DNA of 64,000 nucleotides from Dokdonella sp. (lineage in GTDB: Bacteria; Pseudomonadota; Gammaproteobacteria; Xanthomonadales; Rhodanobacteraceae), in contig JADJQH010000002.1 in NCBI GenBank assembly GCA_016712865.1, forward strand, positions 558,001 to 622,000, in the 5' to 3' direction. A model generated the notes under the pieces. The model ran no database searches, was not told where the DNA came from, and saw only the letters and a program-made list of their open reading frames with translations. Position numbers and translations under genes: made by a program. Of the stretch, positions 1 to 64,000 are shown in pieces (position 1 is the stretch's first letter; every line of letters begins with the position of its first letter).

Positions 1-862
1 GGTGCAAGGGAAACTTCGAGTAGATGGCGTCGCCAAGCACATCGGCGGAACGCTTGGCTTGTTCGCGTCGCTGCGGCGGAATTTCCATGTGCAGGGATTC
101 GGGCTTGATGTGCCCGGTATTTTCATCCTCAAGCCGCGAAAGCACCTGGCGCAGGATGCGGAAACTTGACGCCACCACACCCGAGGCATCTCCGGAATGC
201 ACGCCCTCGTCCAGCACGGTGACGGTCAGGTTGCCGCCGGTCATGCCACGCAGGGAGGTGGTCAGCCACATCTGCTCATAATTGCCGCAACCGGAATCCA
301 GGCAAACGATCAGGGACGGCTTGCCGATGCGACTGGCCAGGTGATCAACGTAGTAGGGAAGATCGTAGCTGCCGGACTCCTCGCAGGCTTCGATTATCAC
401 CACGCAACGCGCATGCGGAATCTTCTGCGCTTGCAAGGCCAGGATGGCCGCCAATGATCCGAAGATCGCATAGCCGTCATCGGCACCGCCGCGCCCGAAC
501 AACTTGTCGCCTTCGATGACCGGCTTCCACGGACCGAGGTGTTCAGCCCATCCCGTCATTTCCGGTTGCTTGTCGAGGTGACCGTACAGCAGCACGCAAT
601 CGTCACCCGTGCCCGGGATCTCGATGAAGATCAGTGGCGTGCGCCCTTCCAGCCGGACCACCTCCAGTTGCATGCCGGGAATCGGCTGCGCGCGCGCCCA
701 GCGCTGCATCAGGTCGACGGCCTGGTCCATGTAACCGTGTTCGGCCCATTTCGCATCGAACATCGGTGACTTGTTCGGGATGCGGATGTATTCGACCAAT
801 TGCGGAACGATCTGGCTGTCCCAGAGATCACCGACGAACGAACTGATGGCACGTGGATCCAT
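1..862 (-). CDS. M20 family metallopeptidase (partial, runs off left edge)
   Basis: Only the first 287 codons are present; the gene continues beyond base 1. The ATG at 862 opens the frame. Visible M20 motifs are GHLDKQP (residues 94-100, metal-binding H and D), GRGGADD (123-129, bridging aspartate) and EACEESGS (from 158, the catalytic EE pair at 161-162), followed by the start of the lid domain. Family members are two-zinc cytosolic hydrolases that remove an amino acid from dipeptides or N-acyl amino acids. The motif layout resembles the roughly 450-500 residue dipeptidase/carnosinase branch more than ArgE or DapE. Substrate cannot be told from this part. It is divergent from the small helix-hairpin-helix gene to its right. 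Confidence 0.85.
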   Translation of the reverse strand, partial: MDPRAISSFVGDLWDSQIVPQLVEYIRIPNKSPMFDAKWAEHGYMDQAVDLMQRWARAQPIPGMQLEVVRLEGRTPLIFIEIPGTGDDCVLLYGHLDKQPEMTGWAEHLGPWKPVIEGDKLFGRGGADDGYAIFGSLAAILALQAQKIPHARCVVIIEACEESGSYDLPYYVDHLASRIGKPSLIVCLDSGCGNYEQMWLTTSLRGMTGGNLTVTVLDEGVHSGDASGVVASSFRILRQVLSRLEDENTGHIKPESLHMEIPPQRREQAKRSADVLGDAIYSKFPLH

Positions 863-1077
863 GTTGGCCTCGATGTGGCGCGTCGCATGAAAGCGGCAGT
901 CCTGCAAGTCTAACCCGTACAGCGCGATCGCCTGTAGGAAAAAGCCGACATCTGCCGCCGCCGCGCACTTACATCGGGTCGCAATGGATTGCCATGTCGC
1001 GGCAGGCGGGCGCCGTCCAGACTTTGCACACCGGGGACAAAGGGACCCGGTCCCATCCATCACCAAGGAGTATCGCC

Positions 1078-1377
1078 ATGAACATCCGCACCATTCTCAG
1101 CAGCCTGGTTCTTTCCCTCGCCCTGTTTGCGCCGGCCTTCGCCGCCAGCCCGGTCGACATCAACAGCGCCGACGCCCAGACCCTCGCCGACGGCCTCAAT
1201 GGCATCGGCATGAGCAAGGCCCAGGCCATCGTTGCCTATCGCAATGAGCACGGACCGTTCAGCAGTGCCGACCAGTTGGCCGAAGTCAAAGGCATCGGCC
1301 AGGCCTTGGTGGAAAAGAACCGCGACAGCATCGTGGTCGGTGGCAAGGCCAAGGCAAAGGCAGCCCCGGCAGGTTGA
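1078..1377 (+). CDS. Exported ComEA-like helix-hairpin-helix protein
   Basis: A 99-residue protein. Residues 1-23 form a signal peptide (MNIRTIL, then a hydrophobic run ending in AFA-A). The rest is one ComEA-type domain: VDINSADAQTL, GIGMSKAQAIVAYR and GIGQALVEKNRDSI give the tandem helix-hairpin-helix pattern that contacts DNA phosphates. ComEA proteins bind incoming DNA in the periplasm during transformation; many gammaproteobacteria carry such stand-alone short versions. The ATG at 1078 was chosen because AAGGAG lies just upstream and it starts exactly at the signal peptide; a longer in-frame reading from 853 has neither. The lysine/alanine tail after the domain may add charge. Role in competence is inferred from family only. 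Confidence 0.85.
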   Translation: MNIRTILSSLVLSLALFAPAFAASPVDINSADAQTLADGLNGIGMSKAQAIVAYRNEHGPFSSADQLAEVKGIGQALVEKNRDSIVVGGKAKAKAAPAG

Positions 1378-1531
1378 TCGATTCTTGTTGACCGGCGCAG
1401 GCATCCGCCTGCGCCGGATTGCCGCTGCTCAGCGATCGAGCGTACCCAGACTCGAATCGTGGATTCATCCCCGCCCGGATCGGGCACCCTGCCCCCGCGT
1501 GCTAGACTTCGCGCCCCTCGTTGGTGCGACC

Positions 1532-1993
1532 ATGATCCTTCCTCGCTATCACATCGGCGCGTCTGCAATTCCAGGCGCAGGCAAAGGCGTGTTCATTGAC
1601 GACCCGGTGCCCAGGGGCGGTGTGTTGATCGCCCCCGATGCGATTCCGCGCACCTGGAGTTTCGAGGAGATCAGCGCCCTGCCGAATGCAAGCGAACTGC
1701 TGCCGGCGACCGTGCGCTGGTTCGAGAATCGCTACACCATCAGCGATGACTGGCCGGACGAGTGCTTCGTCAATCACTCCTTTTCGCCGACCGGGCTGTG
1801 GCACCTTGGCTTCATCTTTGCATCGGCTTCCCTGCATGCCGGCACTGAAATCACCGTTGACTACCGCCACCTGCTCGCCCCTGGGCAGGAGGAAGACTTC
1901 CACGATGCGCAAAGCGGCAAGCGCATCGTCGGATACAACTGGAACGAGAGTCTCAGAATGTCCTCGCAGGCATTGCTGGAACTCCTGGCCTGA
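1532..1993 (+). CDS. SET domain-containing protein
   Basis: A 153-residue protein consisting almost wholly of a SET fold. Diagnostic pieces are GAGKGVFIDDPVPRGG (residues 15-30), FVNHSFSPTG (79-88, the NHS motif of the S-adenosylmethionine pocket) and AGTEITVDYRHL (103-114, the catalytic-tyrosine strand). SET proteins are usually protein-lysine methyltransferases; bacterial stand-alone versions mostly have unknown substrates. No post-SET cysteines are seen. The ATG at 1532 lies just ahead of the SET start; upstream in-frame codons to 1232 overlap the previous gene and are unlikely to be translated. The GNAT gene follows after 8 bp and the HutD gene after that, so the three probably form one transcript. 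Confidence 0.8.
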   Translation: MILPRYHIGASAIPGAGKGVFIDDPVPRGGVLIAPDAIPRTWSFEEISALPNASELLPATVRWFENRYTISDDWPDECFVNHSFSPTGLWHLGFIFASASLHAGTEITVDYRHLLAPGQEEDFHDAQSGKRIVGYNWNESLRMSSQALLELLA

Positions 1994-2001
1994 ATCCCGC
2001 C

Positions 2002-2526
2002 ATGCTTGACATTCCCGTGATCGAAACCGAACGACTGCGCCTCTCCGCGCTCTCGGAGCGTCATTTCGAGCAGTATTCGGCCATGCTTGCCGATCCCACC
2101 AGTACGCGCTTCGTCGGCGACGGCCAACCGTTGGACCGCATGAACGCATGGCGCTCGATGGCCATGTTGATCGGTCATTGGGCCTTGCGCGGTTACGGCA
2201 TGTGGGCAGTGGAACTGAAGGACAGTGGCGAGTTCATCGGCCGCATCGGCCTGATGAATCCGGAAGGCTGGCCCGACCTCGAAGTTGGCTGGATGTTGCG
2301 TCCGGATTTCCGCCACAAGGGCTATGCAACGGAAGGCGCGCAGGCCAGCCTCGACTTCGCCTTCCAGCGACTGGGTGCGGAGCGCGCAATCAGTCTGATC
2401 CGTGCCGAAAATTCCGAATCCGAGCGTGTCGCGCGTCGCCTCGGCGGACGTCAGTCGACGACCATCGATTTTCTCGGCAGCGCAACCCTCGTCTACATCT
2501 ACCACAATCCGGATCGCTCGAACTGA
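2002..2526 (+). CDS. GNAT family N-acetyltransferase
   Basis: A 174-residue single-domain GNAT of the RimJ/RimL-like branch: it opens with the characteristic IETERLRLSAL segment, has the central acceptor-side strands (GEFIGRIGLMN, DLEVGWMLRPDFRHKGYATEGA) and then the acetyl-CoA pyrophosphate loop region RHKGYATEGAQASLDFAF, with the late AENSESERVARRLGG helix typical of this group. Proteins of this type acetylate ribosomal protein N-termini, antibiotics or small amines; the substrate here is unknown. It starts 8 bp after the SET gene and ends 6 bp before the HutD gene. Confidence 0.88.
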   Translation: MLDIPVIETERLRLSALSERHFEQYSAMLADPTSTRFVGDGQPLDRMNAWRSMAMLIGHWALRGYGMWAVELKDSGEFIGRIGLMNPEGWPDLEVGWMLRPDFRHKGYATEGAQASLDFAFQRLGAERAISLIRAENSESERVARRLGGRQSTTIDFLGSATLVYIYHNPDRSN

Positions 2527-2532
2527 CCCCCG

Positions 2533-3129
2533 ATGGTCGCGATGCAACTCCTTCGACCGCACGACTACGCGCGCACGCGCTGGAAGAACGACGGTGGCTG
2601 GACCACCGAGATCGCCAGTGCAAAGGATCCGGATTCACCCTGCGGATTCCGCTGGCGCGTGAGCATCGCTGAAATCGAAAGCGATGGTCCCTTTTCCAGC
2701 TTCCCCGGCATCGAACGCGACCTGCTCCTGCTGTCCGGCTCGGGCATGGAGTTGGACATCAACGATGCCCCGGCCATCCGCATGGAGCGCAGGTTCCAGC
2801 ACATCCACTTTGCCGGCGAGGATCGCGTCATGTGTCGCCTGCTGGCCGGACCGACCCGCGACTTCAATGTCATGTGCGATCGCAGTTCAACGCATGCAGA
2901 GGTGCCCGCCCGACCGCTGATTGGCACCATGCTGGTATTTGCCGAACCCGGGGCCTCATGGTTGGTCCACGTACTGGGAGGCAGTTGCGTTTTCCGTGGC
3001 AACGAGCAGTCAATCGCAGCGGAAAGCGGCGATACCACCCTGATTGAGTCCACAGCGCATCAGCGCATCGTCATCGAGGGCAGTGGTGAATTGATACTGG
3101 TGAAATTCACGCAGCTCGCCACCGTTTGA
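2533..3129 (+). CDS. hutD: HutD/Ves family cupin-like protein
   Basis: A 198-residue HutD family protein. Recognisable segments are RTRWKNDGGWTTEIAS near the N terminus (the conserved W-KN-GG-T-EI signature), FRWRVSIAEIESDGPFSSFPGIER (conserved RVS.A....GPFS.F.G..R block) and LLSGSGMELD. HutD proteins have a bicupin-like fold and are often encoded with histidine-utilisation genes, where a role in limiting flux or binding a pathway intermediate has been suggested. Here the gene ends 29 bp from the end of a convergent operon containing a histidine ammonia-lyase, which supports a functional tie. The start could also be the ATG at 2542. Confidence 0.8.
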   Translation: MVAMQLLRPHDYARTRWKNDGGWTTEIASAKDPDSPCGFRWRVSIAEIESDGPFSSFPGIERDLLLLSGSGMELDINDAPAIRMERRFQHIHFAGEDRVMCRLLAGPTRDFNVMCDRSSTHAEVPARPLIGTMLVFAEPGASWLVHVLGGSCVFRGNEQSIAAESGDTTLIESTAHQRIVIEGSGELILVKFTQLATV

Positions 3130-3158
3130 GGTGCGCGGCAGCACAATTCCTCAGCCGA

Positions 3159-3473
3159 TCAGCGGTCGTCGCGTGAATATACCCAACCATCCTCGACCTT
3201 GACCGGAAATTTTGCGGTCGGCAGATAGGCGGGTGGGCACAGGGCCTCGCCGGTACGCACATCAAAGCGTGACCCGTGCCGAGGACATTCCACCTCGTAG
3301 CCGTGGATCGGTCCGCCGGTCAGCTCGGCACCATCGTGCGTGCAGATATCCTCCAGCGCGTACAACTCGCCATCGACATTGAACACCGCAATCGGCGTGT
3401 CGCCGTCGTAACCGGTCTGCACCTCGCCGGGCAGAAGTTCCGCCATGTGGCAGATGCGCACCCAATCGCTCAT
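3159..3473 (-). CDS. Rieske [2Fe-2S] ferredoxin-like protein
   Basis: A 104-residue Rieske domain. Both cluster-binding boxes are intact: C-T-H at residues 44-46 (EDICTHDGAEL) and C-P-R-H at 63-66 (VECPRHGSRFD). The size and the VEDGWVYS ending match the small soluble Rieske ferredoxins (NirD / ring-hydroxylating dioxygenase ferredoxin type) that pass electrons to oxygenases. No oxygenase or reductase gene is adjacent. Its ATG overlaps the hutH stop by 4 bp (ATGA), so the two are probably translationally coupled. The electron partner is unknown; it might be a redox carrier recruited to other enzymes. Confidence 0.9.
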   Translation of the reverse strand: MSDWVRICHMAELLPGEVQTGYDGDTPIAVFNVDGELYALEDICTHDGAELTGGPIHGYEVECPRHGSRFDVRTGEALCPPAYLPTAKFPVKVEDGWVYSRDDR

Positions 3474-5362
3474 CGCGCGCTTCCAAGCAATGCATCACTG
3501 GCGATCAGCTGACAGATCTTCTGCACATCACCGTCCATGGCCCGATCACGACGCATGAAATCGATATGCTTGCGAATGCGTGCGTGGGCATTTTGCACGG
3601 CCGATCCAGCGTGGAATCCATCCGCCTTGCACAGCGCATCCATCAGGCTGCGTACGTCCTGTTCGAACACGGTCCATTCCGCCCGGTCTTCGCGCGGCGC
3701 GCAGCTGATCTTTGCCGCCACGGCCTTCCAGTCGCCCCGTTCGGCCAAGGCGCGTGCGGCATTCAACATGTCCTGGCGGTATTCCAGCGCCTGCGCCGCG
3801 GTGTACAGCTCAAGCGCCAGTACGTGGCCCAGATCCTCGGTCATGTCCAGCACATGGCGCGCTTCGTTGGTGCCCATCGAAACATGATCCTCGGCGTTCG
3901 CACTGGTCGGGATCGAATACACCGAGGCCGGATGCGCACGCGTAGCCAGGTCATTGACCAGCGCGGCGGCGGTGTACTGCACGATCATGAATCCGGAATC
4001 CGTTCCATCCTCGTTGCCAATCAGGAATGCCGGCAAGCCGTCGTTGTTGGCCGGGTCCACCAGCTTGTTCAGGCGCCGCTCGGAAATCGATGCGAGCACG
4101 GGAATGGCAGCCTTGAGGTAACTCATGGCCAGTGCCAAGGGCATGCCGTGGAAATGTCCGGCCGAGATCACCTGGTCTTCGATGTGGCTCGGATTTTCGG
4201 CATCCGGAAACACCAGCGGATTGTCGGTGACCGCATTCAACTCGACATCGATGACCCGACAGGCCTGCATCCATGCATCGCGAACGGCGCCGTGAACCTG
4301 CGGCATGCAACGCAGGCAGTAGGCATCCTGCGGCTGATGCTTCTTGCCGCCCTTGAATGGCAGGAAACGCTGGTAAAACGCCTCGCGGCCGTGGCGCTGT
4401 GCAAGCGGTACATAGTCCCAACCGATGTCGAAGCGGCGTTGCTGGTCGTGTGGATCGCTCCACGACGCGGCGTTCCAGGTGCGGAAGCGCGGAACCAGGT
4501 GATAGGGAATGTCGATAAGGTTTGAACCATCCAGCAATTGCCGGATGTTGCGGGCAGTTTCCACTTGTCCCGGATGCGGACGCAGCGCATGCACTTCCTC
4601 ACGCAGCGCTCCGCTGCGACCGGCGAAGGCATCAAGACTCATGGCTGCGGCCAGGTCCGCGGTAGCCAGCAGCTTTTCCGTACGATCCAGGGCAAGCACT
4701 GCCGTGGCCAGCATCTGCGCCGTGCCGTTGTTCAGCGCCAGGCCTTCCTTCAGCGACAGGCGCATCGGCTCGATGCCGATCCGCCCGAGCGCTTCGCCAC
4801 CACTGACGCGTTCACCCTTGTGGAATGCCTCACCCCGGCCAAGCAAGACGATGGCCAGATGCGACAGCGGCGCCAGGTCACCACTCGCGCCGACGGAGCC
4901 CTTGCCTGGAATCACCGGAATCACGTCCTTGTTGAGCAAGGCGGTCAGCGCTTCCAGCGTGCTGACGCGAATACCCGAATGCCCACGCAACAAGGTGTTG
5001 ATGCGGATGGCGAGCATCGCCCGCACCACTTCGATGGACAGTGGCTCGCCCACGCACACGGCATGCGTGATCAACAGGTTGTTCTGCAACTCCTCCAGCA
5101 GGCTGCCCTGGTTGTGTTCAGGATTGCCGCCCGGCAATTCATCGCGCACGCGATGGGCACCGAGCAATTTGTCGGCATTGCTGCCAAAGCCGGTGGTGAT
5201 GCCGTACACCGGTTCGCCGCCCGCGACTTTGCTGGCAAGAAAGTCCGCTGCACGCTTGACGCGCACCAGTGCTGCTGCCGACAGCGAAACATCCTCGCCT
5301 TCGCGCGCAATCGCACACACCTGCAGGCGGGTCAGCGAGGTTCCATCCAGCATGATGGTCAT
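3470..5362 (-). CDS. hutH: Histidine ammonia-lyase, enlarged variant
   Basis: A 630-residue aromatic amino acid lyase; typical HutH is about 510. The MIO-forming Ala-Ser-Gly is at 159-161 in [15 protein letters not shown], the inner-loop segment [13 protein letters not shown] is at 52-64, and the histidine at 100 ([12 protein letters not shown]) matches the HAL-specific position, favouring histidine over phenylalanine or tyrosine. [28 protein letters not shown] and [10 protein letters not shown] are standard HAL blocks. The product would be urocanate plus ammonia. Extra length comes from about 45-50 residues inserted before QDAYCLRC (a W/F/Y-rich stretch) and about 70 extra C-terminal residues. 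Its ATG overlaps the hisS stop, and its stop overlaps the Rieske start. No hutU, hutI or hutG is visible. Confidence 0.85.
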
Positions 5363-6741
5363 GGCCTTGCTCCCGAATTGCCGGTCTGCGACATCCTGGA
5401 TTTGAGCGTCGCCAGCAGGTCTGTCCGCGCCACTTCAATCTGTTCTTCGGCACGCAAGTCCTTGAGCATGACCGTGGCCTTGGCCAGCTCATTCTCACCA
5501 AGCACCAGAACGAAACGGATGCCGGCGCGATCCGCGTACTTGAACTGCTTGCCGAGCTTGGATGCCTCCATCACCACCTCCGTGTTGATGCCGGCCGCGC
5601 GCAACTCGGCAGCCAGCGCGAGGTAGGCCGGAAACTGCTCGGCATCCATCTGCGTGACCAATACCTCAACTGAACTCACTGCCTTGCCAATCAAGCCGGC
5701 CTCACGCAATTGCCAGAAGAGGCGCGTCGCCCCGATGGAAATGCCGACGCCGGGCAGGCTCGACTTGGTGTAGTTGCCGGCCAGATTCTCGTAGCGGCCG
5801 CCGGAACAGATCGAACCGATCTGCGGATGCTCATCCAGCGTGGTTTCGTAGACGGTGCCGGTGTAGTAGTCCAGTCCGCGTGCAATGGAAAGATTGAGGG
5901 CGAAATCCGATTCCGGCACGCCCAGGGCCTTGATGGTCGTCAACACCTCGCGCAATTCCGAACGACCCTGCTCGAAGACTTCGCCACCGTTGCCGAGGGA
6001 GTCGAGCTTGGCCAGCGCATCGGCCAGCGATGTTGAACGCACCTGCACGAACTCGAGAATGCGATCAACCATCGCCGCATCCAGGGAAAACGGTTCCGCG
6101 CACAAGGTGGCGCGCACTGCATCCATGCCCCGCTTGTCGAGCTTGTCAACCTCGCGCAACACGGCCATCTGCATTTCGCCATCGGCAATGCCCAGCCCCT
6201 CGAACCAGCCACGCATGAGCCTGCGGTTGTTGAGCTGGATGGTGAACGGACCAATGGCCAGATCGCTGAACACGGCATGGATGATGGCCGGGATCTCGGC
6301 GTCAAACCGGATCGACAGGGAATCCTTGCCGATCACGTCGATGTCGCATTGGTAAAACTCGCGAAAGCGCCCGCGTTGCGCGCGCTCACCGCGATAGACG
6401 CGCTGGATCTGGTAGCGCCGGAACGGAAAATTGAGTTCATGCTCATGTTCCGCCACATAGCGGGCCAGCGGCACGGTGAGGTCGAAGCGCAGGGCCAGTT
6501 CGGGCTTGCCGCCCTGCTCCATGGAACCGGTGGACTGCACGAAGTACACCTGACGCTCGGTTTCACCGCCAGACTTGGTCAGCAGGACATCGGTGAATTC
6601 CATCACCGGGGTTTCGACAGGCAGGAAACCAAAGCGCTCGTAGTTGCGACGGATCGTATCGAGCATGCCCTGGAACGCGATCTGGTCCAGCGGCAACAGT
6701 TCCAGTACGCCAGGCATGGTGCGGGCGGGGGTCAGGGCCAT
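5359..6741 (-). CDS. hisS: Histidine--tRNA ligase
   Basis: A 460-residue class II aminoacyl-tRNA synthetase. Motif 2 is [20 protein letters not shown], the histidine-A-type loops are [14 protein letters not shown] and [12 protein letters not shown] (the His-specific R-G-L-D-Y-Y-T-G), and motif 3 is [14 protein letters not shown]-terminal anticodon-binding domain ([16 protein letters not shown]...) follows. It charges tRNA-His with histidine in the cytosol. The ATG at 6741 has GAGGA six bases upstream. It is the first gene of a three-gene overlapping operon with hutH and a Rieske ferredoxin, an unusual pairing of an enzyme that uses histidine for translation with one that destroys it. Confidence 0.95.
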
Positions 6742-6836
6742 GGAAGTCCTCGGGAAAACGGCGTCCGCAGCGCGATTGCGCGCCCCGGAGCGGGCCGCCT
6801 AGGTTATCAGAACACCCGGTTTGTCTCGATCAGGCG

Positions 6837-6865
6837 TTGCACCTCACCAGCGCCACGGCTATCAT
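6837..6865 (+). promoter_or_regulatory. Promoter of tRNA-Pro
   Basis: TTGCAC (-35) at 6837-6842 and TATCAT (-10) at 6860-6865 are separated by 17 bp, which places the transcription start about 20 bases before the tRNA. A good housekeeping-sigma match by eye. Confidence 0.65.
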
Positions 6866-6893
6866 TCGCGGCCCGCTCGCAGCGGGCCGGTAT

Positions 6894-7007
<114 letters not shown>

Positions 7008-7044
7008 TTCGTTCTCCTTTTGCACAAGCCTTGCGGCGGAGTAG

Positions 7045-7581
7045 CTACCGCTTGGCAATGCCCATGTGGTTCATCAACGCCGCCAGTTGCGGCACCCTTT
7101 GCCTGGCTTCGTCCAATGCTTCTCGACTGAGTTGCCCATGCCAGCGGGGATCGTGCGCTTCACAACCCGTGCGCAGCTTGAATACGACCTTCATGTGCCG
7201 GGTGTCGCCTTCAGTTTCGACACCAAGGATCTTCAACAGCCACGCCTCGAGGCATGGCTCGGATTCGATGACATCCAACTTTCCGCGTTTGCCGATGCGG
7301 CTCTTGCGCGCCTTGGCGCGATCGTCATCGCTCCAATCCGTATCGGTATCCAGCAGCAAGACCACCTTGTCGTGATCACGGTTGTTCGCACGACGGCGAG
7401 CGGTTACCAGAACATGCCTGCCGCCCTTGCCGTGCGCATTGATCTCCTGAATGGAACGCCCCAGGGTGTCGCCATAGATTTGCTTTAGATGGCGCACGAA
7501 TGCGACTTCAGCGTCACCCTCACCGACCACAAGCAGGGTCTCTTTGACAGTACGCTGCCTGGCGGTTGAACGCGGCGTCAT
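7045..7581 (-). CDS. RloB-like TOPRIM-type protein (partner of RloA ATPase)
   Basis: A 178-residue protein of the RloB-like kind. It has a first strand ending in an acidic turn ([14 protein letters not shown], residues 16-29), a DxD strand ([12 protein letters not shown]) and the family hallmark [10 protein letters not shown] (compare the SNP..E.WLL motif of RloB), arranged as in TOPRIM nucleases. RloB/AbiLii-type proteins are encoded next to RloA/AbiLi ATPases, often inside type I restriction loci, and are linked to abortive anti-phage defence. Its ATG overlaps the ATPase stop by 4 bp, so expression is coupled. The family call rests on motif spacing by eye. A nuclease role is inferred, not shown. 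Confidence 0.7.
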
Positions 7582-8795
7582 AGTTGAGGGACTGCTCCAT
7601 AGGCGCCACTCATGTATTTGGCATACAGATTGTCCTGAGTGCGCACACCGTCCATCGTGTCCAGTCGCCAGGCTTCACTCACGCAATCGTTCTTCTCCAC
7701 CAGCATCACCTGCGACTTGCCAAGCAGGCTGATCACTTCGATGGAGTGGCTGGTGAAAATGATCTGTGCCTTGTGCGGATTGGTATTGGGGCTGGCAAAC
7801 AAATCAAGCAAGGGCGCGATCATGTGTGGATGCATATCGCTTTCCAGTTCATCGATCACGGCAATGCCGCGCGTGGCCAAGGCGCCCAACAGGGACGCCA
7901 GTTGCGTGAATGCGGTGCGCGTACCGCTGGATTCCTCCAGCATATGCAGCTCGTGCCGTGAGCCATCGCCCAGGGTGTGAACACCCAGCACTTGGTATTG
8001 CGGAGCCAACGTCATGCCGTCCGGCAGATTCAACTCCGGCGGTGGAGTCCGATCCAGTTTTCGGATCTCCACGCCAGACAAACCGAAATCCAGATTGCGC
8101 AACAGCGTTTCCATCTGCTGCTTCAACGCGGCATTTTCGTGGAAGAAAACGGATGCGCTGTGAAGACCATGCCGAGGATCGACGCGCCCCACCTCCATGA
8201 GATTGCTGGTGACATGCGTACTCACCAGATGCTGCGCGACCTCCACGCCATACTGCGCCGCAGTGGAAATCAAGGAGGCGTTCGGACGTGTCTTTTTCGC
8301 TTCGGCCGGGCTGAGGTCAAAATCGGCATCCTGCTTGATGACATACTCCTTTGCAGCCTCGTCCCAATCGCGCTCGAACAAATAGGAAAACTTCGCACGC
8401 TTCCTGTTCGGGCGCCGGTAGACTGCCTCGTGCAGCACACGCTCCGGCGTGAGCCGCAACACGTAACGCCACAACGTGCCTTCCTCGTCGTCGGCTTCCA
8501 GTTCAAACTCGATCGGCGCGTCCGGCGCGGCAAAATGCGGTTTGACCGGGATGGGCGCGGTCGGCTGGCGGTGGAATGATTGGGCGGCGAACCAGTACAG
8601 GAACGCCAAGGGCTTGATCAGCGAAGTCTTGCCAGCGCCATTGGCACCAATCACGGCCAAGGCCGTGGCCAGGCGCTGGCCGGAGGGCGAGACCGCGTCC
8701 CAGCCATGGGCGCCGGCCTTTTGGGTCAAGGCGAACGAGACTTCGGTGCGTTCCTTGAAGGAATGGAAGTTCTTGAACGCGTAGGAATGCAGCAT
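7578..8795 (-). CDS. RloA-like AAA family ATPase (AAA_15/21, SMC-like)
   Basis: About 405 residues from the chosen start. The Walker A GANGAGKT is at 50-57, directly after a short N-terminal strand-helix (MLHSYAFKNFHSF), as in overcoming-lysogenization-defect and RloA ATPases. The signature-like EESSGTRTAF, Walker B IAVIDELESDMHP and the switch histidine in IIFTSHSIEVISLL lie in the C-terminal half. Such ATPases act as sensors or clamps that control a partner nuclease; here the partner is the overlapping RloB-like gene. In-frame ATGs also exist at 8822, 8831 and 8840, but the 8840 one falls inside the apparent -10 box, so 8795 is preferred; it also matches the usual family N terminus. Confidence 0.82.
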   Translation of the reverse strand: MLHSYAFKNFHSFKERTEVSFALTQKAGAHGWDAVSPSGQRLATALAVIGANGAGKTSLIKPLAFLYWFAAQSFHRQPTAPIPVKPHFAAPDAPIEFELEADDEEGTLWRYVLRLTPERVLHEAVYRRPNRKRAKFSYLFERDWDEAAKEYVIKQDADFDLSPAEAKKTRPNASLISTAAQYGVEVAQHLVSTHVTSNLMEVGRVDPRHGLHSASVFFHENAALKQQMETLLRNLDFGLSGVEIRKLDRTPPPELNLPDGMTLAPQYQVLGVHTLGDGSRHELHMLEESSGTRTAFTQLASLLGALATRGIAVIDELESDMHPHMIAPLLDLFASPNTNPHKAQIIFTSHSIEVISLLGKSQVMLVEKNDCVSEAWRLDTMDGVRTQDNLYAKYMSGAYGAVPQL

Positions 8796-8839
8796 CGTGA
8801 GTGCGTCCGATACAGGCCACATATTGGCCATGAAACGCA

Positions 8840-8868
8840 TTATTAGACAATATTTTGTCTGTTTTCAA
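8840..8868 (-). promoter_or_regulatory. Promoter with embedded palindrome upstream of rloA
   Basis: Read on the minus strand: TTGAAA (8868-8863), then the palindrome AGACAAAATATTGTCT (8860-8845; 6-bp arms AGACAA/TTGTCT around 4 bases), then TCTAAT or TAATAA as a -10 candidate (8847-8840). A palindrome between -35 and -10 is a classic repressor operator position. No regulator gene in the island is an obvious match. Confidence 0.5.
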
Positions 8869-9060
8869 GTTTCGGCCTGAGTTTGCGGTGTATTCTGGCC
8901 TGCTCTGGCATGGTTATTCAGGTGCCAGACGGAAGGATCAGCCGGGCGCGCCACCAGCGCCGGCCGCCACTTGACGAGCAGATTAATCAACTCAATCGAA
9001 TGGCTGGTGACGAAGAATTGCGCATGGATCAGATTGGTGCGCGGCAGTCGGCGGGCGTCT
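8865..9060 (-). pseudogene. Remnant of a second RloA-like ATPase
   Basis: Minus-strand translation of 9041-8969 gives RTNLIHAQFFVTSHSIELIN followed by LLVKW, closely matching the switch region of the downstream ATPase (NPHKAQIIFTSHSIEVISLL). The frame then runs on without start or Walker A and ends at a TGA at 8867-8865, inside the promoter of rloA. Only this C-terminal switch segment is recognisable, so this is the tail of a deleted paralogue, lying between the PIN gene and the intact rloA. Confidence 0.7.
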
Positions 9061-9126
9061 CACTGGGGATCATGCAGTTTTTCGAAAGACTGCGAGCAAC
9101 ACCGCGACTTCCAGTCCACAAAACAG

Positions 9127-9654
9127 TCAATCGATACCCCGCAGTTTTCCCTGTCTGTATTCAGGCGGTAGCAGCCTGGTTTCGCTGGGAGCGCAAACGC
9201 GCAACCCCAATGTATCCAGCGTCCCTGCACTCTGTATCAACTTGCGATCGCGGCTCCAACATTCGGTGCACTGCAGATGCAGCGCGCTGGCGATGTGAAC
9301 CGCATCTACGCCGCTCAGTGCAACACCATGGATCCAGCGCAGGTCGCGCGCCTTTTCCATGATGGTCAGTGTGGGTTGAATCAGGGTGAAGCCGCCACGC
9401 CCGGAGGCCAGCAGACCCATGAAGAACGGCTTCGCCTGTTCCAATTTGTCCTTGTCACGAACATGCGTGCACTCGGCAATGCTCAGAGACGAGGTCAACA
9501 ATTGAACCTTGCCAGCTTTCGCCGCTTCGATCATTCCTTGGAGATGCCATGCGTCAGATTCACGTTCTTTGTCTATACCGGCACCGACCTTATGCTTCAC
9601 CAAGTCGATGATGGCATTAGACTCCACGTATATCTTCGGCTTATCGTTCGCCAC
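9127..9654 (-). CDS. PIN domain protein
   Basis: A 175-residue PIN-fold protein. The expected acidic residues can be placed: KIYVESNAIIDL near the N terminus (E in place of the usual first Asp, with a nearby D), SLSIAECTHV (the Glu of helix 3), GVDAVHIASALHL (third acidic residue in the canonical D-A-x-H) and CWSRDRKLI (fourth). PIN proteins are magnesium-dependent RNases, commonly toxins. Start is GTG at 9654 with GAGGGA six bases upstream, inside the end of the preceding 271-residue gene (14-bp overlap). No VapB-type antitoxin is adjacent, so the overlapping unknown gene may be the functional partner. RNase activity is inferred. Confidence 0.78.
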   Translation of the reverse strand: MANDKPKIYVESNAIIDLVKHKVGAGIDKERESDAWHLQGMIEAAKAGKVQLLTSSLSIAECTHVRDKDKLEQAKPFFMGLLASGRGGFTLIQPTLTIMEKARDLRWIHGVALSGVDAVHIASALHLQCTECWSRDRKLIQSAGTLDTLGLRVCAPSETRLLPPEYRQGKLRGID

Positions 9655-10456
9655 GCGCTTCCCTCACGCAATCTTCACTGCTCAACTGACCGGTGTAATC
9701 CGGGATAGCTCCGAGTAGCCCTTGATACAGCTCGGAATCGAACTCTGGTGCCGGGCGGAAATCTTCGGCGTTGACTTCGCGAGTCTGCCCGGTGGCAGCA
9801 TCCTCTTTCAGCCAGCCTTCCACGAACACCACCGCATCCCGGTCCTCCAGCAGTTCGACTGCCGCTTGATACATGTCAGGACGGAAAAAGCACTTGACCA
9901 ATTCGCCGGTGGACAGTTCGCGAATACTCAAATACGGCTTGGGCGGATCCTTGAAGAAGGCATGAATGACGCCTTGCACTTCGCCATAGGCATTGCGATC
10001 AAGCAAGCGCGTGGCAACGGCTTCCTGTTCGCTGGTGTGCATCAGATCGAACCATTGCCTTGGTCTGGCCTCGTTGCCTTCGTAAACGCCAAAATGCGCA
10101 ACTTCGTCGGTGTCGAGCACAGTGCCAATACGCAAGAACTGCCTGCGGGTTTCCGACCGAATGCGCAGTGCCAGTTCGGCACGCTCGTAGGTGTTGCCGA
10201 AGACCATACGCAAGGCTTGTCTGCCAAACTCCACCAGCACTGCGTCAACGACTTCGGGATGACGCAGATCGAAATCGACCGAACCGTTTTCGAAATCCTC
10301 GGCCAACCAGCCAGCCTTGGGTTGCGGCAAATCAAGGTCTTCGCACAACAAGTTGAGGAATCGGGTGGTTTCCTGACAAACCTGCGCCAACTTGCTCAAG
10401 GGCATGCCGTGGCGTCCCTTGTTCAGTTCAATACGGAGGCGGAGGTTGCGGCTCAT
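9641..10456 (-). CDS. Uncharacterised protein paired with PIN-domain gene
   Basis: A 271-residue protein not recognised as a named family. It opens with RNLRLRIELNKGRHGMPLSKL and a helical stretch (AQVCQETTRFLNLLCEDL), then FENGSVDFDL, a pattern of small strands after a helix. The middle (about residues 155-215) reads as a beta-barrel-like module (GEVQGVIHAFFKD, LSIRELSTGELVKCFF, DAVVFVEGWLKED) reminiscent of OB-type barrels. No catalytic motif, signal peptide or membrane segment is seen. It begins 33 bp after hsdS and its end overlaps the PIN gene, so the two are likely one translational unit; a regulatory or antitoxin-like role is possible but unproven. Confidence 0.7.
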   Translation of the reverse strand: MSRNLRLRIELNKGRHGMPLSKLAQVCQETTRFLNLLCEDLDLPQPKAGWLAEDFENGSVDFDLRHPEVVDAVLVEFGRQALRMVFGNTYERAELALRIRSETRRQFLRIGTVLDTDEVAHFGVYEGNEARPRQWFDLMHTSEQEAVATRLLDRNAYGEVQGVIHAFFKDPPKPYLSIRELSTGELVKCFFRPDMYQAAVELLEDRDAVVFVEGWLKEDAATGQTREVNAEDFRPAPEFDSELYQGLLGAIPDYTGQLSSEDCVREARGER

Positions 10457-10489
10457 GGGCGATACAGTGGAATGGGACAGACGTCCGCG

Positions 10490-11668
10490 TCAAGCAGGGG
10501 AGAAAGAGCGGTGCAGCAAGGCGTCGAAAGTGGCCTGGGCGGTGGCCAACGCGGCGGTTTGCTGGGCGGCTATGCCGCGCACCGCATCGGCCTTCGCAGC
10601 AAATTGACGCTGCAATTCGATGGGCGGCACAGAACATGGCAGCCTTTTCAGTTCTTTTGTGTTGATATTCGATTGACCGATTGCGCCACGCGCGGTGGCA
10701 AATAGACGCTTCTTCATATCTTTCGAGTTCATCACCGCCCAGGCATAGATCGGCAGCACACGTGCTTGATCGACCCGCAGGCGAATGAAGTAAGACGCCG
10801 CGACGGCGGGCCAACGTCCGTCCCAGATGCCAGTCTTGCCGACCAGCTCCTTGCTGTTGGTCCGATTGAACAGCAGATCCCCTGATTCGAGAGCTTGCCT
10901 CTCAAACTTACTTTCATCGAGCATTACATGCTTCACGTTGTCGAGAAGCAGATCACCTTCGTACGACACATTCCCCATGCGAAGCACGGGCACGCCAGCG
11001 TCATCAGTCGACGCTTTCTTGCTCGTGCCGTAGTCGCATGCAGCCAGCAACTCACCCAATGCGACCACCGGCCACCCCTTCGGATTGCTGGCCGGGTCAC
11101 CGAACATATCCAGGAACAGCGCGGGCACCAGTTCTGCGGCTTTGCGCTGGGCTTCGCGGCGCAGGCGGACAATGCCTTCGGCGCGGGAGAGCAGATCAAT
11201 GATGCACTGTTGTTCTTCGAGTGGCGGAACCGGGATTTGTGCTGCTTTGATGAGCGACGTCGGTAGCGAGGGCAAGCTTGTCGTTTGTGCCTGACTTCGG
11301 GGATCGTATGTTAGCGACCAGAAATACAGATACTCAGGATCGACGCGAGACGTATCGGGGACAACAGTCGCAAGATGCGAAACGACGTAGGCATCGCGTG
11401 CGAGCAAGGCGCGATGATTCAGATTGATCGAGGCGCCGCTTTTCGGGATCAGCAGTGTGCCTGCGGAGAACAGGCGTAGCCGGTTGTTGCGAATAGCGTC
11501 AGCGCTCACTCTGTCCGCAGTTTCGACGAGCGCACGTGTGTGATGCCCTCGGCCAACGTCCTGCATTCGCACGAAAGGCTTGCCGCTGCTGGAAAAATCC
11601 GATGCTGCTTGCGGCGCTGGATTTCCCGCGCTGACTTCGGCCACATCCTTCAACTCAACCCACTTCAT
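10490..11668 (-). CDS. hsdS: Type I restriction system specificity subunit HsdS
   Basis: A 392-residue HsdS with two target-recognition domains. TRD1 covers about residues 1-150 and TRD2 about 205-345, each closed by a conserved coiled-coil segment (IPVPPLEEQQCIIDLLSRAE..., and SVPPIELQRQFAAKADAV...). Each TRD recognises one half of a bipartite DNA site; the sequence recognised cannot be read from the protein. Its ATG overlaps the ParE stop (ATGA), so hsdS translation probably depends on the toxin gene being translated. In most type I loci hsdS directly follows hsdM; here a toxin-antitoxin pair sits between them. Confidence 0.93.
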   Translation of the reverse strand: MKWVELKDVAEVSAGNPAPQAASDFSSSGKPFVRMQDVGRGHHTRALVETADRVSADAIRNNRLRLFSAGTLLIPKSGASINLNHRALLARDAYVVSHLATVVPDTSRVDPEYLYFWSLTYDPRSQAQTTSLPSLPTSLIKAAQIPVPPLEEQQCIIDLLSRAEGIVRLRREAQRKAAELVPALFLDMFGDPASNPKGWPVVALGELLAACDYGTSKKASTDDAGVPVLRMGNVSYEGDLLLDNVKHVMLDESKFERQALESGDLLFNRTNSKELVGKTGIWDGRWPAVAASYFIRLRVDQARVLPIYAWAVMNSKDMKKRLFATARGAIGQSNINTKELKRLPCSVPPIELQRQFAAKADAVRGIAAQQTAALATAQATFDALLHRSFSPA

Positions 11669-11967
11669 GCGTCCCCCGACCCCAACAACGGCAAATAATC
11701 GCGGGCGCCATGCAGCACATGCAGCACCACCACCTGGTCAGCTTCCACGCGATACAACAGCAGATAATTCCCGTGAACACGGCGACGTATGCCGTGTTGT
11801 TCGTAACGCGGGATCAACGGATACCCCAACGGCGCATCGCCCAGACTTGCGCAGCAAGCGAGCAACTCGCGCATGAAGCTGACGGCGCGGACGGGATTGT
11901 CCTTGGCGATATGGTCGCCGATGCTTCCGAGTTCGGTACGCGCTTGCTGCGTCAGCCGAACCTTCAT
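11665..11967 (-). CDS. parE: ParE/RelE family toxin
   Basis: A 100-residue ParE/RelE-fold protein: MKVRLTQQARTELGSIGDHI (first strand and helix), NPVRAVSFMRELL, PLIPRYEQHGIRRRVHGNYL and LLYRVEADQVVVLHVLHGAR (the paired C-terminal strands with the characteristic RRRVHGNYLLLYRV core). ParE toxins poison DNA gyrase; RelE relatives cleave mRNA on the ribosome. The partner is the ParD-like gene just upstream, whose stop overlaps this ATG by 4 bp. Its stop in turn overlaps the hsdS start, so toxin, antitoxin and specificity subunit form one coupled unit. Confidence 0.88.
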   Translation of the reverse strand: MKVRLTQQARTELGSIGDHIAKDNPVRAVSFMRELLACCASLGDAPLGYPLIPRYEQHGIRRRVHGNYLLLYRVEADQVVVLHVLHGARDYLPLLGSGDA

Positions 11968-12221
11968 GCGCGCTTGTTGACCTGGGCGGTATAGCGCGCA
12001 TCCAGTTCGTTTAGCACGTCCTCAACCGGCACGGTGCGCCCGGCATCGGCATCGGCCAGCCCACGCGCAACGGCGGCATCCATCGCGGCCAGGCGTGCTT
12101 CGCGTTCCTGGATCAGGCGCACGCCTTCACGCAGCACCTCGCTCTTGGAGCCATAGCGGCCCGTCGCCACGAGTTCGACAACAAATTGTTCCAGCGGCTT
12201 GCCGAGTTCGGCACTGATCAT
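11964..12221 (-). CDS. parD: ParD-like ribbon-helix-helix antitoxin
   Basis: An 85-residue antitoxin. The N terminus (ISAELGKPLEQFVVELVATGRYGSKSEVLREGVRLIQERE) is a ParD-type ribbon-helix-helix DNA-binding unit, with the GRYGSKSEVLREGVR signature; the charged C-terminal half (AAMDAAVARGLADADAGRTVPVEDVLNELD) is the part that wraps the toxin. ATG at 12221 has AGGAG six bases upstream. A perfect 11-bp-arm palindrome lies 34-60 bp upstream and is the obvious autoregulatory operator. It is placed 65 bp after hsdM. Confidence 0.88.
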   Translation of the reverse strand: MISAELGKPLEQFVVELVATGRYGSKSEVLREGVRLIQEREARLAAMDAAVARGLADADAGRTVPVEDVLNELDARYTAQVNKRA

Positions 12222-12254
12222 GGCGGCGTTCTCCTGTGGACGCAGTCAGCCTAA

Positions 12255-12281
12255 GCGGCTTGATAACTATTATCAAGCCGC
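12255..12281 (-). promoter_or_regulatory. Palindrome between hsdM and parD (candidate operator)
   Basis: GCGGCTTGATA-ACTAT-TATCAAGCCGC, perfect 11-bp arms around 5 bases. Its core TTGATAATAGTTATCAA has the size and AT-rich centre of ribbon-helix-helix operators. No T-run follows, so it is a poor terminator. It sits directly upstream of the parD ribosome-binding site. Confidence 0.6.
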
Positions 12282-12286
12282 CAGGT

Positions 12287-13933
12287 TCACGCGGGACTGT
12301 CCTCGCTCAAGGCCGCACGCAAGGCCTCGACCTCGCTGGCAATCTCCGCTTCCAGCGCCGCCAATTCGTCCAGCAACTCGAGCGGGTCGCGGTGTTCGAC
12401 CTGCGCAGCATTCAATGGCCGATAACGCGAAGCACTCAGGTTGTAATCGTTGCCACGCAGGGTATCTGCGGTGGCGAACCACCAGTTTTCTTCCCAAGGC
12501 ACTGGATTCCCGCCTTCGCGGGAATGACGAGCAACCGCGTCCCACTCTGCCCAGCGGTCATCACGGCTGCGGAATACCTCAATCAAGCCCGGCAAGTCAT
12601 CGGCCTCGATTGGCTGATCGTGGTTGGCATCCAGCTTGTAGCCGTCGTTGTCCGCGTGCAGGAACAACACCCGCTCCGTGCTGCCGCCCTTGCGGAAAAA
12701 CAATGCCGAAGTCTTCACCCCCGAGTACGGTTGGAATACACCGCCCGGAAACGACAGCACCGCCTCCACGCTGTTGTTTTCCACCAGCAGGCGGCGGATT
12801 TCCTTGTGCGCGCCGGTGGAGCCGAACAGCACGCCTTCGGGCACGATCACGCCACAGCGGCCATCGGGCTTGAGCGAATCGAGCATGTAATTCAGGAACA
12901 GGATTTCGGTGGCGCCGGTGTTGCCGACTTTCACATCTTCCACAATCCGATCACGATCCACGCGGCCGGAGAACGGCGGGTTGGCCAGCACCACGTCGTA
13001 CGCATCCGGCAGGCCCAGGTCGGCGCGTTGCTGCACATCGAGCGTGCTGGTCAGTGCATTGCGGCGCAGGATGCGCACGTTCGGCAGCCCGCGCAGGGTC
13101 AGGTTCATCGTCGCCAGGCGCACCATTTTCGGGTCGACGTCGTTGCCGTAGTAGGTGCGGTTCGCCAGTTGGCTTTGCTGCGCCTGATTGAGTGTGTCGC
13201 CCAGGCCGCGTCGCTGTGACTTGCCGTCGGACTCGACGGTTTCGATGGCCGCCTCCGACGAATTGGCCAGGCGGATATGGTTGTAGGCGGCGGCGAGGAA
13301 GCCCGCCGTGCCGGCCGCCGGGTCGTAGATGGTTTCGCCGATCTGCGGATTCACGATTTCCACGATGGCGCGGATGATGTGACGCGGCGTGCGGAACTGG
13401 CCGAGTTCACCGGCCTGCTTGATCTGGCGCAGCACGTGCTCGAACAGATCGCCCTTGGTGTCGGCATCGGCTTCGTCCAGACGCAGACCGTCCACATCCG
13501 TCACCAGCTTGGACAGCACTGCGGGGTCGTCGATGCCCAGACGGGCACCATCCATGAAGTTCACCGCACTGTCGGCAGCCACATCGGCGAAGAACGGGAA
13601 CACCTCATCGCGAACGAAGCGCACCAGGTTTTCACCGGACAGGCCACGCGCCCACAGCGACCAGCGCAGGCGTTCAGCCGGGATGGCCGTTTCGCCCTTG
13701 TTCGGCGCGTTCAGCGGATTGCGCAGGGTCCATTCACCGGCGAACAGGCTGGTGTAGTCCTGCTTCAGCACCCGGGCGCGGGCCGCATTCTGCTTGTCGA
13801 TGCCTTCAATCAGGTAGAAGAAGAACAAGAACGCCAGTTGCTCGGCATTGCTGACGGGATCGGGATAACCGCCACCAAACAGGTCGTCGCGAATGCGATC
13901 CACTTTCTGGCGGAGTTCGGGGGTCATTGGCAT
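12287..13933 (-). CDS. hsdM: Type I restriction system methyltransferase HsdM
   Basis: A 548-residue N6-adenine methyltransferase. The N-terminal helical domain (residues 1-150) is followed by QFRTPRHIIRAIV, motif I DPAAGTAGFL (204-213, S-adenosylmethionine loop) and motif IV NPPF (318-321, catalytic). With HsdS it methylates the recognition site; with HsdR it forms the restriction complex. It begins 9 bp after hsdR. Near residue 470 the protein contains HSREGGNPVP, which is encoded by a REP-like palindrome and interrupts the usual WAEWDA...WWFATADT region, so this copy carries an insertion of roughly ten residues; the frame remains open. Confidence 0.95.
   Translation of the reverse strand: MPMTPELRQKVDRIRDDLFGGGYPDPVSNAEQLAFLFFFYLIEGIDKQNAARARVLKQDYTSLFAGEWTLRNPLNAPNKGETAIPAERLRWSLWARGLSGENLVRFVRDEVFPFFADVAADSAVNFMDGARLGIDDPAVLSKLVTDVDGLRLDEADADTKGDLFEHVLRQIKQAGELGQFRTPRHIIRAIVEIVNPQIGETIYDPAAGTAGFLAAAYNHIRLANSSEAAIETVESDGKSQRRGLGDTLNQAQQSQLANRTYYGNDVDPKMVRLATMNLTLRGLPNVRILRRNALTSTLDVQQRADLGLPDAYDVVLANPPFSGRVDRDRIVEDVKVGNTGATEILFLNYMLDSLKPDGRCGVIVPEGVLFGSTGAHKEIRRLLVENNSVEAVLSFPGGVFQPYSGVKTSALFFRKGGSTERVLFLHADNDGYKLDANHDQPIEADDLPGLIEVFRSRDDRWAEWDAVARHSREGGNPVPWEENWWFATADTLRGNDYNLSASRYRPLNAAQVEHRDPLELLDELAALEAEIASEVEALRAALSEDSPA
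12506..12525. repeat. REP-like palindrome inside hsdM
   Basis: ATTCCCGC-CTTC-GCGGGAAT: 8-bp arms and a 4-nt loop, the well-known SREGGNP-encoding intergenic palindrome type, here within the hsdM coding sequence and in frame. Confidence 0.75.
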
Positions 13934-13942
13934 GGGTAAAAC

Positions 13943-16081
13943 CTATTGAAGGGAAGCGGGGACGGCGTCGCCAGAATGGTCGGGACCCGTCGCATCCGGT
14001 GAGAACACGGCCAGACTCAGGCTGGACAACAGGGTTTCCAGTGCCCGCGCGCCGCCGAACAGGCGAACCGCCGCGGCTTGCCCGCCCAGCGCCGTGAAGG
14101 ATTGAAAGAAATCCAGGTGATCGGCGGTGAATTCGCCCAGCGTGTCGGCATTGGCACGCAGGGTGTTGCCGATCAGGCGCAGCCAACGGAGTTGTTCCGG
14201 ATTGAACTGCGCTTCGCGCGGCAGCAGCCAAGACTCGAAGCGCGCACCGATGGCCTGCGCCAGTGCCTCGGTCGCGTCCGGCTGCACCAGGTTGCCGTCG
14301 GCGTCCATGGTGACCCAGGCGCGGGTGTCGGGATTGATCTGATCGTCAATATCCAACGCCAGCAGACGCCGTGGATTTGTCCTGGGCTTGGGCTCGCTGG
14401 CTCGAACCAATCCGCCTTGCACCAAGTCGTCATTGTCTTCCAGCACGTCGCTTACACCGACAAAATCGAACATGGTGAACAGGGCTTTGCCGGGCGCCTT
14501 GCGCGCGCCGCGCCCGCGCATTTGCCGATAGAGGATGGCGGATTTGGTGTAGCGGGCGAACACCAGATTTTGCAGTTCCGGCAAATCGAAGCCGGTATCC
14601 AGCATGTTCACCGACACCAGGATCTGCGGGTATTTCTCTTTCTTGAAGGCGCGGATCTTGGTCATGCCATCGCGGGTGTCGTCGCTTCCGGTGTCGGAGA
14701 CCACGTAGTCGGCGTAGCGCACGGCAGGGTGTGGCTTATCGTCGGCAAAGGCTTCGTCGAACAGGCGCGCCAGGGTTTCCGCGTGGCGCTTGGTCACGGC
14801 AAAGACAATGGTTTTCCCCGGTACCGGTTTGCGCTGAATGCCCTTGGCGTCCTGGTAGCCGTTGCGCATGACCTCGCGGAACTCCCGCACGATGGCGCGG
14901 TTGCGCTCGGGAATGGTGAAGCGGCGTTCCAGCGCATTGGGATCGACGAAAATGCTGCCCTGTTCGCCGAAAGCCTCGCGCAACTCGAAGGCTGTAGCCT
15001 CATCCATCGCCGACCAATCCAGCTCGTCCTTCTTGACCTCGAAGCCACCTTCGCTGGCGGTCTTTACCGTCTTGGCCTTGTAGATCTGATACGGCACGAG
15101 CACACCATCGCGAACGGCTTCGCGAATGCCGTAGGTGAATGTGGGTTTGTCCACGCCGAAGAATCGCAAGGTGTCGCGCACAAAAGCCTTGTCGTCGTCG
15201 GTCTGTACGACATCCGAGACGCAGGGTGTGGCAGTCAGCCCCAACTGGATGCCGTCGAAGTGCCGCAGCACGCCTGACCATTGCCCGTAAATGCTGCGGT
15301 GGCATTCATCGGTGATGACCAGGTCGAAGTATCCAGCCGAGTAATCACGGTAGATGTTCACCATGCTCTGCAAGGTGGCGATGGTGATCCGCTTGGCGTC
15401 ATCGAAGCGCCGACCCGAGCGCAACACATAACAGGGCAATTCCGGCAAATACTCGTTGAAGTTTTCCTCGGTCTGCCCGGCGAGGGTGTTCCGGTCCACC
15501 AGAAACAACACGCGGGTGGCGGCATTGGCCTCGAACAGGCGCTTGATGAAGGCAGCGGCGGTGCGGGTCTTGCCGGTGCCCGTGGCCATTTCCACCAACA
15601 GGCTGCGTCGGCCCAGTTTGATTTCAGTGCACAGCACGTCGATGCAGGCTTTCTGGTAGTCGCGACCGGCAATGCGCTTGTCGATGGGCACCGTGAGCAG
15701 GTCCCTACGCTGGACCGCCGTGGCGACCCGGCGCTCAAGATCGGCCTGCGAATAGAAGGTGGACACCAGACGCGGATGGGCCTCGTTGCGCCAGTCCCAG
15801 AACCAGATTTCACGACCATTGGCGAGGAAGATGAACGGCACGTCCGCCAATTCAGCGTAGTGGCGGGCTTGGTCAGCCGCGGTCGGGGCATGAATGCTGC
15901 TGCGTTTGGCCTCCACCACCGCCAGACCACGCCCGTTCCGGTCACACAGCAGGTAGTCGGCCTTTGTCCCGTCGGACAGCGGGTATTCGAAGTGCGTGCT
16001 TATACCGTCACTGATCTTCCACCCGGCGTCGCCGAGTTGAGCATCTATCAATGTCCGCGAGAAAGCTTCGTTGCTTGCCAT
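13943..16081 (-). CDS. hsdR: Type I restriction system endonuclease subunit HsdR
   Basis: 712 residues from the ATG at 16081 (preceded by AAGGGGAA; an in-frame codon at 16117 lacks a ribosome site). The N-terminal nuclease domain shows the D...ExK pattern (D42, E57-A-K59 in GLAVVEAKRS). The translocase follows: Walker A MATGTGKT (165-172), DECH box (258-261), GLTATP, and the second RecA-like domain with RQMRGRGAR. HsdR translocates DNA and cuts it away from unmethylated sites. It is on the short side for the family (often 770-1000), with a reduced C-terminal part. First gene of the island operon. Confidence 0.95.
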   Translation of the reverse strand: MASNEAFSRTLIDAQLGDAGWKISDGISTHFEYPLSDGTKADYLLCDRNGRGLAVVEAKRSSIHAPTAADQARHYAELADVPFIFLANGREIWFWDWRNEAHPRLVSTFYSQADLERRVATAVQRRDLLTVPIDKRIAGRDYQKACIDVLCTEIKLGRRSLLVEMATGTGKTRTAAAFIKRLFEANAATRVLFLVDRNTLAGQTEENFNEYLPELPCYVLRSGRRFDDAKRITIATLQSMVNIYRDYSAGYFDLVITDECHRSIYGQWSGVLRHFDGIQLGLTATPCVSDVVQTDDDKAFVRDTLRFFGVDKPTFTYGIREAVRDGVLVPYQIYKAKTVKTASEGGFEVKKDELDWSAMDEATAFELREAFGEQGSIFVDPNALERRFTIPERNRAIVREFREVMRNGYQDAKGIQRKPVPGKTIVFAVTKRHAETLARLFDEAFADDKPHPAVRYADYVVSDTGSDDTRDGMTKIRAFKKEKYPQILVSVNMLDTGFDLPELQNLVFARYTKSAILYRQMRGRGARKAPGKALFTMFDFVGVSDVLEDNDDLVQGGLVRASEPKPRTNPRRLLALDIDDQINPDTRAWVTMDADGNLVQPDATEALAQAIGARFESWLLPREAQFNPEQLRWLRLIGNTLRANADTLGEFTADHLDFFQSFTALGGQAAAVRLFGGARALETLLSSLSLAVFSPDATGPDHSGDAVPASLQ

Positions 16082-16212
16082 GGGTTCCCCTTGCCGAAAC
16101 AAGGATAGTGGAAACACAACGCGCGCGAAGCAAGGTCAGCCTCTACGTTCCAGCCATCGAATGCTTGATCGGGCACATGGCACAGCAATCAGTTCCACCG
16201 ATTCCTGCGATT

Positions 16213-16279
16213 TCGCAGGCTTGAATCCTGTCTCCCCGACCAATTCTCCATGCACAAAGGCCACCTGCGGGTGGCCTTT
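16213..16279 (+). repeat. Right copy of island-flanking direct repeat (attR-like)
   Basis: Contains a tRNA-Pro T-arm/acceptor remnant (from TCGCAGG to CCCCGACCA) followed by a terminator hairpin, aligned without gaps to 6941-7007 with about 60 of 67 matches. There is no D-arm or anticodon arm upstream, so it is not a tRNA gene. The segment between the two copies is the island. Confidence 0.85.
16256..16279 (-). terminator. Terminator downstream of the acyltransferase gene
   Basis: AAAGGCCACC-TGCG-GGTGGCCTTT, a 10-bp stem 18 bp after the acyltransferase stop. The U-run on the minus strand is short (three), so efficiency is uncertain. It is the duplicate of the hairpin after tRNA-Pro. Confidence 0.55.
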
Positions 16280-16297
16280 CTGTTTGTCCGGCCACGG

Positions 16298-17068
16298 TCA
16301 GTTTCGGCTGGCGTCCCTGAGAGCAATCACCGCATCTCGGCAACGCGAGGCCAGGGCCATGCGATCGCCTTGCTGCAATCCGCGGGTTTGAATCAACTCC
16401 CCGGCACGAATCCGGATGACGCCAGGACGCACCTTGAAGCCACGCACCGGCAACACTTCGCCGCTGCCTTCGATGGAGACCGGCAGGATGGGAATGCCGC
16501 AGTCGATGGCAAGCTTGAAGATGCCACCCCTGAATGGACCGATATGTCCCGGCTTGCCGCGCGTGCCTTCCGGGAACCCACACACGCTGAGGCCTTCCGC
16601 GAACAATTGCGCCGCGTTGCCCAGTTGCCGCGTAGCCGCTCGCGCCGCCTGGCGCTCGATGAATACCATGCCCATGGCCCGCGCATAGGTGCCGACCACC
16701 GGAACCCTGGCCAGTTCATCCTTCATCACGAAGCACAAGGGAACCGGCAACACACGGAACAACGCGCAAGTGTCGATCATCGACTGGTGATTGGCCACCA
16801 CGATGCAGGGCTTGGAAAAATCGAGCGTATCGAAACCGTTGGCGACGATCCTTGCCCCGGCGCCGGCCAGCAAGCCCGGTGCCCAGATGCGCGAGGCCAT
16901 GCGCAGCGACCAATGGCGCTTCCCACCGCACAACACCAGCACCAGCAACGCAAACGGCAGCAAAACCGTCGTCCACCCGATGGTGAACAGCAACTGCAGC
17001 GCATTCAGCACGCGCCAGCCGAAGCCGCTCAATGCGCCAAAACGCATGGATGTGGAGGTTGCAGACAT
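16298..17068 (-). CDS. plsC: Lysophospholipid/1-acyl-glycerol-3-phosphate acyltransferase
   Basis: 256 residues from the ATG at 17068. One long N-terminal hydrophobic segment (about residues 20-55, LQLLFTIGWTTVLLPFALLVLVLC) anchors it in the inner membrane. The PlsC catalytic box NHQSMID (H-x4-D) and the substrate-binding FPEGTRG are present, as is the intermediate block VVGTYARAMGMVFIER. Such enzymes add the second acyl chain to lysophosphatidic acid. It is the first chromosomal gene outside the right edge of the island; before island insertion it was presumably convergent with tRNA-Pro. A TTG at 17092 is an alternative but unsupported start. Confidence 0.88.
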   Translation of the reverse strand: MSATSTSMRFGALSGFGWRVLNALQLLFTIGWTTVLLPFALLVLVLCGGKRHWSLRMASRIWAPGLLAGAGARIVANGFDTLDFSKPCIVVANHQSMIDTCALFRVLPVPLCFVMKDELARVPVVGTYARAMGMVFIERQAARAATRQLGNAAQLFAEGLSVCGFPEGTRGKPGHIGPFRGGIFKLAIDCGIPILPVSIEGSGEVLPVRGFKVRPGVIRIRAGELIQTRGLQQGDRMALASRCRDAVIALRDASRN

Positions 17069-17277
17069 GGAAGATCCCCAGGAACGGCGCAAATGATAAT
17101 TCAGGGCCGACCAATGCCCAAGCCGGCCCAGGCCGGGGAATCCCTGATTCGGCTCGTCATTCCGGCGTGCTCAGGAGTCCAACCCGATCCACGCCATGCA
17201 GCCAAGGTCGCAATGGCCCCTGGCGTCCGCCGGGGCGACGATCACGCCCCTTGTTCGCACAAATGCTGGTACCGATA

Positions 17278-18327
17278 TCAGCCCGCGGGTGCGTGTTCAG
17301 TTGCTGCCTCTGCAAGCACATCCATCCAGCCGCGCGCATCGTGAATGAAAAGCCGTTCACCTTGCCGGTGGATCTTGCAGAACACCTTGTGCAGCAGCGG
17401 CCCACCCTGCAGGGCAAGGTCTATGTGATCACCGTGTTGACGCACCACGAACCGCAGTGAAGCGTTGCCTTCAAGCGTGATGTCCCACGCTGTGCCTTGC
17501 ACGGCATGGCGCAGTGGCAGTACCCACCGGGCTTCGCCTGCGCTCGTGGCCAGCACCAGGACCAGGGCATGCGCCTTGCCCCAGCCGCGCATTCCAGGCA
17601 ACGGCATGCGCCAACGAGCACCCATGCAGGCCTTCAGCGGAACGCTGGCTGGTACCGGCAAGAAGCACTCCTCGCGCTGCGCATAGCGCAGCATGCGCGC
17701 CCGGCTCAGAACCAGCTGGCTGGTGTGCGCCAGGGTTGCATCTTGTTTGCGTTGCACCTGTTCTGCATTGAGTGTGAGCGCCCGATACGAAGTCTCTGCA
17801 CCGATTCCGTGCACGCGGAAGCCCAGCCTTCGACAGGGCGCCACATCGGCCTGCGCCAGCGCCAGCTCCAGCATCACCCGCAGCGCGCTGTGATCGGGAT
17901 GCGTGTCTCCCAACACCGGCGCAACCAGCACGCTGGGACGAAAGCGGGTGATCTCCTCGGCCAGACATGACTCGCCATCGGCGTCAGCAAGCAACCTGTC
18001 GGTCAATCCCGAGTCCGGCCAACCGAGGAAGCGCACATCGGTATCCGCCACGCCAAGACAAGAGAGGGCCGCCAAGCCTTCTGCACGTCGCCGTCGACCC
18101 CAGCGTTCGCGCGCCGTCGCATCAATCCGCCAGCGTTTCTCCACCCAACGCTGCGGCCAGGGATTGTTGTCGCCATCGGTCGCCACGATCACGCGCAAGG
18201 CCGCACCCGCGGCCAGCGCTTGCTGGATCAGACCACCCGTGGCCAATACCTCGTCATCCGGATGCGGCGCGAGCACCAGCACACGGTCGCATGGGTCAAT
18301 TTCGATTTGCGGGTGAGGGGCGTCCAT
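17278..18327 (-). CDS. PIG-L family deacetylase
   Basis: 349 residues. The zinc site of the LmbE/PIG-L family is clear: APHPDDEV at residues 20-27 and HPDHSALR about residue 143. These enzymes remove acetyl groups from N-acetylglucosamine-type sugars on lipids, thiols or antibiotics. Residues about 240-349 form an extra C-terminal region with beta-strand-rich sequence (LVLVLATSAGEARWVLPLR, ASLRFVVRQHGDHIDLALQGG) that may bind ligand. No sugar or LPS gene is adjacent, so the substrate is unknown. Neither a signal peptide nor membrane segment is seen. Confidence 0.85.
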   Translation of the reverse strand: MDAPHPQIEIDPCDRVLVLAPHPDDEVLATGGLIQQALAAGAALRVIVATDGDNNPWPQRWVEKRWRIDATARERWGRRRRAEGLAALSCLGVADTDVRFLGWPDSGLTDRLLADADGESCLAEEITRFRPSVLVAPVLGDTHPDHSALRVMLELALAQADVAPCRRLGFRVHGIGAETSYRALTLNAEQVQRKQDATLAHTSQLVLSRARMLRYAQREECFLPVPASVPLKACMGARWRMPLPGMRGWGKAHALVLVLATSAGEARWVLPLRHAVQGTAWDITLEGNASLRFVVRQHGDHIDLALQGGPLLHKVFCKIHRQGERLFIHDARGWMDVLAEAATEHAPAG

Positions 18328-18411
18328 TCGAGGTGATTCCAGTCATGCATGGCACACCCATCAGTCTAACAAGCATCCCCCGCATACCGATCCGCTCGTG
18401 ACTACTCGCAA

Positions 18412-19992
18412 TCAATCAAACCCGTTGCGGAAAAGGCTTTGCGTTACGGACAACGTGATGGTGTTGTCGCTGGAATCCTGCTCCATCAGGGTGACGGGAC
18501 CCTGCACGATCGCATTCAGTCTCTGCAACTCTGAATCGCTGTCCAGGGCCTTGACCTTGCCACTCACCACAATCTCACCGCCCGGCTGCATTGCAAATGT
18601 TCCACGCAAGTCGCCGTCGTTCTGCTCGATCGAACACAGATGGCCTGGCGTACCGGAGAAACAATCCAGATCGCTGGTGCCGCTGCTCCAGGGCAGCGCG
18701 ATCCTCACCACCACGGAATCCAGCGCAGCTGTCCCGATGTAATTCACCTTGACTTGGAACGCCACCTCTTCGCCGGGCATCACCGGGCCGCGGTCCATGG
18801 TCGCGGTGATGGATATATTGCCCCTCGCGCTCACTTGCGTATCGAGCATGCCAATGGCGTAGTACCCAAGCTGTGGCGAAGCGCGCTCATAGACTTGAAC
18901 CGGTAGCCTGCCATCCTGCGGCGGACCCAGCCATTGATTGATGCTTCGGTATGGACTGAGCCAGTTGTAGCTGAAGTTGCTGACGGCTTGGCGACCCATC
19001 CAGGTTCCCGTCTCGGGATCGAAGCGGGTGAGGTAGCGCAGTCGCAAGTTGCTTCCCCCCAGATCCTCCCGGATCTGCATCCAGATCCGGCTCTGCGAAT
19101 CCACCGCGACGTACTGGACGCTGGAAATCAGGGGTGTCGAGGAAACTGGAAACCAGACCTCGAAGCTTCCACCGTTTTCCGGATGCAGCAGGGCAACCAT
19201 GGGCTCGTTGTTGTAGTTTGCGGCCGCCCTGATTCCAACCTGCAACAGATCGCCGTTGGGCATCTCATGGGTTTGCACATACCGACAAGGATTGAACGGT
19301 GCACAAGCATATGCGGGTGCATTGCTGAACCAGATTGCGGTGCCATCAGCGGCGTCCAGTCTTCCCCAGCCCAGGAATCCTGTCAGCACGATGTCGCCAT
19401 CGCTGGCGATATGCAGGCTGGAAATCCCGCTCGTTTCCGTAGTATCCGCTGCCCACTCAATGCTGCCATCCAGCCCATTCAGGCGAAGCAGACCAGGGAA
19501 CTTCTCCAGCAAGACATCGTCTTCAACCAGCTTGAACAAGGGAATCGACAGATGTGGCGGTTCAAATTGGGTAACCAGCAGATCGCCGTTTTGCCAGAGA
19601 ATCGAACCGTTCGTGCCGTCCAGCTTGTAGAGCATGTAGCGGGCGCATATGTCGGGCCATGTGCATTCGACGTAGGTGGCCAGCGAAACCCACACGTTGT
19701 TGTCGGCATCGATCACCGGGGCCGATGCTTGAGTCTGATCCCAATTCTCCAGTCCGTTGAGCTTTGTGCGCCAAAATGACGTGCCGTCTGCAATATTCCA
19801 CGCACCGACCAGAAGGCTGTCTTCGACCTCCGACCCTTCGTGGATCACGGCAGCAATGCGTTCGCTGTTCGCACCAAGACTGAAGCTCGCACCAAACGAG
19901 CCACCGACCAAACCCGTCATGGTCGGCAATTCGGTGTGTGACCAAATCTGCGTCCCATCATCTGCATTTAGCTTGCTCAATCGATACCGCAT
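18412..19992 (-). CDS. PQQ-like beta-propeller protein, C-terminal part (frameshifted half)
   Basis: 526 residues starting abruptly inside a propeller blade (RLSKLNADDGTQIWSH). Further blades follow (LYKLDGTNGSILWQNGD, LLRLNGLDGSIEWAAD, RLDAADGTAIW), then from about residue 390 an immunoglobulin-like module of the DUF11 kind (VMPGEEVAFQVKVNYIGTAALDSVVVRIALP) and the terminal LFRNGFD. It has no signal peptide of its own although the domain make-up is that of an exported protein. It overlaps the preceding reading frame by 16 bp; the two appear to be one gene broken by a single-base loss near TGGCCATGC. Confidence 0.7.
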   Translation of the reverse strand: MRYRLSKLNADDGTQIWSHTELPTMTGLVGGSFGASFSLGANSERIAAVIHEGSEVEDSLLVGAWNIADGTSFWRTKLNGLENWDQTQASAPVIDADNNVWVSLATYVECTWPDICARYMLYKLDGTNGSILWQNGDLLVTQFEPPHLSIPLFKLVEDDVLLEKFPGLLRLNGLDGSIEWAADTTETSGISSLHIASDGDIVLTGFLGWGRLDAADGTAIWFSNAPAYACAPFNPCRYVQTHEMPNGDLLQVGIRAAANYNNEPMVALLHPENGGSFEVWFPVSSTPLISSVQYVAVDSQSRIWMQIREDLGGSNLRLRYLTRFDPETGTWMGRQAVSNFSYNWLSPYRSINQWLGPPQDGRLPVQVYERASPQLGYYAIGMLDTQVSARGNISITATMDRGPVMPGEEVAFQVKVNYIGTAALDSVVVRIALPWSSGTSDLDCFSGTPGHLCSIEQNDGDLRGTFAMQPGGEIVVSGKVKALDSDSELQRLNAIVQGPVTLMEQDSSDNTITLSVTQSLFRNGFD

Positions 19993-21272
19993 GGCCAGGG
20001 ATCCTGCTCCACAGTCATGGAAATCATCTCGTCACCGACGTGGATCGCGTCGCCGTAGTCGGCCTGACCAAGCACCGGCATGGCCGGCTGAGTGGTCAGC
20101 GCACCACTGGCAAAATCAATTCGTTGCAGGAGTGGCGCAGGTTGCGACACCGTACCCGCCACCCGGGCCAGCGCAGTGAACTGGCCGTCGTCGAGGCCGC
20201 CCAGCGCGAGCCATTCAAGCACTGGATGACCTTGAGCATCCGAGCTCGGTAAATTGGTCGTCCATTGCACGGCACCGGTCAGCGCATCCAGCTTGTGCAG
20301 GCCACTCGGGGAGTTGACCATCAGCGCGTTGCCGATGGCGGCAATCACATCAACGTTGCCCAGCGGCCGGCTCCACAGCAATTTGCCACTGCCCGCCTCC
20401 AGCGCGTGAACCATGTTGCCGTCGATGGCAACCGGGACAGCCGGATCCCCGGGCACCAACAACGCATCCTCGTGGGCAACGGCGCTCTGCCACACCTCCG
20501 CGCCGTTCGCGATGTCCAGCGCCAGAACGGTACTTTCACCGGCAAGATAGGCATGGACAGAGTCGAACCCGAGCAGGCGCGGGCGACCAGAACCCGGCTG
20601 GTATTCCCACAGCAGCCGACCTTGGTCATCCAACCTGTAAAGCCGAGATCCTGTGGTCGCGTAGATGCCTTCCGATTCCGTGGACAAGAGAATATTTCCA
20701 GCGGCGTCGCTCGCGCTTCCATTGACTCGGCAATAGCGCTCCCGTCCCGGCAGGCGAAGCTGCCATGCCACGTCACCGCTGCCGGCATCGAGCACCGACA
20801 CCTGGTCGCAGGACAGCGCAGCCACCCGATTGCCGGGAAGATCGACGAACTGCTCGGCGGCAAAGCTTCGCGTCCATTCGATCAAACCGTCGGCATCAAG
20901 CTTGACTGTCCTGCTGCTGTCCCTGTGTGCAAAAAAAGCGCCACCATCTGCCGAAGGCCAGAGCGCTGGCGCGTATTCCGGTTCGTAAGCCGAAATTTTC
21001 GCCGTCCAGCGCACAGCGCCAACGGGTGATAAACGCAGCACGTCATGTTCCTCGCCGAGCAGAGTCAGACTGGCAAACAGGAGGTCTGCGTTTCCGGCAA
21101 AGCGGATCGAGGTTGGATAGGCGAGCTCGGGATAGGAGTATCCCGCGCCGATCATGGGCGGCGCTGGATGGATCCAGTCCTGCTGCCAGACCATGTCCAC
21201 GGCGTGCACGGAGTTGCAAGCCAAGCCCAGCAGCAACCCAATGCATCCGATCCTGACCATTGCCGTCCCCAT
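19977..21272 (-). CDS. PQQ-like beta-propeller protein, N-terminal part with signal peptide
   Basis: 431 residues: a signal peptide (MVRIGCIGLLLGLACNSVHA) followed by repeated propeller strands such as LRLSPVGAVRWTAKI, VKLDADGLIEWTRSF, VSVLDAGSGDVAWQL, YRLDDQGRLLWEYQ, LALDIANGAEVWQSA and HALEAGSGKLLWSRP, the D-x-x-G-x-x-x-W pattern of PQQ-type blades. The binding residues for a PQQ cofactor are not evident, so this is more likely a structural or ligand-binding propeller. It stops at ...EQDPWPCGID just where the next frame resumes the blade, so the gene appears interrupted. Start could be the ATG at 21272 or 21260. Confidence 0.75.
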   Translation of the reverse strand: MGTAMVRIGCIGLLLGLACNSVHAVDMVWQQDWIHPAPPMIGAGYSYPELAYPTSIRFAGNADLLFASLTLLGEEHDVLRLSPVGAVRWTAKISAYEPEYAPALWPSADGGAFFAHRDSSRTVKLDADGLIEWTRSFAAEQFVDLPGNRVAALSCDQVSVLDAGSGDVAWQLRLPGRERYCRVNGSASDAAGNILLSTESEGIYATTGSRLYRLDDQGRLLWEYQPGSGRPRLLGFDSVHAYLAGESTVLALDIANGAEVWQSAVAHEDALLVPGDPAVPVAIDGNMVHALEAGSGKLLWSRPLGNVDVIAAIGNALMVNSPSGLHKLDALTGAVQWTTNLPSSDAQGHPVLEWLALGGLDDGQFTALARVAGTVSQPAPLLQRIDFASGALTTQPAMPVLGQADYGDAIHVGDEMISMTVEQDPWPCGID

Positions 21273-21414
21273 TTGTCACCAACCTATCGCGCAAATCCTC
21301 GCAACCCTCAGGCATAGGATAGCGCGCTCCAACGTTGCAGACGAATTCAGGTGAACGTTCGTCGCAGACCGGCATACTCAGGGGCTGAACACCCTTGAAA
21401 TCAACCACGCTCTA

Positions 21415-22704
21415 TCATTGTTGTGTCAGACGCTTGCGCAACTCCTGCAAGCCCAGGTCGCAGCCAGCGCCTGGGGATGTGCGTGCCGCCAGGCTGGACT
21501 CGGGCGTACGCCCGGCTCCTGCGGAACCGGTCGAATCGGCCGCGGCACGATAGGCCTCGCGGAACGGCATTCCGGCAATGGCCGCCTCGATGGCGACATC
21601 GGTGGCATGCATGGCCGGTTCGATGGCCTTGCGCATGGCATCCGCGTTCCATTCCATGCCTGCGAGCAAATCGGGCAATAGCTCCAACGCGGCAAGTCCG
21701 CGATGGAAGCCGTGCACGATGGCGCCCTTGCTGACCTGCAGATCCCGTTGGTAGCCGCTGGGCAGGGACAGCAGTTGTTCGATTTCCGTGCGCGCGGCGG
21801 CAACGCTGGCATAGCTGGCCCGCATCAGTTCGATCACATCGGGATTGCGCTTGTTGGGCATGATGGAACTGCCGGTGGTGAATACGCCGGGCAGATTCAC
21901 GAAGCCGTACTCGCTGGTCGTGAACAAGGACAAGTCCCAGGCCAGACGGCGCAAGTCGAGAACGGCGGCGGCCAGCGCCTCCAAGGCTGCCATTTCAAAC
22001 TTGCCGCGCGAAAGCTGGGCGTAGATTGGACTCACCTGCATGCGGGCAAAGCCGAGGCGCTGCGTGGTGAACTCGCGGTCCAGCGCAAGATTGACTCCGA
22101 ATCCGGCTGCCGTTCCCAAGGGATTGGCATCGATCAGAGCCAGGGTCTGCTGCGCGCGCCAGGCATTGTCGACAAAGGACTCGGCGATACCCGCAAACCA
22201 CATGGCGGTGGATGAAACCACTGCGCGTTGCAGATGCGTGTAGCCGGGCATCGGCCAGCATTCACGCTCGGCGCGTTCGATGCAGACGCGAGCCACGTTC
22301 CGGCAAATTTCGTGCAAGTCACGCAAGCGCTGCTTGAGCCACAGGCGAGTGGCCACCAGGATCTGGTCATTGCGGCTGCGTCCCGTGTGCACTTTTCCAC
22401 CCAGCGCACCCAGCCGATCAATCAGGCGAGCCTCAATGGCCGAGTGGCCATCCTCGAAGCGCTCATCCAGCACGAAGGTGCCGGCGCCGAAGTCGGCGGC
22501 CAGCACATCCAGTTCACGCACAAGGGACTGACTTTCCTCGTCCGTCAGCAGGTTTATTCGCAGCAAGCCTTCGACATGGGCTTTGCTCGCCTCGATATCG
22601 TGCAGGAAGAATTCGCGATCCAGCAGCACGTCATCGCCGGCAAGAAACCGCATGACGCGCTGATCGCTCTGCACGCCGGCCTTTTGCCAAAGCAGGTCGC
22701 TCAT
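21415..22704 (-). CDS. argH: Argininosuccinate lyase
   Basis: 429 residues. Fumarase/aspartase superfamily signature [12 protein letters not shown] is present together with GRSRNDQ and [11 protein letters not shown], both standard in ArgH. It splits argininosuccinate to arginine and fumarate, the last step of arginine synthesis. ATG at 22704 overlaps the argC stop by 4 bp (ATGA); an upstream in-frame extension overlapping argC is rejected. Last gene of the arginine operon; the Gly/Ser/Ala-rich stretch before the C terminus ([15 protein letters not shown]) is unusual but does not interrupt the fold. It is slightly shorter than the usual 450-460 residues. Confidence 0.94.
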
Positions 22705-23660
22705 GGCTGTTCCCTCGTGGGTATGCCGCTGGTTTCCCCGAAACCCAGCGCAAGATTGATGTTCTGCATGGCCTGGGTTGCCGCGCCCTTGAGCAGATTG
22801 TCCAGGCACGCCACCACGACCACGCGCCGACCGCCGGGAGCCAGTGCAAATCCGCCAATTTGGACTCCATGCGTTCCGGCCACCCGACTGACCCAGGGCG
22901 CGTCCTCGGTGATCTCGACCAGGGCTTCGTCGCCATATCTGCCGAGGTAGCGGTTGCGGATTTCTTCCACGCTCATGGATCGTTGCAACCACAGGTTCAC
23001 GGTCATAGTGATGCCGCGAAAGTGCGAGGCCACATGCGGCATGAACTCCACCGGCACCCCCAATTGCCGCGACACCTCGCGCTCGTGCAGGTGATCGACC
23101 AGCGAGTACGGCATCAGGTTGTCGCGTAGTTTTTCCGGATCATTGCGCTCGGATGGCGCGGTGCCCGCCCCCGAGTACCCGGAAACACCGAAACACTGTG
23201 GCGGGCCGGCAAGTTCATCCAGCAGCGGAGCAATGGCCAATTGCATGGCGGTTGCATAGCAGCCTGGATTGCTGATCCTGCGTTCGCCCTTGTACCGCGC
23301 ACGCGTCAACTCCGGCAGCCCGTAGTACCAGCCCTCGCTGAAACGATGATCCGCCGACAGGTCAACGATCAGGGCTTCCGGCCGCTGCGACTGGATTGCT
23401 TGCACATACTCGGCGGACTTTCCATTGGGCAGGGCCAGCACCACCACATCGGCGGCCTTTCGCGCCACCGCCTCGGCATCCGCGCAGACGTAGCGCAGGG
23501 ATCCGGTGAATCCATCGACGTGATCCGATACCTGCTGCCCGTCGTGTTCGCGCGACGACACCAGGACCAGTTCGAGCGAGGAATGCGCATCGACCATGCG
23601 AATCAACTCGGCACCGGTATGCCCGCGTGCACCGATGATGGCAACGCTGTGCAGCGTCAT
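22701..23660 (-). CDS. argC: N-acetyl-gamma-glutamyl-phosphate reductase
   Basis: 319 residues. N-terminal Rossmann motif ([18 protein letters not shown]) for NADPH, catalytic cysteine in [13 protein letters not shown] and [13 protein letters not shown]. It reduces N-acetylglutamyl phosphate to the semialdehyde, third step of the acetylated route. ATG at 23660 overlaps the argAB stop (ATGA). Overlaps on both sides show a tightly packed operon. Confidence 0.94.
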
Positions 23661-24994
23661 GCCACCCGCTCCATCGCCGCGTTCAGGGTTGCGGGCTTGC
23701 TGGCACAGAACGCGACGCAACGTTCAATGTCGGCAAAGCCCTCGATGCCGTACCAGAACACGCGCCAGGGTTCGTGCTTGCAGCAGCCATCCGACTCGCC
23801 GTGATAAAAGGCGTTGACCGGATTGCCCAGGCGCGATCGCCAGTACAACTGCGGGGTCTCGGCGCGCATGACTTGCCAAACGGCACGGCCCAGGCCCTCA
23901 CCCTGGGCATCCTCCAGCACGGCAAATTTGTCCAGATAAGGGAGGCCGTCACCGTCCACGAGGATCAGCGCCGCACGATAGTTTTCGCTCACGTAGGCTC
24001 GCCGCAGGCTGGTGCGTTCGAAGTAGTCCTGCGCCAACACGCGCGAGAAGCTCGACTCGATCAGGCTGCGCAGGCGCGCAAGATCCAACTGCTCCCATTG
24101 GCTTGCCTGCAGCACGCGCTCGCCTCGCCGGATCAGCGTGCCTGAACCCTTGTGGGTAAACAGCTCCTTGGCCAGTTCCGCAGGACGCGTGATCGATACC
24201 GACGAAGTCAAGGGCAGCTCATCGAGCAGGTCCTTGATCTGTTCGATCTTCAGGCGCATGCCGGAATGCAGCCACGGTTGTGCGATCAGCCGCTCGTATT
24301 CGCTGGACAAGCTGATCGAATCGATCACCCTGCCCTCGCCATCCAGCAGACCCCCGGTGCCGGTGAGGAAGATGATCTTGTAGGGTTGCAGCACCTTGAC
24401 CAGTTCGTTGGCGGCAAAGTCCGCATTGATGTTGAGGATCTGGCCGTCCACGGTTTCGCCCATGCTCGCGATTACCGGAATCGATCCGGCCTGCAGGCTG
24501 GCTTCGATGGGTGCCAGGTTGACGCTGTTCACCTTGCCCACCAGACCCAGCGCAGCACGATCCACGTAGTCGGACTCGAAAACGCCAGCGGTGATGGAGG
24601 TTGCCCGTGTACCGCCTTCCTGCAGGGCCTCGACCAGCTTCAGGTTCTGCGTCTGCAACACGCGACGCACGATGCCGAGCGCCTGGGACGAAGTGACGCG
24701 CAAGCCGTCGATGGTCTGCTTCTCGATGCCCGCCGCTGCCAGCTCGTTGTCCAGTTGCGGCCCGGCGCCGTGAACGACGATCGGCGTGAGGCCCACGTCC
24801 TGCAGGAAGGCCAGCGAGGATGTCAGCGCCTCGAGGTCATCGCGCAGCACCGCGCCTCCCACCTTGACCACCGCGAACCGCTTGGCATCCAGTTGCGAGA
24901 AACGCTTGAGGTACTGGTTGATCTCCTTGGCGCTGGCCATGCTGGAGAGCAGCCGCACGATGGTTTGCCGGGTCTGCCGGATTGCACTATTCAT
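23657..24994 (-). CDS. argB: Bifunctional N-acetylglutamate synthase/kinase
   Basis: 445 residues from ATG 24994. The N-terminal two-thirds is an amino acid kinase ([40 protein letters not shown]); the C-terminal third is a GNAT acetyltransferase of the vertebrate-like NAT type ([59 protein letters not shown]). This is the fused NAGS/K known from Xanthomonas, which both acetylates glutamate and phosphorylates the product; it is normally feedback-inhibited by arginine. The start just upstream, within argE', is supported by the overlap geometry. Confidence 0.92.
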
Positions 24995-26078
24995 GGATGA
25001 TTCCCCGCACCGATTCCGCATAGGTTTGAAGCTGCTGCAAGCTCACCCATTCATCCGCTGCATGCGCCTGGCGGATGTCTCCCGGCCCGTAGACCATCGC
25101 GCAATAGCCCGCCTGCGAGAAAAGCGAGGCTTCAGTCCAGAAATCCACCGCATTGCCGATCGGCAGGTTCAGCGCGTCTGCCATGTCGCGCGCTGCCAGG
25201 CGACGCGATTCCGCTTGTGCGACGTCGCCCGCAGGCAGGCTGGGGCCGCGGAAAGTCTCCATGAACCCGGCTGCTGCGGGCTCGGCGAAGGAACGGAAGG
25301 TGTGCAGCAGTGCGTCCACATCGGTAGAGGGCAGCGGCCGAAACCCGAAGCGCAGCTCCGCGTCCGGAGCGATCACGTTGGCCTTGATGCCGCCTTCGAT
25401 GCGACCGATGTTGAAGCGCAAGCCCGTCAAGCCGCCAAAGCGCTCATGCGCGCAGCGCTCGACGTGCGCCAGCGCCTTTTCGCCCCAGCGGATGACCTGG
25501 TGCAGCGCGCTGTCGGCTGGCGTCTGCTCAGCCGAAGCGTGTCCGGCCTGTCCGGAAAATTGCATCTGCACCGAGCAGATGCCGCGATGGGCAAGCACCG
25601 CCTCGCAGCGCGTGGGTTCCGCGACCATCACAGCCTCGAACGGCAGCTCGCGCGCAAGAAACGCGGAGATGCAGCGTGCGTCGTTGGCTTCCTCGTCGGA
25701 GCTGAACAGGAATGCCGCATCGCCATTGCCGGCATTGGCCACGGCCAGCAAGGCCGCGGCTGCGCCCTTGATATCGCAGGCCCCCAATCCGATGGCGCGA
25801 TCCCCGGTCACCCGCAACTCGAATGGACTGGCACTCCAGTGCGGCGAGTCCGGCACCGTGTCCACATGCACATTGAACAAGGTTTTCGGATTGCCACGTC
25901 GGGCATACAGGCTGACCGCCCCGGCACCATGATCGACCAGATCCAGCTCGAAACCGGGCAGATGGCCACACAGATAAGCAAAGATGCCATCGGCGCCGAT
26001 GTGGCGCGGTGGATTGCGCGTATCGAACGCGACCAGCGCGCGCAGATGTTCAAGGGTTGCCCGCAACAGTTCGCTCAC
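24987..26078 (-). CDS. argE: N-acetylcitrulline/acetylornithine deacetylase (M20 family)
   Basis: 363 residues from a GTG at 26078 that overlaps the argG stop as GTGA. Metal and catalytic residues of M20 are visible: [30 protein letters not shown]. In Xanthomonas-type clusters the enzyme at this position removes acetate from N-acetylcitrulline made by the neighbouring transcarbamylase, which is the most likely substrate here. An earlier in-frame ATG at 26108 would give 373 residues but buries 34 bases in argG. Confidence 0.88.
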
Positions 26079-27322
26079 TGCGCCTGCTCCCGATTGACCT
26101 GCGCCCACAGCGTGGAGCTCATGCCGTACAGGCGGATGAATCCTTCCGCTTCCTGCACTCCCCAGTCGGCAGACTGTGCATAGGTCGCACCTTTCGCATT
26201 GAGGATGTGTGCCGATTGCACGGCCGTTGCGTGCACGCTTCCTCCCTGCGTTTCCAGGGTGACCTCGCCATTGACCTGGCTCTGGCTGGCAGCGAGGAAG
26301 GCTTCCAGATCCCGCTTCAGCGGGTCATGGAAGAAGCCTTCATAAACCAGCTCAACCCATTGCCTGGCGACCAGCGGTTTGAAGCGGTTCTGCGCCTTGG
26401 ACAGCACGGCTTCCTCCAGCGCGCGGTGCGCAACCAGCAGCGCAGTTAGACCCGGCGCCTCGAATACGATGCGCCCCTTGAGCCCTATTGTTGTGTCCCC
26501 GGTGTAGATGCCGCGGCCCACACCGTAGGCGGCAAACAGGGTGTTCAAGCGCGCCAGCAGGACATGCCCAGGCAAGGCTTCACCGTTGAGTGTCCTGGCT
26601 TCACCTTGCTCGAATCCGATGGTCACCACCATTTTCGAGTTCGGCCACTCGGCGCGCGGAGCGCACCAGCCGCGCGCACCCTCGCCCGGTTCCTGCCAAC
26701 GGTCGATCTCGCCTCCGGACATGGTGAGACCGAGCAGGTTTTCGTTGATGGTGTAGGCCTTCTGCTTGCTCCTCACGCTGAAACCTCGGGCTTCCAGCCA
26801 GGCTTGCTCATAGGCGCGCACTTGCGCATGTTCTTTCTGGATCTCGCGGATCGGCGCGATGATTTCGTAGTCGCCGAGCGCCTTGACGGTCAGGTCGAAA
26901 CGCACCTGGTCGTTGCCCATGCCGGTACAGCCGTGCGCAATGGTGCGGGTTCCGATTTCGGCAGCGCGCTTCAAGGCCGCTTCCACGATCAGATAGCGAT
27001 CAGACACCAGCAGCGGATATTGGCCCTGGTAACCTTCACCCGCCCACACGAAGGGCTTGACGAAATTGCTCCAGATGGCTGGGCCACCATCGACCGTGAC
27101 ATGGCTGGAAGCACCCAGTTCCGCCGCGCGCTGCTCGATGTACTGGCGCTCCGCATCGTCCACGCCGCCGGTATCGGCAAAAACCGTGTGCACGTCATAT
27201 CCGCGCTCCTTGAGCCAGGGAATGCAAAAACTCGTGTCGAGCCCGCCCGAGAACGCAAGCACGATGTCTTTGGAGTCGGGAATGGGGAATGGGGAATCGG
27301 GAATCGAAGGAGCGCTGGCCAT
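26075..27322 (-). CDS. argG: Argininosuccinate synthase
   Basis: 415 residues. The ATP-pyrophosphatase loop [10 protein letters not shown] lies at about residues 23-32 and the citrulline/aspartate-binding regions ([33 protein letters not shown]) are normal. It joins citrulline and aspartate. The N terminus is odd: [17 protein letters not shown] precedes the usual [10 protein letters not shown] start and is encoded by a heptamer repeat arm. AGGA five bases before the ATG at 27322 supports that this extension is really translated. Confidence 0.94.
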
Positions 27323-27446
27323 GTGGTGTTCCTGCTCGTTGCAACAAGGTTGGCAATAGGTTGGTTGATATGGGGCACCGATGAATTAGTCGACGAGTAG
27401 CTTTTGCTTTTAAACCATTCTCGATTCCCCATTCCCGATTCCCGAA
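27278..27446. repeat. Heptamer-arm palindromic element A (argF'/argG junction)
   Basis: Left arm 27278-27306 consists of four 7-bp units of GGGAATG/GGGAATC; the right arm 27417-27446 carries the complementary ATTCCCC/ATTCCCG units. The arms can form a long hairpin. They encode the first residues of ArgG ([12 protein letters not shown]) and the last of ArgF' (GSGIGNGESRMV), so the element spans the whole junction. Confidence 0.8.
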
Positions 27447-28447
27447 CCAACCAGCGAAACCATCACGGCTTTCTGCACATGCAATCGATTTTCAGCTTCG
27501 TCGATGGCGATGCAGGCTTTGGAGTCCATCACGCCATCGGTCGCCTTGACGTTGCGTCGCAGCGGCAGGCAATGGCTGAACATGCCGTTGTTGGTCAGAG
27601 CCATCTTTGCTTCATCCACGATGAAGTGCTTGTGTGCATCACGAATGGGCTTTTCCTGATCCCAGCGCCCGAAGTAGGGAATCGCTCCCCAGCTTTTGGC
27701 ATAGATGACATCGGCACCACGGTAGGCCGCTTGCGGGTCGTGGCTGATGCTCAGGCTGCCGCCGTTGGCAGCGACGTTCTGGCGGGCGAAATCCATGTAG
27801 CGCGGATCAAGCAAATATTCGTCGGTGGGACACAGCAGGGTCACGTCCATGCCATAGCGGGTCGCAATCTGCAGCGCGGAATTGGCCACCGCGGTATTGA
27901 GCGGTTTCGGGTGATACGTCCAGGTCAACACGTACTTGCGACCCTTTAGATCGCCACCGAGATGCTGCTGCAGCGCCATGATGTGGGCGAGCTCCTGGCA
28001 CGGATGGGTAATCGTCTCCATGTTGATCACTGGCACCGTGGCAAATCGCGCGAACGCATTGATGACGCGGTCTTCGCGATCCACCGACCAGTCCTGGAAT
28101 TTCGGAAACGCGCGTACGCCGATCAGGTCGACATAGCGGCTGAGCACGCGTGCCACCTCGGCGATGTGTTCCTCGGCCTCGCCATCCATCACGCTGCCCA
28201 CGTCGAATTCGATAGGCCAGGCATCCTTGCCCGGAGCAAGCACGATGGCCTTGCCGCCAAGCTGATGGGCACCCAACTCGAAACTGGTGCGCGTGCGCAT
28301 GGAGGGATTGAAGAACAGCAGGGCAATCGACCTGCCTTGCAGCTCATTGCCAAGCCGGTTGGCACGAAACCGGCGCGCTTGCTCAAGCAGGCTATCCAGC
28401 TCCGGGCGGCTCCAGTCCTGTGTACCCAAGAAGTTTTTGTTGTTCAC
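27410..28447 (-). CDS. argF': N-acetylornithine carbamoyltransferase
   Basis: 345 residues from GTG 28447, which has AGGAG five bases upstream. Carbamoyl-phosphate loop SMRTRTSFELGAHQLGG, HPCQELAHIMAL and the C-terminal HCLPLRRNVKATDG are transcarbamylase hallmarks; the proline-rich, K-x-T-rich C-terminal pattern and 340-residue length fit AOTCase of Xanthomonas rather than ordinary OTCase. It makes N-acetylcitrulline. The frame is open for a further 104 codons upstream through three DNA repeats, but the ribosome site marks this GTG. The C-terminal GSGIGNGESRMV is repeat-encoded. Confidence 0.92.
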   Translation of the reverse strand: MNNKNFLGTQDWSRPELDSLLEQARRFRANRLGNELQGRSIALLFFNPSMRTRTSFELGAHQLGGKAIVLAPGKDAWPIEFDVGSVMDGEAEEHIAEVARVLSRYVDLIGVRAFPKFQDWSVDREDRVINAFARFATVPVINMETITHPCQELAHIMALQQHLGGDLKGRKYVLTWTYHPKPLNTAVANSALQIATRYGMDVTLLCPTDEYLLDPRYMDFARQNVAANGGSLSISHDPQAAYRGADVIYAKSWGAIPYFGRWDQEKPIRDAHKHFIVDEAKMALTNNGMFSHCLPLRRNVKATDGVMDSKACIAIDEAENRLHVQKAVMVSLVGSGIGNGESRMV

Positions 28448-28505
28448 GTGGTCTCCTGAAAAAAGCGCCTGCGCTGCTCCGGCTTCATCCCCCTCTCCCG
28501 GGTGA

Positions 28506-28748
28506 GGGTTGGGGTGAGGGTGGTGCATTCCTTCCATGGCGATCGCCTGCAATTGCTCCTGCCTCGTCCCCCTCTCCCGCTGGCGGAAAGGGTTGGGGTG
28601 AGGGTGGTGCATTCCTTCCATGGCGATCGCCTGCAATTGCTCCTGCCCATTCCCCCTCTCCCGCCAGCGTACCCAGAGGGCATAAAGGAGAGGGTTGGGG
28701 TGAGGGTGGTGCATTCCTTCCATGGCGATCGCCTGCAATTGCTCCTGC
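28506..28748 (-). repeat. Three 57-bp direct repeats upstream of argF'
   Basis: Copies at 28506-28562, 28590-28646 and 28692-28748 share the same 57 bp (GGGTTGGGGTGAGGGTGGTG... on the plus strand). Start-to-start distances are 84 and 102 bp, both multiples of three. The joining bases carry CCCTCTCCC-like REP sequence. All lie between the terminator and argF'. Not a CRISPR: too few units, uneven spacing and repeated spacers. Confidence 0.85.
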
Positions 28749-28778
28749 ATTGCAGGCATACACGCCGTCCATGGCGAT

Positions 28779-28807
28779 AAAAAAACCCGGCGCGATGGCC
28801 GGGTTTT
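28779..28807 (-). terminator. Intrinsic terminator/attenuator in the arg leader
   Basis: On the minus strand AAAACCCGGC-CATCGC-GCCGGGTTTT is followed by TTT, giving a 10-bp stem and seven T in a row. Its 5' arm ACCCGGCC (28804-28797) is also perfectly complementary to GGCCGGGT (28844-28837) at the end of the upstream short reading frame, so an antiterminator hairpin can form instead. It lies 330 bp before argF'. It could alternatively simply end the glycine-zipper transcript. Confidence 0.75.
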
Positions 28808-28834
28808 GTCGGTAAAAAAAATGATGCGCGACAG

Positions 28835-28939
28835 CTACCCGGCCCGGATTGGCTCCATCGGTCGGCGCGCACGCGACGTCATGCCGGCGGCAAGGCGGGC
28901 ACTGCTCAAGACAATCACGGTGGCATGGATCGCGTTCAT
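28835..28939 (-). CDS. Candidate arginine leader peptide
   Basis: A 34-codon frame, ATG 28939 to TAG 28835. It starts MNAIHATVIVL and ends TSRARRPMEPIRAG; five Arg codons, three of them within four codons at positions 23-26. The stop codon overlaps the sequence that can block the downstream terminator, the geometry expected for ribosome-mediated attenuation. No good Shine-Dalgarno is seen before the ATG, and the arginine content is only moderately above what high GC gives by chance, so translation is a hypothesis. Confidence 0.45.
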   Translation of the reverse strand: MNAIHATVIVLSSARLAAGMTSRARRPMEPIRAG

Positions 28940-28992
28940 TGAGGCGTGGACGTTACCGGCATTCGGGATTCAACGCAACCGCTTGCGTCGGG

Positions 28993-29535
28993 CTATTCGG
29001 CGGGGGAAACGCTGACACGCACGCGCATGCGTTCGCCCGGGTCGTAGTCCAGATGCGACATGAACACATCGCCCCGATACCGGTACTGCACGTCATAGCC
29101 GGCAATCCGTCGCTCATTGTAAGGCTCGTAGACAGTGCGGCATCGCGTCTGCGGCTCGGAGTAGTAGTAATCATCGCGCCGCGCGGAATCGTTGCCGATT
29201 GCGCCGCCGATCACGGCTCCGGCAATCGTGGCCGCCTTGCGGCCATCGCCCTTGCCAACCTGGTTGCCCAATGCGCCACCAATGATCGCGCCAATCACGG
29301 TACCGGCACCATTGTTGCCACGACTGTCGCGACGCTCGACTTCGGTGTCGTAGCACTCCTCGCGCGACCGGCTTGATTGCACTTCCTCGTAGACCGGATC
29401 GACACTCAGCACATCGGCCCAATCCATGCGCACGTTGTCGGAATCGCGTTGGTCCCAGCCACGATCCTGGGCGGTTGCACCGGCTGTCGCAAAACCCGAT
29501 GCGACGAGTACGGCGAGCATGCAAGTCTTGAACAT
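28993..29535 (-). CDS. Glycine-zipper 2TM domain protein, exported
   Basis: 180 residues. A signal peptide (MFKTCMLAVLVASGFATAGATA) is followed by a charged region, and from about residue 80 the glycine-zipper pair GAGTVIGAIIGGALGNQVG and AATIAGAVIGGAIGND, typical of the 2TM (Rickettsia 17 kDa antigen-like) outer-membrane-associated family. A cysteine-containing, tyrosine-rich tail (RRDDYYYSEPQTRCRTVYEPYNERRIAGYDVQYRY) matches relatives in Xanthomonadales. Family members bind or stiffen the envelope; the function is otherwise unknown. Divergent from cysS. A GC-rich hairpin CCCGGCGG-CTTT-CCGCCGGG lies upstream at 29566-29585. Confidence 0.82.
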   Translation of the reverse strand: MFKTCMLAVLVASGFATAGATAQDRGWDQRDSDNVRMDWADVLSVDPVYEEVQSSRSREECYDTEVERRDSRGNNGAGTVIGAIIGGALGNQVGKGDGRKAATIAGAVIGGAIGNDSARRDDYYYSEPQTRCRTVYEPYNERRIAGYDVQYRYRGDVFMSHLDYDPGERMRVRVSVSPAE

Positions 29536-29714
29536 CCACAGTCTCCAATCGGGTTGACGGGTCTTCCCGGCGGCTTTCCGCCGGGGCCCGACTTCGTGGG
29601 AAAATTACAACACAGCGATACTGAATGCCGACCCAAGCAAACCGGCGCAAAGGCGGCTACCAGCCACGCACTGCTATCATCGTCGGCCCGAGCTTTTCCC
29701 TGCCCGTGCGACCC

Positions 29715-31118
29715 ATGAACCTTCGACTGCACAACTCGCTGACTCGCCGCCTCGAGGACTTCGTTCCGCAGAACCCGCAGCGGGTGACGATGTACGTGTG
29801 TGGACCGACGGTCTACAACTACATCCATGTCGGCAACGCCAGGCCAGCGGTGGTTTTCGGCCTGCTCGCCCGACTGTTGCGCAGACGCTACAGCGGAGTG
29901 GTTTACGCGCGGAACATCACCGATGTCGATGACAAGATCAACGCCGCCGCGAAGGAAGCCGGCACCGGCATCGAGGCCATCACGTCACGGTTTGCCCGGG
30001 CCTATCACGAGGACATGGCCCGCCTCGGCGTGGATGTTCCGGACATTGTTCCGCACGCGACCGAGCACATCGCCGAGATCATCGGCATGTGCGAATCCCT
30101 GATTGCCAGCGGCCACGCCTACGCCGCCGAGGGTCATGTGCTGTTCGAGATTGCCACCTTCCCGGAGTACGGGCAGCTTTCGGGTCGCTCGGCCGAAGAC
30201 ATGCTGGCCGGAGCGAGGGTGGAAGTCGCGCCATACAAACGCAGCCCAGGGGATTTCGTGCTGTGGAAGCCCTCCTCCGACGACCTTCCCGGCTGGGACA
30301 GTCCCTGGGGCCGCGGTCGCCCAGGCTGGCACATCGAATGCTCGGCGATGGCAGCGACGCATCTTGGCGAAACCATCGACATCCATGCCGGCGGCAACGA
30401 CCTGATGTTCCCGCATCACGAGAACGAGGTTGCGCAGAGCACCTGCGCCCATGGCGGCAAGATGTTTGCCCGCTATTGGTTGCACAACGGCATGTTGACC
30501 TTTGCCGGACGCAAGATGTCCAAGTCGCTCGGCAACGTGATGATCCTGCACGAGTTGCTTGAGCGTTATCCGGCCGAGGTCTTGCGATTCCTGTTGCTGC
30601 GCGCGCATTACCGGCAACCGCTGGAATGGTCGGAAGACACCCTCGCCCAGGCGCGCGCAACGCTTGATGGCTGGTATCGCGTCCTGCTTGATCATGCGGA
30701 TGTCCCGGTCGAGGGCGACGAACTGCAGGTGCCGGAGGAAATCGAGCAGGCCCTGTGCGATGACCTCAACACGCCGGCCGCATTCGCCGTTCTCGCCGGA
30801 TTGGCCGACCAGTTGCGTCAGGCGGATGATTCGCAGGCACGTCGTCAGCGCAAGGCCGCCTTGCTTGGCGCCGGGCTACTGCTGGGCCTGCTGCAGGACA
30901 ATCCCGAACAATGGTTCCAGCAGACGTCCGCCGGTTCGGAGATCGATCCGGCCTGGGTTGACGAACTGCTGGCCCAGCGCGTTGCCGCACGCGCCGCGCG
31001 CGACTTTGCACGTGCGGACGAGATCCGCAAGACGCTTTCCGAGCGCGGCATCGTCATCGAGGACGGAGCCACCGGAACGCGATGGAGAGTTGAAGCCGCA
31101 AGCGCCGTGGTTCCCTGA
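29715..31118 (+). CDS. cysS: Cysteine--tRNA ligase
   Basis: 467 residues. Class I signature: zinc-binding cysteine in [17 protein letters not shown] (HIGH-like HVGN) and KMSKSLGN. Further Cys-specific landmarks are WHIECSAMA and [13 protein letters not shown]. It charges tRNA-Cys. The ATG at 29715 starts the [11 protein letters not shown] segment; 30 upstream in-frame codons overlap the promoter region and are rejected. A TATCAT at 29675-29680 is a possible -10. SufE follows after 86 bp. Confidence 0.95.
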
Positions 31119-31204
31119 GCCTGCAAGCGCGACAGCATCGCCCGGGCAACGCGCGTCGGGTCGATCAGGCACGCCATCCATCCTTCAAACGCGATCCGAA
31201 TTGC

Positions 31205-31660
31205 ATGAACCCAACGTCAAATCCAACCGAGGTCGACCCGCAGGAAGCCAGTGCAGCGCTGGCACAGACCGCCATTGCCGACGAGTTCGGTTGCTTCAGC
31301 GACTGGACCGAACGCTACCAGTACCTGATCGACCTCGGCCGCAAGCTGCCCGAATTCCCCGAAGCGTTGCGCAGTGAGGAAACCAAGGTCCATGGCTGTC
31401 AATCGCAGGTTTGGCTGGCGGCATCCGGAGACGCCGCACGCGTCGAATTTCGCGCCATCAGCGATTCCTCGATCGTTTCCGGGCTCATTGCCCTGCTGCT
31501 GCGCGTCTATTCCGGGCGATCGGCTGCGGAAATCCTCGAAACGCAACCAACTTTCATCGAGGCCATCGGCTTGTCCAAACACTTGTCACCCACGCGCTCC
31601 AATGGGCTCGCGGCCATGCTGGCCACCATCCAGCGGCATGCTGCCGGGCTTGCCGGCTGA
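31205..31660 (+). CDS. sufE: Cysteine desulfuration protein SufE
   Basis: 151 residues. The active cysteine is C65 in KVHGCQSQVWL, in the SufE loop, with RYQYLIDLGRKLPEFPE upstream as in the family. SufE accepts persulfide sulfur from SufS and stimulates Fe-S cluster assembly. SufS is not in the window. The placement after cysS links cysteine supply and use only by position. Length is usual. Confidence 0.92.
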   Translation: MNPTSNPTEVDPQEASAALAQTAIADEFGCFSDWTERYQYLIDLGRKLPEFPEALRSEETKVHGCQSQVWLAASGDAARVEFRAISDSSIVSGLIALLLRVYSGRSAAEILETQPTFIEAIGLSKHLSPTRSNGLAAMLATIQRHAAGLAG

Positions 31661-31684
31661 TTCGAGGCGGCACTCTCCCCCGAT

Positions 31685-33106
31685 TCAGGCGCTGGCGCGA
31701 AGATCCCCCCGCTTGCGCACGATCAGCATGGCCAGCTCCAGCGACTGCTCGTAGTTGAGGCGCGGATCCACGGAACTGCGGTAGGCGCGGCTGAGGTCTT
31801 CTTCCGTCAGGTCGCGCGCACCACCCATGCACTCGGTGACATTTTCACCGGTCAACTCCAGATGCACTCCACCAAGGCGGGTTCCTTCCGCTGCATGGAT
31901 ATCGAAAGCCTGGTCCAGCTCATCCCGGATGTTCTCGAAACGGCGGGTCTTGACTCCACTGTCCAGGGCTTCCGTGTTGCCATGCATTGGATCGCAGCAC
32001 CAGAGCACCTTGCGGCCCGCATTCCTGACCGCCGCCAGCAACGGCGGCAGTGCCTTGCCAACCTGCTTCGCACCCATGCGATGGATCAAGGTCAGCCTGC
32101 CCGCTTCGTTGTCCGGATCAAGTACGTCGATCAGTTGCAGCAATTGGTCAGGCTTGGTCGAGGTTCCGACCTTGACGCCAATGGGATTGCGAATGCCCCG
32201 GCAATATTCCACGTGGGCCCCGTCGATGGCCGCAGTGCGCATGCCGATCCACGGGAAGTGCGTGGACAAATTGAACCACCCCCAGTGGCGTGGAACCTGG
32301 CGGGTCTGCGCCTCCTCGTAGTGCAGCAGCAAGGCTTCATGCGAGGTATGAAAATCCACGCGCTGGAAATCGGCCACCGACCTTCCGACCAGGGTTTCCA
32401 TGAATCGAAGCGAATTTCCGATTGATTCGACCATCTGCCGGTATTCGTTCTGCAGCGGCGAATGCTCGACCCAGGCCAAGTCCCAGTATTCGGGGTGATG
32501 CAGGTCCGCGAATCCACCATCGATCAACGAGCGGACAAAATTCATGGTCATCGCGGAGCTGGCATGCGCGAGCAGCAGACGCTGCGGATCCGCCCGCCGT
32601 GAAACCATGTCGAAAGCCGGTGCGTTGACGATGTCGCCGCGATAGCACGGCAGAGTCACGCCGTTGCGGGTTTCCGTATCCGCCGACCGCGGCTTTGCGT
32701 ATTGGCCGGCAAAACGACCCACACGCACGATGGGCAGCTTGAGGCCATGGGTCAGCACCAGGCTCATCTGCAGAATCACCTTCAAGCGATTCGAGATCAG
32801 CGGAGAGGTGCAATCGTCAAAACTCTCCGCGCAGTCGCCGCCTTGCAACAGGAATCGGCGTCCTTCGGCGGCATCGGCGAGCAAGCCACGCAGAGCGAGG
32901 ATTTCCCAGGACGTGACCAGGGGCGGAAGCTCGCGCAGCTTGTGCAGCGCGGACTCCAGCTCGAGCGGATCGGCATAGGATGGTTGCTGCACGGCGGTGC
33001 GTGTTCGCCATGAAATTGGCGACCAGTTTTCCGGACTCCGAACCGGAGCAACCCTCGATTCCCGCTTCATCGGACCATGCCCATGCTGCACTGCGGCATT
33101 CATCAT
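31685..33106 (-). CDS. aroG: Class II 3-deoxy-7-phosphoheptulonate synthase
   Basis: 473 residues of the plant-like (class II) DAHP synthase family: SWRTRTAVQQPSYAD, LLQGGDCAESFDD, VGRFAGQYAKPRS, YHTSHEA-like FHTSHEALLLHYEEA, GVKVGTSTKPDQLLQ and MHGNTEALDSGVKTR. It condenses phosphoenolpyruvate with erythrose 4-phosphate at the head of the shikimate pathway; Xanthomonadales use this class. Start uncertain: ATG pair at 33106/33103 or ATG 33070; none has a clear ribosome site. It lies 39 bp after dsbB. Confidence 0.93.
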   Translation of the reverse strand: MMNAAVQHGHGPMKRESRVAPVRSPENWSPISWRTRTAVQQPSYADPLELESALHKLRELPPLVTSWEILALRGLLADAAEGRRFLLQGGDCAESFDDCTSPLISNRLKVILQMSLVLTHGLKLPIVRVGRFAGQYAKPRSADTETRNGVTLPCYRGDIVNAPAFDMVSRRADPQRLLLAHASSAMTMNFVRSLIDGGFADLHHPEYWDLAWVEHSPLQNEYRQMVESIGNSLRFMETLVGRSVADFQRVDFHTSHEALLLHYEEAQTRQVPRHWGWFNLSTHFPWIGMRTAAIDGAHVEYCRGIRNPIGVKVGTSTKPDQLLQLIDVLDPDNEAGRLTLIHRMGAKQVGKALPPLLAAVRNAGRKVLWCCDPMHGNTEALDSGVKTRRFENIRDELDQAFDIHAAEGTRLGGVHLELTGENVTECMGGARDLTEEDLSRAYRSSVDPRLNYEQSLELAMLIVRKRGDLRASA

Positions 33107-33145
33107 GCCACAGCTGGACCGCGGTTTTCATGCCCAGCCGCAGAA

Positions 33146-33643
33146 TCAGCTGCGGCGGAAGCCTGTCCAGAGCGAGGCGGCGAAAAGGGCCACGAATCCA
33201 GCCAAAACCCAGGCCGGCATGGAGAAGCCGAGGAACGTCCAGTCGATGACCCCGCAATCCTGGTCGCGGATGAATATGGTTTTCAGGAACTTGAGGGCGT
33301 CGTAGTTCTCGAGCGCATACTCAAAAGACGGAGCGCATCCGTCCAGTTCCTCGGGAGACAGCGACTGCAGGTACACATGGCGCGCGGCGATATAACCACC
33401 ACCTGCACATGCCAACGCGCAGAGCGCACCGTAAATCCGCCTGCCGACCACTCCTGGTCCATGCAGGAATGCAAGCAGTGCAACACCCCCCACCAGGCAC
33501 ACGAACACCCGCTGCACCATACACAGCATGCATGGCTGATAGCCCTGGACATGCTCGGCAAAAAGCGCGTAGCCCATCATCAAGGCTGCGATGACGAAGA
33601 TTCCAAGGAACGCCTTTCGCGGCGTGACCGCAACCATGTTCAT
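33146..33643 (-). CDS. dsbB: Disulfide bond formation protein B
   Basis: 165 residues with four transmembrane segments. The first redox pair is C38-x-x-C41 (CMLC, in QPCMLCMVQR, a DsbB signature) and the second pair is C103 and C130 in the second periplasmic loop. The enzyme reoxidises DsbA and passes electrons to quinone. ATG 33643 or 33637 may start it. Upstream is the rplQ terminator. Confidence 0.92.
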   Translation of the reverse strand: MNMVAVTPRKAFLGIFVIAALMMGYALFAEHVQGYQPCMLCMVQRVFVCLVGGVALLAFLHGPGVVGRRIYGALCALACAGGGYIAARHVYLQSLSPEELDGCAPSFEYALENYDALKFLKTIFIRDQDCGVIDWTFLGFSMPAWVLAGFVALFAASLWTGFRRS

Positions 33644-33757
33644 GAACCCACTCCAGTCAGATGCTTCAGGTTAGAGAAGGACCGCATGCCGACGGCAACG
33701 GTTCCCGGCTCCGTGAATGCACACCGGGAACTGCAAGGACCCTCTGCTTCAGGCAAC

Positions 33758-33784
33758 AAAAAGCCCCGACTGGCGGGGCTTTTT
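33758..33784 (-). terminator. Terminator after rplQ
   Basis: AAAAAGCCCCG-ACTGG-CGGGGCTTTTT: an 11-bp stem with T-runs on both strands, 21 bp after the rplQ stop. Marks the end of the alpha operon and separates it from dsbB. Confidence 0.85.
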
Positions 33785-33804
33785 GGAGCAATGCGCGCTG
33801 CATG

Positions 33805-34191
33805 TCACTCGGCAGCGGCTTCGCCTGTCGTCTGCGGGCGATCCAGCAGCTCGACGTAGGCCATTGGCGCGTTGTCGCCAACCCGGAAGCCGCACTTGAG
33901 GATACGCAGGTACCCGCCCTTGCGCTCACGGAAGCGTGGACCAAGCTCGACGAAAAGCTTGCCGACTGCCTGCTTGTCGCGAAGACGCGCAAATGCAAGG
34001 CGGCGGTTCGCAACGCCGTCGGTCTTGGCCAAGGTGATCAGCGGCTCGGCAATGCGACGCAGCTCCTTCGCCTTCGGCAAGGTGGTGCGGATCAGCTCGT
34101 GCTTGAAGAGCGAAGCGGCCATGTTCTTGAACATCGCTTCACGATGACTGCTGGTGCGATTCAGTTTGCGACCGGATTTCTGGTGACGCAT
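33805..34191 (-). CDS. rplQ: 50S ribosomal protein L17
   Basis: 128 residues beginning [20 protein letters not shown], the invariant L17 start, with [18 protein letters not shown] after it. L17 lies near the polypeptide exit tunnel. The last gene of the alpha operon, separated from rpoA by 228 bp of hairpin-rich sequence rather than the usual short gap. The C-terminal TTGEAAAE is a small acidic tail. Confidence 0.96.
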
Positions 34192-34419
34192 GGTGAATAC
34201 CTCAATTGTCTGTTGTTATGAGAAGCCGGCTCTCAAGTCCGGCAACCCGCGGTTACCCGCTTTTTTTGCCCCTGTTACGAGGCTTCTTTTCAAACGCCCC
34301 ACCGAAGCGATAGCTCTTGTGGAGAGTGCGGCCAGGGATGGCCGCTTTTGATGTTCGACCAGAGCGTATGGCGGGCGCTGGTCGGCATCTGAATCAGACA
34401 GCGATCATGGATGATCGCA
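34192..34419 (-). other. rpoA-rplQ intergenic spacer with hairpins
   Basis: No gene seen. Directly after the rpoA stop is the perfect palindrome GCGATCAT-GG-ATGATCGC (34401-34418), then GCGGCCA-GGGA-TGGCCGC (34328-34345). Neither is followed by a T-run on the minus strand; they may be processing sites or partial attenuators. Confidence 0.5.
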
Positions 34420-35415
34420 CTAGCCAAGTTGCATGCCGTGTGCAATGCCCGGAGGCGGCCACGACTCGAGCTTCATGCCCAAGGAAAGACCGCGCTGGGC
34501 GAGCACATCCTTGATTTCGGTCAGCGACTTCTTGCCCAGATTTGGCGTCTTCAACAGCTCGACTTCGGTCTTCTGCACCAAGTCGCCGATGTAGTAGATG
34601 CTTTCGGCCTTGAGGCAGTTGGCGGAACGGACCGTGAGCTCCAGATCGTCGATGGGTCGCAGCAGGACCGGATCCACCCCACTCTTGTCGGACTTGGCAT
34701 CGCTGCTCTCGCGGCGGGTGAAATCGCCAAAGATCGAGATCTGGTCCTGCAGGATCTCTGCCGCCTTGCGCACGGCTTCCTCTGCATCGATCGCACCATT
34801 GGTGTCGATTTCCAGGACCAGCTTGTCGAGGTCGGTGCGCTGCTCGAGGCGCGCGCTGTCGACCTGGTAGGCCACGCGCCGCACCGGGCAGAACGAGGCA
34901 TCGAGCTGGAGGCGACCGATCGGACGAGCTTCTTCGTCCGGCAGCTGGCGCGAAACCGCCGGCTGGTAGCCAACGCCGCGCACAACCTTGAGGCGCATGT
35001 TCAGCGACACGTCCTTGGTCAGGTTGCAGATCACATGTTCGGGATTGATGATCTCGACCGAATGATCAACCTTGATATCACCGGCCGTGACAACACCCTT
35101 GCCCTTCTTGCTGAGGGTCAATGTCGTCTCGTCGTGGCCATGCATGCGAATGGCAACGTCCTTGATGTTGAGCAGGACTTCGATGACGTCCTCCTGCAAG
35201 CCTTCAAGGGTGGTGTACTCGTGCAGCACGTTGTCGATCTCGACCTCGACCACGGCGCAGCCGGGGATCGAAGACAGCAGAACACGACGCAGCGCGTTGC
35301 CGAGGGTGTGGCCAAAACCACGCTCCAATGGCTCAACTACGACCTTCGCGTGGTTGAAACCGATACGCTCGACTTGAATGCCGCGCGGACGCAGCACATT
35401 GGTGGATCCTGCCAT
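34420..35415 (-). CDS. rpoA: DNA-directed RNA polymerase alpha subunit
   Basis: 331 residues. The N-terminal assembly domain shows [22 protein letters not shown]; a linker near 235-245 leads to the C-terminal domain with [16 protein letters not shown] (the 265 determinant that contacts UP elements and activators) and [16 protein letters not shown]. It nucleates polymerase assembly. Encoded 28 bp after rpsD in the alpha operon, normal length for gammaproteobacteria. Confidence 0.97.
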
Positions 35416-35443
35416 GAACAGGGACTCCGAAAGTTGCGGTGAA

Positions 35444-36070
35444 TTATTTCGAGTAGAGCTCGATGATCAAGCTCTCGTTGATGTCCGACGGCAGGTCGGA
35501 GCGCTCAGGCAACGACTTGAATACGCCGCTGAACTTCTTGGCGTCCACCTCGAGCCATGCCGGAACCAAGTCCATCTCCTGCGAAACGGTGACTGATTCC
35601 TGCACGCGCAGCTGACTGCGGGCACCTTCGGTAAGCGAGATCTCGTCGCCAGGACGAACCTGGTAAGACGGCAAATTGACGCGCTTGCCGTTGACCGAAA
35701 TTGCACGATGCGCGACGAGCTGCCGAGCCTGGGCCCGCGTCACCGCGAAACCCATGCGAAACACCACGTTGTCGAGGCGGGACTCGAGCTGGCGCAGCAG
35801 GTTTTCACCCGTGTTGCCCTTCAGCGTCGAAGCCTTGACGTAATACTTGTGGAACTGGCGCTCAAGCAAACCGTAAATGCGCTTGACCTTCTGCTTCTCG
35901 CGCAGCTGCACGCCGTAATCGGACAGGCGTCCCTTGCGGGCCGCGCCGTGCTGACCGGGCTTTTGCTCCAGCTTGCACTTGGAATCGATTGCGCGCGCGG
36001 GGCTCTTCAGGCTCAAGTCGGCGCCTTCACGACGCGCCAGCTTGCAGGTGGGACCGATATATCTCGCCAT
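35444..36070 (-). CDS. rpsD: 30S ribosomal protein S4
   Basis: 208 residues from ATG 36070. The sequence [19 protein letters not shown] and the S4 RNA-binding domain ([43 protein letters not shown]) are clear. S4 starts 30S assembly and in gammaproteobacteria represses the alpha operon translationally. It begins 2 bp after the rpsK stop; a longer in-frame start inside rpsK is rejected. Confidence 0.96.
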
Positions 36071-36072
36071 GA

Positions 36073-36462
36073 TTAGACCCTGCGCTTCTTCGGGGGACGG
36101 CACCCGTTGTGCGGGATGGGCGTCACATCAATGATGTTGGTGACCTTGAAACCCACGTTGTTCAAGGAGCGCACCGCCGATTCGCGACCGGGGCCCGGGC
36201 CCTTGATGCGGACTTCGATGGTCTTGACTCCGTACTCCGCTGCAGCTCGCGCAGCCTTTTCGGATGCGACCTGTGCGGCAAACGGCGTGGATTTGCGCGA
36301 ACCACGGAAACCGGCTCCGCCCGCGGTTGCCCACGAAAGAGCATTTCCCTGGCGATCGGTGATGGTTACCACCGTATTGTTGAAGGACGCCTGCACATGG
36401 CAGATGGCGTCCGTCACAACACGCTTGACTTTCTTTTTCGGCTTGGCGACCGGTTTGTTCAT
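36073..36462 (-). CDS. rpsK: 30S ribosomal protein S11
   Basis: 129 residues with [22 protein letters not shown] and the C-terminal [18 protein letters not shown], both invariant in S11. It forms part of the 30S platform near the mRNA exit. Lies between rpsM and rpsD in the alpha operon with an 18-bp gap before it. Confidence 0.96.
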
Positions 36463-36480
36463 GATTCAGTTCCGGGCAGA

Positions 36481-36837
36481 TTATTTCTTGATCGCGCGAC
36501 GCGGGCCCTTGCGGGTGCGTGCGTTTGTGCGGGTGCGCTGGCCGCGCATCGGCAGGCCGCGCCTGTGGCGCAGACCGCGATAGCAGCCGAGGTCGATCAG
36601 GCGCTTGATGGCAATGCCGACCTCACGACGAAGATCACCCTCGACCGTGTATTTCGCGACCTCATGGCGAATCTTTTCCACTTCCGCCTCGGTCAGGTCC
36701 TTGATCCGGGTTGACGGAACAACGCCTGCATCCAGACAGACCTTCCTCGACCTCGAGCGGCCGATTCCATAAATGCTTTGCAGAGCGATGGAAGCGTGCT
36801 TCTGAACCGGCAGATTGACACCCGCGATGCGCGCCAT
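36481..36837 (-). CDS. rpsM: 30S ribosomal protein S13
   Basis: 118 residues beginning [20 protein letters not shown] and ending in the basic tail [18 protein letters not shown] that reaches the P site. S13 forms head-to-50S bridges. It follows secY after 132 bp with no rpmJ (L36) between them, unlike the enteric order. Confidence 0.96.
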
Positions 36838-36969
36838 GTTTGACAGTCTCCAAAATAACTAAATGCGCAGTGAACTTCGTATTGTATCCGCAGGCGAGGC
36901 AAACTGGAACCCCTCACCTACGGGTCGGCAGGCCTGTCGATGGCTGCCGGCTTGATTGTTTCGCCTGCC

Positions 36970-38283
36970 TCAGCGACCCCTGAGGTTGGCCTTTTTCAGC
37001 AGGCTCTCGTACTGGTGGGATACCAGGTGCGCCTGGATCTGGGCCGTGAAGTCCATGACCACCACAACCACGATCAGGAGCGAGGTTCCGCCGAAGTAGA
37101 ACGGCACATGCCATGCGTTTCGCAGCAGGTCCGGAACCAGGCAGACGGCGACCAGATAAAGGGCACCGATTCCCGTCAAGCGGGTCATGACACCATCGAT
37201 ATACTCGGCCGTGGCCTTGCCGGGTCGGATGCCCGGAATCAGTGCCCCGGAACGCTTCAGATTGTCAGCGGTTTCCTGGGAGTTGAATACGAGCGCCGTG
37301 TAGAAGAACGCAAAAATGACGATCATTGCTGCATAAATGACCATATGCAGCGGCTCCCCCGGTCCCAAGGCGGCAGTCAGGGTCTGCAACCAGCGGATCT
37401 CGCTGGAATTGTTGAACCAGGCAGCCGCCGTAGCCGGGAACATGATCAGGCTCGATGCGAAAATCGGCGGGATCACGCCCGACATGTTGATCTTGAGCGG
37501 CAAATGCGAGCTCTGGTTCATGTAGGCGCGACCGGCACCGCCCTGCTTGCGAGCGTAGTTGACGGTAATCCGGCGCTGACCGCGCTCCATGAACACGACA
37601 AATGCGGTGACCACCAGCACCGTCGCCAGCACCATGATCAACTTGAGCCAAGTCAACTCACCGCTGTTTGCCATGCCCAGCGTATGCACGATGGCTGTCG
37701 GCAACCCGGCAACGATTCCGGCGAAGATGATCAGGGAAATGCCATTGCCAATGCCGCGCTCGGTGATCTGCTCACCCAGCCACATGAGGAAAAGCGTTCC
37801 CGCGGTCAGGCCCACCACCGTACCGAACACGAAACTTGCGCCGGGTGCATAGACGACGCCCGGCTGGGTCTGCAACATCGAGGCCACGCCGAACGACTGG
37901 AAAGCCGCCAGTCCCACGGTACCCCAACGCGTGTAGTTGGTCAGGGTGCGACGGCCGGACTCGCCTTCCTTCTTCAGTGCCTGCCAGGCCGGGACGACCG
38001 AGCTGAACATCTGCACGACAATGGATGCCGAGATGTACGGGATGACGCCAAGCGCAAACAACGAGAAGCGGCTCAGCGCACCGCCCGAGAACATGTTGAA
38101 CATGTCGATCAGGCCACCGCTGTTCGATATCAGTCTCGCCATGGCTTCCGGGTTGACCCCGGGAACCGGTATGAAACTGCCGAGCCGGAACACGATCAAT
38201 GCTCCGATCACGAACAACAGGCGCTGCTTCAACTCGGTCAGTTTGCCGAGCGATGCCAATCCGCTGGATTTCGATGCTGCCAC
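36970..38283 (-). CDS. secY: Protein translocase subunit SecY
   Basis: 437 residues with ten predicted transmembrane helices. Family signatures are [17 protein letters not shown] and the plug and pore region [33 protein letters not shown]. It forms the inner membrane protein-conducting channel with SecE and SecG. Starts 3 bp after the rplO stop and closes the spc operon; the C terminus [10 protein letters not shown] is the ribosome- and SecA-binding tail. Confidence 0.97.
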
Positions 38284-38286
38284 CGA

Positions 38287-38721
38287 TTACTCCACGCTGC
38301 CGCCGGCAGCCTCGATTGCAGCGCGTGCGCCGGCTGTGACCGCCACGCCACGCAGCTTCACCGCACGGGTCAGCTCGCCCTTCTTGACGACTTTTGCACG
38401 ACCGGCACCGGTAGTGATGAGTCCCGCCGCCTTGAGTGCCTCGAAGTCAACGACGTCCGCCTTCAGCTGTTCCAGCTGATAAAGCAGGACTTCGCAGATA
38501 TCCCGGGCCATCTTCGAGCGGAAGCCAACCTTGGGCAAACGACGCTGCAGCGGCATCTGGCCGCCTTCGAATCCGGCCTTGACCTTGCCCTTGCCCGAGC
38601 GGGCAAACTGGCCCTTGTGGCCACGGCCACAGGTCTTGCCCAGTCCGGATCCGATTCCGCGACCTACGCGAACGCCTTCCTTGCGGGCGCCGTCGGCGGG
38701 TTTGAGTGTATTGAGACGCAT
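38287..38721 (-). CDS. rplO: 50S ribosomal protein L15
   Basis: 144 residues. [22 protein letters not shown] and [18 protein letters not shown], the glycine-rich N-terminal tail that threads into 23S rRNA, identify L15. It helps late 50S assembly. Between rpmD and secY in the spc operon. Confidence 0.96.
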
Positions 38722-38747
38722 GAATTCGACTCCTGGTTCCGGGACGC

Positions 38748-38945
38748 TTAAGCGTCGCTCTCGACGCTGACGAGGTAACTGACCTTGTTGATCAGGCCGC
38801 GTACTGACGGCGAGTCTTTCAGTTCGCGCACATCGTTGAGCTTGCGCAGGCCGAGCGCCTTGACGCTGAGACGGTGACGTCCCTGGCAGCTGTTCGGACT
38901 CTTGACCAGGCGCACGCGCACAGTCTGATTCTTTTCCTTAGCCAT
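38748..38945 (-). CDS. rpmD: 50S ribosomal protein L30
   Basis: 65 residues from ATG 38945, which overlaps the rpsE end by 8 bp. [25 protein letters not shown]-like core is the L30 family pattern. The overlap implies coupled translation with S5. Slightly longer than the 58-60 residue norm because of the C-terminal SVESDA. Confidence 0.94.
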
Positions 38946-39447
38946 TGCCCAGCACCTCCTCAATCGACTTGCCACGCTTGGACGCAATGCGCTGCGGGGT
39001 TGCCATGGCCTGCAGGCCGAGAATCGTTGCGCGCACCAGATTGATCGGGTTGCGCGAACCGACTGCCTTGGCCAGCACGTTCTTCACACCCACGACTTCG
39101 AGCACGGCGCGCATTGCGCCACCGGCAATGACGCCGGTACCTTCGGAAGCCGGCTGCATGTACACGCGCGCCGCACCGTGGTTGGCCTTCACCGCGTGCC
39201 ACAGCGAACCTTCCTTGAGTTCGACTCGCACCATGTTCTTGCGCGCACGTTCCATGGCTTTCTGGATGGCAATTGGCACTTCGCGTGCCTTGCCATAGCC
39301 AAATCCGACGCGTCCTTCGCCGTCGCCAACGACGGTCAGGGCGGTGAAACTCATCTGCCGGCCACCCTTCACGGTCTTGGCTACCCGGTTTACGGCGATC
39401 AGCTTCTCAAGGAGGCCATCGCTCGGCTCACGATCATTGCTGTTCAT
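38938..39447 (-). CDS. rpsE: 30S ribosomal protein S5
   Basis: 169 residues. The double-stranded RNA-binding-like N-terminal domain ([39 protein letters not shown]) and [19 protein letters not shown] identify S5, which guards decoding fidelity and the mRNA entry helicase site. It starts after a 179-bp gap containing a heptamer palindromic element. Confidence 0.96.
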
Positions 39448-39529
39448 TCTTCACCTTCATGCCGGTCGTGAATCGATCCGGACTTTTGCTTGCGGTTGAT
39501 ACCGCTTGGAGTTGTGGTCTTTCTTTTTC

Positions 39530-39622
39530 GGGAATAGAGAATGGAGAATTGGGAATGGTCCAAAGCCGCTGAGCGAATCCTCGTGGCTTTTTCGATTCCC
39601 TATTCCCTATTCCCGTTTCCCG
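39530..39622. repeat. Heptamer-arm palindromic element B (rplR-rpsE gap)
   Basis: Left arm 39530-39558 (GGGAATA/GAGAATG/GAGAATT/GGGAATG units), right arm 39594-39622 (ATTCCCT/ATTCCCT/ATTCCCG/TTTCCCG units), with a 35-bp middle containing GCTGAGCGAATCC and GGCTTT. Lies wholly between two ribosomal protein genes. Confidence 0.8.
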
Positions 39623-39626
39623 TCTA

Positions 39627-39980
39627 TCAAAACTTCAAACCCGCTTCGCGCGCCGCATCGGCCAACGCCTGGATGCGACCGTGGTAGCGGAAACCGGAAC
39701 GATCGAAGGCAACGCTATCGACTCCCGCCTTCAGGCTGAGTTCGGCAATCACCTTGCCAACGGCTGCTGCAGCTTCCTTGTTCTTGGTTCCCTTCAGGCT
39801 CTCCGCGATCGCCTTCTGCACGGTCGATGCAGCAGCAATCACCTTGTCACCCGATGCTGTCAGCACCTGGGCGTAGATGTGCTGGCCGGTGCGATGCACG
39901 CTAAGGCGTGGCACGCCCAGCTTGCGGATGTGCATGCGGGTAGATTTTGCGCGGCGCAGTCTTGCTGTGTTCTTTTTCAC
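39627..39980 (-). CDS. rplR: 50S ribosomal protein L18
   Basis: 117 residues. [31 protein letters not shown] and the ending [23 protein letters not shown] are L18 signatures; L18 binds 5S rRNA in the central protuberance. Separated from rplF by 88 bp and from rpsE by a repeat element, so the spc operon is looser here than in enterics. Confidence 0.96.
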
Positions 39981-40068
39981 TGGTCTTCTCCGAAGAAGCG
40001 GATCGGCGGATGGATCCTCGCTGGAAGTCGCAATCAGATTTCTGCAACTTCCCGCGGGTCAGGCATCC

Positions 40069-40596
40069 TTAGGCCTTCTTGGCTTCCTTCATGGTGATCT
40101 TCTCGCCCGAATAACGGACACCTTTACCCTTGTACGGCTCTGGCGGCCTGAAGGAACGGATCTTTGCCGCTGCTTCGCCAACCACCTGCTTGTCCGCACC
40201 CTTGATCAGGATCTCCGTCTGGGTAGGAACCTCCAGCGTCACTCCTTCGGGCGCCTTGAACAGCACCGGATGCGAGAAACCCAAGGTCAGGTTCAAATCC
40301 CTTCCGGCCAGCGCGGCACGGTAGCCGACGCCCACCAGTTCCAGCTTGCGCTGATAACCTTCAGTGACGCCGGTGACCATGTTGCTCACCAGCGCCCTGG
40401 CGGTACCGGCCATCTTGATGTCGTTGTCGGTCTGTCCCTTCAGCAAAACCCGACCATCTTCGACGCTGGCAACAACACCCGGCGGGGTTGCCATCTTGAG
40501 GGTGCCTTTGGGACCCTTGACGGTGATGGTCTCGGAAGCCAACTGGACTTCCACGCCCTTTGGCAACACGACTGGCTTCTTGGCAACTCGTGACAT
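40069..40596 (-). CDS. rplF: 50S ribosomal protein L6
   Basis: 175 residues with the two tandem L6 domains; [18 protein letters not shown] starts the first and the signature [14 protein letters not shown] ends the second. L6 lies near the sarcin-ricin loop and factor-binding site. It starts 11 bp after rpsH. Confidence 0.96.
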
Positions 40597-40607
40597 GTTC
40601 TTTCTCC

Positions 40608-41003
40608 TTAGGCCACGATGCCGATGACTTCACCACCCAAACCCTTGGTGCGGGCCTGGGCGTCGGTCATGATTCCGGACGAAGTGGAGACAATTGAAAT
40701 GCCAAGCCCGTTGAGGACCTTTGGCAATTCATCCTTGCCGCGATAGACCCGAAGTCCCGAGCGGCTGACCCGCTCGATGCGGTCGATGACCGGCTTTCCT
40801 TCGTAGTACTTGAGCGCAATCTCGAGTACCGGCTTGCCTTCATTTGCCTGCACCTGGAACTCGGCAACGTAGCCCTCGTTCTTGAGCAGTTCGGCAATTG
40901 CCTTCTTCACTCGTGACGACGGCATGCGCACTGCGCGCTTGCCGGTCAGCTGAGCGTTGCGGATACGGGTAAACATGTCCGCGATGGGATCAGTCATGCT
41001 CAT
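40608..41003 (-). CDS. rpsH: 30S ribosomal protein S8
   Basis: 131 residues with [16 protein letters not shown] and the C-terminal [26 protein letters not shown] signature. S8 binds helix 21 of 16S rRNA and represses the spc operon in enterics. ATG at 41003 or 40997; a heptamer palindromic element separates it from rpsN. Confidence 0.96.
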
Positions 41004-41054
41004 GTTTCAATCTTCCTTCAAGCATCGATATCCGAATCGTAAGATCCGAAATGT

Positions 41055-41161
41055 GGGATTCGGGATTCGGGATTCGGAACAGCGGATTTGCGAGGCACTT
41101 GCCTTCAACGAATCCCCGCTTTCAACAGCCGAACGGCTGGTCATCCCGAATTTCCAATCCC
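41055..41161. repeat. Heptamer-arm palindromic element C (rpsN-rpsH gap)
   Basis: Left arm 41055-41077 has three GGGATTC units; the right side has degenerate complements CGAATCCCCG (from 41109) and ATCCCGAATTTCCAATCCC (41142-41160). The middle contains AACAGCGGATTTGCG, a core similar to that of element D. Confidence 0.7.
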
Positions 41162-41167
41162 TGCGTT

Positions 41168-41473
41168 TTACCAACTGGCCTTGCGCAAGCCCGGCACGTC
41201 TCCGCGCATGGTGGCCTCGCGCAACTTCATGCGACCCAAGCCGAAACGCTCATAGACGCTGCGCGAACGCCCGGTCAACGCACAGCGACTGCGCTGGCGT
41301 GCGGGGCTCGAATCGCGCGGCAGCTTCTGCAGCTTGGTGGCTGCTTCGAGCTTTTCCTCATAGGAAGCCTTCGGGCTGCTGACGGTGCGCTTCAACTGCT
41401 CACGCTTGGCAGCATGCTTCTTGACGAGCTTCGTGCGCTTTGCTTCGCGCATGATCATTGATGTCTTGGCCAT
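41168..41473 (-). CDS. rpsN: 30S ribosomal protein S14, zinc-independent type
   Basis: 101 residues. It has the long S14 form ([38 protein letters not shown]) and keeps only one cysteine, so it cannot form the four-cysteine zinc site of the short S14. S14 sits in the 30S head. Between rplE and rpsH, followed by repeat element C. Confidence 0.95.
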
Positions 41474-41497
41474 TGCCGGTTTACCTGATTCGCTGAA

Positions 41498-42040
41498 TTA
41501 ATTGCGGAACGGGAAACCAAAGGCTTCAAGCAATGCCTTGGCTTCTTCGTCGGTCCGAGCGGTCGTGGTAACCGCGATGTCCATGCCACGCAGGGCGTCG
41601 ATCTGGTCGAAATCGATTTCCGGGAAAATGATCTGTTCCTTGACGCCCATGTTGTAGTTTCCACGACCGTCGAAGGAGCGCCCCGAGATACCCCGGAAGT
41701 CGCGCACGCGCGGCAGGGAAACGTTCACCAGGCGATCGACAAACTCGAACATGCGATCGCGACGCAAGGTAACCTTGCAGCCAATCGGCCAGTTGTCACG
41801 GATCTTGAACGTGGCAATCGACTTCTTGGAAAGGGTGACCACCGGCTTCTGGCCGCCGATCTTGGCCATGTCGGCCACGGCGTTCTCGAGAATCTTCTTG
41901 TTGCCCACAGCCTCGCCAACGCCCATGTTGAGCGTCACCTTGGACAGGCGCGGCACCTGCATCGGATTCTTGTAGCCGAAACGCTCCGTCAACTTGGGAA
42001 CGATCGATTCTTTGTAAAAGGTTTCAAGACGGGTTGTCAT
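41498..42040 (-). CDS. rplE: 50S ribosomal protein L5
   Basis: 180 residues from ATG 42040. [21 protein letters not shown] and [22 protein letters not shown] are L5 signatures. L5 contacts 5S rRNA and the P-site tRNA. It starts 10 bp after rplX; a longer upstream reading overlapping rplX is spurious. Confidence 0.96.
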
Positions 42041-42050
42041 TGCGGCGACC

Positions 42051-42365
42051 TCAAACGTCGACAACTTCGCCGGACGGGCGATAAACACGAACCTTGCGGC
42101 CGTCTTCAAGCGTCTTGAAGCCGATGCGTGCGCCCTTGCCCGTGGCAGAGTTGAACAACTGAACGTTGGAAATATTGATCGAAGCCTCGCGCTCGATGAT
42201 TCCGCCCGGCTTGTTGGCCTGCGGATTCGGCTTCGTGTGGCGCTTGACCAGATTGACGTTCTGCACGAAAACGTGGTCACCGACCACTCGCGAGACTTCG
42301 CCCTTCTGACCCTTGTTCTTGCCGGCGATCACGATGACCTGGTCGCCCTTGCGGATGCGGTTCAT
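42051..42365 (-). CDS. rplX: 50S ribosomal protein L24
   Basis: 104 residues, KOW motif in [22 protein letters not shown] and [24 protein letters not shown]24 is one of two proteins that start 50S assembly. Spaced 14 bp from rplN. Confidence 0.96.
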
Positions 42366-42379
42366 GTCGGCTTTCCCGT

Positions 42380-42748
42380 TTACAGCACTTCTGGAGCGAG
42401 CGAGACGATCTTCATGAACTTCTCGCTGCGGAGCTCGCGCGTCACCGGCCCGAAGATGCGGGTCCCGATCGGCTCAAGCTTGTTGTTGAGGAGAACGGCG
42501 GCATTGCCGTCGAATCGGATAAGCGAACCGTCGGCACGACGCACGCCCTTGCGCGTACGCACGACAACCGCGTCGTAGACCTCACCCTTCTTCACCTTGC
42601 CGCGCGGAATGGCTTCGCGAACCGAAACCTTGATTACGTCACCGATTTGCGCATAGCGGCGCTTCGAACCACCGAGCACCTTGATGCACATCAGTTCGCG
42701 GGCGCCGCTGTTGTCCGCTGCGGCAAGCGTGGTCTGCATCTGGATCAT
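42380..42748 (-). CDS. rplN: 50S ribosomal protein L14
   Basis: 122 residues with [27 protein letters not shown] and [23 protein letters not shown], the L14 signatures. It forms bridges with 16S rRNA and is the docking site of silencing factor RsfS. First gene of the spc operon portion here, 28 bp after rpsQ. Confidence 0.96.
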
Positions 42749-42776
42749 GTTTCTTGCTCCTTACGTCCCGGTCCGC

Positions 42777-43040
42777 TTACTGCGCGGCCCGCGTGACGAT
42801 TTCGACCACGCGCCAGTTCTTGGTCCGCGACATCGGCCGCGTTTCGGAAATGCGCACCACATCGCCTTCCTGGCAGACACCTTCGGCGTCATGCGCATGC
42901 ACCTTGGTCGAACGGCGGACAATCTTGCCGTACAACGGGTGCTGGACCTGACGCTCCAACAGGACAGTCACGGTTTTCTGCATCTTGTTGCTGACAACAC
43001 GCCCTTCAAGCGTGCGCGCACCTTTTTCAGTCTCGCTCAT
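42777..43040 (-). CDS. rpsQ: 30S ribosomal protein S17
   Basis: 87 residues. [22 protein letters not shown] and [22 protein letters not shown] identify S17, an early 30S assembly protein with an OB fold. Last gene of the S10 operon part; 8 bp after rpmC. Confidence 0.96.
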
Positions 43041-43048
43041 GGCCGTCC

Positions 43049-43234
43049 TTACTTCTTGCTGCCGAGTACGGTCTTGATCTGCGCGATTTCGCGACGGACC
43101 CGTCCGAACTGGTGGGTTTTGGTGAGCTGACCGGAACCTTTCTGCATGCGAAGGTTGAACTGCTCGCGGCGAAGTTCGCCGAGCTGATCGTTCAGTTCCT
43201 TCTCCGACTTGCCACGCATCTCTTTGATATCCAT
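43049..43234 (-). CDS. rpmC: 50S ribosomal protein L29
   Basis: 61 residues: a two-helix protein with [28 protein letters not shown]-type pattern. It borders the exit tunnel and binds trigger factor with L23. ATG 43234 overlaps the rplP stop (TGATG); a GTG at 43237 is an alternative. Confidence 0.94.
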
Positions 43235-43647
43235 CACAGCACCGTTCTTGCTACAAACTGGGTTTGAACAGAGAGCTTTGCAGCCGCCAGGCGGAAAGCC
43301 TCGCGGGCGGTCGTCTCGTCAACTCCCTCGATTTCATAGAGCATGCGGCCCGGCTGCACCGGAGCCACCCAGAATTCCACGCTGCCCTTGCCGTTGCCCA
43401 TACGCACTTCGATGGGCTTCTTGCTGATGGGCTTGTCCGGAAACACTCGAATCCACAGCTTGCCGCCGCGCTTCACGAAACGCGTGATGCAGCGACGCGC
43501 GGCTTCGATCTGACGTGCGGTGAGGTGGCCGTGAGTCGTCGCCTTCAGTCCGTAGGAGCCGAAGCTCACCTTGGTGGCGACATACGACAGGCCCGGATTC
43601 CGGCCCTTTTGCACCTTGCGGTACTTGGTTCGCTTCGGTTGCAACAT
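43234..43647 (-). CDS. rplP: 50S ribosomal protein L16
   Basis: 137 residues. [36 protein letters not shown] and [16 protein letters not shown] are invariant L16 blocks. It organises the A-site tRNA pocket of the 50S. Starts 11 bp after rpsC. Confidence 0.96.
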
Positions 43648-43658
43648 GATTCAGTTCC

Positions 43659-44360
43659 TTACTTCGCCGCCGACCGACGAGGTGCACGTTCTTCGCTTGC
43701 TTCAGCCTTTGCTTCCTGGGTGGCTGCGTGCAGATCGAAAATTTCGCCCTTGTAGATCCAGACCTTGACGCCAATGATTCCGTAGGTGGTCTTGGCCTCG
43801 GCCAAGCCGTAGTCGATGTCGGCACGCAACGTGTGCAGCGGCACCCGACCTTCACGCGCCCACTCGGAACGCGCGATTTCCGCACCATTCAAACGACCGC
43901 CGACATTGACCTTGATGCCGAGAGCACCCAGGCGCATCGCATTCTGTACCGAGCGCTTCATGGCGCGGCGGAACATGATGCGGCGCTCCAGCTGCTGGGC
44001 AATCGATTCGGCAACCAGTTGCGCGTCCAGTTCCGGCTTGCGGACCTCCGACACGTTGATATGCGCCGGCACGCCCATGACGGTCGAAACTTCCTTGCGC
44101 AGCTTCTCGATATCCTCGCCCTTCTTGCCGATCACGACTCCCGGCCTGGCCGTATGGATCGTGACCCTGGCCGTCTTCGCCGGACGCTCGATCTGGATCT
44201 TCGAGATGCCTGCCTGGGCAAGCTTTTCCTTGAGCAGCTCGCGCACCTTGAGGTCAGCAGCAAGATAGCCGGCGAACTCGCGCTTGTTGGCGAACCACTT
44301 GGAATTCCAGTCCTTGGACACGCCAAGGCGAATTCCCACTGGATTGACTTTATGACCCAT
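43659..44360 (-). CDS. rpsC: 30S ribosomal protein S3
   Basis: 233 residues. N-terminal [21 protein letters not shown], type II KH domain with [14 protein letters not shown], and C-terminal domain with [20 protein letters not shown] and [10 protein letters not shown]. With S4 and S5 it lines the mRNA entry and helicase site. Ends in a lysine/alanine-rich tail. Confidence 0.97.
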
Positions 44361-44372
44361 CGTTAATGTCCT

Positions 44373-44702
44373 TTACTCGCCCACGACCACAGTGATGTGG
44401 CTGGTGCGCTTGGTGATCCGGTTTCCACGCCCTTTCGCGCGCGCATGCATGCGCTTGAGCGAGGGACCCTCGTCAACAAAGATCTTCGAAACCGTCAGTT
44501 CATCGACATCGGCTCCGAGATTGTTCTCGGCATTTGCAATCGCCGAGAGCAGGAGTTTCTTGACCAGGTGCGCCGCCTTCTTCGGGCTGTAGGCAAGCAG
44601 GTTGGTGGCATTGCCGACCGGCATCCCACGAACCTGATCAGCAACCAGGCGAACTTTCTGGGCGGAGATGCGCGCGCCGCGCAGTACAGCTTTGGCTTCC
44701 AC
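44373..44702 (-). CDS. rplV: 50S ribosomal protein L22
   Basis: 109 residues. Signature near the C terminus [20 protein letters not shown] (the beta-hairpin tip region that narrows the exit tunnel and binds macrolides) and [20 protein letters not shown]. No loop deletion of the macrolide-resistance type is seen. Confidence 0.96.
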
Positions 44703-44714
44703 GATGCGATCTCC

Positions 44715-44996
44715 TTACTTCTTCTTTTCGGCGGCTTTCTTGTCGCCGGAGTGACCCTTGAACGTGCGGGTCACGGCGAACTCGCCGAGTTTGTGGCCGA
44801 CCATGTTCTCGTTGACGAGAACCGGAACATGTTGCCGACCGTTGTGAATGGCGAGGGTCAAACCGACCATCTCCGGAGAGATCATCGAGCGACGCGACCA
44901 GGTCTTGATTGGACGCTTGTTGCCCGACGATGCCGCCTCCACCTTCTTCAAAAGGTGGTGGTCGATGAACGGGCCTTTCTTCAATGAACGAGCCAT
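44715..44996 (-). CDS. rpsS: 30S ribosomal protein S19
   Basis: 93 residues starting [18 protein letters not shown] and containing [24 protein letters not shown], both diagnostic. It lies in the 30S head and bridges to the 50S. The C-terminal KKAAEKKK is a basic tail. Confidence 0.96.
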
Positions 44997-45004
44997 GATC
45001 TATC

Positions 45005-45832
45005 TCAACCCCTGCGATCGCGCACGATGAACTTGTTGGTGCGCTTGTTCTTGCGCGTCTTGTAACCCTTGGCCGGCATGCCCCACGGGGAAACCGGATG
45101 TGGATTGCCCTGGCCGGCCTTCGCTTCACCGCCGCCGTGTGGGTGATCAACCGGATTCATGGCCGCGCCACGAACGGTCGGTCGCACACCGCGCCAGCGG
45201 CTTGCGCCCGCTTTGCCCAGCTTCTCGAGGCTGTGCTCGGAATTGCCGACTTCGCCAATGGTCGCGCGGCACTCGGCAGGAACCTTGCGCATTTCGCCGG
45301 AGCGCAGTCGCAACGTCGCATGACCCTGTTCGCGCGCAACCAACTGCGCGGAAGCACCCGCTGCACGCGCGAGCTGCGCACCCTTGCCGGGCTTCATCTC
45401 GATGCAGTGCACGGTCGAGCCGATCGGGATGTTGCGCAGCGGCAGCGAATTGCCGATCTTGATCGGAGCTTCGCGACCCGCCATCAGCTGGTCGTCCACC
45501 TTCGAGCCCTTGGGCGCGATGATGTAACGACGCTCGCCATCGGCGTACAGCAGAAGAGCGATATGCGCAGTCCGGTTCGGATCGTATTCAAGGCGCTCGA
45601 TCCGGCAAGCGATGCCTTCCTTGTCGCGCTTGAAGTCGATGATGCGATAGTGCTGCTTGGAGCCGCCACCCTTGTGACGGGTCGTGATCCGTCCGTAGTG
45701 GTTGCGTCCGCCGGTCTTGTTCTGCGACTCCGTCAGGGCCGCATGCGGCGCGCCCTTGTGCAGCCCGGGCGTGGAGACGCGGACTGCCGAACGGCGACCT
45801 GCAGAAGTTGGTTTGAGAGTGATCAGTGCCAT
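45005..45832 (-). CDS. rplB: 50S ribosomal protein L2
   Basis: 275 residues. [19 protein letters not shown] holds the conserved histidine and glycines near the peptidyl transferase centre; [13 protein letters not shown]-like [17 protein letters not shown] and [16 protein letters not shown] are typical. L2 joins the subunits and supports tRNA binding. Full length. Confidence 0.97.
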
Positions 45833-45844
45833 GGATAATTCACC

Positions 45845-46135
45845 TTAGGCCTTGGCCATCACGTCGATGGATTGACCTTCGCCAAGACGTACATATGCCT
45901 TGCGCTTGTTGCCGCGCGAACCGCTGCGCTGACGGAAAGCCTTGGTCTTGCCCTTGAGGTTGACCACGTTCACCGCCTGCACCTGCACGTTGAACAACTG
46001 CTCAACGGCGGCCTTCACATCGGCCTTGGTCGCGCCCTGCGCAACCTCGAAGACATACTGATTGGTTTCCTGCATGCGCGCCGTCTTTTCGGAGATCAGC
46101 GGAGCGCGCAAGACGCTGTAGAGGTTCTCTTTCAC
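45845..46135 (-). CDS. rplW: 50S ribosomal protein L23
   Basis: 96 residues from GTG 46135, which overlaps the rplD stop as GTGA and has GAGGAG at a normal distance; an in-frame GTG at 46144 lies too near that site. [24 protein letters not shown] is the L23 start. It docks trigger factor and SRP at the tunnel exit. Confidence 0.94.
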
Positions 46136-46734
46136 GCCAACCACTCCTCGATCTTCTTGATCGAATCAACGGTCATCAACACATGGTCGGCACCAACCAG
46201 ACTGACTGGATCGATGGCCGAAGCTTCCACCACGTGCACATAGGGGATGTTGCCTGCTGCCTGATACAGAGCAGCTGGCGCACCTTCGGCAACCAGAACG
46301 CAGCGACCACTTGCCTCAAGCTCAGCGAGCTTGGCGACCAGCGTCTTGGTCTTTGGCTGGTCGATGCCGAAGTTCTCGACCACGCGCAGACGACCGGTAC
46401 GGTTGAGCTCGGACAGGATCGAAGCCATCGCGCCGCGGAACATCTTGCGGTTGACCTTCTGCGCGAAGCTGCGTGGCTTCGCCGCGAAGGTGACACCACC
46501 ACCAACAAAGATCGGAGCCTTCAGCGCGCCGTGACGTGCGCCGCCGCCCTTCTGGTTCTTCGACTTCTTGGTCGTGCCGTTCACTTCGGAGCGGGTCAGC
46601 TGGGCCTTGGTACCGGAGCGACCTGCGTTGCGGTAGGCAACCACCACCTGATGGACCAGGTCCTGGCGGAAGTCCTTGCCGAAAACCGCTTCGGAGACCT
46701 GCACCGGCTTGGAGCCTATGACATTGAGTTCCAT
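46132..46734 (-). CDS. rplD: 50S ribosomal protein L4
   Basis: 200 residues from ATG 46734. [27 protein letters not shown] is the extended loop that reaches the exit tunnel, with [14 protein letters not shown] after it. L4 can repress the S10 operon in enterics through leader RNA and Rho/NusA-dependent attenuation. It overlaps rplW. Confidence 0.96.
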
Positions 46735-46745
46735 GTTCGTGCTCC

Positions 46746-47390
46746 TCAAGCCTTGACCGCAGGACGGATGATGACGTTGCCACCCTGCGCGCCAGGCACG
46801 GAACCCTTGATCGCGATCAAATGCCGTTCGGCATCAATCTTCACGACTTCAAGGTTCATGGCCGAACGGCGCACGGCACCCATGTGTCCGGACATCTTCT
46901 TGCCGGGAAACACGCGACCCGGGGTCTGGCGCTGGCCGATGGAGCCCGGCGCACGATGCGACAACGAGTTGCCGTGCGTGGCGTCACCCATCTTGAAGTT
47001 GTGGCGCTTGATGGTGCCCTGGAAGCCCTTGCCCTTGGTGATGCCGGCGACATCGACAATCTGGCCGACGCTGAAAATTTCGTCTGCCTTCAACTCGCCG
47101 CCAACACTGAACTTCGCCAGTTCGTCGGCTTCGAGGCGGAATTCCCAGAGACCGCGACCTGCCTCGACCTGGGCCTTGGCGAAATGACCGGCCATCGGCT
47201 TGTTCACGAGCGCCGCGCGCTTGCTGCCAGCCGTGACCTGAATCGCGTTGTATCCATCCACTTCCGTGGTCTTCAACTGGGTCACGCGATTCGGCGTCGC
47301 TTCAATCAGCGTCACCGGAATCGAGCGTCCGTCTTCAGTGAAGATTCTGCTCATACCGCATTTGCGGCCAACCAATCCGATACTCATCAT
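46746..47390 (-). CDS. rplC: 50S ribosomal protein L3
   Basis: 214 residues starting [20 protein letters not shown], with the tunnel-facing loop [20 protein letters not shown] that carries the glutamine methylated by PrmB in relatives. One of the two assembly-initiator proteins of the 50S. Starts 19 bp after rpsJ, ATG at 47390 or 47387. Confidence 0.96.
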
Positions 47391-47409
47391 CGTGTCCTAA
47401 TTGCCGCTA

Positions 47410-47721
47410 TCAGTAGAGCTTGATCTGGACGTCCACACCGGCCGCCAGATCCAGCTTCATCAGGGCATCCACGGTCTTGTCGTTGGGATCAACGATATCC
47501 AGGACCCGCTTGTGAATGCGCGTTTCGTACTGGTCACGCGCATCCTTGTCTGCATGAGGCGACACCAGGATGGTGTAGCGCTCAATCTTGGTCGGAAGTG
47601 GAATCGGACCCCGCACCTGCGCACCCGTGCGCTTGGCGGTTTCAACGATCTCGCTTGCCGAACGATCGATCAGGCGATGATCGAAGGCCTTGAGCCTGAT
47701 GCGAATCTTCTGGTCTGCCAT
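47410..47721 (-). CDS. rpsJ: 30S ribosomal protein S10
   Basis: 103 residues from ATG 47721. [29 protein letters not shown] and [19 protein letters not shown] are S10 hallmarks. It doubles as the transcription antitermination factor NusE. First gene of the S10 operon; the 162-bp gap before it contains repeat element D. Confidence 0.96.
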
Positions 47722-47783
47722 TGCCGTCTGTTTCCTGTTTGGGACAAGGGGCGCGCACACCCCAGGTCGCTCTTTGTTTGTTC

Positions 47784-47880
47784 GGGAATCGGGAATCGAG
47801 AATCGGGAGTAGTCAAGAGCTGAGCGGATTTCGCTTCGCTTGGCTTTGCCGATTCCCCACTCTCAATTCTCTATTCCCGG
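47784..47880. repeat. Heptamer-arm palindromic element D (tuf-rpsJ gap)
   Basis: Left arm 47784-47808 (GGGAATC, GGGAATC, GAGAATC, GGGA), right arm 47851-47880 (GATTCCCC...ATTCTCTATTCCCGG). Middle GAGCTGAGCGGATTTCGC and GGCTTTGCC resembles the middles of elements B, C and F. Confidence 0.8.
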
Positions 47881-47883
47881 TAC

Positions 47884-49074
<1,191 letters not shown>

Positions 49075-49173
49075 GGCTGTGTATCTCGCTGACGTTGTTT
49101 GTTGAAGCTTCTACTGAAACGAACGACCAATGCGGTCGCTTCCTGATTCCCGCGATCTGGATGATCGCGCGGG

Positions 49174-51264
<2,091 letters not shown>

Positions 51265-51282
51265 GTCAAGATCCTCGACCAG

Positions 51283-51750
51283 TTACCAGCGGTAGTGCGA
51301 GAAGGCCTTGTTGGCCTCCGCCATGCGATGCGTTTCTTCGCGCTTCTTCACGGCACCACCGCGGCTCTCGGCGGCATCCAGCAACTCAGCGGCCAGCTTC
51401 CGCGGCATGGTGTTCTCACCACGCTTGCGCGCAGCTTCGATCAACCAGCGCATTGCCAGGGCGATACGGCGTGACGAACGGACTTCAACCGGCACCTGGT
51501 AGGTCGCACCGCCGACGCGGCGCGACTTCACTTCGACGGCAGGCGCAACATTGCCCAGCGCCTTTTCGACGACGCCAACCGGTTCGGCGTGCTTCTCGCC
51601 GATCTGGTCGAGTGCGCCGTATACGATTCGCTCGGCGACGGACTTCTTGCCGCTCTGCATCACCATGTTGATGAAGCGCGCAATGACGTCACTGCCATGC
51701 TTCGGGTCCGGCAATGTGGTGCGGGTTGGATTGGAACCTTTACGCGACAT
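51283..51750 (-). CDS. rpsG: 30S ribosomal protein S7
   Basis: 155 residues; [30 protein letters not shown] and [19 protein letters not shown] are S7 signatures. It nucleates the 30S head and represses the str operon in enterics. The 27-bp rpsL gap is short for an S7 operator. Confidence 0.96.
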
Positions 51751-51777
51751 GGATCAAACCTTGCTTGATTGACTGGC

Positions 51778-52152
51778 TCAGGACTTCGGGCGCTTCGCGC
51801 CGTACTTCGAACGACTCTGGCGGCGCTTGGCGACACCAGCTGCATCTAGACTGCCGCGCACCGTGTGGTAGCGCACACCCGGCAAATCCTTCACGCGACC
51901 GCCGCGAATCAGCACGACCGAGTGCTCCTGCAGGTTGTGGCCTTCGCCACCGATGTAGCTGATCACCTCGAAGCCATTGGTAAGACGCACCTTGGCAACC
52001 TTGCGCAGAGCAGAGTTCGGCTTCTTCGGTGTGGTCGTGTAGACGCGCGTGCACACGCCTCGACGCTGAGGGCAGTTCTGCAAGGCAGGCGATGCACTCT
52101 TGTACGTCTTGGGACTGCGAGGCTTGCGCACCAATTGATTGACTGTTGACAT
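51778..52152 (-). CDS. rpsL: 30S ribosomal protein S12
   Basis: 124 residues. [18 protein letters not shown] and [17 protein letters not shown] carry the two lysines (about 43 and 88) whose replacement gives streptomycin resistance; both are the sensitive wild type. S12 is at the decoding centre. First gene of the str operon, 177 bp after rpoC with a hairpin AGTCGCA-TCC-TGCGACT in the gap. Confidence 0.97.
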
Positions 52153-52329
52153 GCTTTTTGAGCCCTAAGAAACAAAAGACAGGCCGAGTGAACTCGACCT
52201 GCCCAGAAGCGGGAGTTTAACGTTCAGGTCGCAAGACTGTCAACGTCCGGCGACCTTACGTTCGCATCCATTCGCTCGAACACGAGTCGCATCCTGCGAC
52301 TCATTTCGATGTAAGGTAGATCTTGCTTG

Positions 52330-55300
52330 TCAGCGCGTGTCGCCGTCGTCGGCGACCGATTCGGCAACTGAAGTCACGGAACCCAGCGCAGCCCTTTCGA
52401 TATCGGTCAGCCCGCCTTGCGAACTCCGCCTTGCAGAGTGGTAGGCCAACCCCGTACCGGCGGGAATCAAGCGCCCAACTATAACGTTTTCTTTCAGGCC
52501 TCGCAAGGTATCCCGGGTGCCGCGCACGGCCGCCTCGGTCAACACGCGGGTCGTTTCCTGGAAGGACGCCGCGGAAATGAACGATTCGGTGGCCAGCGAG
52601 GCCTTGGTGATTCCCAGAAGCACTGGCAGGAACTCGGCCGGCTGTTCGCTGCGGGCGATAGCCCGGTCGTTCTCATCCTGGACTCGCAGGCGCTCGGCCT
52701 GCTCACCGCGCAGGAAGCGCGTATCGCCAGCCACCGAGATCTCAACTTTTCGCAACATCTGGCGAATTATTGCTTCGATGTGCTTGTCGTTGATCCGCAC
52801 GCCCTGCAAGCGGTAGACGTCCTGGATTTCCTTGGTCAGATAAATCGCCAACGGTTCCACGCCGAGCAGACGCAAGATGTCATGCGGATTCGGCTCGCCG
52901 TCAACCACCGTCTCACCCTTCTCCACGTGCTCGCCTTCGAACACGATCACCTGGCGCCACTTCGGGATCAACTCCTCGTGCTCGCTGCCATCCTGATCGC
53001 GAATGATCAGGCGCTGCTTGCCTTTGGTGTCCTTGCCGAATGAAACCACGCCAGATCGCTCGGCCAGAATGGCAGGTTCCTTCGGCTTGCGCGCCTCGAA
53101 CAAGTCGGCAACGCGCGGCAGACCGCCGGTGATATCACGGGTTTTCGAAGTTTCCTGCGGGATACGTGCAACGACGTCACCCACTCCGACCTCGGCACCA
53201 TTCTGCAACGAAACAATGGCGCCCGCGGGCAGGAAGTACTGAGCGGAAATGTCCGTACCCGGAAGGCGCAGCTCGCCACCCTTCTTGTCGACCAGGCGGA
53301 CCATGGGTCGCAGGTCTTTTGCGGCACTGCCACGACGCTTTGGATCCGTGACTTCGACGCTGGCCAGGCCCGTCAGGTCATCGGTCTTCTCATTGACCGT
53401 GATTCCCTCGACGAAGTCGATGTAGCGGATAACGCCGGCAACTTCCGACACGATCGGATGCGTGTGCGGATCCCACTTGGCGATGGTCTGACCGGCCTTG
53501 ATGTCAGCACCGTCCTTGACCGAGATGACCGCACCATAAGGAACCTTGTAGCGCTCACGCTCGCGTCCGTGCGCATCCATGATCGACAACTCGCCCGAGC
53601 GCGAAACTGCGACCAGGTTGCCGTTGTTGTGCTGCACGGTCTTGACGTTGTTGAACTTGACAGCACCGGTCGTCTTGACCTGCACGTTGTCGATTGCGGC
53701 AGCTCGCGATGCCGCGCCACCGATGTGGAAGGTACGCATGGTCAGCTGGGTGCCCGGCTCACCAATCGACTGCGCTGCAATCACGCCGACTGCCTCGCCG
53801 ATATTGACGATATGTCCACGTGCCAAATCGCGTCCGTAGCAGAGGCCGCAAACGCCGAAGGAGGCTTCGCACGTGATCGGCGAACGGACCAGCACGGCTT
53901 GTACGCCATCGGCCTCGAGCTGCTCCACGATCTTCTCGTCAAGCAGCGTTCCGCGCGTCACGATCGGATCTTCATCGTTGCCCGGGGCGAAAACATCCTC
54001 AGCGACGACTCGACCCAGCACGCGATCACGCAACGGCTCAACCACGTCACCACCTTCAACGATGGCCGTCATGGTCAAACCATTGCGTGTTCCGCAATCC
54101 TGGGAAGTGACGACAACGTCCTGGGCAACATCGACCAGACGACGCGTCAGGTAACCCGAGTTCGCCGTCTTCAACGCGGTATCCGCCAAGCCCTTGCGCG
54201 CACCATGGGTCGAGTTGAAGTACTGCAGGACATCGAGGCCTTCGCGGAAGTTGGCCTTGATGGGCGTCTCGATGATCGAGCCGTCGGGCCGCGCCATCAA
54301 GCCACGCATGCCCGCCAACTGGCGAATCTGGGCAGCCGAACCTCGCGCACCGGAATCCGCCATGATGTAGAGCGAGTTCATCGACTTCTGGTTGACCGTT
54401 TCACCCTTGGCGGTGCTCACCTTGTCGATGCCGATGACATCCATCATCGCCTTGGCCACCTGCTCGTTGGTGCGTGACCAGATGTCGACAACCTTGTTGT
54501 AGCGTTCGCCGGCGGTGACCAGGCCCGACTGGAACTGGTTCTGGATCTCCACCACTTCCTTTTCCGCGCCTTCGAGGATTCCCTTCTTGGCATCCGGGAT
54601 CTTCATGTCGTCGATACCGATCGAAATGCCGGCACGCGTTGCGTAGTGGAAGCCCATGTACATGAGCTTGTCCGCGAACACGACCGTCTCCTTGAGTCCA
54701 AGCAAGCGATAACAGGCATTGATCAGTCGCGAGATGCTCTTCTTGGTCAGCTCGGTATTCACCAATTCGAACGGAAGGCCCAGCGGAAGGATCTCGCACA
54801 GCAATGCGCGACCAACCGTGGTCTCCACGATCGCACGACGCGCAGCGCGCGCGCCGTCGGCGTCTGCCGACTGCGCAACGTCAAGGCGCACGCGAACCTT
54901 GGCATGCAGTTCGACCGCGCGGTTCTCGTATGCGCGATTCACTTCGTCGATGTTGGCGAACACCATGCCTTCACCGCGCACGTTCTCCAGCGCACGGGTC
55001 ATGTAGTAGAGACCCAGCACCACGTCCTGCGTCGGCACGATGATCGGATCGCCGTTGGCCGGCGACAGGATGTTGTTCGACGACATCATCAGAGCGCGCG
55101 CTTCCAGCTGCGCTTCCAGCGACAGCGGCACGTGCACGGCCATCTGGTCGCCGTCGAAGTCCGCATTGAAGGATGTACACACCAACGGATGCAGCTGGAT
55201 CGCCTTGCCTTCGATCAGCACGGGCTCGAATGCCTGGATACCCAATCGATGCAGGGTCGGAGCGCGGTTCAACAGAACTGGATGCTCGCGGATCACCTCC

Positions 55301-56538
55301 TCGAGGATGTCCCAGACGTCTCCTTTCTCCTGCTCGACCAGCTTCTTGGCTGCCTTGATCGTGGCGGCCAGGCCGCGGCGCTGCAACTTGGAGAAAATGA
55401 ACGGCTTGAACAGCTCCAGGGCCATCTTTTTCGGCAGACCGCACTGGTGCAGCTTGAGCGTGGGACCAACCACGATGACCGAGCGACCGGAGTAGTCGAC
55501 GCGCTTGCCAAGCAGGTTCTGGCGGAAGCGACCCTGCTTGCCCTTGATCATGTCGGCAAGGGACTTGAGCGGACGCTTGTTGGTGCCGGTGATGGCGCGA
55601 CCACGGCGACCGTTGTCCATCAACGCGTCCACCGCTTCCTGCAGCATGCGCTTTTCGTTGCGCACGATGATGTCCGGCGCGTTGAGCTCAAGCAGGCGCT
55701 TGAGGCGATTGTTGCGGTTGATGACGCGGCGGTACAGGTCGTTGAGGTCGGAGGTTGCAAAGCGACCACCATCCAACGGAACCAGCGGGCGCAGGTCCGG
55801 CGGCAGCACCGGCAACACGGTCATCACCATGTACTCGGGGCGGTTGCCGGATTCCAGGAAGGCTTCCACCAGCTTGATGCGCTTGGTCAGGCGCTTGAGC
55901 TTGGTTTCCGATCCGGTGGAGGCAATTTCCTCGCGCAGGCGGATCAGCTCGGCATTCAGATCGATCGTCTTGAGCAGCTCGTAGACCGCTTCTGCACCCA
56001 TGCGTGCATCGAACTCGTCACCATGCTCTTCCACGGCCTGCAGGTACTGCTCTTCATTGAGCAGCTGGGCACGTTCCAGTGCCGTCAGGCCCGGATCGAT
56101 GACGACGTAGGCTTCAAAGTAGAGGATGCGCTCGATATCGCGCAGGGTCATGTCGAGCATCAACCCGATGCGCGAAGGCAGCGATTTCAGGAACCAGATG
56201 TGGGCAGTGGGGCTGGCCAGTTCAATGTGGCCCATGCGCTCACGGCGCACCTTGGCCAGAGTGACCTCGGTGCCGCATTTCTCGCAAACCACGCCACGGT
56301 GCTTCATGCGCTTGTACTTGCCGCACAGGCACTCGTAGTCCTTGGTCGGGCCAAAGATGGCGGCACAGAACAGGCCGTCACGTTCCGGTTTGAACGTACG
56401 GTAGTTGATGGTCTCCGGCTTCTTGACTTCGCCAAATGACCAGGAACGGATCAGGTCCGGCGAGGCAAGTGCAATCTTGATCGCATCGAAATCCAGCGTC
56501 TGGCGCTGCTGGTTGAACAGGTTAAGCAGGTCTTTCAT
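52330..56538 (-). CDS. rpoC: DNA-directed RNA polymerase beta' subunit
   Basis: 1402 residues. N-terminal zinc site [20 protein letters not shown] (from about residue 70), clamp, and the catalytic [12 protein letters not shown] loop that holds the active-site magnesium. The bridge-helix region [21 protein letters not shown] and second zinc-binding cysteines ([13 protein letters not shown]) are intact. Starts 27 bp after rpoB. Long antisense frames over this gene are composition artefacts. Confidence 0.98.
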
Positions 56539-56565
56539 GGAATTCTCCTCAAGCTCGGCAGCCGA

Positions 56566-59500
56566 TCACTTGGACTTGGTTTCATCAAGCTCGATGTTGA
56601 TTGCAAGCGAGCGGATTTCCTTGACCAACACGTTGAACGACTCGGGCATTCCGGCGACCATCTCGTGGTCTCCATCGACGATGTTCTTGTACATCTGGTT
56701 GCGGCCGGACACGTCATCGGACTTGACCGTGAGCATTTCCTGCAAGGTGTATGCAGCTCCGTAGGCTTCCAGTGCCCAGACTTCCATCTCGCCAAAACGC
56801 TGGCCACCGAACTGTGCCTTGCCTCCGAGCGGTTGCTGGGTAACCAGCGAGTACGGACCCGTCGAACGCGCATGCATCTTGTCGTCAACCAGGTGGTTGA
56901 GCTTGAGCATGTGCATGTAGCCAACCGTGACCGGTCGATCGAACTTCTCTCCGGTGCGACCGTCGATCAGCGTGGTCTGTCCGGATTCCGGCAAGCCAGC
57001 CAGCTTGAGCATGGCCTTGATCTCGGACTCGAATGCGCCATCGAACACGGGCGTTGCCATCGGCACGCCCTTGCGCAGATTGCGGGCCAGGCCAAGCAGT
57101 TCGTCGTCGTTGAACGATTTCAGGTCCACGCGCGCCTTGAAGGAATCCTTGTCGTGGTTGTAGATGGCATCGAGCAGCTTGCGCAGCTCGCTGACCTTCT
57201 CGTTGGCGTCCAGCATCTTGCCGATCTTTTCGCCAAGACCCATCGCGGCCCAGCCCAGATGCGTTTCGAGAATCTGGCCGATGTTCATTCGCGAAGGCAC
57301 GCCGAGCGGATTGAGCACGATATCCACCGGGCGGCCATCAGCCGCGTACGGCATGTCCTCGACCGGCACGATCATCGACACCACGCCCTTGTTGCCGTGG
57401 CGTCCGGCCATCTTGTCGCCTGGCTGGATGCGGCGCTTGACGGCCAGATAAACCTTGACCATCTTCAGCACGCCCGGGGCAAGATCATCACCGGCGGTGA
57501 TCTTGGCCTGCTTCTCCTTGAAGCGGCGGTCGAACTCCTCGCGATGGCCCTTGATCTGTTCCTGGGCGCGCTCGAGCATCTCCGCGCCTTCCTCGTCCTT
57601 GATGCGGATGGCAAACCACTCGTCACGCTTGAGGCTGTCCAGGTATTCGTCGGTCAGGGATGCACCCTTCTTGATCGCGCCCGGCCCGCCATTGACGGTC
57701 TTGCCGAGAATCGTGCTGCGCAGGCGATTGAAGATCGCCCCTTCCAGGATGCGGAACTGGTCATCAAAGTCCTTCTTGATGCGCTTGATTTCCATTTCCT
57801 CGATCTGGCGCGCACGCTTGTCCTTCTCGATGCCATCACGGGTGAACACGGTCACGTCGATGACGGTACCGTCCATGCCCGGTGGCACGCGCAAGGAGCT
57901 GTCCTTCACGTCCGACGCTTTCTCGCCGAAGATCGCACGCAGCAGTTTTTCTTCCGGCGTCAGCTGGCTCTCGCCCTTGGGCGTCACCTTGCCAACCAGA
58001 ATATCGCCAGCCTTCACCTCCGCGCCGATGTAGACCACGCCGGATTCGTCCAGCCGCGCCAGCGCCTGCTCACCCACGTTCGGGATGTCGGCGGTGATTT
58101 CCTCGGGACCGAGCTTGGTATCGCGGGCAACGCAGGTGAGTTCCTCGATATGGATCGTGGTGTAACGATCTTCCTTCACCACGCGCTCGGAGATAAGGAT
58201 CGAGTCTTCGAAGTTGTATCCGTTCCATGGCATGAAGGCGACCAGCATGTTCTGGCCAAGCGCAAGTTCGCCCAGATCCGTTGAAGGACCATCGGCCAGC
58301 ACATCGCCCTTTTCCACCTTGTCGCCAACGCGAACCAGCGGGCGCTGGTTGAGGTTGGTGTTCTGGTTGGAGCGCGTGTACTTGGTCAGCGGGTAGATGT
58401 CGACGCCGGCATCGTTGTCGCCGATTTCTGCCTCCTTCACCCGCACCACGATTCGGCCCGCATCGACCTGGTCAATCTCGCCACCACGCAAGGCGGCCAC
58501 GATGACGCCGGAATCGCGCGCAACGGCACGTTCGATGCCGGTACCCACCACCGGCGTCTGCGCACGCAGGGTCGGAACGGCCTGGCGTTGCATGTTCGCA
58601 CCCATCAAGGCGCGGTTGGCGTCGTCGTGTTCGAGGAACGGCACCAGCGCCGCCGCCACCGACACGGTCTGCATCGGCGAAACGTCCATGTATTCAATGT
58701 CGCTGGACGGACGCAACTCGGATTCGCCGTGGGAACGGCAGGAAACAAATTCTTCGAAGAAACTGCCGTCCTTGTTCAACGGCGAGTTTGCCTGGGCAAT
58801 GACATGATCACCTTCGTCAATCGCCGAGAGGAACTCCACGTCGTTGGTGATCTTGCCCTTGACCACCTTGCGGTACGGGGTCTCGAGGAATCCGTAGCCG
58901 TTGGTGCGTGCATAGACAGCCAGCGAGTTGATGAGACCGATGTTCGGGCCTTCCGGCGTTTCAATGGTGCACACGCGACCGTAGTGCGTCGGATGCACGT
59001 CGCGCACTTCGAAACCGGCACGCTCACGCGTCAGGCCGCCCGGACCCAGCGCGGAAACGCGACGCTTGTGGGTCACTTCGCTCAGTGGGTTGTTCTGGTC
59101 CATGAACTGCGAAAGCTGCGAGGAGCCGAAGAATTCCTTGATGGCTGCGGCAACCGGCTTGGCATTGATCAGTTCCTGCGGAGTCAAGCCTTCCGATTCC
59201 GCCAGCGACAGGCGCTCCTTGACTGCGCGCTCGACGCGCACCAGGCCGATGCGGAACACGTTCTCGGCCATCTCGCCAACCGAACGCACGCGACGATTGC
59301 CCAGATGATCGATGTCATCGACCGTGCCACGCCCATTGCGGATCTCGATCAGCACCTTGAGTACATCGAGGATGTCGGAGCCGACACCCATGCCCTTGAA
59401 CAAGGACTTCGAGTTCTCGTCGTTGCGATCGCCGAAGTAGCGGCTGTCGTAGAGCACGCCGGGACCCTTGTCGTCCTTGCGTCCGACGCGACGATTGAAC

Positions 59501-60726
59501 TTCATGCGGCCGACCCGATCCAGGTCATAACGCTCCGCCGAGAAGAACAGGTTCTGGAACAGGTTCTGTGCGGCGTCCTTGGTTGGCGGCTCGCCCGGAC
59601 GCATCATGCGGTAGATCTCGACCAGCGCCTCCAGAGGCGTCTTCGACGGATCGATGCGCAAGGTCTGCGAAATGTACGGGCCGCGGTCCAGATCGTTGAC
59701 CCACAATGTGGCAACGCGATCGATGCCCGCCTTGCGGAATGCCTCGACATGCGACTCGTCAAGTTCAGCGTTGGCCGACGCCAGCAGTTCGCCAGTCTTT
59801 GTATCCACGATGTCGGTTGCAAGAATGCGGCCGAACAGGTATTCGTCCGGCACTTCAAGCGACTTGATCTTGGCGCTTTCCAACTGGCGCACATGACGGG
59901 CGGTGATGCGCTTGCCGGCTTCGACGATGACGTCCTTGCCCACGCGCAGGTCGAAGTTCAGGGTTTCGCCACGCAGGCGCTCGGCCACCAGTTCGAGTTC
60001 TGCGCCATCCTTCTTGCCGAGATGGAAAACATTGTGCTCGAAGAAGATCTCGAGCATCTGCTCGTTGGTGTAGCCCAGCGCGCGCAGGAGGATTGTCACC
60101 GGCAGCTTGCGGCGGCGGTCGATACGCGTGAACAGGGCGTCCTTTGGATCGAACTCGAAGTCGAGCCACGAGCCGCGATAAGGAATCACGCGGGCGCTGT
60201 ACAGCAACTTGCCCGAGCTGTGCGTCTTGCCGCGGTCATGATCAAAGAACACGCCCGGCGAACGGTGCAACTGCGAGACGATGACGCGCTCGGTGCCATT
60301 GACGATGAAGGTGCCGGTGTCGGTCATGAGCGGCAGTTCGCCCATGTAGACTTCCTGCTCCTTGACGTACTTGATGGCCTTGTTCGACGACTCGCGGTCG
60401 TAGATCACCAGGCGCACGGTCACGCGCAATGGCGCACCGAACGACATGCCGCGCGAACGGCACTCGCGCTCGTCGAACGCGGGCTCGCCAAGACGATAGC
60501 TGACGTACTCGAGGGCGGCATTGCCTGAGTAACTGGAAATCGGGAACACCGATTGCAGTGCGGCATGCAGACCCTTGTCTTCACGCTTGTTTGGATCGGC
60601 ATCCAGCTGCAGGAACTCGCGATACGAGTCGACCTGTATGGCCAGCAGGAACGGCACGTCCAACACGGGTGGACGCTTGCCGAAATCCTTGCGGATGCGC
60701 TTCTTTTCAGTGAACGAGTAGGTCAT
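56566..60726 (-). CDS. rpoB: DNA-directed RNA polymerase beta subunit
   Basis: 1386 residues from ATG 60726 ([17 protein letters not shown]). The rifampicin region [20 protein letters not shown] then [18 protein letters not shown] is wild type at the usual resistance sites. Other blocks: [10 protein letters not shown] and [20 protein letters not shown] at the C terminus. A longer upstream reading passes through repeat element E and is rejected. Confidence 0.98.
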
Positions 60727-60787
60727 GGTGTGGGTACCGCCTCGGAGCTTTGGTCGGCGCGGGGACGCTGACGGGGGTGAAGAAAAC

Positions 60788-60867
60788 GGGATTCGGGATT
60801 TGGGATTCGGGATTCGCAAACGCGCGCTGCTGTTCTACGAATCCCCAATCCCCAATCCCCAATCTCG
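60788..60867. repeat. Heptamer-arm palindromic element E (rplL-rpoB gap)
   Basis: Left arm 60788-60816 with four GGGATTC/GGGATTT units; right arm 60838-60867 with AATCCCC repeated three times. The short middle contains GCGCGCTGCTGTTC. Directly before the rpoB ribosome-binding region. Confidence 0.8.
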
Positions 60868-60883
60868 CAAGAAAAACGGACAA

Positions 60884-60909
60884 AGCCCGGGGGTTTTCAC
60901 CCCCAGGCT
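60884..60909 (-). terminator. Partial terminator between rplL and rpoB
   Basis: On the minus strand AGCCTGGGGGT-GAAA-ACCCCCGGGCT, an 11-bp stem (one G-U) closed by a GAAA tetraloop and followed by TTGTCCGTTTTTC. The interrupted U-tract suggests partial read-through, as expected where ribosomal protein and polymerase levels must differ. A smaller hairpin GAGGAC-AGGA-GTCCTC (60990-60975) abuts the rplL stop. Confidence 0.6.
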
Positions 60910-60988
60910 GAATACAACTACCAGCGACTCGCGCTGGATCCCGGATCAACGTACTTGTTTGTACTTTCCGGAATGAGGACTCCTGTCC

Positions 60989-61369
60989 TCACTTGATCTC
61001 GACGGTGGCGCCAGCGGCTTCCAGATCCTTCTTGATCTTGGCCGCATCATCCTTGCTGACCGCTTCCTTGACGACGGCCGGTGCAGACTCCACCAGGTCC
61101 TTGGCTTCCTTGAGGCCAAGACCGGTGACGGCGCGCACAACCTTGATGACTTCAACCTTCTTGTCGCCGGCAGCCTTCAGGCCGACCGTGAACTCGGTCT
61201 GCTCTTCAGCGGCAGCGGCCGGGCCGGCAGCGGCCGGACCAGCAGCGACGGCCACCGGGGCAGCGGCGGAAACACCAAACTTCTCTTCCAGCGCCTTGAC
61301 CAGTTCCATCACCTCAACGAGGGACTTGCTGGCGATCGCGTCGATGATCTGTTCATTGCTAAGGGACAT
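60989..61369 (-). CDS. rplL: 50S ribosomal protein L7/L12
   Basis: 126 residues. N-terminal dimerisation domain ([23 protein letters not shown]), an alanine/proline hinge, and C-terminal factor-binding domain with [22 protein letters not shown] and [15 protein letters not shown]. It recruits GTPase factors to the stalk. Followed by a partial terminator before rpoB. Confidence 0.97.
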
Positions 61370-61419
61370 GATTGACTCCTGAAAAACGGCTATTGATTGG
61401 ATACCGAAAGATCGAACGA

Positions 61420-61944
61420 TCAGGCTGCCTTGGTTTGGCCGACCTGGTTGATGACCCGCGCCACTTGCGAGGCGGGTTCAGCCAGGACACGGACCAGCAT
61501 GGTGGCAGGCTGTGCGAGCAAGCTGACCAGCATGGTGAGTGCCTGTTCGCGGGTCGGCAGCGAGGCCAGCACTTCAACGTGCGTCCCCGGATATGCCTTT
61601 CCGCCAACTGCCACCAACTGGGGTTTCAGCTTCTCGTTTGCCTTGGCAAATTCCTTGATCAGGCGACCGGCAGCGCCGGGATCTTCCGTCGAAAAGGCGT
61701 ACAGCAGCGGACCAGTGAGTGTGTCCTTGACACACGCATAGTCGGTGCCGTCGACAGCGCGGGAAACCAGGGTGTTTTTTGCCACCTTGATGTAAACCCC
61801 GCCCTGTCGTGCCTTCTTGCGCAGCTCGGTGAGCTGGCTGACGGTGAGACCGGCGTACTCGGACGCGACCAGTGAATGTGCCTTGGCAGCCACGTTCGCC
61901 AGTTCGGCAACGACCTCTTTCTTTTGTGCAAGATTGAGTGGCAT
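61420..61944 (-). CDS. rplJ: 50S ribosomal protein L10
   Basis: 174 residues from ATG 61944 ([20 protein letters not shown]). It anchors L12 dimers to 23S rRNA; in relatives the L10-L12 complex represses its own mRNA through the leader. The helical C-terminal part ([20 protein letters not shown]) holds the L12 dimers. A longer reading upstream is untranslated leader. Confidence 0.95.
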
Positions 61945-62277
61945 TGCTTTCTCCGATTGGGACCGCAGCGCTCCTGCGCTTCGCGATTCCCGAAAACGAC
62001 ACGGATTTGCGATCCATCGCGCATCCGTTGGCACCTTGCGATGCCCTGTCTGGTGGCCGTTTCAGATGACTCTGTCAGGCGACACCATCTACGCAGGCTG
62101 GGGGATTGAGACCAGTCGGACCAGTTCGGGTTGCTCCATTGCCTTGCATGCTTCCATGCATCCCGTTCTTGTCTTTCCGGTCGCCTGCGGTCTTTGACGG
62201 CTGGCTTCAACCCGTTTCCGGGTATCCACACGCCCTCAAAACCCTGGTGATCGCCTGTGCGATCACCATGAATGTGT
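61945..62277 (-). other. rplA-rplJ intergenic leader region
   Basis: 333 bp without a gene. Just after rplA is the hairpin GGTGATCGC-CTGT-GCGATCACC (62246-62267) followed on the minus strand by AGGGTTTTG, a weak terminator or attenuator. The remaining roughly 300 bases are the expected place for the L10 leader RNA and its promoter, but I could not fold a confident L10-binding structure by eye. Confidence 0.5.
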
Positions 62278-62979
62278 TTACTTGAGCGGCAGGCTCGATG
62301 GATCAACAATCACGCCGACGCCCATCGTGCTCGACAGCGATACCTTCTGCACGAAGATGCCCTTGGCCGACGCAGGCTTGGCCCTGATCAGGTCGGCGAG
62401 CAGGTGTCCGAGGTTCTCGCTCAACGCATTGGCGTCGAAATTGACCTTGCCGATCGTGCAATGAATGATGCCTGCCTTGTCGTTGCGGAAGCGGACCTGG
62501 CCTGCTTTTGCGTTCTTCACCGCAGTGACGACATCCGCTGCCACCGAGCCGTCCTTCGGGTTCGGCATCAAACCACGCGGGCCAAGCACCTGGCCCAGCT
62601 TGCCGACCACGCGCATGGCGTCGGGCGTCGCAATGACGCGGTCGTAGTTGAGGTCGCCGCCCTGCATCTTCTCGGCGAGATCATCCATGCCAACCACATC
62701 GGCGCCGGCGGCGCGTGCTGCTTCCGCCTTCTCACCGGCCGGGCAGAACACCGCCACGCGCACGCTCTTGCCGGTTCCATGCGGCAGCACGGAGGAGCCG
62801 CGCACGCCCTGGTCGGACTTCTTGGCATCGATGCCCAGACGGATGGCTACATCCACCGACTCGACAAACTTGGTCTTGGCGCCTTCCTGCACGAGCTTGA
62901 TCGCATCGGCCAGTCCGTAAGCCTTGCCCTGCGTGACTTTTGCGCGGATTGCCTTGTAACGCTTGCTGATATTCGACAT
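62278..62979 (-). CDS. rplA: 50S ribosomal protein L1
   Basis: 233 residues. [21 protein letters not shown] start, [26 protein letters not shown] and the signature [25 protein letters not shown]1 moves the deacylated tRNA at the E site and represses the rplK-rplA mRNA. Starts 3 bp after rplK. Confidence 0.97.
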
Positions 62980-62982
62980 GTC

Positions 62983-63411
62983 TTAACCCTCCACCACCAG
63001 GCCCATGCTGCGCGCGCTGCCGGCGATGGTTCGCACGGCGGCGTCCAGGTCTGCCGCAGTCAGATCCGGCTCTTTCGCCTTGGCGATGTCCTCGAGCTGC
63101 TTGCGTGTGACCTTGCCAACCTTCTCGGTGTTGGGGCGCTTGGATCCCGACTGGATGCCAACTGCCTTCTTCAGCAGGATGGTTGCCGGCGGGGTTTTGG
63201 TGATGAACGTGAATGTGCGATCCGAATACGCGGTGATCACGCACGGAATCGGCAGGCCGGGTTCGAGCTTCTGCGTCGCGGCATTGAATGCCTTGCAGAA
63301 TTCCATGATGTTCAATCCACGCTGACCCAAGGCCGGACCGACCGGCGGCGACGGATTGGCCTGACCGGCCTTGACCTGCAGCTTGATGTAACCGACTACT
63401 TTCTTTGCCAT
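62983..63411 (-). CDS. rplK: 50S ribosomal protein L11
   Basis: 142 residues with [31 protein letters not shown] and the C-terminal signature [12 protein letters not shown]. It forms the GTPase-associated centre and senses uncharged tRNA for RelA. First gene of the rif operon segment; a heptamer palindromic element separates it from nusG. Confidence 0.97.
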
Positions 63412-63471
63412 TATGTTTTACTCCTGCGAGTGCAAACGCCTGTTGTCAGGCTCCTCGCTGTTTGGATTTCC

Positions 63472-63555
63472 GGGAATCGGGAATGGAGAATGGGGAATCG
63501 TCAAAGCAAAGCGAGAAGCCGCTCTACCATTCCCGATTCTCTATTCCCGAATCCC
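63472..63555. repeat. Heptamer-arm palindromic element F (nusG-rplK gap)
   Basis: Left arm 63472-63500 with GGGAATC/GGGAATG/GAGAATG/GGGAATC; right arm 63529-63555 with complementary units. Middle TCAAAGCAAAGCGAGAAGCC is close to the reverse complement of the element D middle. Confidence 0.8.
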
Positions 63556-63577
63556 AGCTTCAACAACTCCCGGCCCT

Positions 63578-64000
63578 TCAGGCCTTCTCCACCTGGCCAA
63601 ACTCGAGTTCGACCGGAGTGGAGCGACCAAAAATCAATACCGCAACACGCAGACGGCTCTTTTCATAGTTGACTTCCTCGACCACGCCGTTGAAGTCGTT
63701 GAACGGCCCTTCCGTGACACGAACCATTTCGCCAGGCTCGAAGAGCACCTTCGGCTTGGGCTTGTCCACGCCATCCTGCACGCGACGCAGGATTGAATCC
63801 GCTTCCGAATCCTTGATCGGCATCGGACGATCAGCGGTTCCGCCGATGAAACCCATGACCTTGGGCGTTTCCTTCACCAGATGCCAGGACTCGTCGTCGA
63901 TGCGCAGGGTGCGGTTTTCTTCGTGGGTCTCGATCTGCACCAGCACGTAACCCGGGAAGAACTTCCGCTCGCTGCGCCGCTTCTGTCCACCACGCATTTC
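63578..64000 (-). CDS. nusG: Transcription termination/antitermination protein NusG (partial)
   Basis: 140 codons present; the N terminus is cut by the right edge. [16 protein letters not shown] and the KOW domain [25 protein letters not shown] then [17 protein letters not shown] are diagnostic. NusG couples polymerase to Rho and the ribosome (through S10, whose gene is also here). Confidence 0.95.

Follow-up and report, generated by a model that had tools for sequence, protein, structure and literature searches.

How is arginine biosynthesis controlled at a locus where a short, arginine-bearing reading frame and a terminator stand in front of the arg genes? Repression by ArgR is the textbook mode of arginine control in gammaproteobacteria. 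In the window, by which we mean the whole 64,000-nucleotide stretch of Dokdonella DNA that was analysed, the original prediction had read these elements as an attenuator of the trp/his/leu type which responds to arginine. According to our analysis this reading is supported by conservation, covariation and spacing, and by the fact that no ArgR was found in 140 of 147 genomes. Taking in account also the anatomy of the leader and its codon choice, we consider it highly probable that the leader is a ribosome-mediated transcription attenuator for arginine, controlling the argF'GE'BCH operon.

The arg operon and its leader

The genes of the operon and the family models that identify them are as follows.

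27410-28447, minus strand: argF' (N-acetylornithine carbamoyltransferase), GTG start at 28447; NF003384, 595 bits against a cut-off of 288
26075-27322, minus strand: argG (argininosuccinate synthase); NF003385, 750 bits against a cut-off of 603
24987-26108, minus strand: argE' (acetylornithine deacetylase); NF006439, 618 bits against a cut-off of 345
23657-25021, minus strand: argB-type acetylglutamate kinase (454 aa); NF003386, 798 bits against a cut-off of 417
22701-23720, minus strand: argC; TIGR01850, 323 bits against a cut-off of 233.6
21415-22992, minus strand: argH; TIGR00838, 276 bits, slightly below the cut-off of 279.5

The true start of argH probably lies further inside the listed ORF. 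The whole leader region (28779-28941, minus strand) precedes these six genes, and the gap of about 330 bp between the terminator and argF' is mostly filled by a dispersed repeat. Positions 28450-28770 (minus strand) hold approximately three head-to-tail copies of this GC-rich element, similar copies occur at the same place in the relative L012, and of 77 matches obtained in a search of the genome itself 76 lay on this part of the query. Upstream of the leader lies a gene for a glycine-zipper protein (NF008437; 28993-29535, minus strand), which is present in 92 of 130 loci and has no evident link to arginine. Regions upstream of carA and argS in the same genome show, by eye, no obvious Arg-rich leader; upstream of this carA (L259) a GC-rich stretch is followed by GGGTTTTG, which could be a weak hairpin.

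The leader itself consists of the following features, given in the direction of transcription.

28973-28978, minus strand: predicted -35 element TTGCGT (promoter-pattern comparison)
28950-28955, minus strand: predicted -10 element TAACGT, 17 nt from the -35 element and 10 nt before the AUG (promoter-pattern comparison)
28941, minus strand: predicted transcription start, leaving a 2-nt 5' UTR (homology to Rfam Xoo5)
28835-28939, minus strand: leader ORF of 34 codons plus TAG, MNAIHATVIVLSSARLAAGMTSRARRPMEPIRAG (ORF and translation, relatives)
28859-28906, minus strand: conserved peptide block SSARLAAGMTSRARRP, codons -8 to +7 (pN/pS 0.28; MTSRARR in 105 of 105 loci)
28862-28864, minus strand: near-invariant CGA codon, third Arg of R-A-R-R and predicted main stall codon (CGA in 103 of 105 loci)
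28837-28844, minus strand: segment 2 GGCCGGGT, 5' strand of the antiterminator, overlapping the leader stop codon (complementarity and covariation)
28829-28833, minus strand: inner antiterminator strand TGTCG (comparison of the best inner stem of the loci)
28807-28811, minus strand: inner antiterminator strand CGACA (inner-stem comparison and folds)
28797-28804, minus strand: segment 3 ACCCGGCC, 5' arm of the terminator, pairing with segment 2 or 4 (complementarity and covariation)
28779-28791, minus strand: segment 4 GCCGGGT plus T tract, 3' arm of the terminator (complementarity and covariation)

Re-reading of the window confirmed the elements from which the original prediction had started, with their coordinates and sequences. 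The 34-codon frame carries the cluster R-A-R-R, and its TAG (28837-28835) overlaps GGCCGGGT (28844-28837), whose exact complement ACCCGGCC (28804-28797) is contained in the arm of the terminator, a stem ACCCGGC/GCCGGGT followed by seven T (28807-28779). The two weak points noted at that time are real as well: there is no clear Shine-Dalgarno sequence, and only five of the 34 codons are Arg, as holds for this clade, longer Arg runs being found in several of the deeper families. A generic promoter and terminator scan of the window detected neither element at the leader, and an Rfam scan of the window at the gathering score returned a tRNA as its sole match. When the 206-nt region was folded whole, its stability was not above that of shuffles (z 1.28), so that the significance of the attenuator comes from comparison and not from energy.

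The predicted start of the RNA derives from relatives. The Rfam family RF02242 (Xoo5) matches the leader in eight of nine loci of family f2 (seven at 101-144 bits and one at 54; L082 gave no match), and in these relatives the first position of the model falls 2 nt before the leader AUG. None of 17 tested loci outside f2 reaches the cut-off of 50 bits, and the window's own leader scores 21.7 bits against this gathering cut-off. In the available part of its original description, Xoo5 is a 124-nt RNA (cDNA) of Xanthomonas oryzae with a 5' end placed by RACE and growth-phase-dependent Northern bands of about 130 and 100 nt, presented as an sRNA (Liang et al. 2011, PMC3039613). This source, together with Rfam, indicates that a discrete short RNA with a matching 5' end exists in a relative; its main text contains no occurrence of arginine, argF, ornithine or leader. 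Judging by the Xanthomonas loci L155, L175 and L187 rather than by annotation, the gene adjoining Xoo5 in X. oryzae, PXO_00353, appears to be argF'. Up to the end of the T tract the predicted leader RNA measures 156-159 nt in six Xanthomonas- or Stenotrophomonas-type loci; the Xoo5 bands are shorter, and the 3' end may be processed or the RNA may not be simply the terminated product. It would be logical to suggest that translation of the leader is probably leaderless, and the lack of a Shine-Dalgarno sequence would be explained by such an mRNA, given the predicted 5' UTR and the Xoo5 start. A TTG-type hexamer followed after 16-18 nt by a second hexamer, the pair closely preceding the leader start, was found in 35 of 105 loci, against a mean of 3.5 and a maximum of 7 in 50 base shuffles; the other 70 loci do not fit this pattern. 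A similar promoter arrangement is seen by eye in the Xanthomonas-type locus L068.

Conservation, covariation and the distribution of ArgR

The alignment of regions upstream of argF', which had been proposed as a check of the prediction, was run on 130 genomes of the order, and the frame, the Arg cluster, the spacing and the 2:3 and 3:4 pairings all proved conserved, with three-way covariation. A search for the argF' protein through 147 genomes around that of the window gave a match in 144, in some of them a distant one; the 130 upstream regions compared, 105 from families f1-f4 and 25 from the deeper families f5-f11, were picked by argF' and not by the motif. An Arg-clustered leader together with a terminator was found, by automatic detection and by eye, in 126 of the 130. 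A short frame with MTSRARR occurs in all 105 regions of f1-f4 (97 fit the strict pattern, and the other eight lack the Pro that follows), and an intrinsic terminator follows this leader in 101 of them by automatic detection, the other four having a hairpin recognised by eye, two of these with a T-poor tail. The distance from the start codon to the core is 19 codons in 62 of 76 measurable relatives.

The deeper families present the same arrangement with another peptide. In f5-f11, 21 of 25 regions have a different short frame with Arg clusters before a terminator, the richest clusters being RRRRR or RRNRRR and the poorest a bare RR with one more Arg close by; the argF' regions L121 (f6) and L128, L131 and L132 (f10) have no leader or terminator. 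Among the 21 deeper regions whose terminator passed the strict test, a set that takes in L132 (not counted as a leader) and leaves out L133, the best window of six codons holds on average 3.86 Arg, against 1.14 in dinucleotide shuffles. Tested singly, 13 of the 21 reach p 0.05, and L113, L114, L116, L118, L119, L120, L123 and L132 do not. Since six of the eight f8 leaders have clusters that are not significant alone, the case for a leader in this family rests on the terminator and on the joint pattern.

A scan of named genomes with the motif pattern gave at least 80 loci, whose titles bear the names of genera that we take to belong to Lysobacterales; the other titles listed are unclassified Lysobacterales, Proteobacteria or Gammaproteobacteria MAGs and one [Pseudomonas] boreopolis. 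In 77 of the 80 listed loci argF' follows within 1.5 kb on the same strand, and the remaining three sequences end 23, 56 and 174 nt past the motif, so that argF' is found in all loci with enough DNA. Of 398 genomes of the order, 255 contain a similar motif pattern, and the reversed control pattern matched nowhere among the genomes listed. Among these, the exact pattern is absent from eight f2 and three f4 genomes, two pattern-negative genomes (G146 and G020) having a leader with Ser in place of Gly, and none of the listed f5-f12 genomes matched. In the window's own genome the core occurs once with one mismatch allowed. Three leader peptides gave no match to NCBIfam and Pfam at E up to 1, and one gave none to PDB at E up to 5.

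The pairing between segments 2 and 3 is conserved together with the frame. When it is taken at a constant distance from the core, segment 2 can form at least 6 consecutive Watson-Crick pairs with the terminator arm in 90 of 101 loci, the latter being the argF'-ascertained f1-f4 loci with an automatically found terminator. By family it is found in 79 of 85 loci of f1, 8 of 9 of f2 and 3 of 3 of f3; the 11 loci with a shorter complement include all four tested of f4. The same complement is seen in 61 of 75 motif-ascertained named loci, and 0.58% of control 8-mers taken from the same leaders (n=13,364) reach it. At the variable position, segments 2-3-4 read C-G-C in 97 rows, T-A-T in 53 and T-G-C in two (152 of 185 rows hold the patterns); all 152 are still pairable, because 150 covary three-way and the two T-G-C rows can pair by G-U. 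A set of 41 diverse rows contains 22 cells in which both partners have changed, a number that none of 500 shuffles reaches; the number of pairs with a double change (two) is not exceptional, being reached by 231 of 500 shuffles, and five of the eight pairs are invariant and so uninformative, partly since the rows were picked by the pattern. Sliding of the partners in these 41 rows destroys the 2/3/4 pairing.

An inner stem (T)GTCG:CGAC(A) is the best one in 92 of 152 loci, and CGGA:TCCG in 14; compared with shuffles the excess is modest, with a mean of 4.2 against 3.6 and a length of at least 5 in 31% against 12%. When the segment 2-to-3 stretch is folded alone, all 84 loci show the 2:3 pairing, an outcome to which the choice of this stretch itself contributes. 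The search for a 1:2 pause hairpin yielded none that is conserved, the upstream pairing of segment 2 being diffuse in 76 leaders. In the loci L154, L170, L180, L193, L197 and L198 the spacer from segment 2 to the terminator exceeds 40 nt and the inner stem differs; these may represent a further variant of the antiterminator.

In 81 of the 86 f1-f4 loci with the segment pattern, 21 nt separate the last Arg codon from segment 2. Among 21 deeper leaders this distance is 9-21 nt in 13, segment 2 not being found in the other eight, and in the same 13 segment 2 lies 6-21 nt before the stop codon; its position relative to the Arg codons is thus no less constant than that relative to the stop. With usual footprint sizes, segment 2 would at this spacing stay uncovered while a ribosome occupies the control codons, and would be covered by one that has reached the stop codon.

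From the anatomy of the leader we propose the following course of events. RNA polymerase would start about 2 nt before the leader AUG, and a ribosome would load on the leaderless leader. When charged tRNA-Arg is short, it would stall within the R-A-R-R cluster, the codon in the A site being most likely CGA. A ribosome usually covers about 15 nt between its P-site codon and its front edge. The stalled ribosome would stop about 7 nt short of segment 2, which would then be free to pair with segment 3, perhaps helped by the inner TGTCG:CGACA stem; with 2:3 paired the terminator could not form and the operon would be read. When arginine is plentiful, the ribosome would reach the stop codon and cover segment 2, the 3:4 terminator would form, and a leader RNA of about 163 nt would be released. 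Inferred in this scheme are the geometry of the footprint, the direction in which the system responds and the charging of tRNA-Arg as its signal.

The DNA-binding domain of ArgR was found in seven of the 147 genomes, all of family f12, and was not found in the others, the window's own included; the search controls detected it in nine of 14 genomes, E. coli among them, eight of the nine above the cut-off. Seven of eight tested f12 genomes have ArgR, the eighth being 77% complete. In these genomes argF has no more than a distant homologue (38-42% identity), no motif occurs among those listed, and ArgR and the attenuator were thus seen together in no sampled genome. In the genomes of L121, L128, L131 and L132, which have no leader, ArgR was not found either, so that a few genomes show neither control.

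The peptide block and rival explanations

In four families selection bears on the peptide sequence itself, beyond its Arg codons, with an RNA constraint possible for a part of it. Codons -8 to +7 have a pN/pS of 0.28 in the 105 argF'-ascertained loci, compared with 0.99 for the preceding codons -14 to -9 and 1.04 for the following codons +8 to +12 (93 loci without a stop); the value for codons -8 to -1, which no pattern fixed in these loci, is 0.47. All 105 loci have Ala -6 and Ala -3, and 103 have Gly -1. Third bases vary at codons -3, -2, -1, 1, 3 and 4 and are nearly fixed at codons -6, 2 and 6. In a hairpin formed in frame by codons -8 to -1, 86% of the cells are paired, against at most 43% when slid, with a mean of 7.3 pairs of eight in f1, 6.7 in f3, 5.4 in f4 and 5.0 in f2. 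We considered whether the block is only such a hairpin; it is good in f1 and poorer in f2, and is unlikely to be the whole story.

The choice of Arg codons is equally restricted. The last one is CGA in 103 of 105 loci and CGT in two, and the other two are CGT or CGC in 208 of 210 cases; the share of CGA among Arg codons is 2.8% in 29 argF' genes and 8.2% in eight genes of the window. In the clusters of the deeper families, L132 included, we counted 38 CGC, 24 CGA, 16 CGT and three AGA, with no CGG or AGG. CGU, CGC and CGA are decoded by one tRNA, with inosine. According to theory, in the accessible part of the source, the reader of a control codon must itself be sensitive to the amino acid supply (Elf and Ehrenberg 2005, PMC1183508), and the leader's use of codons read by a single tRNA fits this theory.

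Against the attenuator it can be said that the three clustered Arg codons of f1-f4 are few for a classical one, and the rival that addresses this point keeps the RNA switch as it is and adds an action of the nascent chain, mostly [ST]-x-A-R-x-A-[AS]-G-M-T-S-R-A-R-R, in the exit tunnel. The chain would either slow the decoding of CGA, so that few Arg codons suffice, or sense arginine or a pathway intermediate directly. In length the selected block roughly equals the part of the chain that occupies the upper exit tunnel. It ends at the predicted stall codon, it is constrained where both its flanks have pN/pS near 1, and the variable third bases named above speak against a pure RNA constraint; a precedent is orf34 of Salmonella speF, a conserved leader peptide in which an RR pair reads arginine, as far as the available text tells (PMC6386406). 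On the other side, the in-frame hairpin means that part of the constraint may be at the RNA level, to which the nearly fixed third bases of codons -6, 2 and 6 also point. We would credit this peptide-assisted action almost as readily as we would doubt it, and regard any active part of the nascent peptide as quite conceivable, with some leaning against it. With the same reserve we may tentatively suggest that the f1-f4 leader is a hybrid sensor: a fixed nascent peptide would hold the ribosome at the slow CGA, the three Arg codons and possibly tunnel-bound arginine or a precursor such as N-acetylornithine would control the operon, and the deeper families would keep the plain Arg-cluster form.

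Other explanations dispense with attenuation or make it secondary. The worry that the terminator merely ends the upstream glycine-zipper gene, the frame being there by chance, had been raised with the prediction itself; that gene stops at 28993, and by eye no other terminator is seen down to 28807. Our comparison does not support this worry, since the leader is kept in 14 of 105 f1-f4 loci without the glycine-zipper gene in the fetched DNA, and f5 and f7-f11 have leaders and terminators with this gene found in none of 24 loci. Moreover, the sole f6 locus has the gene and yet no terminator, several relatives show by eye a separate hairpin after it, and selection at the peptide level would not be expected of a chance frame; we give this explanation next to no weight. 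A leader RNA (Xoo5) or peptide acting in trans, with attenuation as a by-product or a second function, appears rather unlikely to us. Its description as an sRNA with bands that change with growth phase favours it (available part of PMC3039613), as does peTrpL of Sinorhizobium, a leader peptide that is reported to function in trans. The same source leaves Xoo5 among the likely Hfq-independent RNAs and reports seven of eight sRNA deletions, among which that of Xoo5 may be included, without obvious phenotype; argF' follows in all 77 listed motif loci with enough DNA, and the peptide varies freely towards both its N and its C terminus, all of which speaks against an action in trans. A discrete leader with alternative hairpins would also fit an arginine-binding riboswitch or a protein-binding leader. 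What is conserved outside the antiterminator and terminator is, however, a coding frame with synonymous change, and the Rfam scan of the window gave, at the gathering score, nothing other than the tRNA, which leaves these two readings very improbable.

Meaning and known systems

The ribosome-sensing attenuator offers a possible answer to how arginine synthesis is controlled in the order that includes Xanthomonas and Stenotrophomonas, where ArgR was found in one sampled family only, and it suggests what the RNA filed in Rfam as the sRNA Xoo5 may do. Vitreschak et al. 2004 is reportedly a key survey of attenuation in proteobacteria. Among the papers listed in our searches of open-access literature, judged by title or start of abstract, we found no earlier description of an arginine attenuator in this order, and as far as these searches show, our work adds arginine to the biosynthetic operons of Proteobacteria under classical attenuation. 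One order presents three states of the same control point, namely ArgR, an Arg-cluster attenuator and a fixed-peptide attenuator, which makes the evolution from a leader to an arrest peptide testable. If the hybrid-sensor reading is true, the order would show a stepwise change from a codon-counting attenuator to an arrest peptide where ArgR is not found.

Several known systems share features with the leader described here. The trp, his and leu attenuators of Enterobacteria likewise combine a leader ORF whose control codons specify the amino acid produced, 2:3 and 3:4 hairpins that exclude each other and a terminator with a U tract (in part after the available text of PMC1183508); the present leader differs in that it concerns arginine, has few control codons in f1-f4 and a conserved non-Arg peptide block, is probably carried by a leaderless mRNA and has no clear 1:2 pause hairpin. 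ArgR fulfils the same control task in other gammaproteobacteria, but as a protein repressor. Rfam Xoo5 is the same RNA as the leader in the f2 relatives, but it is filed as an sRNA, and the window's leader stays below the cut-off of that model.

The Salmonella orf34/speF leader also has a conserved 34-residue peptide with consecutive Arg codons, and the gene behind it is switched on by pausing when arginine is low; that gene is, however, an ornithine decarboxylase, the control works through Rho termination, RNase G decay and translation and not through an intrinsic-terminator switch, and the peptide is a different one, HIRRT...HIMM (PMC6386406, available part). In Staphylococcus aureus the leader ORF rbfL senses arginine limitation via Arg codons, but it represses translation by covering the ribosome binding site, uses AGA/AGG codons and precedes a regulator gene instead of a biosynthetic one (according to the accessible text of PMC13009471). 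The carAB leader of Pseudomonas belongs to a gene of the arginine and pyrimidine pathways and in P. aeruginosa contains a leader peptide with possible attenuation; there, attenuation is ascribed to pyrimidines and the arginine effect to the transcriptional level, and no Arg-codon switch is described in the available part of PMC4997734. The kind of mechanism that we propose is thus known, and what appears to be new is its use for arginine, a fixed peptide with a single slow codon, a probable leaderless start and a setting in which ArgR was not found.
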